Shown piece after piece: positions 1 through 64,000 of a stretch of 64,000 bases of DNA. The DNA comes from Buchnera aphidicola str. Bp (Baizongia pistaciae) (GTDB lineage: Bacteria; Pseudomonadota; Gammaproteobacteria; Enterobacterales; Enterobacteriaceae). The stretch spans positions 62,001 to 126,000 of the forward strand of contig NC_004545.1 in the NCBI RefSeq assembly GCF_000007725.1, given 5' to 3'. The position numbers and the translations under genes were made by a program. The notes beneath the pieces were generated by a model. The model was not told where the DNA came from and did no database searches. It saw only the letters and a list, made by a program, of their open reading frames with translations. Each line of letters opens with the position of its first letter. Position 1 is the stretch's first letter.

Positions 1-116
1 TGAGTATTGTAATTTTTGCCAACTTTTTTTAGAGGTAAACGTGTATTTATTATATCTATAATATTAGTTTTAAATATTAATTCATTAATAAATTCTTTAG
101 GAATTAGACTAGGCAT
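1..116 (-). CDS. dnaG: DNA primase, 5' fragment (runs off the window)
   Basis: The reverse strand from the ATG at 114-116 reads into a 38-codon open frame that leaves the window. It begins [14 protein letters not shown] and continues with [19 protein letters not shown], the start of the DnaG zinc-binding domain. In the family this helix and the LKK-G-NY stretch come just before the first zinc ligand. DnaG makes the RNA primers for replication. It lies directly downstream of rpsU on the same strand, as in the enterobacterial rpsU-dnaG-rpoD macromolecular synthesis operon. The catalytic TOPRIM region is outside the window, so integrity cannot be judged. Confidence 0.85.
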
Positions 117-222
117 ATCGTTATACGTAGATGCGTAAGTATTTAAAAGATTTTGACCGTATTTAAACACGGCCAAATAGTTAATTTAAAAAAATTATTT
201 ATTAGTTTTTATTTTTAATAAA

Positions 223-438
223 TCAATATAATCGAATTCGTTTTAGATTTTCTCTTGACAGTTTTTTGGTTAATCGTTTTATTGCTGATGCTTTTGCACG
301 TTTTCGTTCTGTAGTTGGTTTTTCATAAAATTCTCTTCTTCGTATTTCTGACAAGATTCCTGCTTTTTCGCATGATCTCTTAAATCTTCGTAATGCTACA
401 TCAAAAGGTTCGTTGTCGCGTACTTTAATTATTGGCAT
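223..438 (-). CDS. rpsU: 30S ribosomal protein S21
   Basis: The product is 71 aa, the E. coli length, beginning [21 protein letters not shown] and ending KRIRLY. It is highly basic, with the [23 protein letters not shown] core of bS21, which binds near the 3' end of 16S rRNA and helps translation initiation. An in-frame ATG at 498 would add 20 unconserved residues. The start at 438 is chosen because it reproduces the family N-terminus exactly. It is followed about 100 nt downstream by dnaG on the same strand and is divergent from tsaD, as in E. coli. Confidence 0.97.
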
Positions 439-605
439 ATAAGTTATCTTTTTTAGTTTAAAAGTATTATTATAATATATAAATAGATGTGTTATCAATG
501 TGTATTAATAGTTTGATAGTTTTTTTGAATGTTAAATAATTATTATACAAAAATTTTTTATTATGATATTTTAGTTGTAAATTTGTGTAAAGTTTGACAA
601 TAACA

Positions 606-1622
606 ATGACATGTATATTAGGTATTGAAACATCATGTGATGATACTTGTGTTGCAGTATATGATACTAATAATGGTGTTATATTTAATCAAGTATATAG
701 TCAGTCACAATTGTATAATTATTATGGTGGTATAGTTCCTGAGTTTTCAGCTCGAAAACATTTAGAAATATTAATAGTTTTATTAAAAAATATATTTAAA
801 AAAGGTAAAATATCAAAGAATTTGATTGATGCTGTTGCATATACAGCTGGTCCTGGGTTAGTTGGGTCATTATTAGTAGGAGCATCAGTTGGTACTGCAT
901 TAGCGTATTCTTTAAAAGTACCAGTAGTGTTGGTGAATCACATGGAAGCGCATCTTCTTACTCCTATGTTAGAAAATATTAAACCTACGTTCCCGTTTTT
1001 AGCATTATTGGTATCTGGAGGACATACTCAATTAATTAATGCTTTAGGGATTGGAGAATATGAACTATTAGGTGAAACACTTGATGATGCAGTTGGTGAA
1101 GCTTTTGATAAAGTAGCTCAAGCTTTAGGATTAGGTTATCCAGGCGGATCAAATTTGTCAAAGTTGGCTCGATCTGGTATTCCTGGTACGTTTAATTTCC
1201 CTAGACCTATGATTAATAATTCAAATTTAAACTTTAGTTTTTCTGGATTGAAAACTTTTGTTTTAAACATTATTCAAAAAAACAATAATGATTTTCAAAT
1301 TAAAGCTAACATTGCTAGAGAATTTGAGAATGCTGTTGTAGATTCATTAGTTATAAAATGCATAAGAGCGTTAAAGAAATTAAAATATACCACTTTAGTA
1401 GTTTCTGGAGGAGTTAGCAAAAATGATGTATTACGTATGCATATTAATAGAATAATTAAGCAATATAATTATAAGGTTTTTTATTCTCATCTAAAATATT
1501 GTTCTGATAATGCTGCTATGATAGCATATGTTGGCTCAATTCGTTACAAAAAATTTAAAAGTTTAAATTTAGAAATTAAAATTAACCCTAATTGGTCTAT
1601 TGTTGATTTAGCTAAAATATAA
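606..1622 (+). CDS. tsaD: tRNA N6-adenosine threonylcarbamoyltransferase
   Basis: The product is 338 aa (E. coli TsaD 337). With TsaB/E and TsaC it makes t6A37 in ANN-decoding tRNAs. The N-terminus MTCILGIETSCDDT carries the ASKHA nucleotide-binding signature. The metal-binding histidines are seen as HMEAH (H112 and H116), and SGGHTQL and the C-terminal SDNAAMIAYVG are intact. A TTG four codons upstream (594) is in frame, but the ATG at 606 matches the homologous start. It is divergent from rpsU, the conserved arrangement around the macromolecular synthesis operon, and nearly universally essential. Confidence 0.97.
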   Translation: MTCILGIETSCDDTCVAVYDTNNGVIFNQVYSQSQLYNYYGGIVPEFSARKHLEILIVLLKNIFKKGKISKNLIDAVAYTAGPGLVGSLLVGASVGTALAYSLKVPVVLVNHMEAHLLTPMLENIKPTFPFLALLVSGGHTQLINALGIGEYELLGETLDDAVGEAFDKVAQALGLGYPGGSNLSKLARSGIPGTFNFPRPMINNSNLNFSFSGLKTFVLNIIQKNNNDFQIKANIAREFENAVVDSLVIKCIRALKKLKYTTLVVSGGVSKNDVLRMHINRIIKQYNYKVFYSHLKYCSDNAAMIAYVGSIRYKKFKSLNLEIKINPNWSIVDLAKI

Positions 1623-1733
1623 ATATTATAAGTGTACTTTATTATGTAATAAAAATATTTTAAAATTATAATTTAAGTTATAAGTATAGATTTAATTTAA
1701 AATTATTTTAAAAGTTGAAATTTTTATTTATAA

Positions 1734-2369
1734 TTATCTTGAAATATATTGTATAAGGTCACGAATAGTGACAATGGTCATTTTTTTTAATTTAGAAAAT
1801 TTTATTATATCAGGTACTTTAGACATAGTCCCGTTTCTGTTTGTTAATTCGCATATTATTCCAGCAGGTTTAAACCCTGCTAAAGTAACAAATTCGATAG
1901 CAGCCTCTGTGTGTCCAATTCTACCTAGAATTCCATTCTTATGTGCTTGTAGTGGAAAAATATGACCAGGTCGATTTAAATCACTAGGTTTAGCATTATC
2001 ATTAATAGCTGCACGTATAGTTGTTAATCTATCTTTAGCAGATACGCCTGTAGATATACCTTCGGCAGCTTCTATTGTAACAGTAAAATTAGTGCCAAAT
2101 TTGCTAGTGTTATTTTGTACCATCATAGGTAATTTTAATTGTTTTCTTTTTGATTCAGTGATACATAAGCATACGATTCCACTTCCGTAACGAATGGTTA
2201 ATGCCATTTGTTCTGTAGTCATTGTTTCTCCTGAGAAAATTAAGTCACCTTCGTTTTCTCTATCTTCGTTGTCTAATACAATAATTCCATGACCGTATCT
2301 CAATGCGCTAATAGCATTTTTAACACGAGTTTTTGGCGTTCCAAATTGATCAAGTAAATTTTGCGTCAT
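1734..2369 (-). CDS. ribB: 3,4-dihydroxy-2-butanone 4-phosphate synthase
   Basis: The product is 211 aa (E. coli 217). RibB converts ribulose 5-phosphate to the four-carbon precursor of riboflavin. Visible motifs are [14 protein letters not shown] (acidic Mg2+-binding loop, near residue 30), [16 protein letters not shown] and GHTEAA with catalytic His and Glu. The start at 2369 ([12 protein letters not shown]) matches the family; an upstream ATG at 2438 would add 23 lysine-rich residues without homology. It stands alone, convergent with tsaD and divergent from cca. The FMN riboswitch found upstream of enterobacterial ribB is not recognisable here. ribE lies 54 kb away in the window. Confidence 0.97.
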
Positions 2370-2716
2370 ATTATAAACCTTAATTTTAGATAATTTATTG
2401 TATTTTTTTAATATTTTAAATTTAGTACGAGATAACATTTAATTATATATTTAATTCGATTTGAATAATAACACAACTTTAGATTAAATAATATTTTCAT
2501 GTTCCTGATTAGCATAGAATAAATTATCAGGTAAATATAAAGTTTTTATAAATTATGTTTTTATATAAAAGATAGGTTTAGTTTTATGTTTTATAATTGT
2601 TAATATACAAATAATGTGAATGTATTTGTTACTTAATGATATAAGTATAGTTTTTGGTATTAACGTTGTTTTTCATGTTGATGTATTTTATTAATTTTTA
2701 TCAGGAATAATAGCAT
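2370..2716. other. Intergenic region between divergent ribB and cca
   Basis: This is 347 nt of AT-rich sequence with no gene. It should hold both promoters, but no strong consensus pair is seen. One weak hairpin (CCTGAT at 2504-2509 with ATCAGG at 2526-2531, 16-nt loop) lies upstream of ribB. None of the conserved blocks of an RFN/FMN element are found on the ribB strand. Confidence 0.5.
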
Positions 2717-3976
2717 ATGAAAGTATATTTAGTAGGAGGAGCAATTAGAAACAAATTTTTAAATTTACCTGTTCAAGATAGAGATTGGGTTGTAGTTGGT
2801 GCTACTCCTGAAATTTTGTTAAGTTTAAAATTTAAGCAAGTAGGTAAAGGTTTTCCAGTATTTTTGCATCCGTATAGCAAGGAAGAATATTCGTTAGCGA
2901 GAGTTGATCGAAAAATAGGTGTAGGACATACAGGTTTTTCGTTTGATTATTCTAATAAAGTTACTTTAAAAGAAGATTTAATGAGAAGAGATTTAACTAT
3001 AAATGCTATAGCTCAGGATAATAATGGAAATTATATTGATCCTTTTAAAGGTATACGAGACATAAAAAATCGTATATTGCGGCATGTTTCGCCAGCATTT
3101 AGCGAAGATCCTTTAAGAGTTCTTAGAATAGCAAGATTTTGTGCATTGTTTCATCATTTAGGGTTTAGAATTGCAACAGAAACTATGAAAATTATGTCTA
3201 TTGTTGTGAAAAACAATGAGTTGTTAAATTTGACTAGAGATAGAGTATGGAAAGAGACTGAAAAAGCATTTAATACGGATAATCCTCATGTTTATTTTCA
3301 AGTATTGAAAAATTGTAATGCTTTATCAGTTATATTTCCTGAAATTAATTTAGTTTATCAACGTCAATATTATTGTATTGATAATATGTATCATAATTTT
3401 TATGATACCTTTGACATTTTTATGGGTTTAGCTGAACTTTCTAAAATTAGTAGAGATATAGATATTCGTTTTTCATATTTATTTTTTTGTATTAATCGAA
3501 TGTTATTCATTGATACTAGTTCGTATATATTAGTTATTAATCAAAAAGAATTAGTTAGATATTTTAAAGCGTTGTGTCAGCGATTTTGTATTCCTGCTTA
3601 TATAAAAAATGTATCTATTTGTTTTTCTAGATTTTATAAATTTTTGAGTGTAATTCATTATCAATCTTCAAAAGATATTATAATGTTTTTTTATATAATT
3701 GATGCATGGAGAAAACCTTATATGATAAGAAAATTATCGGTTTTAAATAATTTTTGTGTGAGTAGAAATGCATATTTTAAAAATATAACTTGTCAACAGT
3801 ATCCAAGAAATTTTTTAAAATATGCTTTCAATGTTGCTAATAAAATATCTATTAAACCTATTTTAAAAATGGGGTTTTCAGGTTTACAAATTAAATATGA
3901 ATTAATTCGTTTAAGAATTAATGCTATAGAAAATTGGAGACAGAATATTACGGTATATAAAAAGTGTTGTTTTTAA
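2717..3976 (+). CDS. cca: CCA-adding tRNA nucleotidyltransferase
   Basis: The product is 419 aa (E. coli 412). Cca adds or repairs the 3' CCA of tRNAs. The catalytic head is clear: VGGAIRNKFLNLPVQDRDW, with the two metal-binding aspartates in DRD, then LMRRDLTINAIAQD and DPLRVLRIARF. The invariant aspartate of the GGxxRD motif is Asn here. The C-terminal half aligns by RVWKETEKAF, VFPEIN-like and DAWRKP blocks, but the HD phosphohydrolase motif (CHDLGKG in E. coli) is replaced by FFCINRML and the following HHGHG block is absent. CCA addition is likely retained while phosphodiesterase activity is probably lost. Three of four tRNA genes here lack encoded CCA, so the enzyme is needed. The 3' end overlaps uppP by 4 nt tail to tail. 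Confidence 0.95.
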   Translation: MKVYLVGGAIRNKFLNLPVQDRDWVVVGATPEILLSLKFKQVGKGFPVFLHPYSKEEYSLARVDRKIGVGHTGFSFDYSNKVTLKEDLMRRDLTINAIAQDNNGNYIDPFKGIRDIKNRILRHVSPAFSEDPLRVLRIARFCALFHHLGFRIATETMKIMSIVVKNNELLNLTRDRVWKETEKAFNTDNPHVYFQVLKNCNALSVIFPEINLVYQRQYYCIDNMYHNFYDTFDIFMGLAELSKISRDIDIRFSYLFFCINRMLFIDTSSYILVINQKELVRYFKALCQRFCIPAYIKNVSICFSRFYKFLSVIHYQSSKDIIMFFYIIDAWRKPYMIRKLSVLNNFCVSRNAYFKNITCQQYPRNFLKYAFNVANKISIKPILKMGFSGLQIKYELIRLRINAIENWRQNITVYKKCCF

Positions 3977-4779
3977 TGCATGAAAAATAAATAGATTATT
4001 ATAGATAGTATTGATCTGTAAATTATAAATGGAATTAATGAACAGTTTTTCATTGTGTTTAAACATCTTTTAATAACAATATTTGAGGTGATAAATGCAG
4101 ATAAAAATCCTGAAAATAGCATTGGTATGTTATTTATAGATATGTCGTAAAAGTTGTTTATAACATCTAAAACACTTGCTCCAAAAAAAATAGGAACAGA
4201 TAATATGAATGAAAATTCTACTGATTTTGATTGTTTTAATCCAGATAATATTCCTGCAGAAATTGTTGCACAAGATCTAGAAAATCCCGGCCATAATGCT
4301 AGGCATTGAAATATTCCGATAATTAATATTTGTGGTGTTTCTATATTTTTGTTAGAACTAATTTTAGTTTTTGAAATTTCAGTTAATATTAATAAGATTG
4401 TACCAAATATTAATGCATATATTATGCTATAAAAATTAGACAAATATTTAATATATTGATATATGCATAGTCCTATAAATATAATTGGGATATTTCCTAA
4501 AATAATATGATGATATATCAGATCATTTTTTTTGGTAATTTGTTTGCAGATAAAAATTTGTTCCAAAAATATAACAAATTTTTCTTTAAAATGTAATAAA
4601 ATTGATAATGCAGCTCCGGTTTGAATAATTGTGTTTAGTATTTTAATTTCGTTGTTTTTCATTTCAAGGATGTTAGTAAATATTAGTAAGTGTCCTGAAG
4701 ATGAAATAGGAAAAAATTCTGTAATACCTTCGACAATTCCAAGAATGATAGCATTAAATATATTAGTAGTCATAGTCAT
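3973..4779 (-). CDS. uppP: Undecaprenyl-diphosphatase
   Basis: The product is 268 aa (E. coli 273). This multi-spanning membrane enzyme (BacA) dephosphorylates undecaprenyl diphosphate to recycle the lipid carrier for peptidoglycan. The catalytic motif is intact: EGITEFFPISSSGH (two Glu and the His) near residue 20, plus PGFSRSCATISAGI with the key Arg near residue 165. Several hydrophobic helices follow. The start may be the ATG at 4779 or the one at 4773 two codons later. It is convergent with cca. Retention implies that a peptidoglycan cycle still operates. Confidence 0.95.
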   Translation of the reverse strand: MTMTTNIFNAIILGIVEGITEFFPISSSGHLLIFTNILEMKNNEIKILNTIIQTGAALSILLHFKEKFVIFLEQIFICKQITKKNDLIYHHIILGNIPIIFIGLCIYQYIKYLSNFYSIIYALIFGTILLILTEISKTKISSNKNIETPQILIIGIFQCLALWPGFSRSCATISAGILSGLKQSKSVEFSFILSVPIFFGASVLDVINNFYDISINNIPMLFSGFLSAFITSNIVIKRCLNTMKNCSLIPFIIYRSILSIIIYLFFMH

Positions 4780-4857
4780 GTATGATATTTATGTTTTAGA
4801 TATAATTAAATGTTTTTGAGTATTTATTTTTTGTAAATAGTTTTTTTAAGGTATTAA

Positions 4858-4895
4858 ATAGGCAAAACGGAAGATAAATAAGCCGTTTCACCTAT
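4858..4895 (-). terminator. Probable terminator of the ptsHI-crr operon
   Basis: Just downstream of crr, arms 4858-4870 and 4883-4895 form a 13-bp stem with a 12-nt loop. Two of the pairs (4864/4889 and 4863/4890) are G-U only in the minus-strand RNA and mismatches in the plus-strand RNA. The structure therefore belongs to the crr transcript. The downstream U-tract is poor, so termination efficiency is uncertain. Confidence 0.65.
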
Positions 4896-4904
4896 ATAGC
4901 ATAT

Positions 4905-5411
4905 TTATTTTTGTACAGAAAAAATTACAGTTTTTCCAGCTATAACTGATCCAGTGTTTTTAGTGATTTTTTTAAATTTATCTATATTAGATATGATTAC
5001 AGGTGTTAATGTAGATTTTACTAATTTTTTTAAAAAGGGTAAATCTATAAAAATGATTGGATCTCCTATTTTAACGGCGATGTTTTCTTCAGAGATTTTT
5101 TTAAAACCTCTACCCTTCAATTTTACTGTATCTATTCCAAAATGTACAAATAGTTCAATATCATCATCTGATTTTATTGAAAATGCATGTAATGTTTCAA
5201 ATATTCGTCCAATTGTGCCATTTATAGGTGCTAGTAATATATTACTATTTGGTGATATAGCAATTCCATCACCTACTATTTTGTTTGAAAAAACTTCGTC
5301 AGGAACAGATTCTATTTCAACAATGTCCCCGGAAATTGGAGCAAAAATGTTAATTACATTATGAGATGATAAATTGTTTTTATTTTTAAAGAAATTAGAA
5401 AAAAATTTCAT
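4905..5411 (-). CDS. crr: Glucose-specific PTS enzyme IIA
   Basis: The product is 168 aa (E. coli 169). EIIA-Glc is the cytosolic protein that takes phosphate from HPr and passes it to EIIBC-Glc. H75 (ETLHAFSI) and the phosphorylated H90 ([11 protein letters not shown]) fall at exactly the E. coli positions. It starts 8 nt after ptsI with GAGGAAATAATG as ribosome binding site and start, so it is translated as the last gene of ptsH-ptsI-crr. In a symbiont without broad catabolite control its main role is probably sugar uptake (inference). Confidence 0.97.
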
Positions 5412-5419
5412 TATTTCCT

Positions 5420-7150
5420 CTATTTATTTTTATTATTAATATTAATAAATGTATTGATCGTATTATTAACTTCATTATAAGTTGGTTGTAAAAGTACTTT
5501 TTTTGCTAATTTTTTTACATCTAAAAAAGTGGATTCTCGAATTATTTTTTTTATTTTTGGTATTGTAGCTGCGCTCATGCTAAATTCGTCTAATCCCATT
5601 CCTAATAATAATAATGTAGCTTTTTCATCTCCAGCTAATTCTCCGCACATGCCAGTCCATTTACCTACTTTGTGTGAAGCATTAATTACTTGTTGAATAA
5701 GACTTAGAACAGAAGGGCTCATTGGGTTATATAGATGTGAAATCAAATCGTTTCCTCGATCTACAGCTAAAGTATATTGGGTTAAATCATTACTGCCAAT
5801 ACTAAAAAAATCAACTTCTTGAGCTAAGTGATGTGCAATTATAGCTGATGCAGGAGTTTCTATCATAATTCCTACTTCTATTTTTGCATTAAATGGTATT
5901 TTTTGATGATGTAATAATTGTTTTAATTTTTCTAACTCGTATTGAAGAGTGCGAACTTCTTCAACTGAAATAATCATTGGAAACATAATTCGTAATTTTC
6001 CAAAAGCAGATGCTCTCAATATCGCTTTTAATTGTGCATGTAAAATTTCTTTTCTATCTATGGCTATTCGAATAGCTCTCCATCCTAAAAAAGGGTTTTC
6101 TTCTTTAGGAATATTCATATACGAAATATTTTTATCACCACCGACATCCATAGTTCTTATGATAATAGATTTATTTTTCATTTCTTCAGCAATGGTTTTA
6201 TATGTATTGAATTGTTCTTCTTCAGAAGGTAAATAGTTTCTATTCATAAATAAAAATTCTGTTCGATATAATCCTATACATTCAGCTCCATATTTTTTAG
6301 CGTTGTTAATATCTTGGATAGTGCTGATATTGGCCCCGATTTCTACTTTATGTTTATCTTTAGTGATAGCATATAAATTTTTTGATTCTATTAAAAGTTT
6401 TTTTTCTGATTCGTATTTTTTCTTTTTTTGTTTAATTCTGTGAATTTCTTCTAGAGAAGGATTGATAGATATTTTATTATTAATACTATCTAATATAATA
6501 AAGTCATCATTTTTTGCTTTTTCTGTTATATTTTTAGTTCCGACGATAGCTGGTAGTTCTAATGATCGTGCAATAATAGAAGTGTGTGATGTTTGTCCAC
6601 CCAAGTCAGTAATAAATCCTAGTACTTTTTTTAAATTTATTTGTGCTGTTTCTGAAGGAGTTAAATCTCGAGCGATTAAAATTACTGGATTTTTTATATT
6701 GTTTAAATCTTTAATATCTATGTTTAATATGTTTTTTAGTAATCTATTACCAATGTCTTGAATATCTATAGCTCTGTTTTTTAGATATTCGTCATTTAGT
6801 TGTTCCAATGTTTTAGCGTGTTCTTCAATAATAATTTTTGTAGCGTATTCAGAAGAAATATTCCTATCTTGAATGAGTGAAATTATTTTTTGTTGAAATT
6901 CATCGTCTTCAAGTAGCATAATATGTCCTTCGAAAATATTAGATTGCGTATTTTCAAATTTTTGTTGTGTTTTATTTTTTATTTCTTGGAGTTGACAGAT
7001 AGTTTTATTTTTTCCGTTAATAAATTTTTTAACTTCTTGATGAATATCTTGATTTGAAATTTTTTTGTAATTTATGGAAAGTATTTCGTTTTTAAGTAAT
7101 AGAGCTTTTCCAAAGGTTATACCTGGTGACGCTAGAATGCCTGAAATCAT
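5420..7150 (-). CDS. ptsI: PTS enzyme I (phosphoenolpyruvate-protein phosphotransferase)
   Basis: The product is 576 aa (E. coli 575). Enzyme I moves phosphate from PEP to HPr, the entry step of PTS sugar import. The phosphorylated histidine lies in [18 protein letters not shown] as H189, the E. coli position. The C-terminal PEP-binding barrel has [18 protein letters not shown], the [16 protein letters not shown] stretch and catalytic Cys in [10 protein letters not shown] good Shine-Dalgarno (AGAGG) precedes the ATG. It is the middle gene of the operon, separated from ptsH by an unusually long 174-nt spacer carrying hairpins. Confidence 0.97.
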
Positions 7151-7244
7151 AATAAAACCTCTAAAATAGAATAAGTAGTTGAATCATTTAGTTACAACAA
7201 TTTTTGTTTTATCCAGAGACATTTCCGGATAGATAGAACATATT

Positions 7245-7275
7245 CCGGAAGTAATATTTTTTGAATTACTTCCGG
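7245..7275. promoter_or_regulatory. Perfect 11-bp GC-rich hairpin between ptsH and ptsI
   Basis: Arms 7245-7255 (CCGGAAGTAAT) and 7265-7275 pair perfectly around a 9-nt loop. The hexamer TTCCGG occurs three times nearby (7223, 7243, 7270), so alternative pairings are possible. It sits in the ptsH-ptsI spacer and is not followed by a clear U-run on either strand. A partial terminator, processing site or mRNA-stabilising structure between the two cistrons is possible. Confidence 0.5.
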
Positions 7276-7292
7276 TTAAGAAGTTTTTAATC

Positions 7293-7314
7293 TGTCTTTG
7301 TTTTTTTAAAGACA
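7293..7314. promoter_or_regulatory. Second hairpin directly after ptsH
   Basis: TGTCTTT (7293-7299) pairs with AAAGACA (7308-7314) around an 8-nt loop, 10 nt beyond the ptsH stop. On the ptsH strand the loop is A-rich. It precedes the larger 7245-7275 hairpin, so the ptsH transcript would carry two tandem stems before ptsI. Confidence 0.4.
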
Positions 7315-7324
7315 TGATATTTTT

Positions 7325-7582
7325 TTATTTAAGCGTTGTTAGAAATTTTGCTAAATCTTCAACTGCTACTTTTTCATCTATACCATGTGCTGATATTGTA
7401 ATTAAACTATTTTGTACTAATCCTAATGTTTGTAGTTTAAATAAACTTTTAGCGTTTGCAGATTTTCCATTAGAAATTATGTTAATTTCTGAAATAAATT
7501 TTTTTGCTTCCTTAACTAACAGTGCAGCAGGTCGAGTGTGTAATCCGTTAGGTGTTGTAATTTTAATGTCTCTCTGAAACAT
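7325..7582 (-). CDS. ptsH: Phosphocarrier protein HPr
   Basis: The product is 85 aa, the same length as E. coli HPr. It begins [20 protein letters not shown] with the phosphorylated H15 and contains [18 protein letters not shown] around the S46 site. It relays phosphate from enzyme I to EIIA-Glc. An in-frame ATG 11 codons upstream (7615) is rejected because the start at 7582 has GAGG close before it and matches the family. It is the first gene of ptsH-ptsI-crr. In E. coli cysK lies upstream; here there is only spacer. Confidence 0.97.
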
Positions 7583-8566
7583 TTTTTCCTCTTTATTTAT
7601 ATTTTTGTGAAACATTTTATTAGTAGTACGTTTAGATTTTATGTATGAAAAGTATTAGTTTTGATTTTTTTACTGATTATTTTATGTATGATTAAAGATA
7701 TTTTTTATTTTAATGAAAAATTTTTAGAATAATTATCAAAATTTGATTATTTTAAAAAAATTAGTGTAGAGTTATATATTTTATAATAGATTAATACTCT
7801 TTGTTTTAAAAATAAAAATTAATATTGGGATAATATTTTGTTTACAAAAATTGTTTAATTATTGAATTTTTGTATTGAATGTTATGAAATTATTTTACAT
7901 TTAATTATAATTTCTTGTAGATGTTAAGGTGTCTTTTTTCTTTTTTGTTTTTAAGTTGTATTGTTATATTTTTATAGTAGTTTATAAATTCTGGTATTTG
8001 GTGATCATGTTGATAACGAGTTTGTGAATTAATAAGTTTTTTATTTTTTTAGTTTTGTAATAATTATATAGTTTAATTTTTGATTAACATTTTTATAAAT
8101 AAGATTTATAATAGTAAATAGTACGTTTTAATTTTTTGTAATTATTATTTTAAATTTTAAGTCTAGAAATGTTTTTATGTATTTTAGGATACAATGAATT
8201 TTAATGTCATTAATAACAAATATTGTTTGGATTGCTTGTTATAACTACGTTTTAAATTTAATAAGTAGTTTTTTACATTTTATATTATTTTTAATTAGTA
8301 ATTTTAAATTAATTAATTTTAGAAGTTTTTAATTTTTTGTAATATGTTTTTTTAGTGTATTTAGATAGTATGTGTTAATTTTGTTATTAAATTATATATT
8401 TTAAAGAGATATTAATTTTTACTAATAATTTTAGTTATTTTTATTATAGGTATGGATAACACTTTTATATTACATATTGTATTAGATATAATATGGTGTT
8501 TTTACATGTTATAATTAAGATTTATAAATATAATTTTAATTAAAAATAATTAGTGTTATTTTGTAT

Positions 8567-8632
8567 AAGTATTTTTTAGAACATTTTAGATAAGTTTTGA
8601 ACTATGTTATTTGAACAAAGTATTTTTTAGAA
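8567..8632. repeat. 15-nt direct repeat, two copies 51 nt apart
   Basis: AAGTATTTTTTAGAA occurs at 8567-8581 and again at 8618-8632 in the spacer upstream of ligA. Each copy is followed by ACATTT, directly in the first and after 7 nt in the second. It may be an old local duplication or chance in AT-rich DNA. Confidence 0.5.
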
Positions 8633-8639
8633 GTAGAGA

Positions 8640-8678
8640 ACATTTATATATAATAAATGTTGCATATTTTAATATGCA
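8640..8678. other. Two tandem perfect hairpins
   Basis: ACATTTA (8640-8646) pairs with TAAATGT (8654-8660). Immediately after it, TGCATATT (8661-8668) pairs with AATATGCA (8671-8678). They are back to back with no gap, in the spacer between the ptsH promoter side and ligA. Function is unknown. Confidence 0.4.
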
Positions 8679-9141
8679 GAATATATTTTTTTTGAAAGAA
8701 TTTTTTTTAAAAGTAGAACAATAGCATTGTAATTAAATAAATTATGTAATAAAAAATTTAAATATAAGTTGCATGTTGTTTATAATTTTATGCTTTATAA
8801 AATAACTTAGATATAATACATTATTAGCGTAATAATTAATTATATAATTAAAAAGCGTATTTTTATATTGTTTAGGTAAATAAATTTTAGGTAGTTAATA
8901 TGTTTTATTTTAGTATGGTAACAAAAGATATGACAGTAATTTTATAAATTCTATTTAATGGTATTATAGTTTTTTCAAGTTACCTGTTTTAAAGGTATTA
9001 AAAATAGTGTATTTTTGTGGTTATAATATACATTTATATGTATTTAATATATTTTTTTATAAAATTATAGTTTTGATTTATATAAACTTAAATTTAAAAA
9101 TATTTTAGGTATATAGAAAAATATTATTAATTGGAAGTTGT

Positions 9142-11160
9142 ATGAAGGATATTAAAAATTATATATTAAAATTACAAGATGAAATTCGTTATCATGCGTA
9201 TTTGTATCATACTTTAAATTCTCCTAAAATTTCTGATGAAAAATATGATTTTTTAGTGATAGAATTGCAAAGATTAGAAAAAAAATGTAAATATAGTGTT
9301 AGATTTAAAGATTCTCCTACACAATCTGTAGGTTCAGAAAATTTACCTGAATTTAAGAAGTTTAGTCATATTACTCCAATGTTATCTTTAAATAATGTAT
9401 TTATTAAAAATGATTTTTTAAAATTTTATAAAAAAATTGTCAATAATATTACAGTCGAAAAAATTTTTTTTTGTTCCGAATTAAAATTTGATGGTGTGGC
9501 TATAAATTTAATATATATAAATGGACTATTGTTTCGCGCTGTAACTCGGGGTAATGGTTATGAAGGTGAAGATGTAACAAGTAATGTTAATATGATTTCG
9601 TCTGTTCCTAAAAAGTTAATTGGTATAGATATACCTGAAACTTTAGAGGTAAGAGGTGAAATTTTTATGTTAAAAAGTGATTTTAAAAAATTAAATGTTC
9701 GGTTGACAAAATTTAAAAAAAAATTGTTTTCGAATTCTAGAAATGCTGCTTCTGGGTCTTTGCGTCATAAAAATGCTAAAGTAACAGAATTAAGAAGTTT
9801 GACATTTTATTGCTATGGATGTGGTTATTGCAGTTATGAAAATTTTACGGACAGTCACTTTTTGAGATTAAAAAAGTTAAAAAGTTGGGGTTTTCCAATC
9901 AGTGATTATAATTTTTTGCATTCTTCGTATGATGAAATATTGCGTTTTTATAATTTTATTCAAAATGAACGCTATTTTTTAAATTTTAATATTGATGGAA
10001 TAGTGATTAAAGTTGATTCTATTTGTCTGCAAAAATCATTAAGTACTACGAGTAAAGCGCCTCGGTGGGCAGTTGCATATAAATTTTCTGATAAAATTAA
10101 AATAACTACAATAATGAATATTTTATATCAAGTAGGGCGTACTGGTGTAATTACTCCGGTAGCGCAAGTTACTCCAATATATATATCTGGTGTTTTAATA
10201 AAAAAAGTTTCTTTGCATAATTTTAATGAAATAAGAAGGTTAAATTTAAACATTGGTGATTCTGTTTTTATTAAGCGATCTGGCGATGTAATTCCTCACA
10301 TAATTGAAGTTGCATCTAAATGTAAATTACAACGCAACGAAGACATTAGTATTCCTAAATTTTGTCCAGAATGTGGTTCAAAATTAAAGGTTGATAGTTT
10401 TAGTAATATTAAAATACGTTGTATGGCTGGATTAAAATGTTTAAGTCAATTTAAGAAGTTATTACATTATTTTTGTTCTAAAAAGGGATTAAATATTCTT
10501 GGTTTGGGTCCAAAAATTATAGATAAATTAGTAGATTTAGGTTATGTTAGTGATTTATCAGATATTTTTGATTTAAATGTATCGTTGTTAACTAAAGTAG
10601 AAAATATAGGTATAATAAAATCACAAAACATTATAAGATCTATCAATAATTCTAAGAATGTTAGTTTTTCAAAATTTTTATGTTCGTTAGGAATATTTGA
10701 AGTAGGAAGTATAGTAGCTAGGAGTATTTCTAATTATTTCTTTACATTAGATAAGTTTATGAATTCTTCTAAAGAAGAATTTTTGTTAATAAATGGGATT
10801 GGTGTAAATATAGCTGATAATTTATATAATTTTATTAATGATGAGTTTAATAAAAACATTATATTTAAGTTATCGAAAAAATTAAATATTTCTTCAGATA
10901 TTAATGCTATTATTGATAATAATAATACCCTGTTTAGAAAGAAAATTGTATTTAGTGGTTCGTTTTCTAATTTTTCTCGTTCAAAAATTATAGAACTATC
11001 TAAAAAATTAGGAATAATAGTTGTATCTTCTGTTTCTAAATCAGTAGATTATATTATAATAGGTAAAAAACCAGGTAGAAAGCTAATAAAAGCTAAAAAA
11101 TTTAGTATACCTGGTATATACGAAAAAGAGTTTTTAAATATAATTAATGTTTACTTGTAG
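9142..11160 (+). CDS. ligA: NAD-dependent DNA ligase
   Basis: The product is 672 aa (E. coli 671). It seals nicks during replication and repair using NAD+. Domain Ia carries YHAYLYH; the adenylated lysine is K115 in SELKFDGVAINL; motif TRGNGYEGEDVT follows. The zinc finger shows CPECG ... CMAGLKC, then helix-hairpin-helix repeats (GLGPKIIDKLVDLGYV; INGIGVNIADNL) and a C-terminal BRCT domain from about residue 600. A GGAAG ribosome site precedes the ATG. All domains are present, so it appears functional. It is separated from the PTS operon by a long spacer. Confidence 0.97.
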   Translation: MKDIKNYILKLQDEIRYHAYLYHTLNSPKISDEKYDFLVIELQRLEKKCKYSVRFKDSPTQSVGSENLPEFKKFSHITPMLSLNNVFIKNDFLKFYKKIVNNITVEKIFFCSELKFDGVAINLIYINGLLFRAVTRGNGYEGEDVTSNVNMISSVPKKLIGIDIPETLEVRGEIFMLKSDFKKLNVRLTKFKKKLFSNSRNAASGSLRHKNAKVTELRSLTFYCYGCGYCSYENFTDSHFLRLKKLKSWGFPISDYNFLHSSYDEILRFYNFIQNERYFLNFNIDGIVIKVDSICLQKSLSTTSKAPRWAVAYKFSDKIKITTIMNILYQVGRTGVITPVAQVTPIYISGVLIKKVSLHNFNEIRRLNLNIGDSVFIKRSGDVIPHIIEVASKCKLQRNEDISIPKFCPECGSKLKVDSFSNIKIRCMAGLKCLSQFKKLLHYFCSKKGLNILGLGPKIIDKLVDLGYVSDLSDIFDLNVSLLTKVENIGIIKSQNIIRSINNSKNVSFSKFLCSLGIFEVGSIVARSISNYFFTLDKFMNSSKEEFLLINGIGVNIADNLYNFINDEFNKNIIFKLSKKLNISSDINAIIDNNNTLFRKKIVFSGSFSNFSRSKIIELSKKLGIIVVSSVSKSVDYIIIGKKPGRKLIKAKKFSIPGIYEKEFLNIINVYL

Positions 11161-11204
11161 TATAAATATTATTTTTTTTAGTGAAGCATTTATTTTGTTA
11201 TATA

Positions 11205-11277
11205 TGGGTCGTGCAGGATTTGAACCTGCGACCAATTGATTAAAAGTCAACTGCTCTACCAACTGAGCTAACGACCC
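11205..11277 (-). tRNA. tRNA-Lys (anticodon UUU)
   Basis: This is a 73-nt cloverleaf on the minus strand with acceptor GGGTCGT paired to ACGACCC, TTCGAAT T-loop and anticodon TTT in CTTTTAA. It is nearly identical to E. coli tRNA-Lys. The discriminator base is A and CCA is not encoded. It lies 10 nt downstream of tRNA-Val(UAC), as in the E. coli valUXY-lysV operon beside gltX. Confidence 0.97.
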
Positions 11278-11287
11278 AAAATTATTT

Positions 11288-11360
11288 TGGGTGATGACGG
11301 TCTCGAACCGCCGACCTTCTCCGTGTAAAGGAGATGCTCTACCAATTGAGCTAATCACCC
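11288..11360 (-). tRNA. tRNA-Val (anticodon UAC)
   Basis: This is a 73-nt cloverleaf on the minus strand with acceptor GGGTGAT paired to ATCACCC, anticodon TAC in TTTACAC, and a GGTTCGA T-loop. CCA is not encoded. It is transcribed ahead of tRNA-Lys. The two are the reduced version of the E. coli val-val-val-lys tRNA operon next to gltX. Confidence 0.97.
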
Positions 11361-11494
11361 TTTATATCTATCTATTGTAAAGATTAGAAATTTAGAGTCA
11401 ATCTTTTTTTTTATAAAATTTATATTTATTTTCGGTTTTTACAAAATTTTTTTGTTTTTTAAAGTTTTCAAACATAAAATTTATTTGGAAATGT

Positions 11495-12913
11495 ATGATA
11501 ATTAAAACTCGATTTGCTCCTAGTCCTACTGGGCCTTTGCACATTGGAAGTGTTCGTACTGCTTTATATGCATGGTTATTTGCGAAAAGTATGAATGGGA
11601 AGTTTGTTTTACGAATAGAGGATACAGATAAACGACGTTCAACTAATGCTTTTACTTCTGAAATAATTAATAACTTGGAATGGTTAGGATTAAATTGGGA
11701 TGAAGGACCATATTTTCAAAGTGATAGGTTAGAGTATTATAGAAATATTATTAAAAAGATGGTCGAAGCCGGTTTGGCATATAAGTGTTATTGTACTAAT
11801 GATAGGTTATTAAAATTAAGAAAATTTCAGATATCATTAGGAAAAAAACCAAAATATGATCGTAAATGTCGATATCTTGTTAAAAAAGATATATTAAGCA
11901 CTGATTATGTGATTAGATTTTGTAATCCTGATTTTGGATGTGTTACGTTTTGTGATAAAATTAGGGGAAAAATATCGATAGAAAATAAGGAATTAGACGA
12001 TTTAGTTATTCAGCGAGCTGATGGTATACCAACTTATAATTTTTGTGTAGTAATAGATGACAGAGATATGAATATTACTCATGTAATCAGGGGGGAAGAT
12101 CATATTAGTAACACGCCGCGTCAGATTAATATATTACGAGCATTAAATGCGAATATTCCTATTTATGCTCATGTTTCAATGGTATTATCTGAAGATAAAC
12201 AAAAGTTATCTAAGAGAAATAATACAATTACTAGTATATCAGAATATCGTTTGTGTGGTTATCTTCCAGAGTCTTTATTAAATTATATAGTTCGTTTAGG
12301 TTGGTCGCATGGAAATCAAGAAATTTTTAGTATTTCTGAAATGATAAAATATTTTACGTTAGAAAGTCTTAATAAGTCTTCTAGTTGTTTAAATAAAAAA
12401 AAATTATTATGGTTAAATCGATTTTATATCAATAATTTGCCAGAAACAGTTATTAAAAAACATTTACAATATCAGTTTAATAAAAATAATATAGATTATA
12501 AGAATGATTCAGATTTACTTAAATTAGTTAAGTTATTAGGCTCTCGTTATTATACTTTGCAAGAAATTGTTGATTATTCTAGATGTTTTTATAATAAATC
12601 TATTTGTTTTAATTCAAATATAATGTCTAAACATTTAGATAATTCTTCTAAATTAATTTTAAAAAAAATATATGATAAATTTTTAGATTTAGAAGTTTGG
12701 AATGTAGAAGTAATACGTTCTTTGTTAAATAGCTCTGTATGCGAGTTACAAATAAGTTTTAAAAAAGTTTCTATGACTATTCGTATAGCTGTAACTGGAC
12801 ATGTTTTTTCTCCAAATCTTTGTTCTGTTATATGTTTCCTTGGAAAAAATAAATTTTTATTAAGAATAAAAGAAGCTTTGTTGTATATTAAAAATATGTG
12901 TTTCGAAGTATAA
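11495..12913 (+). CDS. gltX: Glutamyl-tRNA synthetase
   Basis: The product is 472 aa (E. coli 471). This class I synthetase charges tRNA-Glu. The HIGH signature is in RFAPSPTGPLHIGSVRTAL near residue 20; KMSKS appears as KLSKRNN near residue 240; VIRGEDHISNTPRQ is intact. A cysteine/histidine-containing segment (CYCTNDRL ... KYDRKC) near residue 100-130 resembles the zinc-binding insert. The C-terminal anticodon-binding domain is present through to the end. It is flanked by tRNA genes on both sides, conserved with E. coli. Confidence 0.97.
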   Translation: MIIKTRFAPSPTGPLHIGSVRTALYAWLFAKSMNGKFVLRIEDTDKRRSTNAFTSEIINNLEWLGLNWDEGPYFQSDRLEYYRNIIKKMVEAGLAYKCYCTNDRLLKLRKFQISLGKKPKYDRKCRYLVKKDILSTDYVIRFCNPDFGCVTFCDKIRGKISIENKELDDLVIQRADGIPTYNFCVVIDDRDMNITHVIRGEDHISNTPRQINILRALNANIPIYAHVSMVLSEDKQKLSKRNNTITSISEYRLCGYLPESLLNYIVRLGWSHGNQEIFSISEMIKYFTLESLNKSSSCLNKKKLLWLNRFYINNLPETVIKKHLQYQFNKNNIDYKNDSDLLKLVKLLGSRYYTLQEIVDYSRCFYNKSICFNSNIMSKHLDNSSKLILKKIYDKFLDLEVWNVEVIRSLLNSSVCELQISFKKVSMTIRIAVTGHVFSPNLCSVICFLGKNKFLLRIKEALLYIKNMCFEV

Positions 12914-12986
12914 AGTTTTTTCAAAAGTCATTTTTTTATTTAAATTAATTTAGAACTGCTGTTTTAATTAAATTTTTAACTTTTAT

Positions 12987-13059
12987 GGGGTTATAGCTCA
13001 ATTGGTAGAGCGTTTGCATGGCATGCAAAGGGTTAGCGGTTCAAATCCGCTTAACTCCA
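12987..13059 (+). tRNA. tRNA-Ala (anticodon GGC)
   Basis: This is a 73-nt cloverleaf with acceptor GGGGTTA/TAACTCC that includes the G3-U70 wobble, the hallmark identity element of tRNA-Ala. The anticodon stem TTTGC/GCAAA encloses ATGGCAT, giving GGC. CCA is not encoded. E. coli alaWX (GGC) also sits next to gltX. Confidence 0.97.
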
Positions 13060-13189
13060 AAACGATTAAATATATTAATTTTATTTTAGAAGATAAAATT
13101 AAATATAAATTTAAATTAAATTTAGTAACTTTTTTATAGGTATGAATTTTCTAAGTATTGTAATTTAGTTAATATATTAAAGTATATGA

Positions 13190-13492
13190 TTAAATTTGCA
13201 TATTCATTATTTCTTGATAACTTTCAACCAGTTTATTTTTTACTTGAACAAGAAATTGAATAGAAATAGATATTTTTTGTAAATCTACCATAATATCGTT
13301 TAAAGAACTATTTGATTCGTCTATTTGTGAATTATTTATTTTATCAAATATATTTCTTTCGTTAGCGCTTGTTTTTTTTAATGCATTAGTAAAATTTTCA
13401 TAGAAATTTTTTGGGTGCGTTATTTTTTCTGTACTAAGATATGGTATTACATCATCAGAATATAAGTTATTGTTTATATTTTGTATTTTCAT
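13190..13492 (-). CDS. fliE: Flagellar hook-basal body protein FliE
   Basis: The product is 100 aa (E. coli 104). FliE joins the MS ring to the rod and is the first protein exported by the flagellar type III apparatus. The N-terminus is poorly conserved. The C-terminal helix SIQFLVQVKNKLVESYQEIMNMQI matches the FliE signature VNxRNKLVxAYQEVMxMxV. It is transcribed divergently from fliF, exactly as in E. coli, with a 195-nt shared promoter region. The family match rests mainly on the last 35 residues and the context. Confidence 0.93.
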   Translation of the reverse strand: MKIQNINNNLYSDDVIPYLSTEKITHPKNFYENFTNALKKTSANERNIFDKINNSQIDESNSSLNDIMVDLQKISISIQFLVQVKNKLVESYQEIMNMQI

Positions 13493-13687
13493 AATTATTT
13501 CTTAATTAAAATTTAGAACATTTTATGATAGTAATGTAACATAAATTTTGTATTATTAATATATATCTATTCTTATGTAATTAAATTTTCATGTTTATAA
13601 ATTATTTGGAATATAATATGTACTACTAAAGTTTTAGCAACATAATAAACGTTTAATTAAATATAGTTTTCGTGAAGGGAATATTTC

Positions 13688-15355
13688 ATGAATATGGGCC
13701 GTACATCTAATTTAAATGTAAAAAATAGAGATTTAAAACGTAATTTTTTTTCGAATTTATCACTAAATGTTCGTGTTTTACTGTTGGTTTTTTTAATTAC
13801 GTTAATAGTATTTTATATATTTTTTTTTAAACCTCTTAATTATTCTATTCTTTATAATAACTTATCTAATGATGATGAAAAGTCGATAGTTTCGCGGTTA
13901 ATTAGTTTGAAAATACCATTTAAGTTTAATCAAAACCATTCTGAGTTGCTGATACCTAGTAATGCACTTAAAAAAGTGTATTTGGATTTAGCAGAGCAGG
14001 GTTTACCTAAAGAGAAAAAAGTTGGTTTTGAATTATTAGATACAGAAAAGTTTGGTTTAAGTCAATTTAATGAAGAAGTTAATTATGAAAGAGCATTAGA
14101 AGGTGAATTAGCAAGGAGTATTCAAAAATTAGAAAATATAAAAACTGCTCGAGTTCATATAGTATTGTCTAAATCTTCAGTTTTTATTCGTGAAAAAAAA
14201 ATTCCGTCTGCTTCTGTAATATTAGAAATTAAACCAGGTCGTTATCTTAATTATAATCAAATTAACTCTATTTTACATATAGTCGCTCAAGGTGTGTCGA
14301 ATTTACAAATTGAAAATATTACAATAGTTGATCAATTTGGGAATCTATTAAGTAGTATGAATGATTTGTATAATGATAGTTATAGTAACAATCAGTTAAA
14401 ATATTCTAATGAAATAGAAACTGGTTACAAAAATAAGATCGAAAGTGTGTTAGTTCCATTAGTTGGTGTAAATAATATTCATGCACAGGTTACTGCTCAA
14501 ATAAGTTTTGATAAACAAGAAAATTCAGAAGAAAGATTTACTCCTAATTATAGTAACGAAAAGCAATCTGTCCGTTCTGTTCAGAATAAAAAGAATATAG
14601 AATTTAGTGAAAAATATTCAGATAATTCTTTTTCTTCAAATCAAGGTGTTTTATCTAATAAAAAATTGAATGATTTATCTAATTCATCTTTGTTATTTAA
14701 TCACAATAATATTCCTAATTTTTCAGAACAAGTCTCATCTACAAAAAATTCTAAAAGAAATTTAAGCGATGAATCTGTTATTCCACAATCAAGTACTAAT
14801 CAGAATTATATTGTTAATTATGAATTAGATCATGTAATTTCTCATAATAAATTTAATGTGGGAAATGTTAAGCGTCTTTCGGTTGCAGTAGTTATTAACT
14901 ATGTTAAAGATAAACATGGTAAGTTTGTTTCTTTAAGTACAGATAAGTTGAATAGTATTAAAAAATTGGTTTGTGAATCTGTTGGGTTTTCTCGAAAAAG
15001 AGGAGATAGCGTTTCTGTAGTTAATTTCAAATTTTCAACGCCAGAGGTTTATTTTCAATCTCCTCCCAGCAATTATAATAAATATATTTCATTTAATAAT
15101 TTGTTTGAGTTTTTTTTAATATGTCTAGGTGTAATAATATTATGTTTGTTAATTATCAAGTTAAATTTTTTAAAAATATTATTTAAAAATAAAAAGCGGA
15201 TAGATATTTCTAATAATTATGCAGTTAAGGACAATTTGACATCACAGAATAAAGGTGTAGAAGATGATAAAGAATTAAAAAAAAAATTGAGTAGCGTATT
15301 AGAATCTGATCCGAAAGAGATTGCTATGGTTATTCGAAAATGGATAAGTGGTTAA
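13688..15355 (+). CDS. fliF: Flagellar MS-ring protein FliF
   Basis: The product is 555 aa (E. coli 552). It forms the membrane-embedded MS ring that houses the export gate. There is an N-terminal transmembrane helix at about residues 29-48 and a second at about 475-492. The ring-building periplasmic motifs include [32 protein letters not shown] and [13 protein letters not shown]. The C-terminal cytoplasmic tail ends in [13 protein letters not shown], the FliG-binding segment. Residues 280-370 are a low-complexity Ser/Asn-rich insert. The start has GAAGGGA upstream. It is the first gene of the plus-strand flagellar operon. Confidence 0.96.
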
Positions 15356-15359
15356 AATT

Positions 15360-16322
15360 ATGAATTTAAATGGCGAACAAAAAAGTGCTGTCTTATTAGC
15401 ATTAGTAGGTATAGATAAAGCTATAGAAATTTTAAAAGAACTTTCTATACAAGAAATTGAGAATATTGCTAAATGTATGTCTTACATGGATGTTATATCT
15501 AGTATAACTGCTGATTTAGTGTTATCTGAATTTTGTAATGAAGTTAGAATAAATAAGGATCAAAATATAAGTTTTATCAATAACAATTTTATTATATCTC
15601 TTTTAAAAAAAGTTCTAGGTGAACATCACGCTGTGTTACTTTTAGATAAATTTAAAAATCAAAAAAATATTTCAGATAATATAAAGAAGTTAAACTTAAT
15701 TAATCCAGAAAAAATAGTAAGTTTAATTAAAGGTGAACATCCTCAAATTATTGCTACAATATTGATTTATTTAAATAGAAATCATGCAGCAAATATTTTA
15801 TCATATTTTGAAGATAATTTAAGTTTAGATATAATTAGACGAATAGCTAATTTTTCTAGTTTAAAGAAATTAGGTCAAGAAGAGTTTGTTAAAATAATTG
15901 ATAATTTAATAAATAAATATCAAAATTCTATGTTAAACCAACAAGGTATAGTTACTGCTGTAGAATTGTTAAAATTAATTAAGAGAGATCAGGAAACAAA
16001 AATTTTAACAAAAATGTTTTCATCAGATAAGGTATTAGCTAAACGAATTAAAACTAAGATGCTTGAGTTTTCGGATATTATAAATCTAGACGATGTATAT
16101 ATTCGGCGATTAATTAAAGTATTTCCGTTATATGAATTGTCTGAAATTATGAAGGTTGAAAAAGAAGAGTTTAAAAAAAAGTTTTATAAAAATATGTCTC
16201 TAGAAAATACAAATTTGATAAAAAATTATTGTTCAAAAAAAATATTTATTTCGAATGATTTAATACAAAAAAAAAGAAATAATTTATTAAATTCAGTCAA
16301 AAAAATTTTGTATAACAGCTAA
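15360..16322 (+). CDS. fliG: Flagellar motor switch protein FliG
   Basis: The product is 320 aa (E. coli 331). In the C ring FliG contacts FliF with its N-domain and the stators with its C-domain. MNLNGEQKSAVLLALVG fits the family start; a GTG at 15348 overlapping fliF is less likely. The middle domain has EHPQIIATILIYLNRNHAANIL, and FLNMSLRA-like KNMSLENTN marks the C-terminal domain. The charged torque helix is diverged. In an apparently filament-less apparatus the torque role may be irrelevant while the ring scaffold is kept (inference). Confidence 0.95.
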   Translation: MNLNGEQKSAVLLALVGIDKAIEILKELSIQEIENIAKCMSYMDVISSITADLVLSEFCNEVRINKDQNISFINNNFIISLLKKVLGEHHAVLLLDKFKNQKNISDNIKKLNLINPEKIVSLIKGEHPQIIATILIYLNRNHAANILSYFEDNLSLDIIRRIANFSSLKKLGQEEFVKIIDNLINKYQNSMLNQQGIVTAVELLKLIKRDQETKILTKMFSSDKVLAKRIKTKMLEFSDIINLDDVYIRRLIKVFPLYELSEIMKVEKEEFKKKFYKNMSLENTNLIKNYCSKKIFISNDLIQKKRNNLLNSVKKILYNS

Positions 16323-16352
16323 GATTATTAATTATCGGGAACGTGTAAGATT

Positions 16353-17030
16353 ATGTCTAAAAATTTTTTAAATAAAGCTTGGGAAAAATGGAATCCTGGA
16401 GAAATAGATACAACTACAAATATTACACATAATAATTTTAAAAAGTCAGATCAGGTAAGTAATTTTTCAAATACTTTTACTGCAGAACAAAATAATGATA
16501 ATTTAAATAATATAAAAAAAAATGGTTATGAGGATGGTTTTAAAAGAGGTAAAAAGGAGGGTTTTGAAGCTGGATTCAAAAAGTCGTTTGCAGAGTTTGA
16601 GAAAAAAAATCGTGAAATTTTAAATAAAATGGAAGATTTTTTATCTAATTTTAGACAATCATTATCATTATTTGATGAAAAGGTTTCTTCTAAAATAATA
16701 AACACAGTTTTAAAAATTTCTAAGAAAGTTTTAGAGACTACTACATTAGCTAATGATGATTCTAGTTTTTTAAAAAAAATAGAAACAATATTTCAAGATC
16801 GGATGTTTTCTTTAGAAAATCCAAAACTATTTATTAGCCCGAATAATCAATTATTAGTTAAAAAGTATTTTGGTAAGATATTTAGTCAATATGGTTGGAC
16901 AATTTGTTATAATCACTATATTCCTTCAGGAGAGTTTATAATTTCGTCAGGAGATACTATTTTAGATTCGACTTCTTCTACACGTTGGAACAAATTATGT
17001 AAACTAGTATATTTTCAGGAAAAACAATGA
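16353..17030 (+). CDS. fliH: Flagellar export ATPase regulator FliH
   Basis: The product is 225 aa (E. coli 228). FliH dimers hold the FliI ATPase at the export gate. The N-terminus LNKAWEKWNPGEI has the conserved Trp residues that dock to the gate and C ring. The middle shows the FliH glycine-repeat helix (YEDGFKRGKKEGFEAGFKKS, residues about 59-78, GxxxG spacing). The C-terminal half is a V/A-ATPase E-subunit-like domain. It overlaps fliI by 4 nt (ATGA), so the two are translationally coupled. Confidence 0.93.
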   Translation: MSKNFLNKAWEKWNPGEIDTTTNITHNNFKKSDQVSNFSNTFTAEQNNDNLNNIKKNGYEDGFKRGKKEGFEAGFKKSFAEFEKKNREILNKMEDFLSNFRQSLSLFDEKVSSKIINTVLKISKKVLETTTLANDDSSFLKKIETIFQDRMFSLENPKLFISPNNQLLVKKYFGKIFSQYGWTICYNHYIPSGEFIISSGDTILDSTSSTRWNKLCKLVYFQEKQ

Positions 17031-18391
17031 ATTTACGTATAAAAAAGTGGTTGGAAAAATTAGATCAATTTGAGAAAATATTAGTGCATATGCCCAGTAT
17101 AATGTATTGTGGTAAATTAATTGGAATTAATGGTTTGGTATTAGAAGTAAGCGGATTGAAATTACCAATTGGTACAATATGCATTGTTGAAAAAAATAAT
17201 AGTATTTTAGATTCTGATATGATAGAAGCTGAAGTGATTGGTTTTAGACGAAATTTGTTGTTATTACTTCTTTTATCAAATGTTAGCGATTTAACTGCTG
17301 ATTCTAAAGTTACGCCAAAAATTTTAAATGGTAGCTATTATAATATTAATAAACTACCAGTGTGTGATAAATTATTAGGAAGGATCGTAGATGGTTTAGG
17401 AAAACCATTAGATAATTTTTCCAAAATTGATAGTAAATATAATGTTTCATTAACTAATGTATCAATTAATCCTCTTCATCGTGAGCCCGTAACTCATGTT
17501 TTAGATACTGGTATACGATCTATAAATGGATTATTAACGATTGGAAGAGGACAAAAAATAGGTTTGTTTGCTAGTTCTGGATTAGGAAAAAGTGTTTTGC
17601 TAGGTATGATGACACGGTACACTCAGGCAGATATAGTTATATTAAGTTTAATAGGTGAGCGTGGAAGAGAAGTAAAAGAGTTTATAGATTCTGTGTTAAC
17701 TGAAACTGTTTTATCTCGTTCAATAGTTATTTCTGCACCTTCAGAATCATCAGTGTTGATGCAAACTAGAGGTGCTATTTATGCTATGCGAATAGCTGAA
17801 TATTTTAGAGATAAAAATTTTCATGTTTTGTTAATTATGGATTCATTAACTCGTTATGCGATGGCACATCGGGAAATATCTTTATCAATAGGTGAGTTAC
17901 CTGTTAGTAAGGGGTACCCGCCTTCTGTTTTTTCAAAATTGTTTTCATTGATAGAGCGTGCGGGAAATGGAAAAATAAATAGTGGATCGATTACTGCTTT
18001 TTTTACAGTTTTAACTGAAGAAGAGGAAAGATATGATCCCATTTCTGAATCTGCAAGATCAATTTTAGATGGGCATATTATACTTTCTCGTGAGTATGCG
18101 GAATCAGGTCATTATCCTGCTATTAATATAGAAAATTCAATTAGTCGCGTTATGCCGAATATTGTAGATAGTTCTCATTATTCTTTTGCTTGTCATTTTA
18201 AAAAAATTGTATCGTTATATCAGCGCAATAGAGACTTAATTAATGTTGGTGCATATATTTCAGGAACTGACCCGGATTTGGATATGGCTATTACTTTAAT
18301 ACCTAAATTAAACAAGTTTTTACAACAAGGAATGTTAGAGAAAAGTAACTTTTTAGATTCTAAAAAAAGTTTATATAGTTTATTTAATTAA
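17027..18391 (+). CDS. fliI: Flagellum-specific export ATPase FliI
   Basis: The product is 454 aa (E. coli 457). It is the F1-beta-like ATPase of the flagellar type III export apparatus. Walker A is ASSGLGKS at residues 182-189, Walker B is in VLLIMDSLTRYAMA, and LIGERGREVKEFI, SLIERAGN and DGHIILSRE are intact. Conservation is far higher than in neighbouring fliH, fliJ and fliK, which argues that the ATPase is still used. Its start overlaps fliH. Confidence 0.97.
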   Translation: MNLRIKKWLEKLDQFEKILVHMPSIMYCGKLIGINGLVLEVSGLKLPIGTICIVEKNNSILDSDMIEAEVIGFRRNLLLLLLLSNVSDLTADSKVTPKILNGSYYNINKLPVCDKLLGRIVDGLGKPLDNFSKIDSKYNVSLTNVSINPLHREPVTHVLDTGIRSINGLLTIGRGQKIGLFASSGLGKSVLLGMMTRYTQADIVILSLIGERGREVKEFIDSVLTETVLSRSIVISAPSESSVLMQTRGAIYAMRIAEYFRDKNFHVLLIMDSLTRYAMAHREISLSIGELPVSKGYPPSVFSKLFSLIERAGNGKINSGSITAFFTVLTEEEERYDPISESARSILDGHIILSREYAESGHYPAINIENSISRVMPNIVDSSHYSFACHFKKIVSLYQRNRDLINVGAYISGTDPDLDMAITLIPKLNKFLQQGMLEKSNFLDSKKSLYSLFN

Positions 18392-18407
18392 TATAGTGGT
18401 TTATTTT

Positions 18408-18875
18408 ATGTATAAGAAAAAACGATGTTTTACCTTATTAAAGTATTTAGACGTTAAAAGTAATTATCATATAGTTCTTAACTTAAAAAAGATATTATCT
18501 GGTATAATTCAAGTTAAAGCTCAACTTGATATATTAATGTCTTATCAGTGTGAATATTTAAAATGTTTAGATCAAGAACTTAAGTTTTATATTTCAGGTA
18601 CCCGACTAGCTCATTATTATAATTTTATTGCTTTTTTAATAGATGGTGTCAATAAACAAAACGATACTATGTGTAAGCTTTATAAACAGTATAATGAGTA
18701 TATATATTTATGGAAAAAAAAACAAAAAAAAATTAAAATGTGGAATAATATTAATTCTAGATTGTTATTAAATAGATTTAAACTTAGTCAGTTAGATGAC
18801 CAAGATTTATTAGATTCATGTTGTACGTATAAATATCTATTAAAAAATGATAGAGAAGATACGGATTATGTTTAA
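18408..18875 (+). CDS. fliJ: Flagellar export chaperone-like protein FliJ
   Basis: The product is 155 aa (E. coli 147) and predicted largely helical. It is called mainly from position between fliI and fliK and from its size and coiled-coil character (KQNDTMCKLYKQYNEYIYLWKKKQKKIKMWNNI). FliJ is the ATPase stalk that links FliI to FlhA. The ATG at 18408 is preferred over a GTG at 18396. Sequence identity to the family looks low and the protein is very rich in Lys, Tyr, Leu and Asn, so function could be relaxed. It overlaps fliK by 8 nt. Confidence 0.8.
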   Translation: MYKKKRCFTLLKYLDVKSNYHIVLNLKKILSGIIQVKAQLDILMSYQCEYLKCLDQELKFYISGTRLAHYYNFIAFLIDGVNKQNDTMCKLYKQYNEYIYLWKKKQKKIKMWNNINSRLLLNRFKLSQLDDQDLLDSCCTYKYLLKNDREDTDYV

Positions 18876-19938
18876 AATTGAATATAACGTTTCAAGAAAT
18901 AGTACTTCTGTACGTCGTGGTCAATTTTATTTAAATGCATTTCAGCTTAAAAAAGAATGCAATAATTATGTAGTTTCTAAGAATAAGAATACTTTTTTTC
19001 GTGATATGATTTTAAAAATGCAGCAAACTATAAAATTTAAAGATAACATGAAAAGTATTAATGATGATTATATTTATTTAAAAAATAATTATTGCCATAG
19101 TTATGGCATAAAAAATAAGAATTTTTGTTCTTTTGATTATTTTATTTTTAGTAAATTATTTATTATTAAAAAAACTAGTTCTTTTTCGAATTTATTTGTG
19201 TTACCTAAAATTTCTGAATTTTTTGTGCAAAAAAAATGTTTATTCATAGGTTTAAATAAATCTAAATATACTAATTTTTCATTAGGTCATAATATTTCTT
19301 CATGGTTTTATGATGACAAATTATGTTGTTTGTTTTCTATTTTAAATTTTTTAGCTGATACTTCATTGAATTCAATTTTTAGTCTAAATAGAAAACGTTA
19401 TTATAGTATAATATATTCTTTAGATAGAGATAAAATTTTTAAGTTTGGTAAAATATATAAATTGTTTGATATATTTAAAAAAAAATTCATATTGTCATGT
19501 GATTATAAATTTTGGAAAAAATTTGTTTTTAAAAAAATGTTAGTATTTTTAAATAATAAAACTAAATGTATAACATTTATTTTAAATTCAAAACATTTAG
19601 GGTCTGTATTCATATATTTTAAGATAATTAATAATAAATCCATAATTTTAGATTTAGTAACTTGTCGTAATGAAATTAAAAAAATTTTTCAGTCTCATAT
19701 TATTTATTTGAAAAATGTTTTAAAAGATTGCGGAATAGAAGTTAGTTCTATTAATGTGAGTAGTCGAGAAGAATTTTTAAATGCTGTACGAACAAATTAT
19801 GATAGGAAGTTTGATAGTAAAATTCTTAATCATTATAATACTGTTATATCTAAAACAAAAAGTCATGCATTAAGATTTTATGAATTAGATAAAAACGATT
19901 ATCAGTATAATTATAATAACATTAATATGTATGTTTAA
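18868..19938 (+). CDS. fliK: Flagellar hook-length control protein FliK, diverged
   Basis: The product is 356 aa from ATG 18868 (8-nt ATGTTTAA overlap with fliJ and an AGAGAAG ribosome site); an ATG at 18847 is possible. The first 220 residues are unrecognisable and Lys/Phe/Asn-rich. The C-terminal part from about residue 240 fits the FliK hook-length domain: ILNSKHLGSVFIYFKIINNK for LxPExLGxVxIxLxx, and later HIIYLKNVLKDCGIEVSSINV. FliK measures hook length and switches export specificity. fliL, which follows in E. coli, is missing. The divergence suggests relaxed selection. Confidence 0.82.
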   Translation: MFKIEYNVSRNSTSVRRGQFYLNAFQLKKECNNYVVSKNKNTFFRDMILKMQQTIKFKDNMKSINDDYIYLKNNYCHSYGIKNKNFCSFDYFIFSKLFIIKKTSSFSNLFVLPKISEFFVQKKCLFIGLNKSKYTNFSLGHNISSWFYDDKLCCLFSILNFLADTSLNSIFSLNRKRYYSIIYSLDRDKIFKFGKIYKLFDIFKKKFILSCDYKFWKKFVFKKMLVFLNNKTKCITFILNSKHLGSVFIYFKIINNKSIILDLVTCRNEIKKIFQSHIIYLKNVLKDCGIEVSSINVSSREEFLNAVRTNYDRKFDSKILNHYNTVISKTKSHALRFYELDKNDYQYNYNNINMYV

Positions 19939-20081
19939 AAAATAAAAAATTTATGGTTGTATTTATAATGTAGTTTATGTTGTTTTACTATAAATTTTAG
20001 TGTTTTTATTTTTAGTTTAAAAATATTTGTTATTTTAAAAAATATGAATAATTTAAATAATGTTGTTTTGGAGCGTATTTT

Positions 20082-21077
20082 ATGCAAAGTGATGTTATTT
20101 CTAGAGTTAAAAAAATTTATATTAAAAATAAAATAGATATATCTTCAAAGATTTTTCCATATTATCAGACAACAGATTATTATTTGACTTATCATAATAT
20201 GAAAGATCGTTTAGAAAATATGCATGAATGTTTTTTAAAACAATTTACTAAACATATTTCGGAATATTCAGATGTTGATTGTAAAATTTCTTTTTATAAA
20301 TTTATAATTCAAAAATTTAAAAATATAAAAAAAAATATAAAGAATAATTCTATTTCAGATTGCTTTGAAATTAGTCCATATAAGAAATTAGGAATAATAT
20401 TTGTTTCTGATAATATTTCAGATTATTTAATAGAATATTTATTTGGGGGATGTGAATTAAAAAATAGTTCAAATGGTTTATTTAAAAAGTTAACTTTATC
20501 TACGATTAACATTGTTAAAAAAATGTTTAAAATAATTTTAGAACAGTATTATTTTTTATGGAACAAAGTATCATTATGTAAAATGAAGCTTATTTTAAAT
20601 CGTTTACAAAATTTAAATGAAATATCTAATGTTAATTTTATAAATAGTAAAGATACGTTTGTAACTTTTTTGTTTCGTTTAAGAATAGCAAATAAGTTTG
20701 GAATGTTAGGAATATGTTTACCAACTTCATTGTCTTTTCAATGTAATAATGAAGCTGATGTAAATAGTGTTCATAATGTTAGTCATATTAGTTATGATAA
20801 TGTTGTTAATACTGAAATAAGAAAACGATTATTTCAAGTGATTGTTTATAATTGTAAAATAGTGTTAAAAATTGTATTAATAGAAAATTATATTACTCTT
20901 TCAAAAATTATAGCATTTAAAGTGGGTGATATATTACCTATTCATATGTTAGATAATGTTGTTGCATATTCTGAAAATGTACCAATTTTGATTGGAAAAT
21001 ATAAAATGTTTAAAAATAAATATGTATTTTGTGTTGTAGATTATTATAATTCAACTTTAAATTATAAAAATGGATAA
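20082..21077 (+). CDS. fliM: Flagellar motor switch protein FliM
   Basis: The product is 331 aa (E. coli 334). It is the C-ring component between FliG and FliN. Partial matches to the family are the central CheC-like domain (YLIEYLFGGCELKNSS; LSTINIVKKMFKIILEQYYFLW) and the C-terminal SpoA domain (ILPIHMLDNVVAYSENVPILIGKYKMFKNKY). The N-terminal CheY-P-binding motif LSQxEIDALL is not evident, in line with a genome without obvious chemotaxis here. Its end overlaps fliN by 8 nt. Confidence 0.92.
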   Translation: MQSDVISRVKKIYIKNKIDISSKIFPYYQTTDYYLTYHNMKDRLENMHECFLKQFTKHISEYSDVDCKISFYKFIIQKFKNIKKNIKNNSISDCFEISPYKKLGIIFVSDNISDYLIEYLFGGCELKNSSNGLFKKLTLSTINIVKKMFKIILEQYYFLWNKVSLCKMKLILNRLQNLNEISNVNFINSKDTFVTFLFRLRIANKFGMLGICLPTSLSFQCNNEADVNSVHNVSHISYDNVVNTEIRKRLFQVIVYNCKIVLKIVLIENYITLSKIIAFKVGDILPIHMLDNVVAYSENVPILIGKYKMFKNKYVFCVVDYYNSTLNYKNG

Positions 21078-21474
21078 TATATTAGTGAATAATAAAAATA
21101 AAAACTTATTAGATTTAAATAAAGAAGATATAAAAAAATCTTGTGAAATCGAAGATAAAATTTTTCATAGCAAAACAGTTAATGATGTTGATTTGAATCT
21201 AAATTCTAAGAATGATATTTCATCTAAAATGAAATTTATAATGGATGTTCCAGTTCATCTTACAATTGAAGTAGGAACAGTTAAAATAACTATAAAAGAC
21301 TTATTAGAACTGCGTTCTAAATCAATATTAGTATTAGATAAGCATGCGGGAGATCCTTTAAACATATTGGTTAATGGTTATGTTATTGCTACAGGAGAGC
21401 TAGTAGTTACGGAAAATAAATATGGTATTAGAATTATCAATATTATTGATAATTCTGTATTTAAAAAGCTTTAA
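21070..21474 (+). CDS. fliN: Flagellar motor switch protein FliN
   Basis: The product is 134 aa (E. coli 137). The SpoA domain fills residues 55-134: MDVPVHLTIEVGTVKITIKD, LELRSKSILVLDKHAGDPLNI and GELVVTENKYGIRI, all strongly family-like. FliN forms the bottom of the C ring and docks FliH-FliI for export. It is much better conserved than FliM, fitting an export role. The N-terminal 50 residues are variable. It starts inside the fliM 3' end. Confidence 0.96.
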   Translation: MDNILVNNKNKNLLDLNKEDIKKSCEIEDKIFHSKTVNDVDLNLNSKNDISSKMKFIMDVPVHLTIEVGTVKITIKDLLELRSKSILVLDKHAGDPLNILVNGYVIATGELVVTENKYGIRIINIIDNSVFKKL

Positions 21475-21535
21475 TTAAATAATTTATTATCAGGATAAAA
21501 ATATTTTATTTTATAAAATTATAATCTTTTAATTT

Positions 21536-22618
21536 ATGTTGATCGATATTATGTTTGAAAAAATAGGAATATCATTATTTGAGTTAGTGACATCAATTAT
21601 ATTTATTAGTTGGATAGTGAAAAAGTTTATTTTAGATAAGAATGTTATAATTCAATCGTATATGAAAGTAGAGTCTAAAATTTCTTTAGGATATAATGAA
21701 AAAATTATTATTGTTGATATTAAAGATGTTAGATTAGTTTTAGGTGTTACTTCAAAAAGAATTGTGCATTTATATACATTACCTCCAATTGTTTATAAAA
21801 AAAGTCAAGATTCTCTAATTAAATCTTCTAATGTTGGCTATAAGCGAAATAATTACATTAGAACTATGTGGAATAAAACAATGGTATATCAAATTGCTTC
21901 ATTATGCGTATTTTTATTATTTTGTCCTTCTTATGCATATGCAGGTATTCCAGATGTGATTAGTCATACATCATCAGATGGTGGGCAAATTTGGTCCATT
22001 CCAATTCAAACGTTAGTTTTTATTACATCATTAACGTTTATCCCAACTGTTTTATTAATGATGACTAGTTTTTCTCGCATAGTTATTGTGTTTAGTTTGT
22101 TACGTAGTGCCTTAGGAACGCCATATTCTCCTCCTAATCAAATTTTAGTGGGTTTGTCTTTAATACTAACTTTTTTTATTATGGCGCCTATTTTTGATAA
22201 AATTTATCAAGATTCTTATTTACCCTTTAGCGAAGATAAAATTTCTATAGATACAGCAATTGTGAGGGGGGCTAAACCTCTTCATAAGTTTATGGTTAAT
22301 CAAACTCGTCAAGTAGATTTAGAGTTTTTTTCAAAATTAGCTAATATTTCTACTTTTTCTCGGAAGGAAGAGATTCCAATGAGAGTTTTATTGCCGTCAT
22401 TTATTACTAGTGAATTAAAGACAGCTTTTCAGATTGGTTTTACTATATTTATACCATTTTTAATCATAGATTTGGTAGTTTCTAGTGTACTTATGTCATT
22501 GGGAATGATGATGGTTCCTCCTTCTACTATATCGTTGCCTTTTAAATTAATGTTATTTGTGTTGGTTGATGGTTGGCAATTGTTGATTACGTCTTTAACT
22601 CATAGTTTTTATCATTAA
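21536..22618 (+). CDS. fliP: FliO-FliP fusion, flagellar export gate protein
   Basis: The product is 360 aa; E. coli FliP is 245. Residues 1-95 resemble FliO: a transmembrane helix (about 10-30), then [20 protein letters not shown] and [15 protein letters not shown], the FliO cytoplasmic signature. Residues 111-136 look like the FliP signal peptide ([20 protein letters not shown], then PSYAYA before Gly137). Residues 137-360 give 224 aa of mature FliP, exactly the E. coli mature length, with [31 protein letters not shown] and [17 protein letters not shown]-type motifs. In E. coli fliO and fliP are separate adjacent genes. Possible internal starts for FliP are the ATGs at 21866 and 21881. FliP forms the export gate pore with FliQ and FliR. 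Confidence 0.93.
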
Positions 22619-22701
22619 TTTTTATGATTTAGTTAAAGTAAAATAATTTTGATTATCTAATAATTACATTTTATTGTTATTTAAAAGAGAATTCTAATTC
22701 C

Positions 22702-22974
22702 ATGACTATTGAATCTGTAATGAGTTTATTTTATGATGCTATGAAAGTAACGTTAATGATTTCTTTACCCTTATTATTGTCAGCGTTATGTTGTGGTTTA
22801 ATTGTAAGTATTTTTCAAGCTGCCACTCAAATAAACGAACAGACGTTATCTTTTATTCCTAAAATAGCTGCAGTATTAGTATCTATTGTTATTTTTGGTC
22901 CATGGATGTTAGTTATATTATCAGATTATACACATACTTTATTTTATAATTTGTCTTATATTACTTATTCATAA
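22702..22974 (+). CDS. fliQ: Flagellar export gate protein FliQ
   Basis: The product is 90 aa (E. coli 89). It is a two-helix membrane protein of the export gate. The sequence MTIESVMSLFYDAMKVTLM and GLIVSIFQAATQINEQTLSF, then PKIAAVLV, matches the family closely, including the loop QAATQINEQTL. Its stop codon overlaps the fliR start by one base (TAATG), which implies translational coupling. Confidence 0.97.
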   Translation: MTIESVMSLFYDAMKVTLMISLPLLLSALCCGLIVSIFQAATQINEQTLSFIPKIAAVLVSIVIFGPWMLVILSDYTHTLFYNLSYITYS

Positions 22975-23747
22975 TGTTCCAGTTTAATTTTAATGATTTT
23001 ATATTATTTATTTATAATTTATTTTTTCCAGCTGTACGTATTCTTGCGTTATTTTCTACGGCACCGTTATTTAATAGTAAATTTATTGAAAAAAAAATTA
23101 AACTGATAATGGCTTTTGTTATTAGTTGGATTTTTTCTTCTTTTTTACCAAAGGTAAATATAGCTATATTTTCTGTTGACGGAATTTTAATTATTATCGA
23201 ACAAATGTTAATTGGTATATTATTAGGATTAACCATGCAATTGATATTTTCTTCTATTTTTATGTCTGGAGAAATAATTAGTTTACAAATGGGTTTATCA
23301 TTTTCTTCATTGTTTGATTTTAATAGCCGTTCTAATTTGTCTGCTTTGTCACATTTTGTTCATATTTTTTTATTATTATTATTTTTAGAATGGAATGGTC
23401 ATATTTGGATGTTGTCTGCTTTATTTGACACTTTTATTACTATACCTATTCAAAAAATATATTTAGATCCTAATATTTTTTTAAAGGTAGTAAATTTTTC
23501 TAAATATATTTTTTTTGACAGTATAATGTTATTATTCCCAATTATTATTGTTCAATTATTATTGAATTTATCTATTGGAATTTTGAATCGTGTAGCTCCT
23601 CAAATTTCTATTTTATCTTTAGGATTTACTGTTACTTTATTAGTTGGAATAATTTTGTTATATTTTTTTATTCCAATTTTTCCTTCATCTTGTATTGTAA
23701 TTTTTCGTCGTTTACAGAGTTTTGTATTAACTTTGTTTAATAGTTAA
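22974..23747 (+). CDS. fliR: Flagellar export gate protein FliR
   Basis: The product is 257 aa (E. coli 261), highly hydrophobic with about six membrane segments. It completes the FliP5-Q4-R1 pore. Family-like blocks are FFPAVRILALFSTAPLFNSK, EQMLIGILLGLTMQLIFSSI and GEIISLQMGLSFSSLFD, and NRVAPQISILSLGF near residue 205. It is the last gene of the plus-strand flagellar operon. fliR in E. coli also ends the fliLMNOPQR operon. Confidence 0.96.
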   Translation: MFQFNFNDFILFIYNLFFPAVRILALFSTAPLFNSKFIEKKIKLIMAFVISWIFSSFLPKVNIAIFSVDGILIIIEQMLIGILLGLTMQLIFSSIFMSGEIISLQMGLSFSSLFDFNSRSNLSALSHFVHIFLLLLFLEWNGHIWMLSALFDTFITIPIQKIYLDPNIFLKVVNFSKYIFFDSIMLLFPIIIVQLLLNLSIGILNRVAPQISILSLGFTVTLLVGIILLYFFIPIFPSSCIVIFRRLQSFVLTLFNS

Positions 23748-24139
23748 ATATAAATTAAATTATGTAAATGTGGTTTTTAGGGAATTTGTGAATAAATTAG
23801 TTTTATTTATAGGTAAGAAAATATAAATTGTATTTGAAGTATTGGAAATGTTTTATATTAAGAAATAATATTAAAAATTTTTAAATTTTTTCTTGTAATA
23901 TTATATTAAAAATTTAATGTATAATGTTAATAATCAACTCGATAAAATTTAGATTTATTAGGATGTTAAAAAGAATTGTTTTTATGTGTAGTTTAAGTAG
24001 AAGACAATATAGTTTTTTAACATTTATATTTTTAAATAGTAAGGAATTTAAAATTCCTTACTAAATAAATTAATTTAAAATTTGTTTAGTAAAAATTTTT
24101 AATGTATAAACATGTATTTTAATTTTAAAAATTTTTAAT
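23748..24139. other. Intergenic region between convergent fliR and rpmG
   Basis: This is 392 nt without a gene. Several AAAATTT-type AT repeats lie at 23865-23915. The only clear structure is the near-perfect inverted repeat at 24037-24063, listed separately. Confidence 0.5.
24037..24063. terminator. Probable bidirectional terminator hairpin
   Basis: TAGTAAGGAA (24037-24046) pairs perfectly with TTCCTTACTA (24054-24063) around a 7-nt loop of TTTAAAA. It lies between the converging fliR and rpmG genes, where a shared terminator is expected. Neither side has a strong T-run. Confidence 0.55.
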
Positions 24140-24307
24140 TTATTTTATTTTTGCTTCTTTATATAAAACATGTTTTCTAATTTTAGGATCGTACTTTTTT
24201 AATTCTATTTTTTTGGATGGTGCTTTTTTATTTTTTGTAGTAGTGTAGTAATGTTTACTTCCTGAAGAAGATATTAATTTTATTTTTTCTCTAGAGCTTT
24301 TAGCCAT
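24140..24307 (-). CDS. rpmG: 50S ribosomal protein L33
   Basis: This 55-codon gene is short but unmistakable on the reverse strand. The product is exactly the E. coli length and begins [20 protein letters not shown], with TTTKNKK and ends [12 protein letters not shown]. It is a component of the large subunit near the E site. It is cotranscribed with rpmB upstream on the same strand (41 nt between rpmB stop and this ATG), as in E. coli rpmBG. Confidence 0.98.
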
Positions 24308-24348
24308 ACTTGTTTATTTATATACCTTTGGATTGTAATTATTTAATT

Positions 24349-24573
24349 TCATTTGTGTAATTTTTTTATTTTAAGCGAATTTAACCCTAATTTGTCTATA
24401 TTTCTCATTCCTTTAGCAGATACTCTTAGTATTATAAATCTTTTTGTTTTAGGGTTCCAAAATTTATGAAAATGTAAATTTGGAAAAAATCGTCTTTTTG
24501 TTGCATTCATGGCATGTGAGCGATTGTTTCCGGTAATAGGTTTTTTCCCAGTTATTTGACATATTTTTGACAT
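24349..24573 (-). CDS. rpmB: 50S ribosomal protein L28
   Basis: The product is 74 aa (E. coli 78). It begins [20 protein letters not shown], followed by [19 protein letters not shown] and [15 protein letters not shown], matching bL28 throughout. The four C-terminal residues of E. coli are missing. The ATG at 24573 is preferred to one nine codons upstream (24600) because it reproduces the conserved N-terminus. It is followed by rpmG in the same direction. Confidence 0.98.
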
Positions 24574-24787
24574 TTTTTTCCTAAAATAATTTATGTACAT
24601 TATAAATTTTTAATGATATTCATTAAATATGACTTATAAGAAATGTATTAGTTTCGTATATTTATATACTATTTTGAAAGTTGTAACAATCTTTTTAAAA
24701 TAAAATTTTTGAGTACGATTCAGTATTTAATGATATTACTTTTTTAAAAGTATGGATAAACTTTATGTATTAGTTGGATTTATTTTA

Positions 24788-27728
24788 ATGAATATTTTAA
24801 AAAAGGTTTTTTTATCCACAATTTTTGTTAGTATCATATTTTGTTTGGGGATTTTATTTTTAGTTAAAAGTAATTTGGGATTACGCACAATATTTTTTTT
24901 ATCGCATTATTTAGTACCAGAATTAGAAGTTGATCAATTAATTGGAACATTAAATAATTTTAAATTAATCAACGTAAAATATAAAAGTAAAAATATTTTA
25001 CTTACAATTAAAGTACTTCAGTTAAATTTTATTGTGCATATTTTTAAAAAATTTTATATTGATGTTAATTTAGTTACGTGTAAAAACGTTAATTTTTTTA
25101 TAAAAAATATAAATGATGTCAATTTTAAAACAAATGGTGTTTTCCCTTTAAATTTGAAATCGAAATTTTTTTCGTATTTTTTTATTTTTTTTAAAGATAT
25201 TCGTTTTTACAATTTTACTGCAAATGTTGATGGTGTTGAATTATTCACAAATTTTTTTTCTAGTAAAGGATATTGGAATAAACAATTTTTAGAATTAGAA
25301 TTTTTTAAAACAGATGTTGTTAGTATAAACAATTTCTATTGTTTTGACAGTACTAATAATTACTGTCGATTTAATAGTAGAAATTTTTTAGTTTGTTGTA
25401 GGCAGTATTTAAAAATGTTATTTAATTATTTTAAAAAAGGTAATTTTGATACTTTTGTTAACATAGATATTGCAAATTTTTCATGCAATAAAATTTATTT
25501 AGAAGATAATAAAAATATTTCTATATCGAAATTTTTTATAAATTTTAGAATATTTAAAAATAGTGTCAATATAAAAAGATTATTTTTTGTTTTTAGGAGA
25601 ATGTTTAAAGTACGTATTAACGGGTTTATAAATATCAATCAAAATTATATTAATTTAACGATTAATTGTGTTAATAAGAATGAGATATATGGTAGTAGTT
25701 CTAATATAAAAATAATAATTCATGGATTGTGGTTATCAATTTTAAAGATAAATTTTTATATAGATAAAATTAATATTAATTTTTTAATAAAAAGAATTTT
25801 AATGCCCGAAAAGTTGATATTTAAGTGCAAATTACGATTATCAAACTTAAATTCTTACATTCATAGAAAAAATTTTTCGTATTTAAATAATTTTAAGTTA
25901 GAGATATTTACTAATTCTTCAGAATATTTTTTTCAAAGTTATAGTGTGTTAAATATAAAGGATGTTTTTCCTATAAAGTTTTGTTTGTTAGGGATAGGAA
26001 ATTATAAAAATATATTTTTAAAATTGATAAAGTTTAGGATATTTCAAAAAAAAATTTTATGTAATTATGAATGGAAATACTGCAGTAATAGAGATTTAGT
26101 TCAAAAATTTTTATTAAACAAATTTTTTGATAACTTAAAAAAAACAAAATTATTAATAAATATTAAAAAGATTATTTTAAATAATGATTTTAATGAAAAG
26201 ATTTTATTATTAAGTTCAAATTTTCTAAATATTCGTGATAAATATATTTTTACAGATGTGCATATAATTTCTGGAAAGAATAGTTTTTCCATGCGAAGTG
26301 ATTTTAATAGTTTTTTAAATTTAAATGTATTTTTTAGTATAAAGGACTTAAAATTTTTTTTTCCAAATTTTGATGGGAAATTTGATATTGATGTAAAAAT
26401 TTTTAGATCTATAAATTATTATCATGCTATATGTAAGTTCATAGGAAATAAGCTAGATTTTAACATATTTAAAATTGTTAATATTAAATTTTTAATTGAT
26501 ATAAATAGTAAAGATTTTTTAAATACTATTTTTTTGTCAGTAACAAAATTATTTTTTGGGAATTTATATGTTAACCATGTATTTTTTAAAATAAAAAATG
26601 AACATGATAAGCGTTATTTAGCAACGATATGTTTATCAAGTTATAATAATTTTATGCGTTTAATTTTAGATAAATATTTTAATATTAATGTTTTTATTCA
26701 AACAAATGTTTTAAGAAAAATTAATTATTTTAAATTTTATTTAGACTCTAATGTTAATAAAACAGTTTTTGCACTTATTTCTTATCTTTTTTCTAATTAT
26801 TATAAAAAAATTAATATAAATTATGTCTCTTTTTTTAAACATTCTATTAAATCTAAATTTGTAAAGTTTTTAAATAAATTTATTTATGTTAAGCAAATTT
26901 TTTAATCAATTATTTGAGTTTTGTAACACAAAAAATATTCTAAGTATTGATTCTATTTTATTAATTAACGCTAAATTTAGTATAAATCTAAATAATATCA
27001 TGAAATATGAATTTTCTTTTCTTATTGATGTTATTAATTATGACGCATTAAGCGAAAAGTTTCGTTCAAGGTTGCAAATTAAAAATATTGGTAATAAATC
27101 TAAAGTATTATCAGGAGTTATAAATTTTGATAATTATAAATTAGATTTTTTTAACAGTACAACATTTTTTTAAAGCGTGTGCATCTTCTATATACATCTG
27201 TAAAGAATGATTTAAAATTTGGGAATAATAAATATTTTTGTATCGTAATAGATAATCTTCAATGGAAAAATTTTTTTATTAAAAATATTGTTTTTTTAGA
27301 TGTGTTAAATTTACACAATATTATTATAAAAATTGATAAATATAATGTTGAATTTAGATGTTTATTAGAAATAAAAAATCGTGTATCTATGTTTTTAAAA
27401 TTGAATTATTTTTATAATATTTCTGAAATGAATTGCGATAGACTATATGTTTTAATTAGTAATTTTAAGATAAAAATGTTTGTATTGTATTATAATAATT
27501 TGTTTAAGATATTAAAAACATGGAATTTTTTCTTCATATGAACAAGAAAAGTATGTTCGTTGTTCTAAATTTAACATGGATAAATTTATTCCTTTAGATA
27601 TGAAAATTTTTGTTAATGTGAATCGTAATTTTTATATTAAATGTTTAGGTATTGAAATAGGTATGTATGATTTTTTTAAAAATTTAAATTTCTTTTTAAA
27701 AAATTTTGTTTTTTTAATTAATGAATAA
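24788..27728 (+). pseudogene. tamB: tamB/ytfN translocation and assembly module, frame broken at three T-runs
   Basis: TamB spans the periplasm and moves lipid or assembles outer-membrane proteins. The N-terminus matches (signal anchor, then NLGLRTIFFLSHYLVPELEV, and LIGTLNNFKLINVKYKSKN). The frame opens at 24788 (an ATG 12 codons upstream also exists) and stops at 26905. It continues in a second frame to 27173, a third to 27541 and a fourth to 27728. The breaks lie at T6 (about 26897), T7 (27165-27171) and T6 (about 27526). One base lost, gained and lost respectively would join everything. The last segment reads IPLDMKIFVNVNRNFYIKC, like the conserved TamB C-terminal block, but the rest of the C-terminus is missing. 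tamA is not in this window. Codon use is extremely Lys/Asn/Phe-rich. Confidence 0.82.
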
Positions 27729-27869
27729 GAATTATTTTTTTTAATTTTTTTGCATAAAAAGTATTATTAAGAAATTGTTAATCGGGCTAATTTTATTGTA
27801 TATTATTAAAATTTTTATATCAAAATTTATTATTTAAATTTTAAATTTAGTTTTAAACAATTAAATTTT

Positions 27870-27889
27870 GCTCTCCGTGTCAGGAGAGC
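27870..27889. terminator. Strong GC-rich terminator hairpin between tamB and ppa
   Basis: GCTCTCC (27870-27876) pairs perfectly with GGAGAGC (27883-27889) with a 6-nt loop. On the plus strand it is followed by TCTTTTGTTT, a typical intrinsic terminator for tamB transcripts. On the minus strand it follows the ppa stop and precedes AAAATTT, so it may act in both directions. It stands out in GC content from its surroundings. Confidence 0.75.
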
Positions 27890-27897
27890 TCTTTTGT

Positions 27898-28425
27898 TTA
27901 TTTGTGAAATTTTTCGCACGCAGAAAGTATTATTTTTTCTGCATTTTTTTTATTTTCCCATCCTATTATTTTTACCCATTTATTATTTTCTAAATTTTTA
28001 TAGTGTTTAAAAAAATGGATTATTTGTTGTTTTAGTGTTGGTGATAAGTGACAAATGTCATTTATGGAAGAATATTCTAGACATACTTTAGGGTGAGGGA
28101 TTGCAATAATTTTGTAATCTTCTCCAGATTCATCAAACATATTTAGCACACCTATAGGTTTACATCTTATAATTGATCCTGGTAGTATAGGATATGGTGT
28201 GTGTACTAGGACATCTAGTGGATCTCCATCATTAGATTTAGTTTTATTAATAAAGCCATAATTACAGGGATAAAACATAGGAACAGGTATAAATCTATCT
28301 ACAAATAATAATCCTAGATCCTTGTTAACTTCATATTTTATTGGATTAGAGTGCGCAGAAATTTCGATAATCACATATATGTCTTCAGGAATATTTTTTC
28401 CAGATAAAACTGTATTTAAAGTCAT
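27898..28425 (-). CDS. ppa: Inorganic pyrophosphatase
   Basis: The product is 175 aa (E. coli 176). It hydrolyses pyrophosphate released by biosynthesis, driving those reactions. The family I signature is intact: KYEVNKDLGLLFVDRF, FYPCNYGFINKT and NDGDPLDVLV with the metal-binding Asp residues, then KVCLEYSSINDI and the C-terminal KWVKIIGWEN. AGGTCCTT-type purine-rich sequence (AAGGACC read on the plus strand) precedes the ATG. It is convergent with tamB, as in E. coli where ppa lies close to ytfN. Confidence 0.98.
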   Translation of the reverse strand: MTLNTVLSGKNIPEDIYVIIEISAHSNPIKYEVNKDLGLLFVDRFIPVPMFYPCNYGFINKTKSNDGDPLDVLVHTPYPILPGSIIRCKPIGVLNMFDESGEDYKIIAIPHPKVCLEYSSINDICHLSPTLKQQIIHFFKHYKNLENNKWVKIIGWENKKNAEKIILSACEKFHK

Positions 28426-28539
28426 TAAGGACCTCTTTTTTTTAACAAATTAATTTTAAATTTCGTATTGATATTTTTGAAAATGTATTTTAACTATATT
28501 ATTAAAACAAGTAGTTTTAGAGATTTTAAGGAATTTAAC

Positions 28540-29886
28540 ATGATGAAATTAAGTGATATAACTACGCAAGAAAATGATTTAAAAAAAATTGTTGAGTATA
28601 TTTTGAATTTAGCTGCGAATCATTCGGTTTTTTCTGAAGTTGTTATTGAGAAAAATTGTGGTGTTGACGTTTTAATACGAAAGAATTCAGTTAACTCGAT
28701 TGAATTTAATAAAAATAATATTTTAACAATTACAGTTTATAAAAACAATAGAAAAGGTATGGTTTCTTCTACTGATTTAAGTTTTAAATCTATACATAAT
28801 GTTTTTAGTTCTGTAATGGGGATTGTTTTTTATTCTTCTCCTGATGAATTTTCTGGTCTACCTGATAGAAAATTATTAGCTATAAATAAGGTAAAAGATT
28901 TAGATTTATATCATGATTGGGATTGGAATATTAATCATGCTATAGAAATAGCTAAATTATCTGAAAGAGAAGCTTTTAAAGAAGATAAACGTATTATCAA
29001 TAGTGAAGGATCGTGCTTTAATAGTCTTGTGCGAACACGTGCATTTGGAAATAGTTTAGGTATGATTGAATGTTATAGTACTACTTTGTATTCTACATCG
29101 TGTTGTGTTATTGCTGGTGATAATGGTGATATGCAAAGAGATTTTTCTTTTTCAGTATCAAGAGATATGAATGATTTAAATTTACCTGAAAAAGTAGGTC
29201 AGGATAGTGCAAAAAAAGCATTGTCTAGATTAAATTCTAAAAAGTTATTAACTATGAAAACTTCTGCAATTTTTTCTTCAGAAATTGCTTTTGAATTTTT
29301 TATTAATTTTGCAAAAGCTATTAATGGTAATAATGTTTATCAAAAATCTACTTTTTTATTACATAGTTTAAATACACAAGTATTTCCAAATTGGTTGACT
29401 ATTGAAGAGCGGCCTCATATAAAGAAAGGATTATCGTCTAAATGTTTTGATGCTGAAGGTGTTATGACGAAAACAAAAAAAATAGTTAATAAAGGTATAT
29501 TAAAAACATGGTTATTAGACACTTATTCTGCTAGAAAAATTAATTTGGTTAGTACAGGTAATTCTGGAGGAATACATAATTGGTTAATTTTAGGTAATTC
29601 TAATGAAGGATTGCAAAGTTTATTAAAGTCAATGAATACTGGTTTATTAATAACTGAATTATTAGGACAAGGAGTGAGTATTACTACTGGGAATTATTCG
29701 CGTGGAGCAGTAGGATTTTGGGTAGATCAAGGAGTAATTAAATATCCAGTTAATGAAATTACTATATCTGGAAACTTAAAAAATATGTTTAAAGATATTG
29801 TATCTATAGGAAACGATATAGACAAACGTCATAGTATACAATCTGGATCAATATTATTGTCTCAGATTCAGGTTTCTGGAATATAG
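28540..29886 (+). CDS. pmbA: Metalloprotease subunit TldE (PmbA)
   Basis: The product is 448 aa from the ATG at 28540 (E. coli 450). An AAGGA box is well placed before this ATG; an in-frame ATG at 28468 is less likely. PmbA pairs with TldD to form a peptide-degrading protease. It matches along its length: NSIEFNKNNILTITVYKNNR, SSTDLS, EGSCFNSLV, WLLDTYSARKIN, GGIHNWLI and ELLGQGVSITTGNYSRGAVG, and it ends with GSILLSQIQVSGI. TldD, which holds the zinc site, is not in this window. Confidence 0.97.
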   Translation: MMKLSDITTQENDLKKIVEYILNLAANHSVFSEVVIEKNCGVDVLIRKNSVNSIEFNKNNILTITVYKNNRKGMVSSTDLSFKSIHNVFSSVMGIVFYSSPDEFSGLPDRKLLAINKVKDLDLYHDWDWNINHAIEIAKLSEREAFKEDKRIINSEGSCFNSLVRTRAFGNSLGMIECYSTTLYSTSCCVIAGDNGDMQRDFSFSVSRDMNDLNLPEKVGQDSAKKALSRLNSKKLLTMKTSAIFSSEIAFEFFINFAKAINGNNVYQKSTFLLHSLNTQVFPNWLTIEERPHIKKGLSSKCFDAEGVMTKTKKIVNKGILKTWLLDTYSARKINLVSTGNSGGIHNWLILGNSNEGLQSLLKSMNTGLLITELLGQGVSITTGNYSRGAVGFWVDQGVIKYPVNEITISGNLKNMFKDIVSIGNDIDKRHSIQSGSILLSQIQVSGI

Positions 29887-30002
29887 CATGTGTGTTGAAA
29901 TATTTTTTTGAGTATTTTGGGTTTATTTGAGTTTTATATTAAATTTTTTTTATGTATTTTAAAAATAGTTTTAGTTATTATTTAAATATGTTATTAATTA
30001 AT

Positions 30003-30349
30003 GAAGCTGACCTATAAGCCGGGTTCAGTATTTGACAGTCATTTATCTAGACTAATAATTACTCATTAGTTCAAGCAGCCTACCCGAGTATTAAAAATTG
30101 GGCGAATACTCTTATTTGGCCTTGCTCCAAGGTAGAAGTTTACCTAGTCAATACTTGTTACCAAGTATTCGGTGTGCTTTTACCACACCTTTTCACCCTT
30201 GCTAATTCTAATTTTTAGCGGTTTATTTTCTGTTGCACTAGTCGTGAACTTACGTTCCCCAGATGTTATCTGGTACCTTTGCCTCTTGGAGTCCGGACTT
30301 TCCTCTTCTATGTATTTTTCATAATAGCAGCGACTGCCCGGTCAGCTTC
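30003..30349 (-). ncRNA. rnpB: RNase P RNA (M1 RNA)
   Basis: This is about 347 nt on the minus strand (E. coli 377). It forms the P1 helix from GAAGCTGACC at the 5' end and GGTCAGCTTC at the 3' end. Universal blocks are seen in order: GAGGAAAGTCCGGACTCC, AGTGCAACAGAAA, GCAAGGGTGAAA, GGAGCAAGGCCAAATA and GAACCCGGCTTA. It is the catalytic RNA that cuts 5' leaders off tRNAs. It lies 12 nt past the rsmI stop on the same strand (rsmI first), so the two may be cotranscribed. Shortening relative to E. coli is spread over peripheral helices. Confidence 0.97.
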
Positions 30350-30361
30350 AATGTTTTAATA

Positions 30362-31240
30362 TTAATGAATATCATTATTTTTTGATATTGTATTATTAAT
30401 TGCGTAGTTATACAAATAATTTTTCGGTAATTTATATATTCCTGCAGTAATTTTTATTGCTTTGTTAAATGATAAATGTGTTTTTAATATTTTTAAAGTT
30501 TTTAATACTGCATCTGAAATTAAATTGGTATTTTTGTTGTTATAACCTGAGATTATAATTACAATTTCCCCTTTTTTATAAGTATAATTTTGTTTTAGCC
30601 ATATGAGTATATTATATGATGTGTTTTTTTGAATTATTTCCCATTTTTTAGTTAGTTCTTTGGCAAATGTTATAATTCGTTTTGGTCCTAGTATATTTAT
30701 TATATCTGTTATGCTTTCAATAATTCTATGTGTAACTTCAAAAAATATTATGGTTCTTTGTTCTTCTTTTATTTGGTTTAGAATTTTACATCGCGAGTTT
30801 TGTTTAGATGGTAAGAAACCTTCATAACAAAATCTGTTAGCAGGTAAACCGGAAGCAATTAATGCTGTAATTGCCGCACAAGGACCTGGTATAGGAACAA
30901 TTTTTATTATATGGTTATAACATTCGTTTATTAAATAGAATCCAGGATCATTGATTAATGGTGTTCCTGAATTTGAAATTAACGCAATGTTTTTTTTATT
31001 TTTCAATTGAATAATTAAAGTTTTACTTTTTATTTTTTCGTTATCTTTGTTTAGAGATGTTGTTCTTGTAAGAATATTGTAATGTTTCAGCAATATTTGT
31101 GAATGAAATATGTTTTCAGCAGCTATCAAATCTACATGCTGTAATATATTTATAGCGCGATATGATATGTCATTTAGATTTCCAATTGGCGTAGGTACAA
31201 TGTACAATATTCCAGTTTGTTTAATGTTTTTAGCATTCAT
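30362..31240 (-). CDS. rsmI: 16S rRNA 2'-O-methyltransferase RsmI, signature residues altered
   Basis: The product is 292 aa (E. coli 286). RsmI methylates the 2'-OH of C1402 of 16S rRNA. Family motifs retained are LYIVPTPIGNLNDISYRA, PGPCAAITALIASGLP, FCYEGFLPSK and RELTKxWE-like KELTKKWE, and KGEIVIII near the end. Two highly conserved motifs are changed. AAEDTRHT, a signature near residue 41, reads AAENIFHS, and SDAGTPLI reads SNSGTPLI. The frame is full length, so the gene may encode an impaired or altered enzyme. It is upstream of rnpB. Confidence 0.93.
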   Translation of the reverse strand: MNAKNIKQTGILYIVPTPIGNLNDISYRAINILQHVDLIAAENIFHSQILLKHYNILTRTTSLNKDNEKIKSKTLIIQLKNKKNIALISNSGTPLINDPGFYLINECYNHIIKIVPIPGPCAAITALIASGLPANRFCYEGFLPSKQNSRCKILNQIKEEQRTIIFFEVTHRIIESITDIINILGPKRIITFAKELTKKWEIIQKNTSYNILIWLKQNYTYKKGEIVIIISGYNNKNTNLISDAVLKTLKILKTHLSFNKAIKITAGIYKLPKNYLYNYAINNTISKNNDIH

Positions 31241-31526
31241 AGTGTTTTATAATATCCTAATAGTGTTGTTTAGTATGATTTTTGTAGTAACTATTATAAA
31301 TAAATATTTAATTATTAATTTTAAACTTTTTACTAAATTTTTTATATAAAGAAGAATGTTAAAATATAATTCAAAATGTAATATAATATTGTAAATTGCG
31401 AGTAATTATATTAGATGGGAAAATTATTATACGTTAGAAAGTATTTAAAACATAAACAAATGCTATGAAATAACACTACTTTATGATAGGAGAATGTTAT
31501 TACCGTTTTAATTAGGATTATTGGTG

Positions 31527-32750
31527 ATGAAAAGAGTCGTAATTACTGGATTAGGTATAATTTCTAGTATTGGGAATAATAAGATAGAAGTATTAACTTC
31601 ATTGTTAGAAACTAAATCGGGTATTTCTTTTTCTAAAGAAATGGAAAGATCAGGTATGCGTAGTCATGTATGGGGAAATATAAAATTAGATAATTATCAA
31701 GAAAATATTGATCGGAAGATATTTAGATTTATGAATGATGCTTCAATTTATTCATATTTATCTATGAAACAAGCTATTGAAGATGCAAAACTAACTTCTA
31801 AGATGTATCAAAATAATCCTAGAGTAGGTGTGATTATTGGTTCAAGTAGTGGTTCTCCTAGATGTCAAATCAATGGAGTTAGTATTATTAAAAAAACAAA
31901 AAGGTTAAAATCTGTTAGTCCATATACTGTTATTAAATCTATGACGTCTAGTATATCTGCGTGTTTATCTACTTTGTTTAAAATTCAAGGAGTGAATTAT
32001 TCTATCAGTTCAGCTTGTGCGACTTCAGCACATTGTATAGGTAATGCTATGGAATTAATTCAATTAGGTAAACAAGATTTAATATTTGCAGGAGGTGGAG
32101 AAGAATTAAGCTGGGAGTTAGCGTGTGCTTTTGATTCTATGGGTGCATTATCTACCATGTATAATTCTCAACCTATTCTATCTTCAAGGGTGTTTGATTA
32201 TTATAGAGATGGTTTTGTAATTTCGGGAGGGGCAGGAATATTAGTGGTTGAAGAATTAAATTATGCATTGTCGAGATCAGCTCATATTTATGCGGAAATT
32301 GTTGGATATGGTACATCTTCGGATGGTTATAATGTGGTTGTACCGTCTGGAAATGGAGCTATGCGTTGTATGAATATTGCTATGAGTAACATACAAGAAC
32401 CGATTGATTATTTAAATGTTCATAGTACTTCCACTAAAATAGGTGATTTAATAGAATTAAATGCTATTCAACAGGTTTTTCGTAAAACAAGTATTCCTAT
32501 TTTGTCGTCTACTAAATCTATAACTGGTCATTCTTTGGGTGCATCAGGAGTTCAAGAGATGATTTATAGTTTGTTAATGTTAAAGTATAACTTCATAGTT
32601 CCGAGTATTAATATATTTAAATTAGATCCTAAAGCTAAAAACTGTAATATATTAACTACTATGATGAGGAAAGAATTGTCTATAATTATGTCAAATAGTT
32701 TTGGTTTTGGTGGAACAAATGTTTCTTTAATTATTAAAAAGTTTGTGTAA
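31527..32750 (+). CDS. fabB: 3-oxoacyl-[acyl-carrier-protein] synthase I
   Basis: The product is 407 aa (E. coli 406). This thiolase-fold condensing enzyme elongates fatty acids. Catalytic Cys is in SSACATSAHCIGNAMEL near 163. The two histidines are in NVHSTSTKIGD and KSITGHSLGASG, and the C-terminal SNSFGFGGTNVSLII loop is intact. One family-conserved NSHGTST motif is altered to NVHSTST, with the His kept. The ATG at 31527 is used rather than a TTG two codons earlier. It stands alone, divergent from rsmI. Confidence 0.97.
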   Translation: MKRVVITGLGIISSIGNNKIEVLTSLLETKSGISFSKEMERSGMRSHVWGNIKLDNYQENIDRKIFRFMNDASIYSYLSMKQAIEDAKLTSKMYQNNPRVGVIIGSSSGSPRCQINGVSIIKKTKRLKSVSPYTVIKSMTSSISACLSTLFKIQGVNYSISSACATSAHCIGNAMELIQLGKQDLIFAGGGEELSWELACAFDSMGALSTMYNSQPILSSRVFDYYRDGFVISGGAGILVVEELNYALSRSAHIYAEIVGYGTSSDGYNVVVPSGNGAMRCMNIAMSNIQEPIDYLNVHSTSTKIGDLIELNAIQQVFRKTSIPILSSTKSITGHSLGASGVQEMIYSLLMLKYNFIVPSINIFKLDPKAKNCNILTTMMRKELSIIMSNSFGFGGTNVSLIIKKFV

Positions 32751-33373
32751 TAAAATTAAGTTATTTAATATTTAATATTTCGAGAATAAAAAATTTAATT
32801 ATTACTTTTTTAAGACAAATATTATCTTAAAAATGTTTAATTTTACAGTAGTAGTTTTAAATTAATATTTGTTTTAGTAAATTTAGGATTAGTTTGATAC
32901 AATAAGGTTAAGTTATTTTGAAATTAATCAAGTATAAAAAATGTGAGAATATGTTTACTTTTTATATGGTATTTTTGTAAAGAATTTATTATTAAAGTAT
33001 TTTTAAGTATTACAATATGGAAAGATATTATAAATAATATTTAATATCACGAAAAGTAGAAATTTAATATTGCATATTAAGTTTTAGACAATAAATTTGA
33101 AAATGATAATTTATTTTAAAAAGTAGTTTTAAAAATTTTATAATATTAAAAGATATTTTAGTTTTAAAAGATATTTATAAATTATGATTTGTTAGTTTTA
33201 TATCAAATTTTATATTTTAATTAATAAAATTAATAATAATTTGTATTAATTTTTTTGAGTAATTAGATTAATATTTTAATGTTTGGAATATTAATATAAA
33301 AAGTCAAACTTTGTATAACAATTTTATTGTTGTGATTACATTTAAATTTTTATAATTTTAAGGAACGAAAAGA
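32751..33373. other. 623-nt non-coding spacer between fabB and talA
   Basis: This is AT-rich sequence with no recognisable gene, RNA or strong hairpin. Short local repeats such as AAAAGATATTT (twice between 33148 and 33178) are present. It may be residue of a lost gene. The talA promoter should be near its end. Confidence 0.5.
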
Positions 33374-34324
33374 TTGAATCAATTAGAATGTTTAAAAAAA
33401 TATACGGACATTGTTGTAGATAGTGGAGATTTAGTATCTATCAATAAATTTAAACTAGGAGATGTGACTACAAATCCTTCGCTTATTAGGCAAGTAATGA
33501 GTTTGCAAAAATATCAATATATCATATATGATTCGATACGTTATGCGAAAAAAAAAGGTGGAAGTCATAAATTTAAGCTTGAAAATGCTATTGATAAGGT
33601 ATCTGTTATTTTAGGTTCAGAAATTTTAAAAAATATATCAGGAAAGATATCAACTGAAATTGATTCTCGGTTGTCTTTTAATACTAATTTATGTATTGAG
33701 AGAGCAAAGAAACTTATTTCGATGTATGAAGAACATGATATTCATCGTGATCGCGTATTAATTAAATTGGCTGCTACTTGGGAATCTGTTTCTGCTGCTA
33801 AGGAATTAAAAAAAGAAAATATTCAATCTAATTTAACGTTATTATTTTCGTTTGCACAAGCAAAAATTTGTGCAGAAGCTGGAGTATTTTTGATTTCTCC
33901 ATTTGTAGGTCGGATTTATGATTGGTATAAATCTAAATCCTTAATAAAATCTGCTATGATCGATGATGATCCTGGTGTAAATGCGGTTCGAAAAATTTAT
34001 CAGTATTATAAAGAATATGGATATCATACAATTATTATGGGTGCTAGTTTTAGAAATGTAGATCAAGTTTTAGCGCTATCTGGATGTGATCGGTTAACGA
34101 TTTCTCCAAATTTATTGCACAAATTACAATTAAGTGATGATTTGGTAATTCGAAAATTAATACCTCCTAAACATAAGAAGTTACAACCTGTTTGTATGTC
34201 TAAAAGTGAGTTTTGTTGGTTTCATAATGAAGATGCTATGGCTGTAGAAAAGTTGTCTGAAGGTATACGTCAATTTGGAAAAGACCAACAAGAATTGGAA
34301 AATATAATTAATAATAATTTTTAA
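33374..34324 (+). CDS. talA: Transaldolase A
   Basis: The product is 316 aa (E. coli TalA 316). It moves a dihydroxyacetone unit between sugar phosphates in the non-oxidative pentose phosphate pathway. The start is TTG. Translation from it gives [19 protein letters not shown], matching the E. coli N-terminus residue for residue in length, with AAGGAACG as ribosome site. The Schiff-base lysine is in [33 protein letters not shown] and [15 protein letters not shown] are intact. It is paired with tktB downstream (the talA-tktB order of E. coli). Confidence 0.97.
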
Positions 34325-34421
34325 AATGTTTGTGCGCAATTTTTAATTAAATATAATATTATAAATTTTATATATTATAGTGATCGTAATTTTTTTGTTT
34401 GTGTTTTTTGGAGGATATAGT

Positions 34422-36422
34422 ATGTGCTTGCGTAGGAAATTAGCAAATGCAATTAGAGCACTTAGTATAGATGCAGTACAAGAAGCGCAGTCTGGTCATC
34501 CAGGTATGCCTATGGGTATGGCTGATATTGCAGAAGTATTATGGAGAGAATTTTTTAAACATAATCCTAAAAATCCATTATGGAATAATAGAGATCGCTT
34601 TATTCTTTCAAATGGGCATGGATCCATGTTATTATATAGTATATTGCATCTTACTGGATACAAACTGTCTATTGATGATTTAAAAAAATTTAGACAATTA
34701 GGTTCTAATACACCTGGGCATCCTGAGATAGGAAGTACTCCTGGAGTTGAAATGACAACAGGACCATTAGGTCAAGGTTTAGGGGCTGCTGTAGGGATGG
34801 CTATTGCTGAACGCACATTAGCGTCAACTTTTAATAAACCTAATTATGACATTGTAGATCATTATACTTGGGTATTTGTAGGTGATGGATGTTTAATGGA
34901 AGGGATATCGCATGAAGTATGTTCTTTAGCTGGGACATTTGGATTAGGTAAGTTAATTGTATTTTATGACAGTAATGGAATATCAATTGATGGTAAAGTA
35001 GAAGAATGGTTTACTGATGATACGGAAAATCGTTTTAAAGCATATAATTGGCATGTTGTTTCTAATGTAGATGGTCATGATTATCGTTCTATTTCTAGCG
35101 CAATTAAAGATGCTATATTGGTAAAAAATAAACCATCTCTTATTATTTGCAAGACTATTATTGGATATGGGTCACCTAATAAGTCAGGATTAGAAACATC
35201 TCATGGAGCGCCCCTAGGAGAAAACGAAGTATTGTTAACTAAACAAAAATTAGGATGGACTTACCCTCCCTTTGTAATACCTCAAGACGTTTATGATCAT
35301 TGGAATTTTAATCTTCAAGGAGTAATTTTAGAGAATGAATGGAATAAAAAATTTCAGGGCTATTATAATAAGTACCCCGATTTAGCTAATGAATATTTAC
35401 GACGTATAAGTAAGAATGTTCCAGACAAATTTGTAGATAATTTTAATAAATTCATCAAAGAATTATATTTATGTCCTAAAAATATAGCTACTAGGGTTGC
35501 GTCACAAAATGTGTTAGAATTTTTAGGAAAATCGTTACCTGAGTTAATTGGTGGATCTGCTGATCTTGCTCCAAGCAATTTAACTATGTGGTCGAAGTCT
35601 AAATCTATAAAACAAGATATATCAGGTAATTATGTGCATTATGGTGTTCGCGAGTTTGGTATGACAGCAATTTCTAATGGGATAGCGCATTATGGAGGGT
35701 TTATTCCTTATGTTGCAACGTTTTTAGCGTTTATGGATTATGCGAGAAGCGCGGTTCGTATGTCTGCACTAATGAAAACTCAAAATATTTTTATATATAG
35801 TCATGATTCAATTGGATTAGGAGAAGATGGTCCTACTCATCAGCCTATAGAACAGCTTTCTGCATTACGTTTTATTCCTAACGTTAATGTATGGCGACCA
35901 TGTGATCAACTTGAAACAGCTATTGCTTGGAAAAATGCTATAGAAAGAAAAGATGGACCTACAGCATTAATTTTATCACGTCAAATTTTATGTCAAATAG
36001 ATCGCAGTCAGGAACAGATTAATGATATTTACCGTGGTGGATATATTGTTAATACAACAGTACGTAGTCCTAAGGTTATCATTGTTGCTACTGGATCAGA
36101 GGTTAAAATTGCATTAGATGTTTCCAATATTTTATTTAAAAAGGGTATTTTAGTTAGAGTAGTGTCTATGCCATCTACTAATGTATTCGATCAGCAAGAT
36201 AATGATTATAAAGAATTCATTTTTCCTAGATGTCTTGTACATCGTGTAGCGATTGAAGCTGGAATATCTGATTTTTGGTATAAGTACGTTGGATTAACAG
36301 GTTGTATTATTGGAATAGATACGTTTGGAGAGTCAGGATCTTCTGATCAATTATTTAGTAAATTTGGGTTTAATTCTGATATAATTTCTGAAAAAATAAT
36401 TTCTTATTTAAAATCGTCATAA
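34422..36422 (+). CDS. tktB: Transketolase
   Basis: The product is 666 aa (E. coli TktB 667). This thiamine-diphosphate enzyme joins talA in making ribose-5-phosphate and erythrose-4-phosphate. Motifs are [32 protein letters not shown], ThDP-binding [12 protein letters not shown] ... [13 protein letters not shown], and [16 protein letters not shown] with [21 protein letters not shown] box directly precedes the ATG at 34422, which is preferred over the GTG at 34380. The symbol tktB reflects the talA neighbour; a generic tkt would serve equally. Confidence 0.97.
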
Positions 36423-36444
36423 AAATAATATATTTTCTATGAAT

Positions 36445-36465
36445 AGGGGTTATTTTTCAGCCCCT
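36445..36465 (+). terminator. Possible terminator after tktB
   Basis: AGGGG (36445-36449) pairs with CCCCT (36461-36465) around an 11-nt T-rich loop, 23 nt after the tktB stop. This is GC-rich against the background. The following sequence is TTAAAAC, a weak T-tract, so it is tentative. Confidence 0.5.
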
Positions 36466-36588
36466 TTAAAACTATAAGTTATACTTAACAATTGTTCGTT
36501 GAATAAAATTGTATTTTTAAAGTGTTTTGTTTTTTTATGTTATATTTTATTATTTTTATAGTTCATTTATTTTTTTAGGAATATAGTT

Positions 36589-37722
36589 ATGTCGTCTTGT
36601 TCTGTTGTTAATTTAGCTAAGCAATTAATTTCTATTCCTTCAATCAGTCCTATGGATTTAGGGTGTCAAAAGTTAATTTCTGATCGATTAATTAATATTG
36701 GTTTTTCGGTAGAAAATATGAATGTTAATCAAACAAATAACATGTGGGCTTATAAAGGAAGTGGAACGACATTAGCGTTTTCTGGGCATACTGATGTGGT
36801 TCCAATAGGGAACAAAATTCTTTGGAATTCCCCGCCTTTTAGTCCTACTGTTGATAAAGGAGTATTGTTTGGTCGTGGTTCTGCTGACATGAAAGGTGCT
36901 TTAGCAGCCATGGTTATAGCTGTAGAAAGATTTGTAAAGAAGCAACCAGATCATCATGGTAGAATAGCTTTTTTAATTACTTCAGATGAAGAATCAATGG
37001 CTCATGATGGTACGATAAAAATAGTTTCTAATTTAATTAAACGAAAAGAGAATATTGATTATTGTATTATCGGTGAACCGTCTAGTGAACAAAAATTAGG
37101 TGATGTTATTAAAAATGGACGTCGTGGTTCTATTACAGCATATTTATGTATTTATGGTGTTCAAGGTCATATTGCTTATCCGAATTTTTCTGATAATCCA
37201 ATACATAAGTCTATTTCGTTTTTTTGTACTTTGATTTCTAATTGTTGGGATAATGGTAATGTTTTTTTTTCTCCGACTAGTGTTCAGATTTATGATATTG
37301 AATCTAAATCTAGTAGTGATAATATGGTACCTAGTGAATTAACAGTTAAATTTAACTTTCGTTTTAGTAATGAAATTACAAGTAGTGATATTAAAAAAAA
37401 AGTAGAACTTTTATTAAAACATTTTAATTTGAAGTATTCAATAGAATGGCATGTGTCGGGTAATCCTTTTCTTACTAAAGTTGGTTTGTTATCTGATATT
37501 GTTGTCCGTTCAGTTGAAGAATTGTGCCATATTAGTCCGAATTTATCTACTTCTGGTGGTACTTCTGATGGTCGTTTTATTGCTGAATTAGGTTCTCAAA
37601 TTATAGAATTAGGTTTAATTAATAAAACTATTCATAAAGCAAACGAATGTGTGGAGATTAAAGATTTAAGATTGTTATGTCATCTTTATGAATGTATTAT
37701 TACAAAAATTTTTGAAAAATAG
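36589..37722 (+). CDS. dapE: Succinyl-diaminopimelate desuccinylase
   Basis: The product is 377 aa (E. coli 375). This dizinc hydrolase makes LL-diaminopimelate for lysine and peptidoglycan. Metal-binding and catalytic motifs are seen in order: SGHTDVVPIGN near residue 66, GRGSADMKGALAAM with bridging Asp near 100, TSDEESMAHDGT with the catalytic Glu pair near 135, GEPSS, and the C-terminal GGTSDGRFI and NKTIHKANECV. Together with dapA 400 nt away on the other strand it points to lysine provisioning. The same neighbourhood (dapE with dapA) occurs in E. coli. Confidence 0.97.
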   Translation: MSSCSVVNLAKQLISIPSISPMDLGCQKLISDRLINIGFSVENMNVNQTNNMWAYKGSGTTLAFSGHTDVVPIGNKILWNSPPFSPTVDKGVLFGRGSADMKGALAAMVIAVERFVKKQPDHHGRIAFLITSDEESMAHDGTIKIVSNLIKRKENIDYCIIGEPSSEQKLGDVIKNGRRGSITAYLCIYGVQGHIAYPNFSDNPIHKSISFFCTLISNCWDNGNVFFSPTSVQIYDIESKSSSDNMVPSELTVKFNFRFSNEITSSDIKKKVELLLKHFNLKYSIEWHVSGNPFLTKVGLLSDIVVRSVEELCHISPNLSTSGGTSDGRFIAELGSQIIELGLINKTIHKANECVEIKDLRLLCHLYECIITKIFEK

Positions 37723-38158
37723 TAATTTTTAAATATTTTTGCTATTAATATATTTTTAGAATTTTTAAAATTAATAATTTTGTTTGATAAGATTAAGATA
37801 ATTTTTTATATTTTTCTGAGATTACGTAATAACAGAGTATCTAAGATGTGATAGATGATACTCTGTTATAAAAATTTTAATGACATTACGTATTTTATAT
37901 TTAAAATACAGTTAGATATTTTTTTATAGCATATTTAGTTGTGTAAATTTAATTGTATAAGAATGATATTATAAATTTTTTATTTACTGTTTTTTTTATG
38001 TATAGCATTGATGTTGTTATATGGTACTAAATTTAGTAAAGTTAATAATCGTTTATTTATGTTTGATAGCATTTTTATTAGTTTAGAAAAATTGATACTA
38101 ATATTAATTTTTTATTAAAAAAAAAGAACTTTTATTAAAATTACTACAATTTTAAGAT
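37723..38158. other. Intergenic region between convergent dapE and dapA
   Basis: This is 436 nt with no gene. It contains the perfect 11-bp inverted repeat at 37831-37867 listed as a terminator, and a poly-A tract (38117-38125) on the plus strand that reads as T-rich on the minus strand just past dapA. Confidence 0.5.
37831..37867. terminator. Probable dapE terminator hairpin
   Basis: AACAGAGTATC (37831-37841) pairs perfectly with GATACTCTGTT (37857-37867) around a 15-nt loop, about 110 nt after dapE. An alternative inner pairing TATCT/AGATA also exists. The following ATAAAAATTTT is only a moderate tract. It lies between converging genes. Confidence 0.55.
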
Positions 38159-39043
38159 TTATTTTGCAGTAATTTTAGAAAAATAAAGTGCTTTTTCTAA
38201 AATTAAACGTGTTTTATTAGAAACAGGAGTCATGGGTAAACGTAATGTATCTGATGCGATTAAACCTATTTTTTTAGCTAGCCATTTTATGGGAATAGGA
38301 TTAGGCTCATGAAAGAGTCCTTGATGTAACGGAATTAGTTTATTATTCATGAATCTAGCTAATTTAAAGTTTTTATTAAGTGCTAGATGACAAATATTAC
38401 TCATTATTTTTGCAGCGATATTAGCAGTAACTGAGATTACACCATGTCCTCCTAATTGTATAAAATCTAAAAAAGTCGTATCATCGCCACTAATAATAAA
38501 AAAATTTTTGTGCACTGAATTTTTGATTTTTTGAACACGTGATAAATCACCGGTTGCTTCTTTTATACCGATAATATTTTTAAATTTCGATAATTTAATG
38601 ATTGTTTCAGGTATTAAATCGCACCCCGTCCGAATGGGAACGTTATATAGGATTTGAGGTATTTTTGTATTTTCTGAGATTGCTTTAAAATGTTGATATA
38701 GTCCTTTTTGCGTAGGACGATTGTAATATGGAGTTACTGTTAAACATGCAGAAATTCCTGTGTTCTCAAATTTTTTAGTTAATAAAATAGCTTCTGATGT
38801 TGCGTTAGCACCTGTTCCTGCAATGATTGGAAGACGTTTATTAGTTATTTCTAATGTTAACATTACGACGTTGATGTGTTCTTCTTGGCTAAGAGTAGAT
38901 GATTCCCCAGTTGTTCCAACAGAAACAATAGCTTTGGTTCCATTATTGATATGATAATTAATTAATTTTTCTAAACTTGTTTCACAAACATGACCATATT
39001 CATTCATTGGTGTTATAAGTGCTACAATACTTCCTCTTAACAT
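38159..39043 (-). CDS. dapA: 4-hydroxy-tetrahydrodipicolinate synthase
   Basis: The product is 294 aa (E. coli 292). It condenses pyruvate with aspartate semialdehyde, the first step of the lysine branch. The start [13 protein letters not shown] matches the family. [14 protein letters not shown] (pyruvate-side Thr pair), [13 protein letters not shown], Tyr in [12 protein letters not shown] and Schiff-base Lys in [13 protein letters not shown] are intact. It is a single gene on the minus strand facing dapE. E. coli DapA is inhibited by lysine; whether that holds here cannot be read from sequence. Confidence 0.97.
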
Positions 39044-39525
39044 TTTTTGTTTCTCTTTTTAAATAAACGAATTATAATTATGTATCACAAACATACCTTG
39101 AATATTTATTAAATAAAGCTATTTATTATAATTAATATAATAATTTTTATGTAAACTTTGATTAATTTGAGATGTGTAACGTTTATAATTGCATAATGTT
39201 TTATAATTTAATAATTTTATTCAAAATATATTAATTTTAGTTAGAAAAACTTTAATAATTTTAAAATGTGTTTTGTTTTCTCATTTAGGTTTTTTGCGTT
39301 TGTTGACATATTACAATTTATCATTGATATTTATTTAATTATTGTTTAATTAGTAACTGTAATTTTTAATTATGAATTATAGTAATTTTACTACATTTAT
39401 TATATGTATATTTAGTTGTTATAGGTTTTTTATAACATGTGTACCGTTTTAGGATTAGAAATATAATATATTACTAAATACTATTTCATAGTTGTTTGAT
39501 AATATTATATTGAACATTTATATTG
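39044..39525. other. 482-nt spacer between dapA and aroC
   Basis: No gene is seen on either strand. It should contain the dapA promoter on the minus strand. A consensus TTGACA at 39303-39308 on the plus strand has a 4/6 -10 match 17 nt later but no downstream plus-strand gene, so it is probably chance. Confidence 0.45.
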
Positions 39526-40593
39526 TTAATAAGTTTTAGAACATTGTCCTCGATGTCGTAATATATGATCCATAATTGTAATTGACATCATTGCTTCTGC
39601 TATGGGTACTGCTCTTAAACCAACACATGGGTCGTGGCGGCCTAGAATAGATATTTTTTGTTCTCGTCCATGTAGATCAATCGTTTTTCCTATTTTTTTT
39701 ATGCTAGATGTTGGTTTTAATGCTATTGTTGCTATGATGTTTTCTCCATTACTAATTCCACCTAAGATCCCTCCTGCATGGTTATTAGTAAAGCCGTGTT
39801 TGTTCATTTCGTCTCTATGTTCACTTCCTTTTTGATTTACGACTGCAAAACCATCTCCGATTTCTACACCTTTAACTGCGTTAATACTCATTAGTGAGTG
39901 TGCAAGATCTGCATCTAAACGATCAAAAACAGGTTCACCTAAACCTATTGGCACTTTTTCTGCAATAATTTTTATTTTAGCTCCTATAGAATCTCCTTCT
40001 TTTTTTAGTTTTTTAATTAATAAGTTTAAATTGTTTATTTGTTTTACATCAGGACAAAAAAATGGATTTTTTTCAACTTCGTTCCAAGATTTTAGTTTAC
40101 AAGTTATATTTCCGATTTGTTTTAAATATCCTCGGATTAGAATTCCATATTTTGTATATAGATATTTTTTGGCTATTGCTCCTGCTGCCACGCGCATGAC
40201 TGTTTCACGAGCAGATGATCTTCCTCCGCCTCGTGGGTCTCTGATGCCGTATTTTTTATAATAAGTAAAATCGGCGTGTCCTGGTCGGAATAGTTTTTGT
40301 ATGTTATTGTAATCTTGTGATCTTTGGTCTGTGTTTTTAACAGTTAATCCGATACTTGTTCCTGTCGTTTTTCCTTGAAATATTCCCGACAAGATAGTTA
40401 TTTTGTCTAATTCACGTCTTTGAGTAGTATATTTAGATGTTCCAGGTCGTCTTCGGTCGAGTTCTTTTTGAAAATCATTTTCTGATATTTCTAATCCAGG
40501 AGGTGTTCCGTCTATAATACATCCTAGTTTTGGTCCATGTGATTCACCGAATGTAGTTACTCGAAATAATTTTCCAATAGAATTTCCAGCCAT
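39526..40593 (-). CDS. aroC: Chorismate synthase
   Basis: The product is 355 aa (E. coli 361). It makes chorismate, the branch point for phenylalanine, tyrosine and tryptophan, using reduced flavin as cofactor. It starts [20 protein letters not shown], exactly the family N-terminus. An in-frame ATG at 40650 would add 19 unconserved residues. [36 protein letters not shown] and [18 protein letters not shown] are intact. It is divergent from smrB, the E. coli arrangement except that prmB, which lies between them there, is absent. Confidence 0.97.
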
Positions 40594-40975
40594 ATGTAAT
40601 GTTTCCTGTATAGTTAGGATGTTTATTTTTTTAGAATGGATTTTTAACAAATATTATTAACAATTTTTAGAAAAATAGAATGATTTTGAAATTTTTATTA
40701 CATCCATTATTTTTTATTAAATATGTTAAAGTATTATATAAAAATGTTTATTTTTTTTAGGAATAATATTCCTAAGATATGTATAGCAGTACTGTTGCGT
40801 ATTTTTAGCTTAGCATATTAATAGTAATGTATTTATTTTATTAATTTAATTAAAAGGATATTTTGATGTTGTATAATATAGCAAAATTAATTAACTGATT
40901 ATTGGTACATTTAAAACTTAATGTGTTTGCATTTATTTTTTAATGACGTAACTAATGCTATTTTGGTAATCAACA
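40594..40975. other. Divergent promoter region aroC/smrB
   Basis: This is 382 nt with no gene. prmB, which lies between aroC and smrB in E. coli, has left no recognisable trace. The 19-nt perfect palindrome at 40757-40775 is listed separately. Confidence 0.5.
40757..40775. promoter_or_regulatory. Perfect palindrome after a run of eight T
   Basis: TTAGGAATA (40757-40765) mirrors TATTCCTAA (40767-40775) around one A. It is preceded by a T-run from 40751. It lies about midway between divergent aroC and smrB. It could be a protein-binding site or a minor RNA hairpin. There is no downstream T-tract on either strand, so a terminator is unlikely. Confidence 0.4.
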
Positions 40976-41506
40976 ATGAATAAAAGTGATTCATTATTGT
41001 CTAAAGATTTATTTTTATTATATCAAGAATTTAGTGAAATACGTAAAATAAAACAAGATACAGTATTTCAATCTCGGCGTTTTAAATTAGTACAAGATAT
41101 TAAAATTAAAAAAAATATGTATGAGCAAGATATTCATTATCATTATTTATCTTGTCAAAAATTTCAGATTTCATTTAATCATGATTCTATTTTTTATCTT
41201 CGCAATAAAAATTATTTTGATGTATTGAAGAAACTGAAAATAGGAAAATATGTTCCAGAAATAATTTTAGACGTACATGGTTTGAATCAAGATCAAGCAA
41301 AAAGGAAGTTAGGAGAATTATTAAATATTTGTCATAAAGAAAATTTATTTTGCGCTAGTGTTATTCATGGACATGGAAGGAATATTTTAAAAAATAAAAT
41401 ACCGATATGGCTTTCACGACATCCAAGTGTAATAGCTTTTTATAAAATACCTAAAAAATTTGGTAGAAGTACAGCAATTTTGTTTTTAATTCATTCTAGT
41501 GATTAG
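40976..41506 (+). CDS. smrB: Smr-domain endonuclease SmrB
   Basis: The product is 176 aa (E. coli SmrB/YfcN 183). In E. coli SmrB cleaves mRNA at collided ribosomes. The N-terminal region has LFLLYQEFSEIRKIKQDT, matching the family. The Smr domain from about residue 98 shows LDVHGLNQDQAK, with the catalytic DxH, and HGHGRNILKNKIPIWL, then FGRSTAILFLI. The last few residues of E. coli are missing. Retaining a ribosome-rescue nuclease in so small a genome is notable. It is divergent from aroC as in E. coli. Confidence 0.95.
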   Translation: MNKSDSLLSKDLFLLYQEFSEIRKIKQDTVFQSRRFKLVQDIKIKKNMYEQDIHYHYLSCQKFQISFNHDSIFYLRNKNYFDVLKKLKIGKYVPEIILDVHGLNQDQAKRKLGELLNICHKENLFCASVIHGHGRNILKNKIPIWLSRHPSVIAFYKIPKKFGRSTAILFLIHSSD

Positions 41507-41995
41507 TTTTAGTTATTTTTGTTTTTAGTCTTAAGTGTTTTGACATTATTATATATAAATATGAAATGTTAAAATTTTAGTAGTATTTTAGGTTATAAAA
41601 ATATAAATACTGTTAAAATTTTATTTATTAAGATGAAATCATATTAGGTAATTTGGTATTTTAAACTTTCTTCTTGGAATACATATGTGTAATTAATATT
41701 ACATTGTTAAGTTGAATATTTAATAAATGTTTGTAATATTCAAATAATTTTTTTAATACATATGGTATATAGTGTTTTTTTGTAGATCTCTTATTTTTTT
41801 TATGTATAAAATGTTTTATATGCAATAAGTGATTGGTTTTTATGGTTTTAAGGAATATTTTAATAATGGTTTAAAAAATTTTTAAATTCAAATAATTTAA
41901 AAAAAAATAGGCACCTATTCAATATAAATTAGATGTTTATTTGAACATACAACGTATTGCAATTAATTTTAAAATAGGATTACAAGGTAATAAGT
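41507..41995. other. Leader region of the his operon
   Basis: This is 489 nt upstream of hisG. No his leader peptide (a run of His codons) and no attenuator-like terminator/antiterminator stems are visible. A 14-nt near-palindrome AATAGGCACCTATT lies at 41906-41919. TTGAAC at 41941-41946 could be a -35, but the -10 match is weak. AAGGTAATAAGT gives hisG its ribosome site. Confidence 0.5.
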
Positions 41996-42895
41996 ATGAT
42001 TAGTAATAATCGATTGCGGATAGCTATGCAAAAAACTGGAAGGTTGAGTGATGATTCAAAAGATTTATTGACTCGTTGTGGTATTAAAATTAATTTACAT
42101 AAACAAAAATTAATTGCTTTTGCAGAAAATATGCCTATTGATGTTATGTGTGTTCGTGACGATGATATTCCTGGGTTAGTAATGGATAAAGTTGTAGATA
42201 TAGGTATTATTGGAGAAAATGTATTGGAAGAAGAAGTACTAAATCGACAAGTTCAATTAGATAATTGTTCATATACAAAATTAAAACGTTTAGATTTTGG
42301 AATTTGTAGATTGTCGTTAGCTGTTCCAATAAATATAGAATACAATAATATTCATTGTTTAAATCACACTAGAATTGCTACTTCATATCCGCATTTGCTA
42401 AAACGATATTGTGACAAAAAAAAACTTACATTTAAATCATGTATGTTAAATGGATCGGTAGAAGTTGCTCCTCGTGCGGGATTATCAGATGCTATTTGTG
42501 ATTTAGTTTCAACTGGAGCAACATTGGAAGCTAATGGATTGCGAGAAGTTGAAGTTATTTTTTTTTCTAAAGCTTGTGTTATTTGTAAAACAGGATTTAT
42601 CTCGCTTGAAAAAAAAAATGTTATAGATAAATTGATGACACGTATTCAAGGTGTGATTAAAGCACGAGAATCAAAGTATATTATGTTGCACGCTCCTATT
42701 GAAAAATTAGAAAAAGTTATGAATTTATTGCATGGAGCTGAAAATCCAACAATACTAAAATTAGCTGGAGATAATACTCGTGTTGCTATGCATATGGTAA
42801 GTAGCGAAACGCTATTTTGGGAAACTATGGAAAAATTAAAGTTATTAGGTGCTAGTTCTATTTTAGTGTTACCAATTGAAAAAATGATGGAGTAG
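41996..42895 (+). CDS. hisG: ATP phosphoribosyltransferase
   Basis: The product is 299 aa, identical in length to the E. coli long-form HisG. It is the committed step of histidine synthesis, joining ATP and PRPP. It starts [21 protein letters not shown]. The PRPP-binding loop is seen in [14 protein letters not shown], with the C-terminal regulatory domain ending in [14 protein letters not shown]. The C-terminal domain that binds histidine in E. coli is present, so feedback inhibition may persist. It is the first gene of an eight-gene operon with 5 nt to hisD. Confidence 0.98.
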
Positions 42896-42900
42896 ATCAT

Positions 42901-44208
42901 ATGGAAGTATATATTCCAATTATTTATTGGAAAAGTTGTAGTGAGAAAGAAAAAAGAGAAATATTATTTAGGCCTGTTGTAAATGATAACAGCCAAATTA
43001 AGGAAGTGGTAAAAGAAATTATTACTAATGTAAAAAATAGTGGAGATAAAGCATTATACGATTATACTAAAACTTTTGATAAAATTCGATTAGAATCTAT
43101 TCAAGTTTCGTATGGTGAAATCGTTGATTCAGATTCTTTTGTGAATGAAGAAATTCAAAAATCTATAAGTGTAGCTAAAAATAATATCAAAATTTTTCAT
43201 GAGAAACAGACACATAATGTAGTTAATATTGAAATACAACCAGGAGTGTTTTGTCGACAAATAATTAGGCCTATACAATCAGTTGGTTTATACATTCCAG
43301 GAGGTTGTGCGCCTTTGGTATCTACAGTATTGATGTTGGCTATTCCAGCTAAAATAGTTGGGTGTAAAAACATTATTTTATGTTCACCACCTCCAATAAC
43401 TAAAGAAATCTTATACGCTAGTAAAATATGCGGAATTCATAATATATTTCAAGTTGGTGGTGCACAAGCAATTGCTGCAATGGCGTTTGGAACAAAAACT
43501 ATACCAAAAGTCAATAAAATTTTTGGTCCAGGAAACGTTTATGTTACAGAAGCAAAATTGCAAATAAATGCGTTGTTAAATGATTTATCCATTGACATGT
43601 TAGCTGGCCCATCTGAAATATTAATTATTGCTGATTTTAAAGCAAATGCATGCATTATTGCTTCGGATTTTTTGTCTCAAATGGAACATGGAATTTATTC
43701 GCAGGCAATATTAGTAACTCCAAGTTACGATTTAGCTTGCAATGTTATTTTTGAAATTAACATACAACTAAAAAATTTGTCGCGTAAAAAAGTAATTAAT
43801 AAATCGTTAAAATATAGTAGGATAATTGTTACTAAAACTTTATTAGAGTGTTTTGAAATATCTAATTTATATGCTCCTGAACATTTAATAATTCAATGTG
43901 AAAATTCGAATAGATTATTAGTTTATGTTATAAATGCAGGTTCTATATTTTTGGGGCGTTGGTCAGCGGTAGCAAGCGGAGATTATGTAACTGGAACAAA
44001 TCATGTTTTGCCAACGTATGGTAGTGCAATTGTAAATTCAGGATTAACGGTAATGGATTTTCAAAAGATAATTTCGGTACAAAAATTAGATCAACAAGGA
44101 TTAATAGATGTTTCATCTTCTATTATATCTTTATCTGAAGTAGAACGTATGGATGCGCATACAAATTCTATTAAACAAAGACTAATTGCATTACAGGATG
44201 TAAAATAA
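42901..44208 (+). CDS. hisD: Histidinol dehydrogenase
   Basis: The product is 435 aa (E. coli 434). This zinc enzyme oxidises histidinol to histidine in two NAD-dependent steps. Motifs are [64 protein letters not shown] with the zinc-binding Gln and His, and APEHLI near residue 325. The TGTNHVLPT zinc-binding block is present near the end. It is closely spaced with hisG and hisC. Confidence 0.98.
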
Positions 44209-44209
44209 T

Positions 44210-45292
44210 ATGGATATTAAAAAGTTAGTACGAAAAAACATATTGCAATTAGTTCCTTACCAGTCAGCACGTAGTATTGGTGGAAATGGGGATGTTTGGT
44301 TAAACGCAAATGAGTTTCCTATTTCTAGTTGTTTAAGTTTAATTAATATATCTTTAAATAGATATCCAGAATTTCAACCTAAAAAGTTATTGAACGCATA
44401 TGCATTTTATTTGGGGATTTGTTCGGAAAAGATATTAGTTACTAGGGGTTCTGATGAAGCGATTGAGTTATTAATTAAAACTTTTTGTGAACCTAGAAAA
44501 GATAAAATTATGTATTTTCCGCCTACATATGATATGTATGATATTAGTGCTAAAATTTTAAATGTGGAAAGCATTGGCATACCTTTATTGAAATCTTTTC
44601 AATTAGATTTAAATTTAATTTTTAGAAATATATGTGGTGTTAAATTAATTTATTTATGTAATCCTAATAATCCTACTGGAAATTTAATTAAAAAACAGGA
44701 TATTATTGCGCTATTAACATATACTAAAGGGAAAGCATTAATAGTTGTGGATGAAGCATACATAGAATTTTGTGCTATGCATAGTATAGTTCAGCTAATT
44801 GAAAAATATTCTAATTTAGTTGTTTTAAGAACTTTATCTAAAGCTTTTTCTTTAGCTGGCTTGCGTTGTGGTTTTTTATTATCTAATTCTAATATTATAA
44901 AAATGTTATCTAAAGTAATTAATCCTTATCCTATATCTTTACCTGTTTCAGATCTTGCTACGCAATCTTTGAGTAAAAAAAATATTGATATCATGAATTC
45001 TAGAGTATTAGATTTAAATAAAACTCGTGTATGGTTCGTAAAGCAGTTAAGAACAATGTATTGTATTAATACTATTTTTGATAGTGTAGCTAATTATTTT
45101 TTGGTAAAGTTTCATGATTCTAAGTTGGTGTTTAAGGAATTGTGGGAGAATAAAGTTATTGTAAGAGATCAAAATAAAAAAACAAATTTAAAAAATTGCA
45201 TACGAATATCTGTCGGTACACGTTTAGAATGTTTTGAAGTGATTCGAATTTTAGAAAGAATAGATCGTTTATATAAAAATGTTAGGAGATAA
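44210..45292 (+). CDS. hisC: Histidinol-phosphate aminotransferase
   Basis: The product is 360 aa (E. coli 356). This PLP enzyme transfers an amino group from glutamate to imidazole acetol phosphate. It has WLNANEFP near the start, [37 protein letters not shown] and the PLP-binding lysine in [16 protein letters not shown]. The C-terminal VRDQNKK and [10 protein letters not shown], with the phosphate-binding Arg, are intact. It begins 1 nt after the hisD stop. Confidence 0.98.
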
Positions 45293-45293
45293 T

Positions 45294-46367
45294 GTGTCTG
45301 AAAAAGTTTTATTCATTGATCGTGATGGTACGTTAATTTCTGAACCCTTAGATAATTTTCAAGTAGACAGTTTTGATAAATTAGAATTTAAACAAGATGT
45401 TATTTCTTCATTAATTACATTAAAAAAATTTAATTACAAATTTGTTATGGTTACTAATCAAGATGGTTTAGGATCAAAAAATTTCCCTTATAAAAGTTTT
45501 ATAAGACCTCATGAATTTATGATAGATGTATTTTTATCTCAAGGTATAAAATTTGAAGAAGTGTTGATTTGTCCACATGAGTTAAAGAGTGGTTGCCAAT
45601 GTAGAAAACCTAATTTAGGAATGGTTCAGCATTGGTTATTGAATGATATGTTAGATAAGCAGCATTCTTGTGTTATAGGTGATAGAAAAACTGACATGAT
45701 TTTAGCTAATAATATGGGGATTTTGGGAATACGCTATGGAACAAAGCAAGGTAATTCATGGAGTGATATTGTATTTAAGTTAACAAAAAAACATGATAGA
45801 CATGCCAAAGTAGTTCGTAATACTAAAGAAACTAATGTAAGTATAGAAGTATGGTTAGACAAGCAAGGAGGTAGTTTAATAAACACTGGATTGAATATGT
45901 TTAATCATATGTTAGATCAAATAGCAGTACATAGTTGTATTCGAATGAAAATTATTTCGAGTGGTGATATTTGTGTTGATGATCATCATACAGTAGAAGA
46001 TGTAGGAATTGTTTTAGGTAAAGCTATTTTAAAAGCTTTAGGTAATAAACTAGGTATTAATAGGTTTGGTTTTGCATTGCCTATGGATGATAGTTCTAGT
46101 TATTGTTTGTTAGATATTTCCGGTCGGCCTTTTCTAAAATTTCGTTCATATTTCAAACATCAATATATAGGAGATATGAGTTCGGAAATGGTTAGACATT
46201 TTTTTCAATCTTTAGCCTTTGCTATGAAATGCACTTTGCATTTACGAAGCATGGGAATTAATGATCATCATCGTTTAGAAAGTTTATTTAAAGTTTTTGG
46301 AAAAACGTTAAAACAAGCGATTGTTGTTAGTGGAAAAAATTTACCGAGTTCTAAGGGATTGCTATAA
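45294..46367 (+). CDS. hisB: Bifunctional histidinol-phosphatase / imidazoleglycerol-phosphate dehydratase
   Basis: The product is 357 aa (E. coli 355), keeping the enterobacterial two-domain fusion. The N-terminal HAD phosphatase shows [21 protein letters not shown] and [15 protein letters not shown] (zinc loop). The C-terminal dehydratase shows [33 protein letters not shown] and [14 protein letters not shown]. The GTG at 45294 is preferred: AGGAG lies 5 nt before it and [13 protein letters not shown] equals the E. coli start. An ATG at 45279 would overlap hisC by 14 nt. Confidence 0.97.
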
Positions 46368-46958
46368 ATGAGCATTGTAATTATAAATACCGGTTGTGCT
46401 AATTTATCATCTTTAAAATATGCTATTCAAAGATTAGGCTACAATGTTATTATTACTAGTAATCATAAAAATATATTAAATGCTAAAAAAGTATTCTTGC
46501 CTGGTGTTGGCACTGCATTTTCAGCTATGAAGATGTTAAATCAATTTAAATTAAAAGATGTTCTTTATAAATATCAACAGCCAGTGTTAGGAATTTGTTT
46601 AGGAATGCAATTACTGTGTTCGTTTAGTAGTGAAAATAATGGTATTAAAATGTTAGATATAATTCATGCTCCTGTTAACATTTTAAAATCTAATAAGTTT
46701 CCCTTACCCCATAATGGTTGGAATAATGTCAGTGTTTGTGATGAAAATCCATTGTTTATTGGTATTAAAAACAATTCTAAATTTTATTTTTTGCATAGTT
46801 ATGCATTGTATGAAAATGATTATATGATAGCTAAAACATTTTATAATGTTTATTTTAGCGCAGCAGTACGTAAAGAAAATTTTTTTGGTGTTCAATTTCA
46901 TCCAGAAAAATCTGGTTTAGTAGGCTTACAATTATTAAAAAATTTTTTGGAGATATAA
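46368..46958 (+). CDS. hisH: Imidazole glycerol phosphate synthase, glutamine amidotransferase subunit
   Basis: The product is 196 aa, the E. coli length. This class I amidotransferase feeds ammonia to HisF. The catalytic triad is present: Cys in [11 protein letters not shown], and His and Glu in [10 protein letters not shown]. The oxyanion region [13 protein letters not shown] is intact. Its ATG follows the hisB stop with no gap (TAAATG), so the genes are translationally coupled. Confidence 0.98.
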
Positions 46959-46961
46959 ATA

Positions 46962-47687
46962 TTGATTATTCCATCTATTGATTTAATTGAAGGTAATATT
47001 GTTAGATTGTATCAGGGAAATTATGATACTAAAACATTTTATCAAAATAATATTTATGATATTGCATTAAAGTATTATAACCAAGGTGCAAAAATAGTAC
47101 ATTTAGTAGATTTAGATGGTGCATTATGTCCAAATAATAAACAAACATCTTTAATTAAAAATTTACTTAATTATTTTAATTTTCATATTCAGGTTGGTGG
47201 TGGAATACGTAGTTATAAAGATGTAGAAACATTGTTATTAAATGGTGCTAAGAGAGTGGTTATAGGTTCTTCGGCAATAAATAATATAACAGAAGTAGAA
47301 AAATGGTTGTTAGAGTTTGGATATAAATCTATTGTTTTAGCATTAGACGTATATGTTCGGAATAATGGATATAAAGAAGTGGTTATTAATGGATGGAAAA
47401 ATCGGTCTAATGTTAGTTTAGAAAGCGTATTAGAGAGGTTTAGTACATTAGGTATAAAATATGTATTGTGTACTGATGTTAAAAAAGATGGAACGTGTTT
47501 AGGTCCTAATTTTACTTTGTATAAGAATATTTCTAAATTATTTAAAAATGTTTGTTTTCAGTTATCTGGAGGAATTGGAACTATTAGTGATGTTATTTCT
47601 GCTAAGAAGTCTGGAATTAAAGACATTATTATAGGGCGGGCATTATTAGAAAACAAATTTAGTTTATTGGAGGCTATTCGATGTTAG
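46962..47687 (+). CDS. hisA: ProFAR isomerase (HisA)
   Basis: The product is 241 aa (E. coli 245). This TIM-barrel isomerase acts on the ProFAR intermediate. Translation starts at TTG, giving [20 protein letters not shown], which is the family N-terminus; TTGGAGA is the ribosome site and no nearby ATG fits. Catalytic Asp residues are in IDLIEG and CTDVKKDGT. Phosphate-binding VGGGIRS and LSGGIGT are intact. It overlaps hisF by 7 nt. Confidence 0.97.
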
Positions 47688-48457
47688 CTAAACGAATAAT
47701 TCCATGTCTAGATGTGAAATCTGGAATAGTAGTTAAAGGAGTACAATTTAGAAACCATGAAATTGTTGGCGGTATTTTATCTTTAGCAAAGCGTTATACT
47801 CAAGAAGGTGCTGATGAATTAGTATTTTATGATATTGAGGCTTCATCTAATAATAGATTGATAAAAAAAAAATGGGTTTCTCAGATAGCAGAGATAATTA
47901 ATATTCCATTTTGTGTAGCTGGTGGTATACAAACTATTCAAGATGTACAAAGTATTTTATCTAGTGGTGCTGATAAAATATCTATTAATTCTCCTGCTAT
48001 ATCAGATCCTTATTTAATTAGTCGTATTGCAGATCGTTTTGGAGTTCAATGTGTTGTTGTAGGTATAGATTCTTGGTTTAATAAAGAAGAATCTCAATAT
48101 TATGTATATCAATACACTGGTGACAATACGAAAACTATTAAAACCTCTTGGAAGACGTGTGATTGGGTACAAAAAGTACAGGCATTAGGTGCTGGGGAAA
48201 TAGTGTTAAACGTTATGAATCAAGATGGAATGAAAAATGGATATGATTTAGTTCAATTAAAAAAAATTCGTAAAATATGTAATGTTCCCTTAATTGCTTC
48301 AGGTGGCGCAGGAGACTATTTTCACTTTTATGATGTTTTTAATGAGGCAAAAGTTGACGGTGCGTTAGCAGCGTCTGTATTTCATAATCGTATTATAAAA
48401 ATTAATCAGCTTAAAAAATTTTTAATGAAAAAGGGTTTAGAAATTAGAGTATGTTAA
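47681..48457 (+). CDS. hisF: Imidazole glycerol phosphate synthase, cyclase subunit
   Basis: The product is 258 aa, the E. coli length. With HisH it forms imidazole glycerol phosphate and AICAR. It has [20 protein letters not shown] with catalytic Asp11, [31 protein letters not shown] with the second catalytic Asp, and [11 protein letters not shown]. Overlap with hisA and hisI (7 nt each) indicates tight coupling. Confidence 0.98.
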
Positions 48458-49071
48458 AAAAAATAAATTTTATAGATATTAATTGGAATAAAGTAGATAA
48501 TATGTTACCAGTGGTTATACAACATAATTTATCTGGAAAAGTGTTAATGCATGGATATATGAATCAAGAAGCTTTAAAGAGAACTCAAAATGAAGGTATA
48601 GTTACTTTTTATTCACGTACTAAACAACGTTTGTGGACTAAAGGTGAAACTTCTAAAAACTTTTTGTATGTTACAGATATACGGTTAGATTGCGATCAAG
48701 ATGCATTATTAATTTTTGTTCGTCCAGTAGGAAAAACATGTCATTTGAATCATGTTAGTTGTTTTCAAGTACCTTCCGAAAATTTGTTTTTTTTACATGA
48801 TTTAGATTGTATGTTGAAATTTAAAAAGCATTATGGTTTAGAAAATTCTTATACTTTTAATTTGCATAAAAATGGAGTTAATAGAATCGCTCAAAAAGTT
48901 GCTGAAGAAGCAATAGAAACAGCTATTTCAGCAGTATCGAAAAATAAAGTGGAATTGATTAATGAATCTTCGGATTTAGTTTATCATTTATTAGTATTGC
49001 TACATAGTTACGATTTAGATTTGTATGATGTAATAAAAAATTTAAAAATGAGAAGTAATAAGCAAGTGTAG
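48451..49071 (+). CDS. hisI: Bifunctional phosphoribosyl-AMP cyclohydrolase / phosphoribosyl-ATP pyrophosphatase
   Basis: The product is 206 aa (E. coli HisI 203), keeping the two-domain fusion. The cyclohydrolase half shows [30 protein letters not shown] and the metal-binding LDCDQDALL with CHLNHVSCF. The pyrophosphatase half shows [19 protein letters not shown] and [13 protein letters not shown]. It performs steps 2 and 3 of the pathway. It is the last his gene and leaves a complete hisGDCBHAFI set. Confidence 0.98.
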
Positions 49072-49111
49072 TGTTGTTTTGTATGTTGTATTGTTTTTTA
49101 AAGATATTTTT

Positions 49112-49140
49112 TTGACAGGTTAGTTTTTGTTACAATTAAT
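49112..49140 (+). promoter_or_regulatory. Candidate sigma-70 promoter for gnd
   Basis: A perfect -35 TTGACA (49112-49117) is followed after 17 nt by ATTAAT (49135-49140, 4 of 6 matches). This would place transcription start about 75 nt before the gnd ATG. It is the best -35 match seen upstream of a correctly oriented gene in the window. Confidence 0.4.
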
Positions 49141-49224
49141 TATCTAATTCATATTAGCATTTTGCGTGTTTTTAAGTTAATGTAATAAGTTTATGAATAA
49201 ATTGTGGAGTGTATAAAGTATATT

Positions 49225-50631
49225 ATGGCTAAGCAACAAATTGGTGTTATAGGTATGGCGGTAATGGGACGTAATTTAGCATTAAATATGGAACGAAATC
49301 AATATACAGTATCTATATTTAATCGATCATTAGATATTACTGAGAAGATTATATTAAATAATCCTAACAAAAATTTATTTCCATTTTTTTCTATAAAAGA
49401 TTTTGTTCTTTCTTTAATAGTACCTAGATGTATTGTATTAATGATAAAATCAGGAGTAGCTACTGACGATACGATTAAATCGCTAATTCCTTATTTAAGC
49501 AAAGGAGATATTATTATTGATGGTGGAAATACATTTTATAAAGATACTATTCAACGTGGTTATGAATTATTAAAAATAGGAGTAAATTTAATTGGAGCTG
49601 GTTTTTCAGGAGGAGAAAAAGGTGCATTATATGGTCCGTCAATCATGCCAGGTGGTCGTCAAGAAGCTTATAATTATGTATCACCTATTTTAAAAAAAAT
49701 AGCTTCAAATTCTGAAGGAATACCATGTGTTACGTATATTGGTCCTGATGGATCTGGTCATTATGTTAAAATGGTTCATAATGGTATTGAATATGGTGAT
49801 ATGCAACTGATAGCTGAATCTTATTTTATTTTAAAAACATTGTTGCGACTAGACAATCAAAGCATTTCAAAAATTTTTGATATTTGGAATCAAGGAGAAT
49901 TAAACAGTTATTTAATTGATATCACTAAAGATATTTTAATTAAAAAGGATGATCAGAATAATTATTTAATAGATTGTATATTAGACGAAGGAAGTAGCAA
50001 AGGAACAGGTACTTGGACCACTAAAAGTGCTTTAGATCTGAATGAACCGTTAACTCTAATTACTGAATCAGTTTTTTTTAGGTATTTATCTTCATTAAAA
50101 TCTCAACGTTTATTAGCGTCTAAGATATTGTGTGGTCCTAAAGATTTTTTTATAGTTTTGAATCGCGATGATTTTATTGAAAAAATTCGACAGGCTTTAT
50201 ATTTAGGAAAAATAATTTCATATGCTCAAGGATTTTCACAATTAAATAGTGCATCTCAAAAATATAATTGGAATTTAAAGTTAGGTGAAATTTCTAGAAT
50301 TTTTCAATCAGGATGTATTATTCGAGCAAAATTACTTAAAAATATTACTCAAGAATATTCTAGTAATAATAATTTTGTTAATTTATTACTTACACCTTAT
50401 TTCAGAGAAATTGCTAATACATATCATAGTTCGTTACGTGAAATCGTGTCTATTTCAGTTAAATATGGAATTCCTATACCTGCTTTGTCATCTGCTATTT
50501 CATATTTTGATAGTTATAGATCGGCATTCTTACCTTCTAATTTAATTCAGGCACAACGAGATTTTTTTGGAGCACACACGTATAAAAGAATTGATAAATC
50601 AGGAATTTTTCACACTAATTGGTATTCTTAA
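49225..50631 (+). CDS. gnd: 6-phosphogluconate dehydrogenase
   Basis: The product is 468 aa, identical in length to E. coli Gnd. It oxidatively decarboxylates 6-phosphogluconate to ribulose 5-phosphate with NADP+. It starts [20 protein letters not shown] with the Rossmann motif. [36 protein letters not shown] with the catalytic Lys, [12 protein letters not shown] and [14 protein letters not shown] are present. A GTG at 49204 would add seven unconserved residues. It directly follows the his operon, the E. coli neighbourhood order. Confidence 0.98.
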
Positions 50632-50935
50632 TTTAAAAATTTTTATTTTTATTTTTATTATGTTTATATTGATGTTAGAGAAATATTGTAAAAGTTAGTT
50701 TTATTTTAATTAAATTTTATTTATTTTTATATGCAAGTAAAGTTTTGAATATGATGAAAAAATATAACATATTTAAAATTAAACAATTTATTGTTTAAAC
50801 ATTAATATTTTAGATTTTAAGTTTATATAAAAATAGTTTTAAAAATTTTTGTAAAATTTTGTACTATTATTAGTATTTTGCGTTATTTTATTTAGAATCA
50901 TATTGTTGTTGCGTATTTAAAGAAGGTTAGTATTA
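50632..50935. other. Intergenic region between gnd and dcd
   Basis: This is 304 nt without a gene. A hairpin TTAAACAA (50779-50786) with TTGTTTAA (50791-50798) and a 4-nt loop may end gnd transcripts but lacks a T-run. Nothing else stands out. Confidence 0.45.
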
Positions 50936-51517
50936 ATGAGATTAAGTGATAGAGATATAGAATTGTGGATTAAAAATAAAAAATTAGTTATCGAACCTAT
51001 TCCTAATAAAGAGTTAATTCACGGTGTTACTATAGATGTTCGTTTAGGTAATGAATTTTATACTTTTTGTAATAAATTTAACAAAAACATTGATTTAAGC
51101 AAGTCTCGTAATGAAATTTCTAAAATTTTAAAAAAAGTAATGAATAAAAAACACATTATTCCTAACGATCATGTTTTTTTATTAAAGCCAGGTATGTTTG
51201 TTTTAGCAATTACTCTTGAAAAAATATTTTTACCAAATAATTTAGTAGGGTGGTTGGATGGACGTTCTTCTTTGGCACGTTTAGGATTGATGATTCATGC
51301 TACATCGCATCGTATAGATCCAGGTTGGGGAGGTAATATTGTTTTAGAGTTTTTTAATTCTAGTAATATGATTTTGTCCTTATGTCCAGGGATGTTAATT
51401 GCTGCTGTAAGCTTTGAAATTTTATCTAGTCCTTCTATACGTCCTTATAATATTAGAAAAAATGCAAAATATTTTAATCAAAGTGAAGTTACGTTTAGTC
51501 GAATAGATCAAGATTGA
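50936..51517 (+). CDS. dcd: dCTP deaminase
   Basis: The product is 193 aa, the E. coli length. It deaminates dCTP to dUTP for thymidylate synthesis. It starts MRLSDRDIELWI. The trimeric dUTPase-fold motifs are IDVRLGNEFYTF and WLDGRSSLARLGLMIHATSHRIDPGWGG with the catalytic Glu in NIVLEFFNSS. RPYNIRKNAKYFNQ near the C-terminus is intact. Good AAGAAGG precedes the ATG. dcd next to metG follows enterobacterial order with genes between them lost. Confidence 0.98.
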   Translation: MRLSDRDIELWIKNKKLVIEPIPNKELIHGVTIDVRLGNEFYTFCNKFNKNIDLSKSRNEISKILKKVMNKKHIIPNDHVFLLKPGMFVLAITLEKIFLPNNLVGWLDGRSSLARLGLMIHATSHRIDPGWGGNIVLEFFNSSNMILSLCPGMLIAAVSFEILSSPSIRPYNIRKNAKYFNQSEVTFSRIDQD

Positions 51518-51618
51518 ATTAATATTTGTATTTTTATATATTAGTATATACAATAATTATATTAAATATATTCTATCTTTTATTTTTTATAGATACTTTA
51601 ATTAAATTTAAATAATAC

Positions 51619-53256
51619 ATGAAAAAAAGAATTTTAGTTACTTGTGCTTTTCCATATGCTAATGGTTCTTTGCATATAGGACATTTTTTAGAACATATTC
51701 AAGCTGATATTTGGGTGCGTTATAAAAAAATGCGAGGACATGAGGTTTGGTTTATTTGTGCAGATGATGCTCATGGAACACCAATAATGTTAAAATCTCA
51801 GAGTTTAAAAATGTCGCCTGAAAGTTTTATTTCTGATATTTATAAAGATCATGTTAATGATTTAGAAAAATTTAATATAAATTATGATAATTATTATTCT
51901 ACACATAGTTCGGAGAATTCTTATTTTTTAAAAAAAATTTATCATATTTTAGATAAAAAAGGATTAATTCAAACAAGAAATATATTTCAGTTATTTGATA
52001 ATACAAAAAGGGTTTTTCTTCCAGATCGTTTCGTAAAAGGGGCATGTCCTATATGTCATACAAAGGATCAATATGGAGATCATTGTGAAGTATGTGGTTC
52101 GTCTTATTCTGCGGTGGAATTGATTAAACCTGTGTCTATGTTGTCAGGAAATTGTCCGATACTCAAAAAATCTTTGCATTTTTTTTTTAATTTGCCGTAT
52201 TTTGAGAGTATGTTACGTTCTTGGGTTATGTCAGGCGTTTTACAAGCGTCAGTTGTAAAAAAATTAGATGAATGGTTTAAATTAGGACTTAGAGAATGGG
52301 ATATTTCTAGAGATTCACCTTATTTTGGGTTTAATATTCCTGGTTTTTTAGATAAATATTTTTATGTATGGTTAGATGCTCCTATTGGCTATATTAGTAC
52401 TTTTAAAAATCTATGTACTCAAAGAAATAATTTGAATTTCTTAGATTTTTGGAAGAAAAATTCAGAATGTGAATTATATCAGTTTATTGGTAAGGATATT
52501 GTGTATTTTCATAGTTTGTTTTGGCCATCTATATTAGAAGCTAGTAATTTTAGGAAACCAACTAAAATTTTTGTACATGGTCATGTGACTATTAATGGAT
52601 TAAAACTTTCTAAATCTAGGGGAGATTGTATTTTAGCCAAAAATTGGATTAAAAATTTAGATTCAGACAGTTTGCGTTACTATTATGCAAGTAAACTATC
52701 TTCTAAAATTCAGGATATTGAGGTTAATGCTAAACATTTTCTTTATAAGATAAATTCTGACGTCGTTAATAAAATAGTAAATTTAGCTTCTAGAGTGTCT
52801 AGTTTTATAAATATTTATTTTAATAACGAATTATCATCTCGGATTGATGATTTAGCGTTGTATAAAAGATTTGTTACTTCGTCTTCTTATATAGAAAAAA
52901 TGTTAGAAAATTGTGAGTTTAATTCAGCTATCAGTATGGTCATATCATTGGCAGATATTGCTAATAGTTATGTAGATAATAAAAAACCGTGGAATTTGAC
53001 AAAAAATATTAAAAATAGTAATACTTTACATGATATATGTACTACGGTTCTAAATTTATTTAGAATCTTAATGACATGGTTAAAACCCGTTATGCCAGAT
53101 TTAGCGAAAAATTCTGAAAAGTTTTTGAATATTAAATTAGAATGGGCTAATATTTGTATTCCTTTACTAAATCATAAAATTTCAATTTTTAAAGCTCTTC
53201 GTCATAGGATAGAAGATAAACAAATAAAATTTTTATTACCAAATAATTTTGAGTAA
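51619..53256 (+). CDS. metG: Methionyl-tRNA synthetase, lacking the C-terminal domain
   Basis: The product is 545 aa, against 677 in E. coli. It charges initiator and elongator tRNA-Met. HIGH is in PYANGSLHIGHFLEHIQADIW, and KMSKS appears as LKLSKSRGDCI near residue 332. The zinc knuckle shows CPICHTKDQYGDHCEVC near residue 145. The anticodon-binding alpha-helical domain ends near residue 540 with KFLLPNNFE. The missing 130 residues are the E. coli dimerisation (Trbp111-like) domain, which is dispensable for catalysis. Nothing after the stop resembles it. Confidence 0.97.
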   Translation: MKKRILVTCAFPYANGSLHIGHFLEHIQADIWVRYKKMRGHEVWFICADDAHGTPIMLKSQSLKMSPESFISDIYKDHVNDLEKFNINYDNYYSTHSSENSYFLKKIYHILDKKGLIQTRNIFQLFDNTKRVFLPDRFVKGACPICHTKDQYGDHCEVCGSSYSAVELIKPVSMLSGNCPILKKSLHFFFNLPYFESMLRSWVMSGVLQASVVKKLDEWFKLGLREWDISRDSPYFGFNIPGFLDKYFYVWLDAPIGYISTFKNLCTQRNNLNFLDFWKKNSECELYQFIGKDIVYFHSLFWPSILEASNFRKPTKIFVHGHVTINGLKLSKSRGDCILAKNWIKNLDSDSLRYYYASKLSSKIQDIEVNAKHFLYKINSDVVNKIVNLASRVSSFINIYFNNELSSRIDDLALYKRFVTSSSYIEKMLENCEFNSAISMVISLADIANSYVDNKKPWNLTKNIKNSNTLHDICTTVLNLFRILMTWLKPVMPDLAKNSEKFLNIKLEWANICIPLLNHKISIFKALRHRIEDKQIKFLLPNNFE

Positions 53257-53305
53257 TATTACGAATTATTATTTATTTTAAAACGTATTTATGTTTTAAA
53301 TTTTT

Positions 53306-54622
53306 TTAGACAATAATGTTATGGATTGAGCTAATCCATGATAATTTTAAGTTTTTTTCGTTATTACTTTTTTTGTGGGTATTAGAAACAAATAAACCTA
53401 GTGCACATATAAATTTATTGTTATAAAATATTAAGGGTATTTTTTTTCTATACCATGGTGGTAGTTTATATTCTTTGAAGATTGTTTTGAGTTTTTTGTG
53501 CTTAGTATTTTTTGTTATTAACACTTTATGTGATGTGTAAAATCTAATATTGATTGTTTCATTATTATTGGGATGAGGTAGTGTAGTTCCAAAATCATTT
53601 TGAACAATATTTCCCAATTGAAATGGGAGTGTTAATTTCTTTTGCGTATTGTTCCAAATAAGAATTATGTTTTCGATTCGGGGAATTTTTTTAGTCCAAT
53701 ATAGATGATTATTATATCTTCTTATTTGATAATTTTTGATTATAATTTTTGGTTGAGAATCGATTTTAGAAAATATAACTTTATTGTAAATTTCTTTTAC
53801 AATTTTAAACGTTGGCATTGTATTTTGGTTTATTTTAATCCAATGTCTTAAAATAATACTGCATATATTTTTATCTATATATCTAAAATTTGAAATATTT
53901 AAAATAGAATTTAATACTAGGTATTTATTTAACTTTTTTTTTATTTCTTGTTTTAAAATTTTTTTTTCTATATTTAATATTTCGATACTTCTAGAACAAT
54001 TTTTTTCAAAATACGGCCATCTATTTTTTAGTTTCGGTATAATGTTAAGTCTTAAGAAGTTTCGATCATGTTTGGTATCATTATTACTAGTATCTTCTAT
54101 CCAATGTATTTTATGTTTATATATCCACGTTTTAATATCTTCTCTAGATATTTTTAAGAGTGGTCTAACAATTTTTATTTTATAGATTGTGTTTAATTTA
54201 TATGACATACTACTTAATCCTGTAATTCCGCTTCCTCTCTTTAATGCTAATAACATAGTTTCGCATTGATCATTTAGATTATGTCCTGTTGCAAGAACTT
54301 CTTTTGGTTTTATAATTTTATATATAGCTTGATATCTTTTTTTTCGTGCTATTTCTTCAATTCTGTTTTTATTTGAATTGATGGTAATTTTTTTTATGAT
54401 GATTGGTATATTGTGATTTATACATATTTTTTTGCAATGATCGCTCCATTTTTCTGAATCAGGATGTAATTGGTGATTAATATGAATAGCTCTAAATGTA
54501 AAATTTAGATTATTTTTTTTTAGTTTTAATAATTGATATAGTAAAAATGTAGAGTCTATACCACCGCTATATGCTAATAAAATGTTAAGTATGTTAGTAT
54601 TTTTTATAAAATCTTTGAGCAT
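53306..54622 (-). CDS. tilS: tRNA(Ile)-lysidine synthase
   Basis: The product is 438 aa (E. coli 432). It converts C34 to lysidine in tRNA-Ile(CAU) so that AUA is read, important in an AT-rich genome. The PP-loop ATPase motif is AYSGGIDSTFLLYQLL near residue 18. HINHQLHPDSEKWSDHC, ATGHNLNDQCETMLLALKRG and IEDTSNNDTKHDRNFLR are intact. The C-terminal domain is more diverged but full length. It is convergent with metG and lies 71 nt downstream of tRNA-Val(GAC) on the same strand. Confidence 0.96.
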   Translation of the reverse strand: MLKDFIKNTNILNILLAYSGGIDSTFLLYQLLKLKKNNLNFTFRAIHINHQLHPDSEKWSDHCKKICINHNIPIIIKKITINSNKNRIEEIARKKRYQAIYKIIKPKEVLATGHNLNDQCETMLLALKRGSGITGLSSMSYKLNTIYKIKIVRPLLKISREDIKTWIYKHKIHWIEDTSNNDTKHDRNFLRLNIIPKLKNRWPYFEKNCSRSIEILNIEKKILKQEIKKKLNKYLVLNSILNISNFRYIDKNICSIILRHWIKINQNTMPTFKIVKEIYNKVIFSKIDSQPKIIIKNYQIRRYNNHLYWTKKIPRIENIILIWNNTQKKLTLPFQLGNIVQNDFGTTLPHPNNNETINIRFYTSHKVLITKNTKHKKLKTIFKEYKLPPWYRKKIPLIFYNNKFICALGLFVSNTHKKSNNEKNLKLSWISSIHNIIV

Positions 54623-54692
54623 ATAAGTGATTTTTAAAAATTAAGATAGTTGTTTTTAATTTTTGAGTTTATAGTTTTAGATATTTAATTGG

Positions 54693-54766
54693 TATGTCCG
54701 AGTGGAATTGAACCACTGACTTCCATCATGTCATGATGGCACTCTACCTGACTGAGTTACGGACAT
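54693..54766 (-). tRNA. tRNA-Val (anticodon GAC)
   Basis: This is a 74-nt cloverleaf on the minus strand: acceptor ATGTCCG/CGGACAT, D-stem ACTC/GAGT, anticodon stem CCATC/GATGG around ATGACAT (anticodon GAC), T-stem AGTGG/CCACT, discriminator A. It is the only tRNA here with an encoded CCA (54690-54692). Its first base pair is A-U rather than the usual G-C. E. coli valVW (GAC) also lie beside mdtK, which supports the identity. Confidence 0.93.
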
Positions 54767-54860
54767 GTTGTGTAAAATAACTTATTTGATGAATTTTGTA
54801 TTTAGATATAGAGTTTAACAAACAAAATATTGGAAATCAATGTTTTTAAAATAGGACTTA

Positions 54861-56216
54861 TTATTTTTTTTGTAAAATATAAATTCGAAATAATATCATT
54901 ATTGATGATGTTATTAATGCAATCAAGATTCCGTACCAAAATCCAATAGCTCCCATGTGTGGTACAATATAATTAGTTAATGCCAAAAAATATCCGAAGG
55001 GAAAACCTACTATCCAATATGATGTGCAGGTTATAATAAAAATTATATTAGTATCTTTGTAACTTCGTAAAATACCATTACCAATTATTTGAAAAAAATC
55101 AAAAATTTGGTAACTAGCTGTTATGAATAACATTTGTTTAGTTAATTTTATTATATTAGCGTTTTTAGTATATAATGTTATTATTTGGTAATGAAATAGT
55201 ATGATAAATGTTGATATTGTAGTAGAGATAATTAATCCTATAATTTGTGATGATAGAATAATAGTAGAAATTTTGGAGAAAGATTTTTTTCCTAAATAAA
55301 ATCCTAGTCTAATACTAGCAGCAGTAGCAATGGACAATGGCAAAATAAAAATAGTAGAACTAATATTTAAGGCAATTTGGTGTGCGATTATTTGAAAGGT
55401 TTCCATTGATGCTATTAATAAAGTTATTAAAGTAAACAGAGTTATTTCACAGAATAATGATAGAGCAATTGGAAATCCCATTTTAAATAAATTCCAAATT
55501 ATTTTGTAATTGGGAAGATACATTTCTAGATTTGAAATATTTTTATTTTTGATATTATAATTAATTAATATATCATTTTTTGTAATTTTTTTCATTGCGA
55601 TGAACATAAACCAATATACTATAATAGCAGATATGCCGCATCCTGTACTTCCATAATTAAAACAATGAAATTTTTCTGAAATTAATGTATAACTTACTAC
55701 TATATTAAATAGTAGTCCAATTAGCCCTATAACCATAGCTGGTTTGGGTTTTAGTAAACCTTCGCATTGGTTTTGAATAACTTGAAAATATAAGTATCCA
55801 GGTGTACTCCATAATAAAATTCTAATGTATTTAATGCTTTCTTGTTCTATTATTGGATTTACTTGACTAATTGTGTGTATAATTACATCGGAATTCCATA
55901 AAACAATCATAATAACTAGTGATATTAATGTTGCTAACCAATATGCATTGTTAATTTGTTCTGGAATTTTATTGATTTTTCCAGATCCATGAATACGCGA
56001 TACGGTTGGTACTAATGATAATAGTAATCCGTGTCCAAATAAAATAATAGGTGACCAAATTGAAATTCCAACTGAAATAGCTGCGATGTTATTTTCTTTA
56101 AGATGTCCTATCATAATACTATTTATAAGACTCATGCTGGTTTGTGAAATTTGAGCTAAAAAAATTGGAATAGTAATTTTTAATAACATTTTTATTTCAT
56201 GTAAATGTTTTTTCAT
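54861..56216 (-). CDS. mdtK: MATE-family multidrug efflux protein
   Basis: The product is 451 aa (E. coli MdtK/NorM 457) with about 12 hydrophobic segments. MATE pumps export cationic compounds using sodium or proton gradients. Family-like segments are IFLAQISQTSMSLINSIMIG near residue 20, GHGLLLSLVPTVSRIHGSGK, NQCEGLLKPKPAMVIG and GFPIALSLFCEITLFTLITL. It is divergent from ribE, matching E. coli ribC-mdtK-valVW order. What it exports in a symbiont is unknown. Confidence 0.95.
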   Translation of the reverse strand: MKKHLHEIKMLLKITIPIFLAQISQTSMSLINSIMIGHLKENNIAAISVGISIWSPIILFGHGLLLSLVPTVSRIHGSGKINKIPEQINNAYWLATLISLVIMIVLWNSDVIIHTISQVNPIIEQESIKYIRILLWSTPGYLYFQVIQNQCEGLLKPKPAMVIGLIGLLFNIVVSYTLISEKFHCFNYGSTGCGISAIIVYWFMFIAMKKITKNDILINYNIKNKNISNLEMYLPNYKIIWNLFKMGFPIALSLFCEITLFTLITLLIASMETFQIIAHQIALNISSTIFILPLSIATAASIRLGFYLGKKSFSKISTIILSSQIIGLIISTTISTFIILFHYQIITLYTKNANIIKLTKQMLFITASYQIFDFFQIIGNGILRSYKDTNIIFIITCTSYWIVGFPFGYFLALTNYIVPHMGAIGFWYGILIALITSSIMILFRIYILQKK

Positions 56217-56529
56217 TTTTATACCTATTTATATTTTAGACGTTAGAATCTAAATAGAAATTTTTTAGTGTTTTATTTATTATTGTTGTGTATTAGTTTA
56301 AAGATTGTTTTATTAGTGTCAGTATAGTGAATAATACAATTTGATGTTTAAAAAAAAATTTATAAAATATAATTAAGATTATAAATAGATTGTTTTGTTT
56401 ATTATTATTTTTATAGTTTCGTATATGATTTTTATATAGTGTTTTTACTTAAAATGTTAGTTTTTAATTATAAAAATAATAATGGTTAGGGTGTTAATTA
56501 CGTTTAATTATAATTTCAGGAAAATATGT
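56217..56529. other. Divergent promoter region mdtK/ribE
   Basis: This is 313 nt of AT-rich sequence without a gene. Several TATAAT-like hexamers occur (for example near 56367), but no matching -35 is clear. No riboswitch-like conserved blocks are seen upstream of ribE. Confidence 0.45.
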
Positions 56530-57168
56530 ATGTTTACTGGTATTGTTCGTGGTCTTGGAAAGGTTGTTAAAATACTTAAAGAAAAAAAGATTTCTCAATG
56601 GGAAGTAGAAACGTCTAATGAGTTAGTAAAAAATTTAATGTTAGGTGCTTCTATTTCATGTAATGGATGTTGTTTAACTGTTCGAAATATTTTTCGAACT
56701 ATTTTTTGTGTAGATATTGTAGAAGAAACTTTAAGATCTACTAGTTTAAATACTATTATAGTTGGTCAATATATTAATTTAGAAAGATCTATAAAATTTG
56801 GTGAAGAAGTGGGTGGTCATTTAGTTTCTGGACATATTATAACAACTGGAGTAGTATCCGATAAAAAAGAATTATTTTCAAATCAAGAATTATGGATTTC
56901 TTTAAGCGCGTCCTTTTTTATAAAGTATTTTTTTTACAAGGGTTTTGTTTGCGTTGATGGTATTAGTTTAACAATTGGATCTATAAAAAATAACGCATTT
57001 TGCGTTTTTTTAATTCCAGAAACAATACTGCGTACCACTATAGGACAAAAAATTATAGGAGATGTAGTTAATATTGAAATAGATTTTTATACTCAGATTA
57101 CTGTAGATAGCGTAGAACGTTTACTTAAAGTTCATCCTAGTAAATTTATTAATTGTATTGATATATAG
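56530..57168 (+). CDS. ribE: Riboflavin synthase alpha chain
   Basis: The product is 212 aa (E. coli RibE/RibC 213). It dismutates two lumazine molecules to riboflavin. It starts MFTGIVRGLGKVVKI, the family N-terminus, with CAGGAAA upstream; an ATG at 56482 is rejected. The two internally similar barrels are visible: SISCNGCCLTVRNI and GEEVGGHLVSGHI in the first, FVCVDGISLTIGSI in the second. With ribB in this window it supports riboflavin synthesis by the symbiont. Confidence 0.97.
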   Translation: MFTGIVRGLGKVVKILKEKKISQWEVETSNELVKNLMLGASISCNGCCLTVRNIFRTIFCVDIVEETLRSTSLNTIIVGQYINLERSIKFGEEVGGHLVSGHIITTGVVSDKKELFSNQELWISLSASFFIKYFFYKGFVCVDGISLTIGSIKNNAFCVFLIPETILRTTIGQKIIGDVVNIEIDFYTQITVDSVERLLKVHPSKFINCIDI

Positions 57169-57472
57169 GGTGATATTTTTTGTAAAAATTAATAAACTTG
57201 TATTTTTTGAATAGAGTTTTAATTTTTATTTTAAGATTTAAATTTTTTAATTTGTATATAAAATATTGTTTTAGTAATAAATTAATATTAGTTTACTTAG
57301 ATTTTAGTATATCATTATAAATAAAAATTAGTTTTAAGGTGTAAAATTAAAATAGTTTTTTTTAAGTATCTATAGAAAAATTTTATGATTTTAAAATGTA
57401 ACTTTATTTTAAAGATATAATCTATGTGTTTTTAAACTTGTTTTTAAATATTTAAATTTGGATTTAATGGTG
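57169..57472. other. Intergenic region upstream of the rsx operon
   Basis: This is 304 nt with no gene. TATAAT at 57416-57421 is a candidate -10 for rsxA without a convincing -35. No stable hairpin is obvious after ribE. Confidence 0.45.
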
Positions 57473-58051
57473 ATGCATTTTTTTTTGCTTTTTGTAAGTA
57501 ATATACTTATTAATAATTTTATATTAGTTAGATTTCTTGGATTGTGTCCTTTCATGGGAATTTCTAGAACAATAGATTCAGCTATAGGAATGGGATTAGC
57601 AACTACATGTGTGATTGTTTTTGTTTCAATAATTTCATGGTTAATCAATTTTTATATTTTAATCCCTTTTCATTTGATTCATCTTTGCACGATGACGTAT
57701 ATGTTGATAATAGCAGTAAGTGTACAGATTTTTGAAATTATAGTGAAAAAAGTAAGTTCTACTTTATATCGATTATTAGGTATATATTTGCCATTAATAA
57801 CAACTAATTGTTCTGTATTAGCAATACCCTTAATGAACACTAAATTAAATTCTAATTTTATAGAATCGGTTTTATATGGGTTTAGTTCTTCTTTGGGTTT
57901 TTTTTTGGTATTAGTAATATTTTCTAGTATACGAGAACGTATTTCTGAATCTGATGTACCCATGTATTTTCGAGGTTATCCAATTGCATTAATTACAGCT
58001 AGCTTATTAGCTATTGCTTTTATGGGATTTGATGGATTAATTAAATTTTAA
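57473..58051 (+). CDS. rsxA: Rsx/Rnf electron transport complex subunit A
   Basis: The product is 192 aa from ATG 57473 (E. coli 193); ATG 57467 is also possible. It is a six-helix membrane protein with [19 protein letters not shown] near the start, and GMGLATTCV and [17 protein letters not shown] with the Cys that binds the shared iron-sulfur centre in Rnf. [12 protein letters not shown] and [18 protein letters not shown] close it. It is the first gene of rsxABCDGE-nth, an ion-pumping or SoxR-reducing electron chain in E. coli. Confidence 0.96.
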
Positions 58052-58062
58052 TTATTTTTTAT

Positions 58063-58572
58063 ATGATAATATCTATAATTATATTTAGCATTTTAAGTTT
58101 TATATTAGGCGTGATAGTGAGTCTTGTTTCTTGTTTTTGTAAAGTTAAATCGAATCTATCTTTGATTAATGATATTGACGAATTATTACCTCAAATGCAA
58201 TGCGCGCAATGTGGTTATCCTGGGTGTTATGCGTATTCTCAGGCTATTGTTGATGGTAACGAAAATATTTATAAGTGTATTCCAGGAGGTAAAGAAGTAG
58301 TTTTAAAGTTAGAAAACTTACTTAATAAAAGTGATCATAGAGGTAATTTTTTAGAAAGTTTAGAAGATAGCGTTACGTATAGCATAGTAGAAATAGATGA
58401 AAACAATTGTGTTGGTTGTTCTAAATGTAGATTAGTTTGTCCTGTAGACGCTGTAGTCGGAACTTATAATTTTAGACATACAGTACTTATAGATTCTTGT
58501 ACTGGATGTAATCTTTGTATACCTTTGTGTCCAACTAATTGTATTAAAAAAAAAATAATGTTCTATGAATAG
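58063..58572 (+). CDS. rsxB: Rsx/Rnf complex ferredoxin-like subunit B
   Basis: The product is 169 aa (E. coli 192). There is an N-terminal membrane helix (1-25). A first Fe-S cluster motif is CAQCGYPGCYAY with a distant Cys in IYKCIPGG. Two 4Fe-4S ferredoxin motifs follow: CVGCSKCRLVCPVDAV and CTGCNLCIPLCPTNCI. All cysteines are present, so the redox chain seems intact. The E. coli C-terminal tail is shortened. It passes electrons between RsxC and membrane subunits. Confidence 0.96.
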   Translation: MIISIIIFSILSFILGVIVSLVSCFCKVKSNLSLINDIDELLPQMQCAQCGYPGCYAYSQAIVDGNENIYKCIPGGKEVVLKLENLLNKSDHRGNFLESLEDSVTYSIVEIDENNCVGCSKCRLVCPVDAVVGTYNFRHTVLIDSCTGCNLCIPLCPTNCIKKKIMFYE

Positions 58573-58589
58573 CATTTATAATAATTATT

Positions 58590-60107
58590 ATGTACAAATT
58601 TATTAAATATATATCAATTTATATAAAGAAATTATTTTTTTTAAATATAAGCTTTTTTAAAAAAGTGATTTCTATTTTTCAAGTAGATAATATACTTTTT
58701 TTAAAAAAAAGCAGTCAAGAATTATTAAAACTTAGCAGGGTAACATTGCCTAAAAAATTTTTTGTTTTGATAAATTCTGAGGTATTAAATAGGGGTAAAT
58801 TATGTGTTCGAAAAGGTGATTTAGTCTTACGTGGTCAAACGTTGACGTTAGGATGTGGTAATATAGTTTCAATACATTCACCTACTTCTGGTCGTATTAT
58901 TGATGTAATAAATAATTATATATTTTTTTTAGATCAATTTTTTGCTGTTGTAATAGTTGAATCAGATGGAAGAGATTTGTGGATTAGTCGAACACCTATA
59001 TGTAATTATACACAGTTTAGTTCAAAAAAACTAATTAATTTGATTTATCATTCGGGTATACTTGGATTAAGTGGATCAGGTTTTAGTACTTCTAAAAAAT
59101 TACAATGTGCTGTTGGTAAAGTACATACGTTAGTAGTAAATGCTGTTGAAAGTGAACCTTGTGTTACTTCTGATGATTGTTTAATTCAAAATTTTTCAAA
59201 GGAAATAATTGATGGGTGCAAAATTTTAATTTGGATTTTAAAAATTAAAAAAATACTTATTGTTGTTTCAGAAGAAAAAATAATTGCATTTAATGTTTTA
59301 AAAAAAAGTGTTATTAATCTAAAAGATTTTGAACTACTCAAAGTAAAAAATAAATATCCTTCTGGAAGTAGTAAAAAGTTAATTCAAATTTTGTTTAATA
59401 AAGAAATTCCACAAGGTAAACATGCTATTGATTTAGGTATAATAATGTATAATGTTGCAACTGTTTTTGCAATTAAAAAAGCAATATTAGATGGAGAGCC
59501 ATTAACTGAGAGAGTAATTACATTGTATGGAGATAAATTTTTACCTTCAAAAAATGTTTTAGTACGTATTGGAACTCCTATTAGCCATTTGATGAAAATT
59601 TATAAACTTAATGAGAAAACACTTAAAGTAAATATAGGAGGCCCGATTACAGGATTGTTAATTAGAAATTTTAATTTTTCAGTATTAAAAACGAATAATT
59701 GTATTATGTTTGTATCTATTCAAAATAACGAACTTAATAATTTTGAAGAGAAAAATTGTATTCGTTGTGCTGCTTGTTCTTATTCATGTCCAATGAATTT
59801 ACTTCCAGAACAGTTGTATTGGTATAGTAAACATTCTAATCATGAAAAAACTCAGATATATAATATTCAAGATTGTATTGAATGTGGTATTTGTGAACAG
59901 GTATGTCCTAGTGATATTCCGTTAATGAGTTACTATAGGAGAGAAAAAAAACAAATATCTATTGCGAAATTTAAAAATTATCAAATAAAGAAATTTAAAA
60001 ATTTATTTTTATTACGTAAACAAAGATTAAATAATCTAAATTCTAGAAAAAAAAATACGATTGTATCTCAATACATTGCTCTTAATAAGTTTAATTTTAA
60101 GGTATAA
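58590..60107 (+). CDS. rsxC: Rsx/Rnf complex subunit C, lacking the alanine-rich tail
   Basis: The product is 505 aa, against 740 in E. coli. The Complex I 51-kDa-like region shows GILGLSGSGFSTSKKL (NADH/FMN site, with the usual GGAGFPT changed to SGSGFST), NAVESEPCVTSDD, YPSGSSKKLIQ and IGGPITGLL. Two 4Fe-4S motifs follow: CIRCAACSYSCP and CIECGICEQVCP. The missing 230 residues correspond to the repetitive, alanine-rich E. coli C-terminus, which many homologues lack, so loss is probably harmless. Confidence 0.95.
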   Translation: MYKFIKYISIYIKKLFFLNISFFKKVISIFQVDNILFLKKSSQELLKLSRVTLPKKFFVLINSEVLNRGKLCVRKGDLVLRGQTLTLGCGNIVSIHSPTSGRIIDVINNYIFFLDQFFAVVIVESDGRDLWISRTPICNYTQFSSKKLINLIYHSGILGLSGSGFSTSKKLQCAVGKVHTLVVNAVESEPCVTSDDCLIQNFSKEIIDGCKILIWILKIKKILIVVSEEKIIAFNVLKKSVINLKDFELLKVKNKYPSGSSKKLIQILFNKEIPQGKHAIDLGIIMYNVATVFAIKKAILDGEPLTERVITLYGDKFLPSKNVLVRIGTPISHLMKIYKLNEKTLKVNIGGPITGLLIRNFNFSVLKTNNCIMFVSIQNNELNNFEEKNCIRCAACSYSCPMNLLPEQLYWYSKHSNHEKTQIYNIQDCIECGICEQVCPSDIPLMSYYRREKKQISIAKFKNYQIKKFKNLFLLRKQRLNNLNSRKKNTIVSQYIALNKFNFKV

Positions 60108-60274
60108 ATCATATTGTATTTTATATCTTATATATAATGTCAAGAATTAAAAATAGGGGCAAAGCGCATTAATTTTTAGTACAAAAATGCTAAGAGGTAT
60201 ATATTTTTTTTTAACAATATATTTAATGTTAATTGTTTAAATTTAAGTATAAGAGTTTATAAAAAGAAAGTATC

Positions 60275-61339
60275 ATGAAATATATGAGACATTTTTTAGA
60301 TTTTTATCATCATAAAAATACTTCTGAAATAATGTTATTAGTATTTTGTGCCGCTGTTCCAGGAATATGTACAGAAATTTATTATTTTGGATTTGGTGTT
60401 TTGTTTCAAATATTACTGTCTGTTTTTTTTTCTGTTTCATTTGAATTTTTAGTTAAGAGGTTACGGAAGCAAACAGTTAAAAGTTTGTTTTCTGATAATT
60501 CTGCAGCAGTTACTGGTGTTTTAATAGGAATAAGTTTACCATCATTATCTCCGTGGTGGTTGTCATTTTTTGGTGCGTTTTTTTCTATAGTGATTGCTAA
60601 ACAAATTTATGGTGGATTAGGTAATAACATTTTTAATCCAGCTATGACTGGATATTCAATATTGTTAGTATCATTTCCTATTTTAATGACTAATTGGTCT
60701 TTTCAAAATTCTTCATATTTTAATTTATTTGATTTAAATAATACATTTTCTGTTATTTTTTGTACTGATATAAATCATTATTATTCTCTTATTGATGAAT
60801 TTCAAATGATGTATAAGTTTATTACTCAAGCTACTCCATTGGAACAAATAAGAACGCATGTTTTGGATTTTAATAATAAAATTGATAATATTTTTGAATT
60901 TGTAAATTATAACTATTATTTTAAAAATTGGAAGTGGATATCGATTAATATTAGTTTTTTAATTGGGGGTATAGTACTGCTTGGTTTTAATGTAATTTGT
61001 TGGAGAATTCCGGTTAGTATATTGTTTAGTTTATATGTTTTTTTCGCATTGGATTATTATTTTTTTAAAAAAAGTATGTATTATCCTATTATGCAACTTT
61101 TTTTTGGAAGTACTATGTTTTCTGTGTTTTTTATTGCTACAGATCCTGTAACTACTTCAATTACTAAAATAGGACGAATAGTATTTGGTTGTATTGTAGG
61201 ATTTTTGATTTGGTTAATCCGTAGTTTTGGAAATTATCCTGATGCAATAGCGTTTTCTATATTACTGTCTAATTCTATAGTACCATTAATAGATCATTAT
61301 ACTCAACCTCGTGTATATGGATATGTTAAAAAAAAATAA
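60275..61339 (+). CDS. rsxD: Rsx/Rnf complex membrane subunit D
   Basis: The product is 354 aa (E. coli 352), with about nine membrane segments. The covalently flavinylated Thr is T187 in ITQATPLEQI, the same position as in E. coli. AAVPGICTEIYYFGFGVLFQ, KDNSAxLTG-like SDNSAAVTGVLIG, KQIYGGLGNNIFNPAMTGY, FIATDPVTTSITKIGR and YTQPRVYGY match the family. A 167-nt spacer separates it from rsxC. It overlaps rsxG. Confidence 0.96.
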   Translation: MKYMRHFLDFYHHKNTSEIMLLVFCAAVPGICTEIYYFGFGVLFQILLSVFFSVSFEFLVKRLRKQTVKSLFSDNSAAVTGVLIGISLPSLSPWWLSFFGAFFSIVIAKQIYGGLGNNIFNPAMTGYSILLVSFPILMTNWSFQNSSYFNLFDLNNTFSVIFCTDINHYYSLIDEFQMMYKFITQATPLEQIRTHVLDFNNKIDNIFEFVNYNYYFKNWKWISINISFLIGGIVLLGFNVICWRIPVSILFSLYVFFALDYYFFKKSMYYPIMQLFFGSTMFSVFFIATDPVTTSITKIGRIVFGCIVGFLIWLIRSFGNYPDAIAFSILLSNSIVPLIDHYTQPRVYGYVKKK

Positions 61340-61973
61340 TAAAAGAAAAATTTTTTGCTCTGCACTGGTTTTAGGTAGTTTTGGGTTTTTAGCTGCTAGT
61401 TTTGTTTCTATTATATATGTTATTACTAAAAATAAGATTCAGTATCAAGAACAGAGATATAAAAATATTATATTTAATCACATTGTTCCTTCAAATTTAC
61501 ACGATAATGATATTCAAAGATCATGTTTAATTTTAAACAATAAGTTATTAGGAGATAAAAAAAATCATTATTTGTGGTTAGCGAAAAAGAAACAAGATAT
61601 TACTGCTGTGATATTTGAAACTATTGCTCCCGATGGATATTCAGGAATAATAAAAATGGTTATATCTTTAGATATTAAAAATGGAAAAATTTTGGGAGTT
61701 AGAGTGTTAAGTCATAATGAGACTCCTGGTTTAGGTGATAAAATTGATGTTAACATTTCAAATTGGATTACAAAATTTTCGGGTGTAAAAATATTTTCTT
61801 TAGATGAGCGTGACTTATCTTTAAAAAAATATGGAGGAAACATTGATCAATTTACGGGAGCAACGATCACACCATTAGCTGTTGTTAATTCTATTAAACG
61901 TACAATCGTTTTAGTTAAAATGTTGTTATCATCTAAATTTTCTGAGTTGACATCATGTGATAATTATGAGTAA
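61323..61973 (+). CDS. rsxG: Rsx/Rnf complex subunit G
   Basis: The product is 216 aa (E. coli 206). One N-terminal membrane anchor (about 11-35) is followed by a periplasmic FMN-binding domain. The flavinylation motif is FTGATITP with Thr about 181. TAPDGYSGIIKMV and SHNETPGLGDKID are intact. The ATG at 61323 (MLKKNN) matches the E. coli start MLKTIR; a GTG at 61311 is unlikely. It overlaps rsxD by 17 nt and rsxE by 8 nt. Confidence 0.95.
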   Translation: MLKKNNKRKIFCSALVLGSFGFLAASFVSIIYVITKNKIQYQEQRYKNIIFNHIVPSNLHDNDIQRSCLILNNKLLGDKKNHYLWLAKKKQDITAVIFETIAPDGYSGIIKMVISLDIKNGKILGVRVLSHNETPGLGDKIDVNISNWITKFSGVKIFSLDERDLSLKKYGGNIDQFTGATITPLAVVNSIKRTIVLVKMLLSSKFSELTSCDNYE

Positions 61974-62691
61974 TATTTTAAAAATTTTTGTTGATGGATT
62001 ATGGAAAAAAAATTCATCGTTAGTACAATTGTTAGGATTGTGTCCTGTATTAGCAATTACAGTAAATGCTATTAATGCTATTGGTTTAGGTTTAGCAACT
62101 ACTTTAGTATTAATTTGCTCTAATGCAACAATTTCTTTAATTAAGAACAATATTCAAAAAGATTTTCGTATTCCTATTTATATAATTATTATTAGCTCTG
62201 TAGTTAGTTCTATTGATTTAGTTATTAAAGCTTATGCATTTAATTTATATCAGTCATTAGGAATTTTTATCCCGTTAATTATTACTAATTGCATTGTTTG
62301 TAATCGTGCTGATTTAATTGCTGTTCATAATTCTGTTTTAGTTTCTATTTTAGATGGATTGAGTATAGGTTTAGGTTCTACGTTAACAATGTTTTTATTG
62401 GGATCAATTCGTGAAATTATAGGTCACGGAACGCTGTTTTTTGGGATTGAACATGTATTAGGTGAGTCTTTTAGGTTTCTTTATATTGAAGTACTAGATA
62501 AAAATTCAGTATTTTTATTGTTTGCATTTCCATCTGGAGCTTTTATGATTTTAGGTATTGTATTAGCAGGAAAAAATTTTTTAGATGAAGTTTTGGGTAT
62601 TATAGAACATAAAAATGTTTGTGTATGTTCAAATAAAGTTTTAGTTTATAAAGATGGAAATAAAAAAATTGAATCACAAAAATCGTTATAA
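61966..62691 (+). CDS. rsxE: Rsx/Rnf complex membrane subunit E
   Basis: The product is 241 aa (E. coli 231). It is a six-helix paralogue of RsxA. It starts at ATG 61966 inside the rsxG end (ATGAGTAA overlap). GLWKKNSSLVQLLGLCPVLA, ALGLGLATTLVL-like IGLGLATTLVL, LGIFIPLIITNCIVCNRAD with the Fe-S Cys, and LGSIREIIGHGTLFFG match the family. The last 30 residues are variable and overlap nth. Confidence 0.96.
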   Translation: MSNILKIFVDGLWKKNSSLVQLLGLCPVLAITVNAINAIGLGLATTLVLICSNATISLIKNNIQKDFRIPIYIIIISSVVSSIDLVIKAYAFNLYQSLGIFIPLIITNCIVCNRADLIAVHNSVLVSILDGLSIGLGSTLTMFLLGSIREIIGHGTLFFGIEHVLGESFRFLYIEVLDKNSVFLLFAFPSGAFMILGIVLAGKNFLDEVLGIIEHKNVCVCSNKVLVYKDGNKKIESQKSL

Positions 62692-63301
62692 AATTTTAAA
62701 AATGTTTTCAAATATTTATATTAACTTTAAAACTGGTTTGGTATTTACTTCTAATTTTGAATTATTAATTTCTGTAATGTTATCGGCACAAACTACTGAT
62801 CGTATGGTTAACAAAACAACGCAAAGATTGTTTGGTATTGCAAACACACCTTCTGGTTTTATTTCAATAGGATTACATGCTATTAGAGAAAATATAAGGA
62901 AATTAGGTTTATATAACAAAAAGTCTAGTAATATATTACGGACGTGTGAAATTTTATTAAAAAGATATGGTGGTAAAGTACCAAATAATAGAGAGGATTT
63001 AGAATCTTTGCCAGGAGTAGGTAGAAAAACAGCGAATGTTATTTTAAATGTTATATTTAAAAAAAAAACTATTGCAGTAGATACTCATGTTTTTCGTTTA
63101 TGTAATCGTATTGGTTTTGCAAAAGGAACAACAGTTTTGACAGTAGAAAAAAAACTACTGAATATAGTTCCAGAAAAATTTAAGTTAAATTTCCATGCTT
63201 GGTTTATTATGCATGGTCGTTATATTTGTACATCTCGTGTGCCAAAATGTTCAAAATGTATTATTAGTAGTTTGTGTGAATTTAAAGATAAAAACATATA
63301 A
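62669..63301 (+). CDS. nth: Endonuclease III
   Basis: The product is 210 aa from a TTG start (E. coli 211). It is a DNA glycosylase/AP lyase for oxidised pyrimidines. Catalytic Lys is in LPGVGRKTANVIL and Asp in VDTHVFRLCNR. The 4Fe-4S cluster cysteines are C-x6-C-x2-C-x5-C in CTSRVPKCSKCIISSLC. TTG 62669 gives MNHKNRYKIL, aligned with E. coli MNKAKRLEIL. An ATG at 62654 would add five residues. Either start overlaps rsxE. The rsx-nth linkage is conserved with E. coli. Confidence 0.95.
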   Translation: MNHKNRYKILKMFSNIYINFKTGLVFTSNFELLISVMLSAQTTDRMVNKTTQRLFGIANTPSGFISIGLHAIRENIRKLGLYNKKSSNILRTCEILLKRYGGKVPNNREDLESLPGVGRKTANVILNVIFKKKTIAVDTHVFRLCNRIGFAKGTTVLTVEKKLLNIVPEKFKLNFHAWFIMHGRYICTSRVPKCSKCIISSLCEFKDKNI

Positions 63302-63589
63302 TAAGATATTATATTAATTATTCATTATATTAATATGAAAAGTGTTGTCGTATATGTATGTGTTTAAATTAATTTTTAAAAATCATCTTTTTATTAGTTT
63401 TAATTTAAATAATTAAAATATATTTTTTAATTACAATGTTAAAATATGATCATAATTTTTATGTTCATAATTATAAATAGAAATTTTTTTAAAAATATGC
63501 TAGTTTTATAAATTGTGATTTTAATTGTATATCAATAATGATTGATTAATATAATAATTATTTATAAAATTTTTGTTTTAGGATAATTT

Positions 63590-64000
63590 ATGTTAACTGA
63601 TACGTTAATTCAAGAGTTTCAAGATAGAAATTTAATTTCTCAAATTACAAATGAAATAGATTTAAAAAATATTTTGTTACATAATAAGATTTCTTTATAT
63701 TGTGGCTTTGATATAACTGCTGATAGCTTACATGTTGGCCATATTTTACCATTATTATGTTTAAGAAGATTTCAAAATTTAGGTCATAGACCGGTCATAT
63801 TAATGGGAGGTGGTACAAGCTTAATTGGTGACCCTAGTTTTAAATTGTTAGAAAGACAATTAAATTCGATTGAATTAGTTCATACTTGGAAACAAAAAAT
63901 TACAAAGCAATTGTCATTATTTTTAAAGTTTAATGTAGGTAAAAATAATGCTTTAATTGTAGATAATTATGAATGGTTTAAAAATATCAATGTTCTAACG
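63590..64000 (+). CDS. tyrS: Tyrosyl-tRNA synthetase, 5' part (runs off the window)
   Basis: An ATG at 63590 after AGGATAATTT opens 137 codons to the window end. They encode SLYCGFDITADSLHVGHILP, with HVGH as the class I HIGH signature, and MGGGTSLIGDPSFK, then NYEWFKNINVLT. These match the TyrRS catalytic domain; the Pro of GFDPTADSLH is Ile. The KMSKS loop and S4 domain are outside the window. Confidence 0.95.
   Translation, partial: MLTDTLIQEFQDRNLISQITNEIDLKNILLHNKISLYCGFDITADSLHVGHILPLLCLRRFQNLGHRPVILMGGGTSLIGDPSFKLLERQLNSIELVHTWKQKITKQLSLFLKFNVGKNNALIVDNYEWFKNINVLT

Follow-up and report, generated by a model that had tools for sequence, protein, structure and literature searches.

A FliO–FliP fusion with an internal signal peptide in Buchnera aphidicola Bp, of apparently independent origin and consistent with a precursor separated by signal peptidase I

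How is FliP made from a reading frame that begins with FliO, and did such a frame arise only once? The question is raised by the window, the whole 64,000-nucleotide stretch of Buchnera aphidicola Bp DNA analysed here, in which one stop-free frame of 360 codons plus a stop runs from 21536 to 22618 on the + strand. The first-pass annotation, made from the letters alone, had proposed that this single frame holds a FliO-like module followed by a complete FliP, and both parts are recovered above the profile cut-offs. Pfam FliO (PF04347) matches residues 26–83 of the whole protein (E 1.8e-9, 38 bits against a cut-off of 22) and NCBIfam FliO (TIGR03500) residues 16–82 (57.6 bits, cut-off 55.25). The FliP part is matched by Pfam PF00813 over residues 163–354 (E 4.4e-77) and by NCBIfam TIGR01103 over residues 162–358, along positions 1–197 of a 197-position profile (283 bits, equivalog cut-off 217.45). 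Residues 1–110 match PF04347 at E 1.9e-10 and TIGR03500 at 60.8 bits when taken alone. No second FliO match is found at E ≤ 0.001 in the Bp genome (618,379 bases; chromosome 615,980). The frame therefore encodes a FliO domain, a linker, an intact FliP signal peptide and a mature FliP of 224 residues, and the original observation is confirmed. A structure prediction of low confidence (mean pLDDT 57, pTM 0.39) places a helix at residues 2–33 and four strands at 44–82, followed by the linker and a signal-peptide helix. The main features of the locus are as follows.

21070–21474, + strand: fliN, the upstream neighbour of the fusion ORF (NCBIfam)
21536–22618, + strand: FliO–FliP fusion ORF, 360 amino acids (frame; Pfam and NCBIfam matches)
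21563–21619, + strand: FliO transmembrane helix, residues 10–28, expected N-out and C-in (hydropathy; topology by homology with Salmonella FliO as described in PMC2947984)
21581–21781, + strand: core of the FliO domain, residues 16–82 (TIGR03500 match)
21788–21874, + strand: linker, residues 85–113, with borders set by hand
21944–22615, + strand: mature FliP, 224 amino acids (Pfam match; alignment)
22702–22974, + strand: fliQ, the downstream neighbour of the fusion ORF (Pfam)
22974–23747, + strand: fliR, after fliQ (Pfam)

At 20082–21077 lies fliM, which scores 73.3 bits against a TIGR01397 cut-off of 219.6 and is a strongly diverged FliM.

Salmonella FliP is reported to be cut between residues 21 and 22 (PMC2947984), and the FliP signal peptide is described as cleaved (PMC5542437). 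When the fusion is aligned to the Salmonella-type FliP chain 6f2d, residues 122–137 are aligned, with A136 on A21 and G137 on Q22, and a cut at this site leaves 224 residues in both proteins, the mature length given in the first-pass annotation. The Bp site reads AYA followed by G; hydropathy and motif reading place a hydrophobic stretch at residues 120–138, with two K/R among the 12 residues before it. With small residues at -3 and -1, a hydrophobic core and a basic n-region, the segment fits a predicted signal peptidase I substrate. The enzyme is encoded in the Bp genome (PF10502, E 2.3e-55, at G000:C1:276026-276733). The claim of a preserved internal signal peptide thus stands, as does the topological argument that FliO ends in the cytoplasm, where a signal peptide must begin. 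Features in and just before this segment are listed below.

21797–21803, + strand: linker A7 tract, where slippage by one base would bring FliO to a stop at TAA 21816–21818 or 21820–21822
21870–21872, + strand: Shine–Dalgarno-like GGA lying 8 nt upstream of the ancestral fliP start and shared with several relatives (motif reading only)
21881–21883, + strand: ancestral fliP ATG (residue 116), still in frame, as aligned with 10 genomes of the same genus
21881–21943, + strand: FliP signal peptide, residues 116–136, with c-region SYAYA (alignment, motif, hydropathy)
21935–21943, + strand: AYA (-3 to -1); signal peptidase I is predicted to cut after A136, at the homologue of the Salmonella 21/22 site

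We compared the fliO/fliP boundary, as the first-pass annotation had suggested, in 93 relatives with small genomes (94 rows, as one genome is spread over two contigs), and called a genome fused when one open frame covers both FliO and FliP. Groups g1, g11 and g97 were sampled in full, with the other groups represented through an even sampling of the family; the groups include possible non-Buchnera genomes, and g125 is the first to branch in the tree. FliO and FliP are fused in 39 of the 93: 33 of 36 in g97, three of four in g83, two of four in g115 and one of 11 in g1, the group of Bp, in which Bp stands alone. None is fused among the 15 genomes of g11, a count that leaves out a 16th genome with no match, or among the 23 of the remaining groups. 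In-frame stops number zero in the 1315 linker codons of the 39 fused genomes and 122/1276 and 153/1276 in the other frames, but the in-frame figure is circular because fused was defined as stop-free. Plasmids place some members: that of G431 is 100% identical to the plasmid of Buchnera of Aphis helianthi and that of G139 to the plasmid of Buchnera of Formosaphis micheliae, and G437 adjoins, by its plasmid, Buchnera of Acyrthosiphon and Macrosiphum.

FliO is undetected in two of the ten unfused g1 genomes, G005 and G002. Four of the ten same-genus relatives of Bp have the two genes in different frames, with a 4-nt overlap between the fliO stop and the fliP ATG. Split pairs that lie in the same frame are separated by one stop in four g11 genomes and one g83 genome (G307), and by more than one stop in G003, G001, G450, G257 and G275. 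At the g11 loci L123, L125, L126 and L216 a single TGA parts the in-frame fliO and fliP, with the fliP ATG 6 nt past the stop. The linker of one fused locus (L212, in G121) contains an in-frame tandem repeat of DQNVQIK.

A quick tree was built from mature FliP, FliQ and FliR (94 rows including four outgroups, with G384, G175 and G399 left out). Bp is sister to the unfused G006 with an SH-aLRT of 99 and falls within g1 at 100; long branches lie elsewhere, chiefly in g83. Forcing Bp to group with g97, the clade linked to Buchnera APS, lowers the log-likelihood by 154.5 units (p-AU 3.5e-48, for a grouping specified once the quick tree was known), and the joint clade expected of a shared fusion origin is rejected. 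Because Bp is also the only fused genome among the 11 of its clade, its fusion looks independent. Over the whole tree the fusion appears to have arisen several times: parsimony requires nine changes, six gains and three losses at equal cost or four and five when gains cost double. An ancestral fusion for all these symbionts was considered and rejected, since parsimony prefers gains with losses unless gains cost at least three times as much as losses; a fused root ties at three times and wins at five.

The fused lineages share what a processed precursor would be expected to keep. In all 39 fused proteins the residue at -3 is A, V or I, and that at -1 is A (37), S (1) or G (1). Within the 33 fused g97 proteins -1 is always A and -3 is V (28), A (4) or I (1), with Y (16), R (13), H (2), Q (1) or N (1) at -2; fixation at -1 and restriction at -3, with -2 free among five residues, is the pattern of a live cleavage site. 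Across 15 disjoint g97 pairs dN/dS is 0.26 for FliO, 0.66 for the linker, 0.22 for the signal peptide and 0.08 for mature FliP, indicating that the signal peptide evolves under constraint and the linker under much less. Many of the split relatives still carry the cleavage motif, by descent. Read by eye, the split g11 FliP proteins have lost it in 11 of 15 cases (L123–L128, L130, L131 and L215–L217) and kept it in three, one being unreadable; these losses are probably a single inherited event, and such proteins may stay anchored by their signal peptide.

Of the 39 fused genomes, 12 lack the ancestral fliP ATG, namely seven of the 33 in g97, where the losses take at least four changes on the tree, all three in g83 and both in g115. 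Other possible start codons occur in ten of these 12: an in-frame ATG in G322 (-37), G373 (-32) and G139 (-15), a TTG at -23 in five genomes, and a TTG in G107 (-15) and G121 (-11). The remaining two, G431 and G231, have no ATG, GTG or TTG between -38 and -11, and FliP therefore seems reachable there only through the fusion. The ancestral ATG is kept in 26 of the 33 fused g97 genomes, so that internal initiation also fits in these, and in all three split g97 genomes.

The best reading, in which we have moderate confidence, is a FliO–FliP precursor separated by signal peptidase I. The like layout of eight other proteobacterial loci, described below, speaks for it, and the extra in-frame ATGs of G322, G373 and G139 weaken it somewhat. 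It builds on the single frame, the two domains, the preserved cleavage motif, the internal start lost in other lineages and the signal peptidase I gene. Translated as one chain, FliO would insert with its N terminus facing outward, so that the beta-domain lies in the cytoplasm, and the linker would present the positively charged n-region of the FliP signal peptide on the cytoplasmic side while the h-region crosses the membrane. Signal peptidase I would then cut after A136, giving mature FliP a normal periplasmic N terminus and leaving FliO with the linker and a signal-peptide stub as a second membrane anchor. FliO has been proposed as a scaffold for FliP assembly that is not part of the final gate (PMC5542437); made adjacent to FliP and then separated from it, FliO could scaffold the FliP ring and yet be absent from the finished gate. 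Some Bp FliP may also start directly at ATG 21881. The first-pass annotation had allowed either a signal peptidase cut or a translational restart. The cut is favoured for the fused lineages generally by the motif present throughout and the ancestral start lost in 12 of them, and a restart remains compatible with Bp.

Evidence for a working precursor is weakest in Bp itself, and the case rests on the other lineages. Of the two restart codons named earlier, ATG 21866 has no counterpart in the same-genus relatives and is rejected as the ancestral one, and ATG 21881 is the ancestral fliP start because it aligns with the fliP ATG of those relatives. This start survives in Bp together with the upstream GGA, and the fusion therefore need not be the source of FliP there. 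Chance alone would leave the 31 codons between the end of the FliO domain and ATG 21881 free of stops in 3.5% of shuffled and 4.1% of Markov draws, so their openness in Bp alone is not strong evidence of selection. Bp has 138 bases between the FliO motif and the fliP ATG, one more than the 137 of G007, G008 and G009. Pairwise alignment of Bp with its sister G006 shows a 7-base difference at the fliO end under three settings; loss of the fliO stop relative to G006 was considered as the fusion event and set aside, as the 138 and 137 spacings leave the polarity of the indel unsettled.

Accordingly, the fusion in Bp may have arisen recently, may be incidental, or may even reflect a miscounted base. 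A frameshift at the fliO end could have joined it to fliP while FliP continues to be produced from ATG 21881, through internal initiation or coupling, the fused chain being minor or neutral; the start and GGA retained as in the relatives, the ten unfused genomes of the eleven in g1, the one-base spacing difference and the chance openness of the linker would all suit this account. We consider it unlikely, though worth serious attention, because other fused lineages lasted after losing the ancestral start and the FliO part of Bp still scores above the FliO cut-offs. A miscounted base in the A7 tract, or RNA polymerase slippage there, would leave the two genes separate or mixed in the cell; one base more or fewer does bring FliO to a nearby TAA, and Bp is the sole fused genome of its clade, but seven A's make a short tract, and we regard this explanation as improbable. 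Least credible, and very improbable, is an uncut chain that tethers FliO domains to the FliP ring at 1:1, the fixed stoichiometry that the first-pass annotation had raised: it follows from the fusion alone and FliO does complex with FliP (PMC5542437), yet the cleavage motif is kept in 39 of 39 fused proteins with -2 free in g97, signal peptidase I is present, and the same paper places FliO outside the final gate.

The fusion may also bear on the fate of fliO. In a PF04347 check of 23 genomes, 16 without a credible BLAST FliO and seven with one, the domain is present in seven of seven and absent from the 16, although a strongly diverged copy could be missed. The 16 comprise 3/3 drawn genomes of g144, 3/3 of g116, 5/5 of g76 and 1/1 of g178, together with G005, G002, G072 and G069, and none is fused. 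In g144, g116, g76 and g178, FliP is kept in 12 of the 12 drawn genomes in which FliO is undetected. FliO therefore seems, from these gene contents, to have decayed repeatedly in genomes that encode it separately. We tentatively suggest, as a possibility rather than a favoured conclusion, that FliO–FliP fusions are a recurrent membrane polyprotein whose internal signal peptide is the processing site, and that once the internal start is gone FliO would be locked to FliP and could not be lost, in contrast to its repeated decay elsewhere. Fusion may in this way protect an otherwise dispensable gene from loss during genome reduction. Because FliO is proposed to be a scaffold absent from the gate, joint making and separation of the pair would bear on how the export gate is built, and natural fusions, some without an internal start, offer tests of whether a mid-chain signal peptide is cut in bacteria and whether co-synthesis of FliO suffices for the gate.

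Similar frames occur outside these symbionts. A search beyond the small-genome set gave 123 further loci, ten of them second g1 copies, and in the 40 of the 123 with the longest frame upstream of FliP a FliO motif was recognised by eye in eight, all of which pass Pfam FliO and FliP. They come from Oligella ureolytica, three Advenella species, two Alcaligenaceae MAGs, a Castellaniella MAG and a Proteobacteria MAG. In all eight, a pattern script picked out [A/V]xA before Q where the cleavage site is expected, and an in-frame ATG lies at -18 to -21 in four and not in the other four. These eight give no frequency, because 80 related loci had been selected for their resemblance to the fused query. 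Of 369 genomes drawn evenly from the class, 187 had a profile match, and among the matches listed nine begin in the first 10 profile positions, of which only Bp has no internal stop; this search gives no fusion count, since a fusion whose FliO part had diverged would be recognised by its FliP part alone.

The kind of fusion is already known, as a fliO–fliP fusion in Buchnera sp. APS is in print, attributed to Shigenobu et al. 2000 in PMC2947984. What is new is the apparently independent fusion in Bp and the apparent recurrence in and outside Buchnera. In the excerpts available from PMC2947984, PMC13063649, PMC12403147, PMC8109811, PMC3246468 and PMC5542437 there is no treatment of its processing or recurrence, and literature listings on internal signal peptides with signal peptidase I, on signal peptidase in polytopic proteins, on gene fusions of Buchnera and on fliOP added nothing to this. 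FliP is reported as enriched in basal bodies of pea aphid Buchnera and given as 43 kDa in a figure legend, in a paper whose main text, as available, does not mention FliO (PMC8109811); this mass fits the length of the fusion.

The fusion in Buchnera APS joins the same two genes as that in Bp. One g97 member has a plasmid 85–86% identical to the plasmids of APS and its relatives, which would tie that largely fused clade to APS, but the Bp fusion appears to have a separate origin and Bp keeps the ancestral fliP start that is gone in seven of the 33 fused g97 genomes. To our knowledge, the FliR–FlhB fusion has no internal signal peptide. That fusion also unites export-gate proteins, although a different pair (PMC13063649; reference list of PMC2947984). 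Salmonella and other Enterobacteriaceae have FliO and FliP with the same domains and a homologous cut position, but from separate genes. The ORFs of Oligella, Advenella, Castellaniella and the other MAGs resemble Bp in their order of FliO, a variable linker, a preserved signal peptide, which in them has [A/V]xA before Q, and FliP; they differ in belonging to other Proteobacteria, mostly Alcaligenaceae, and in their longer linkers.
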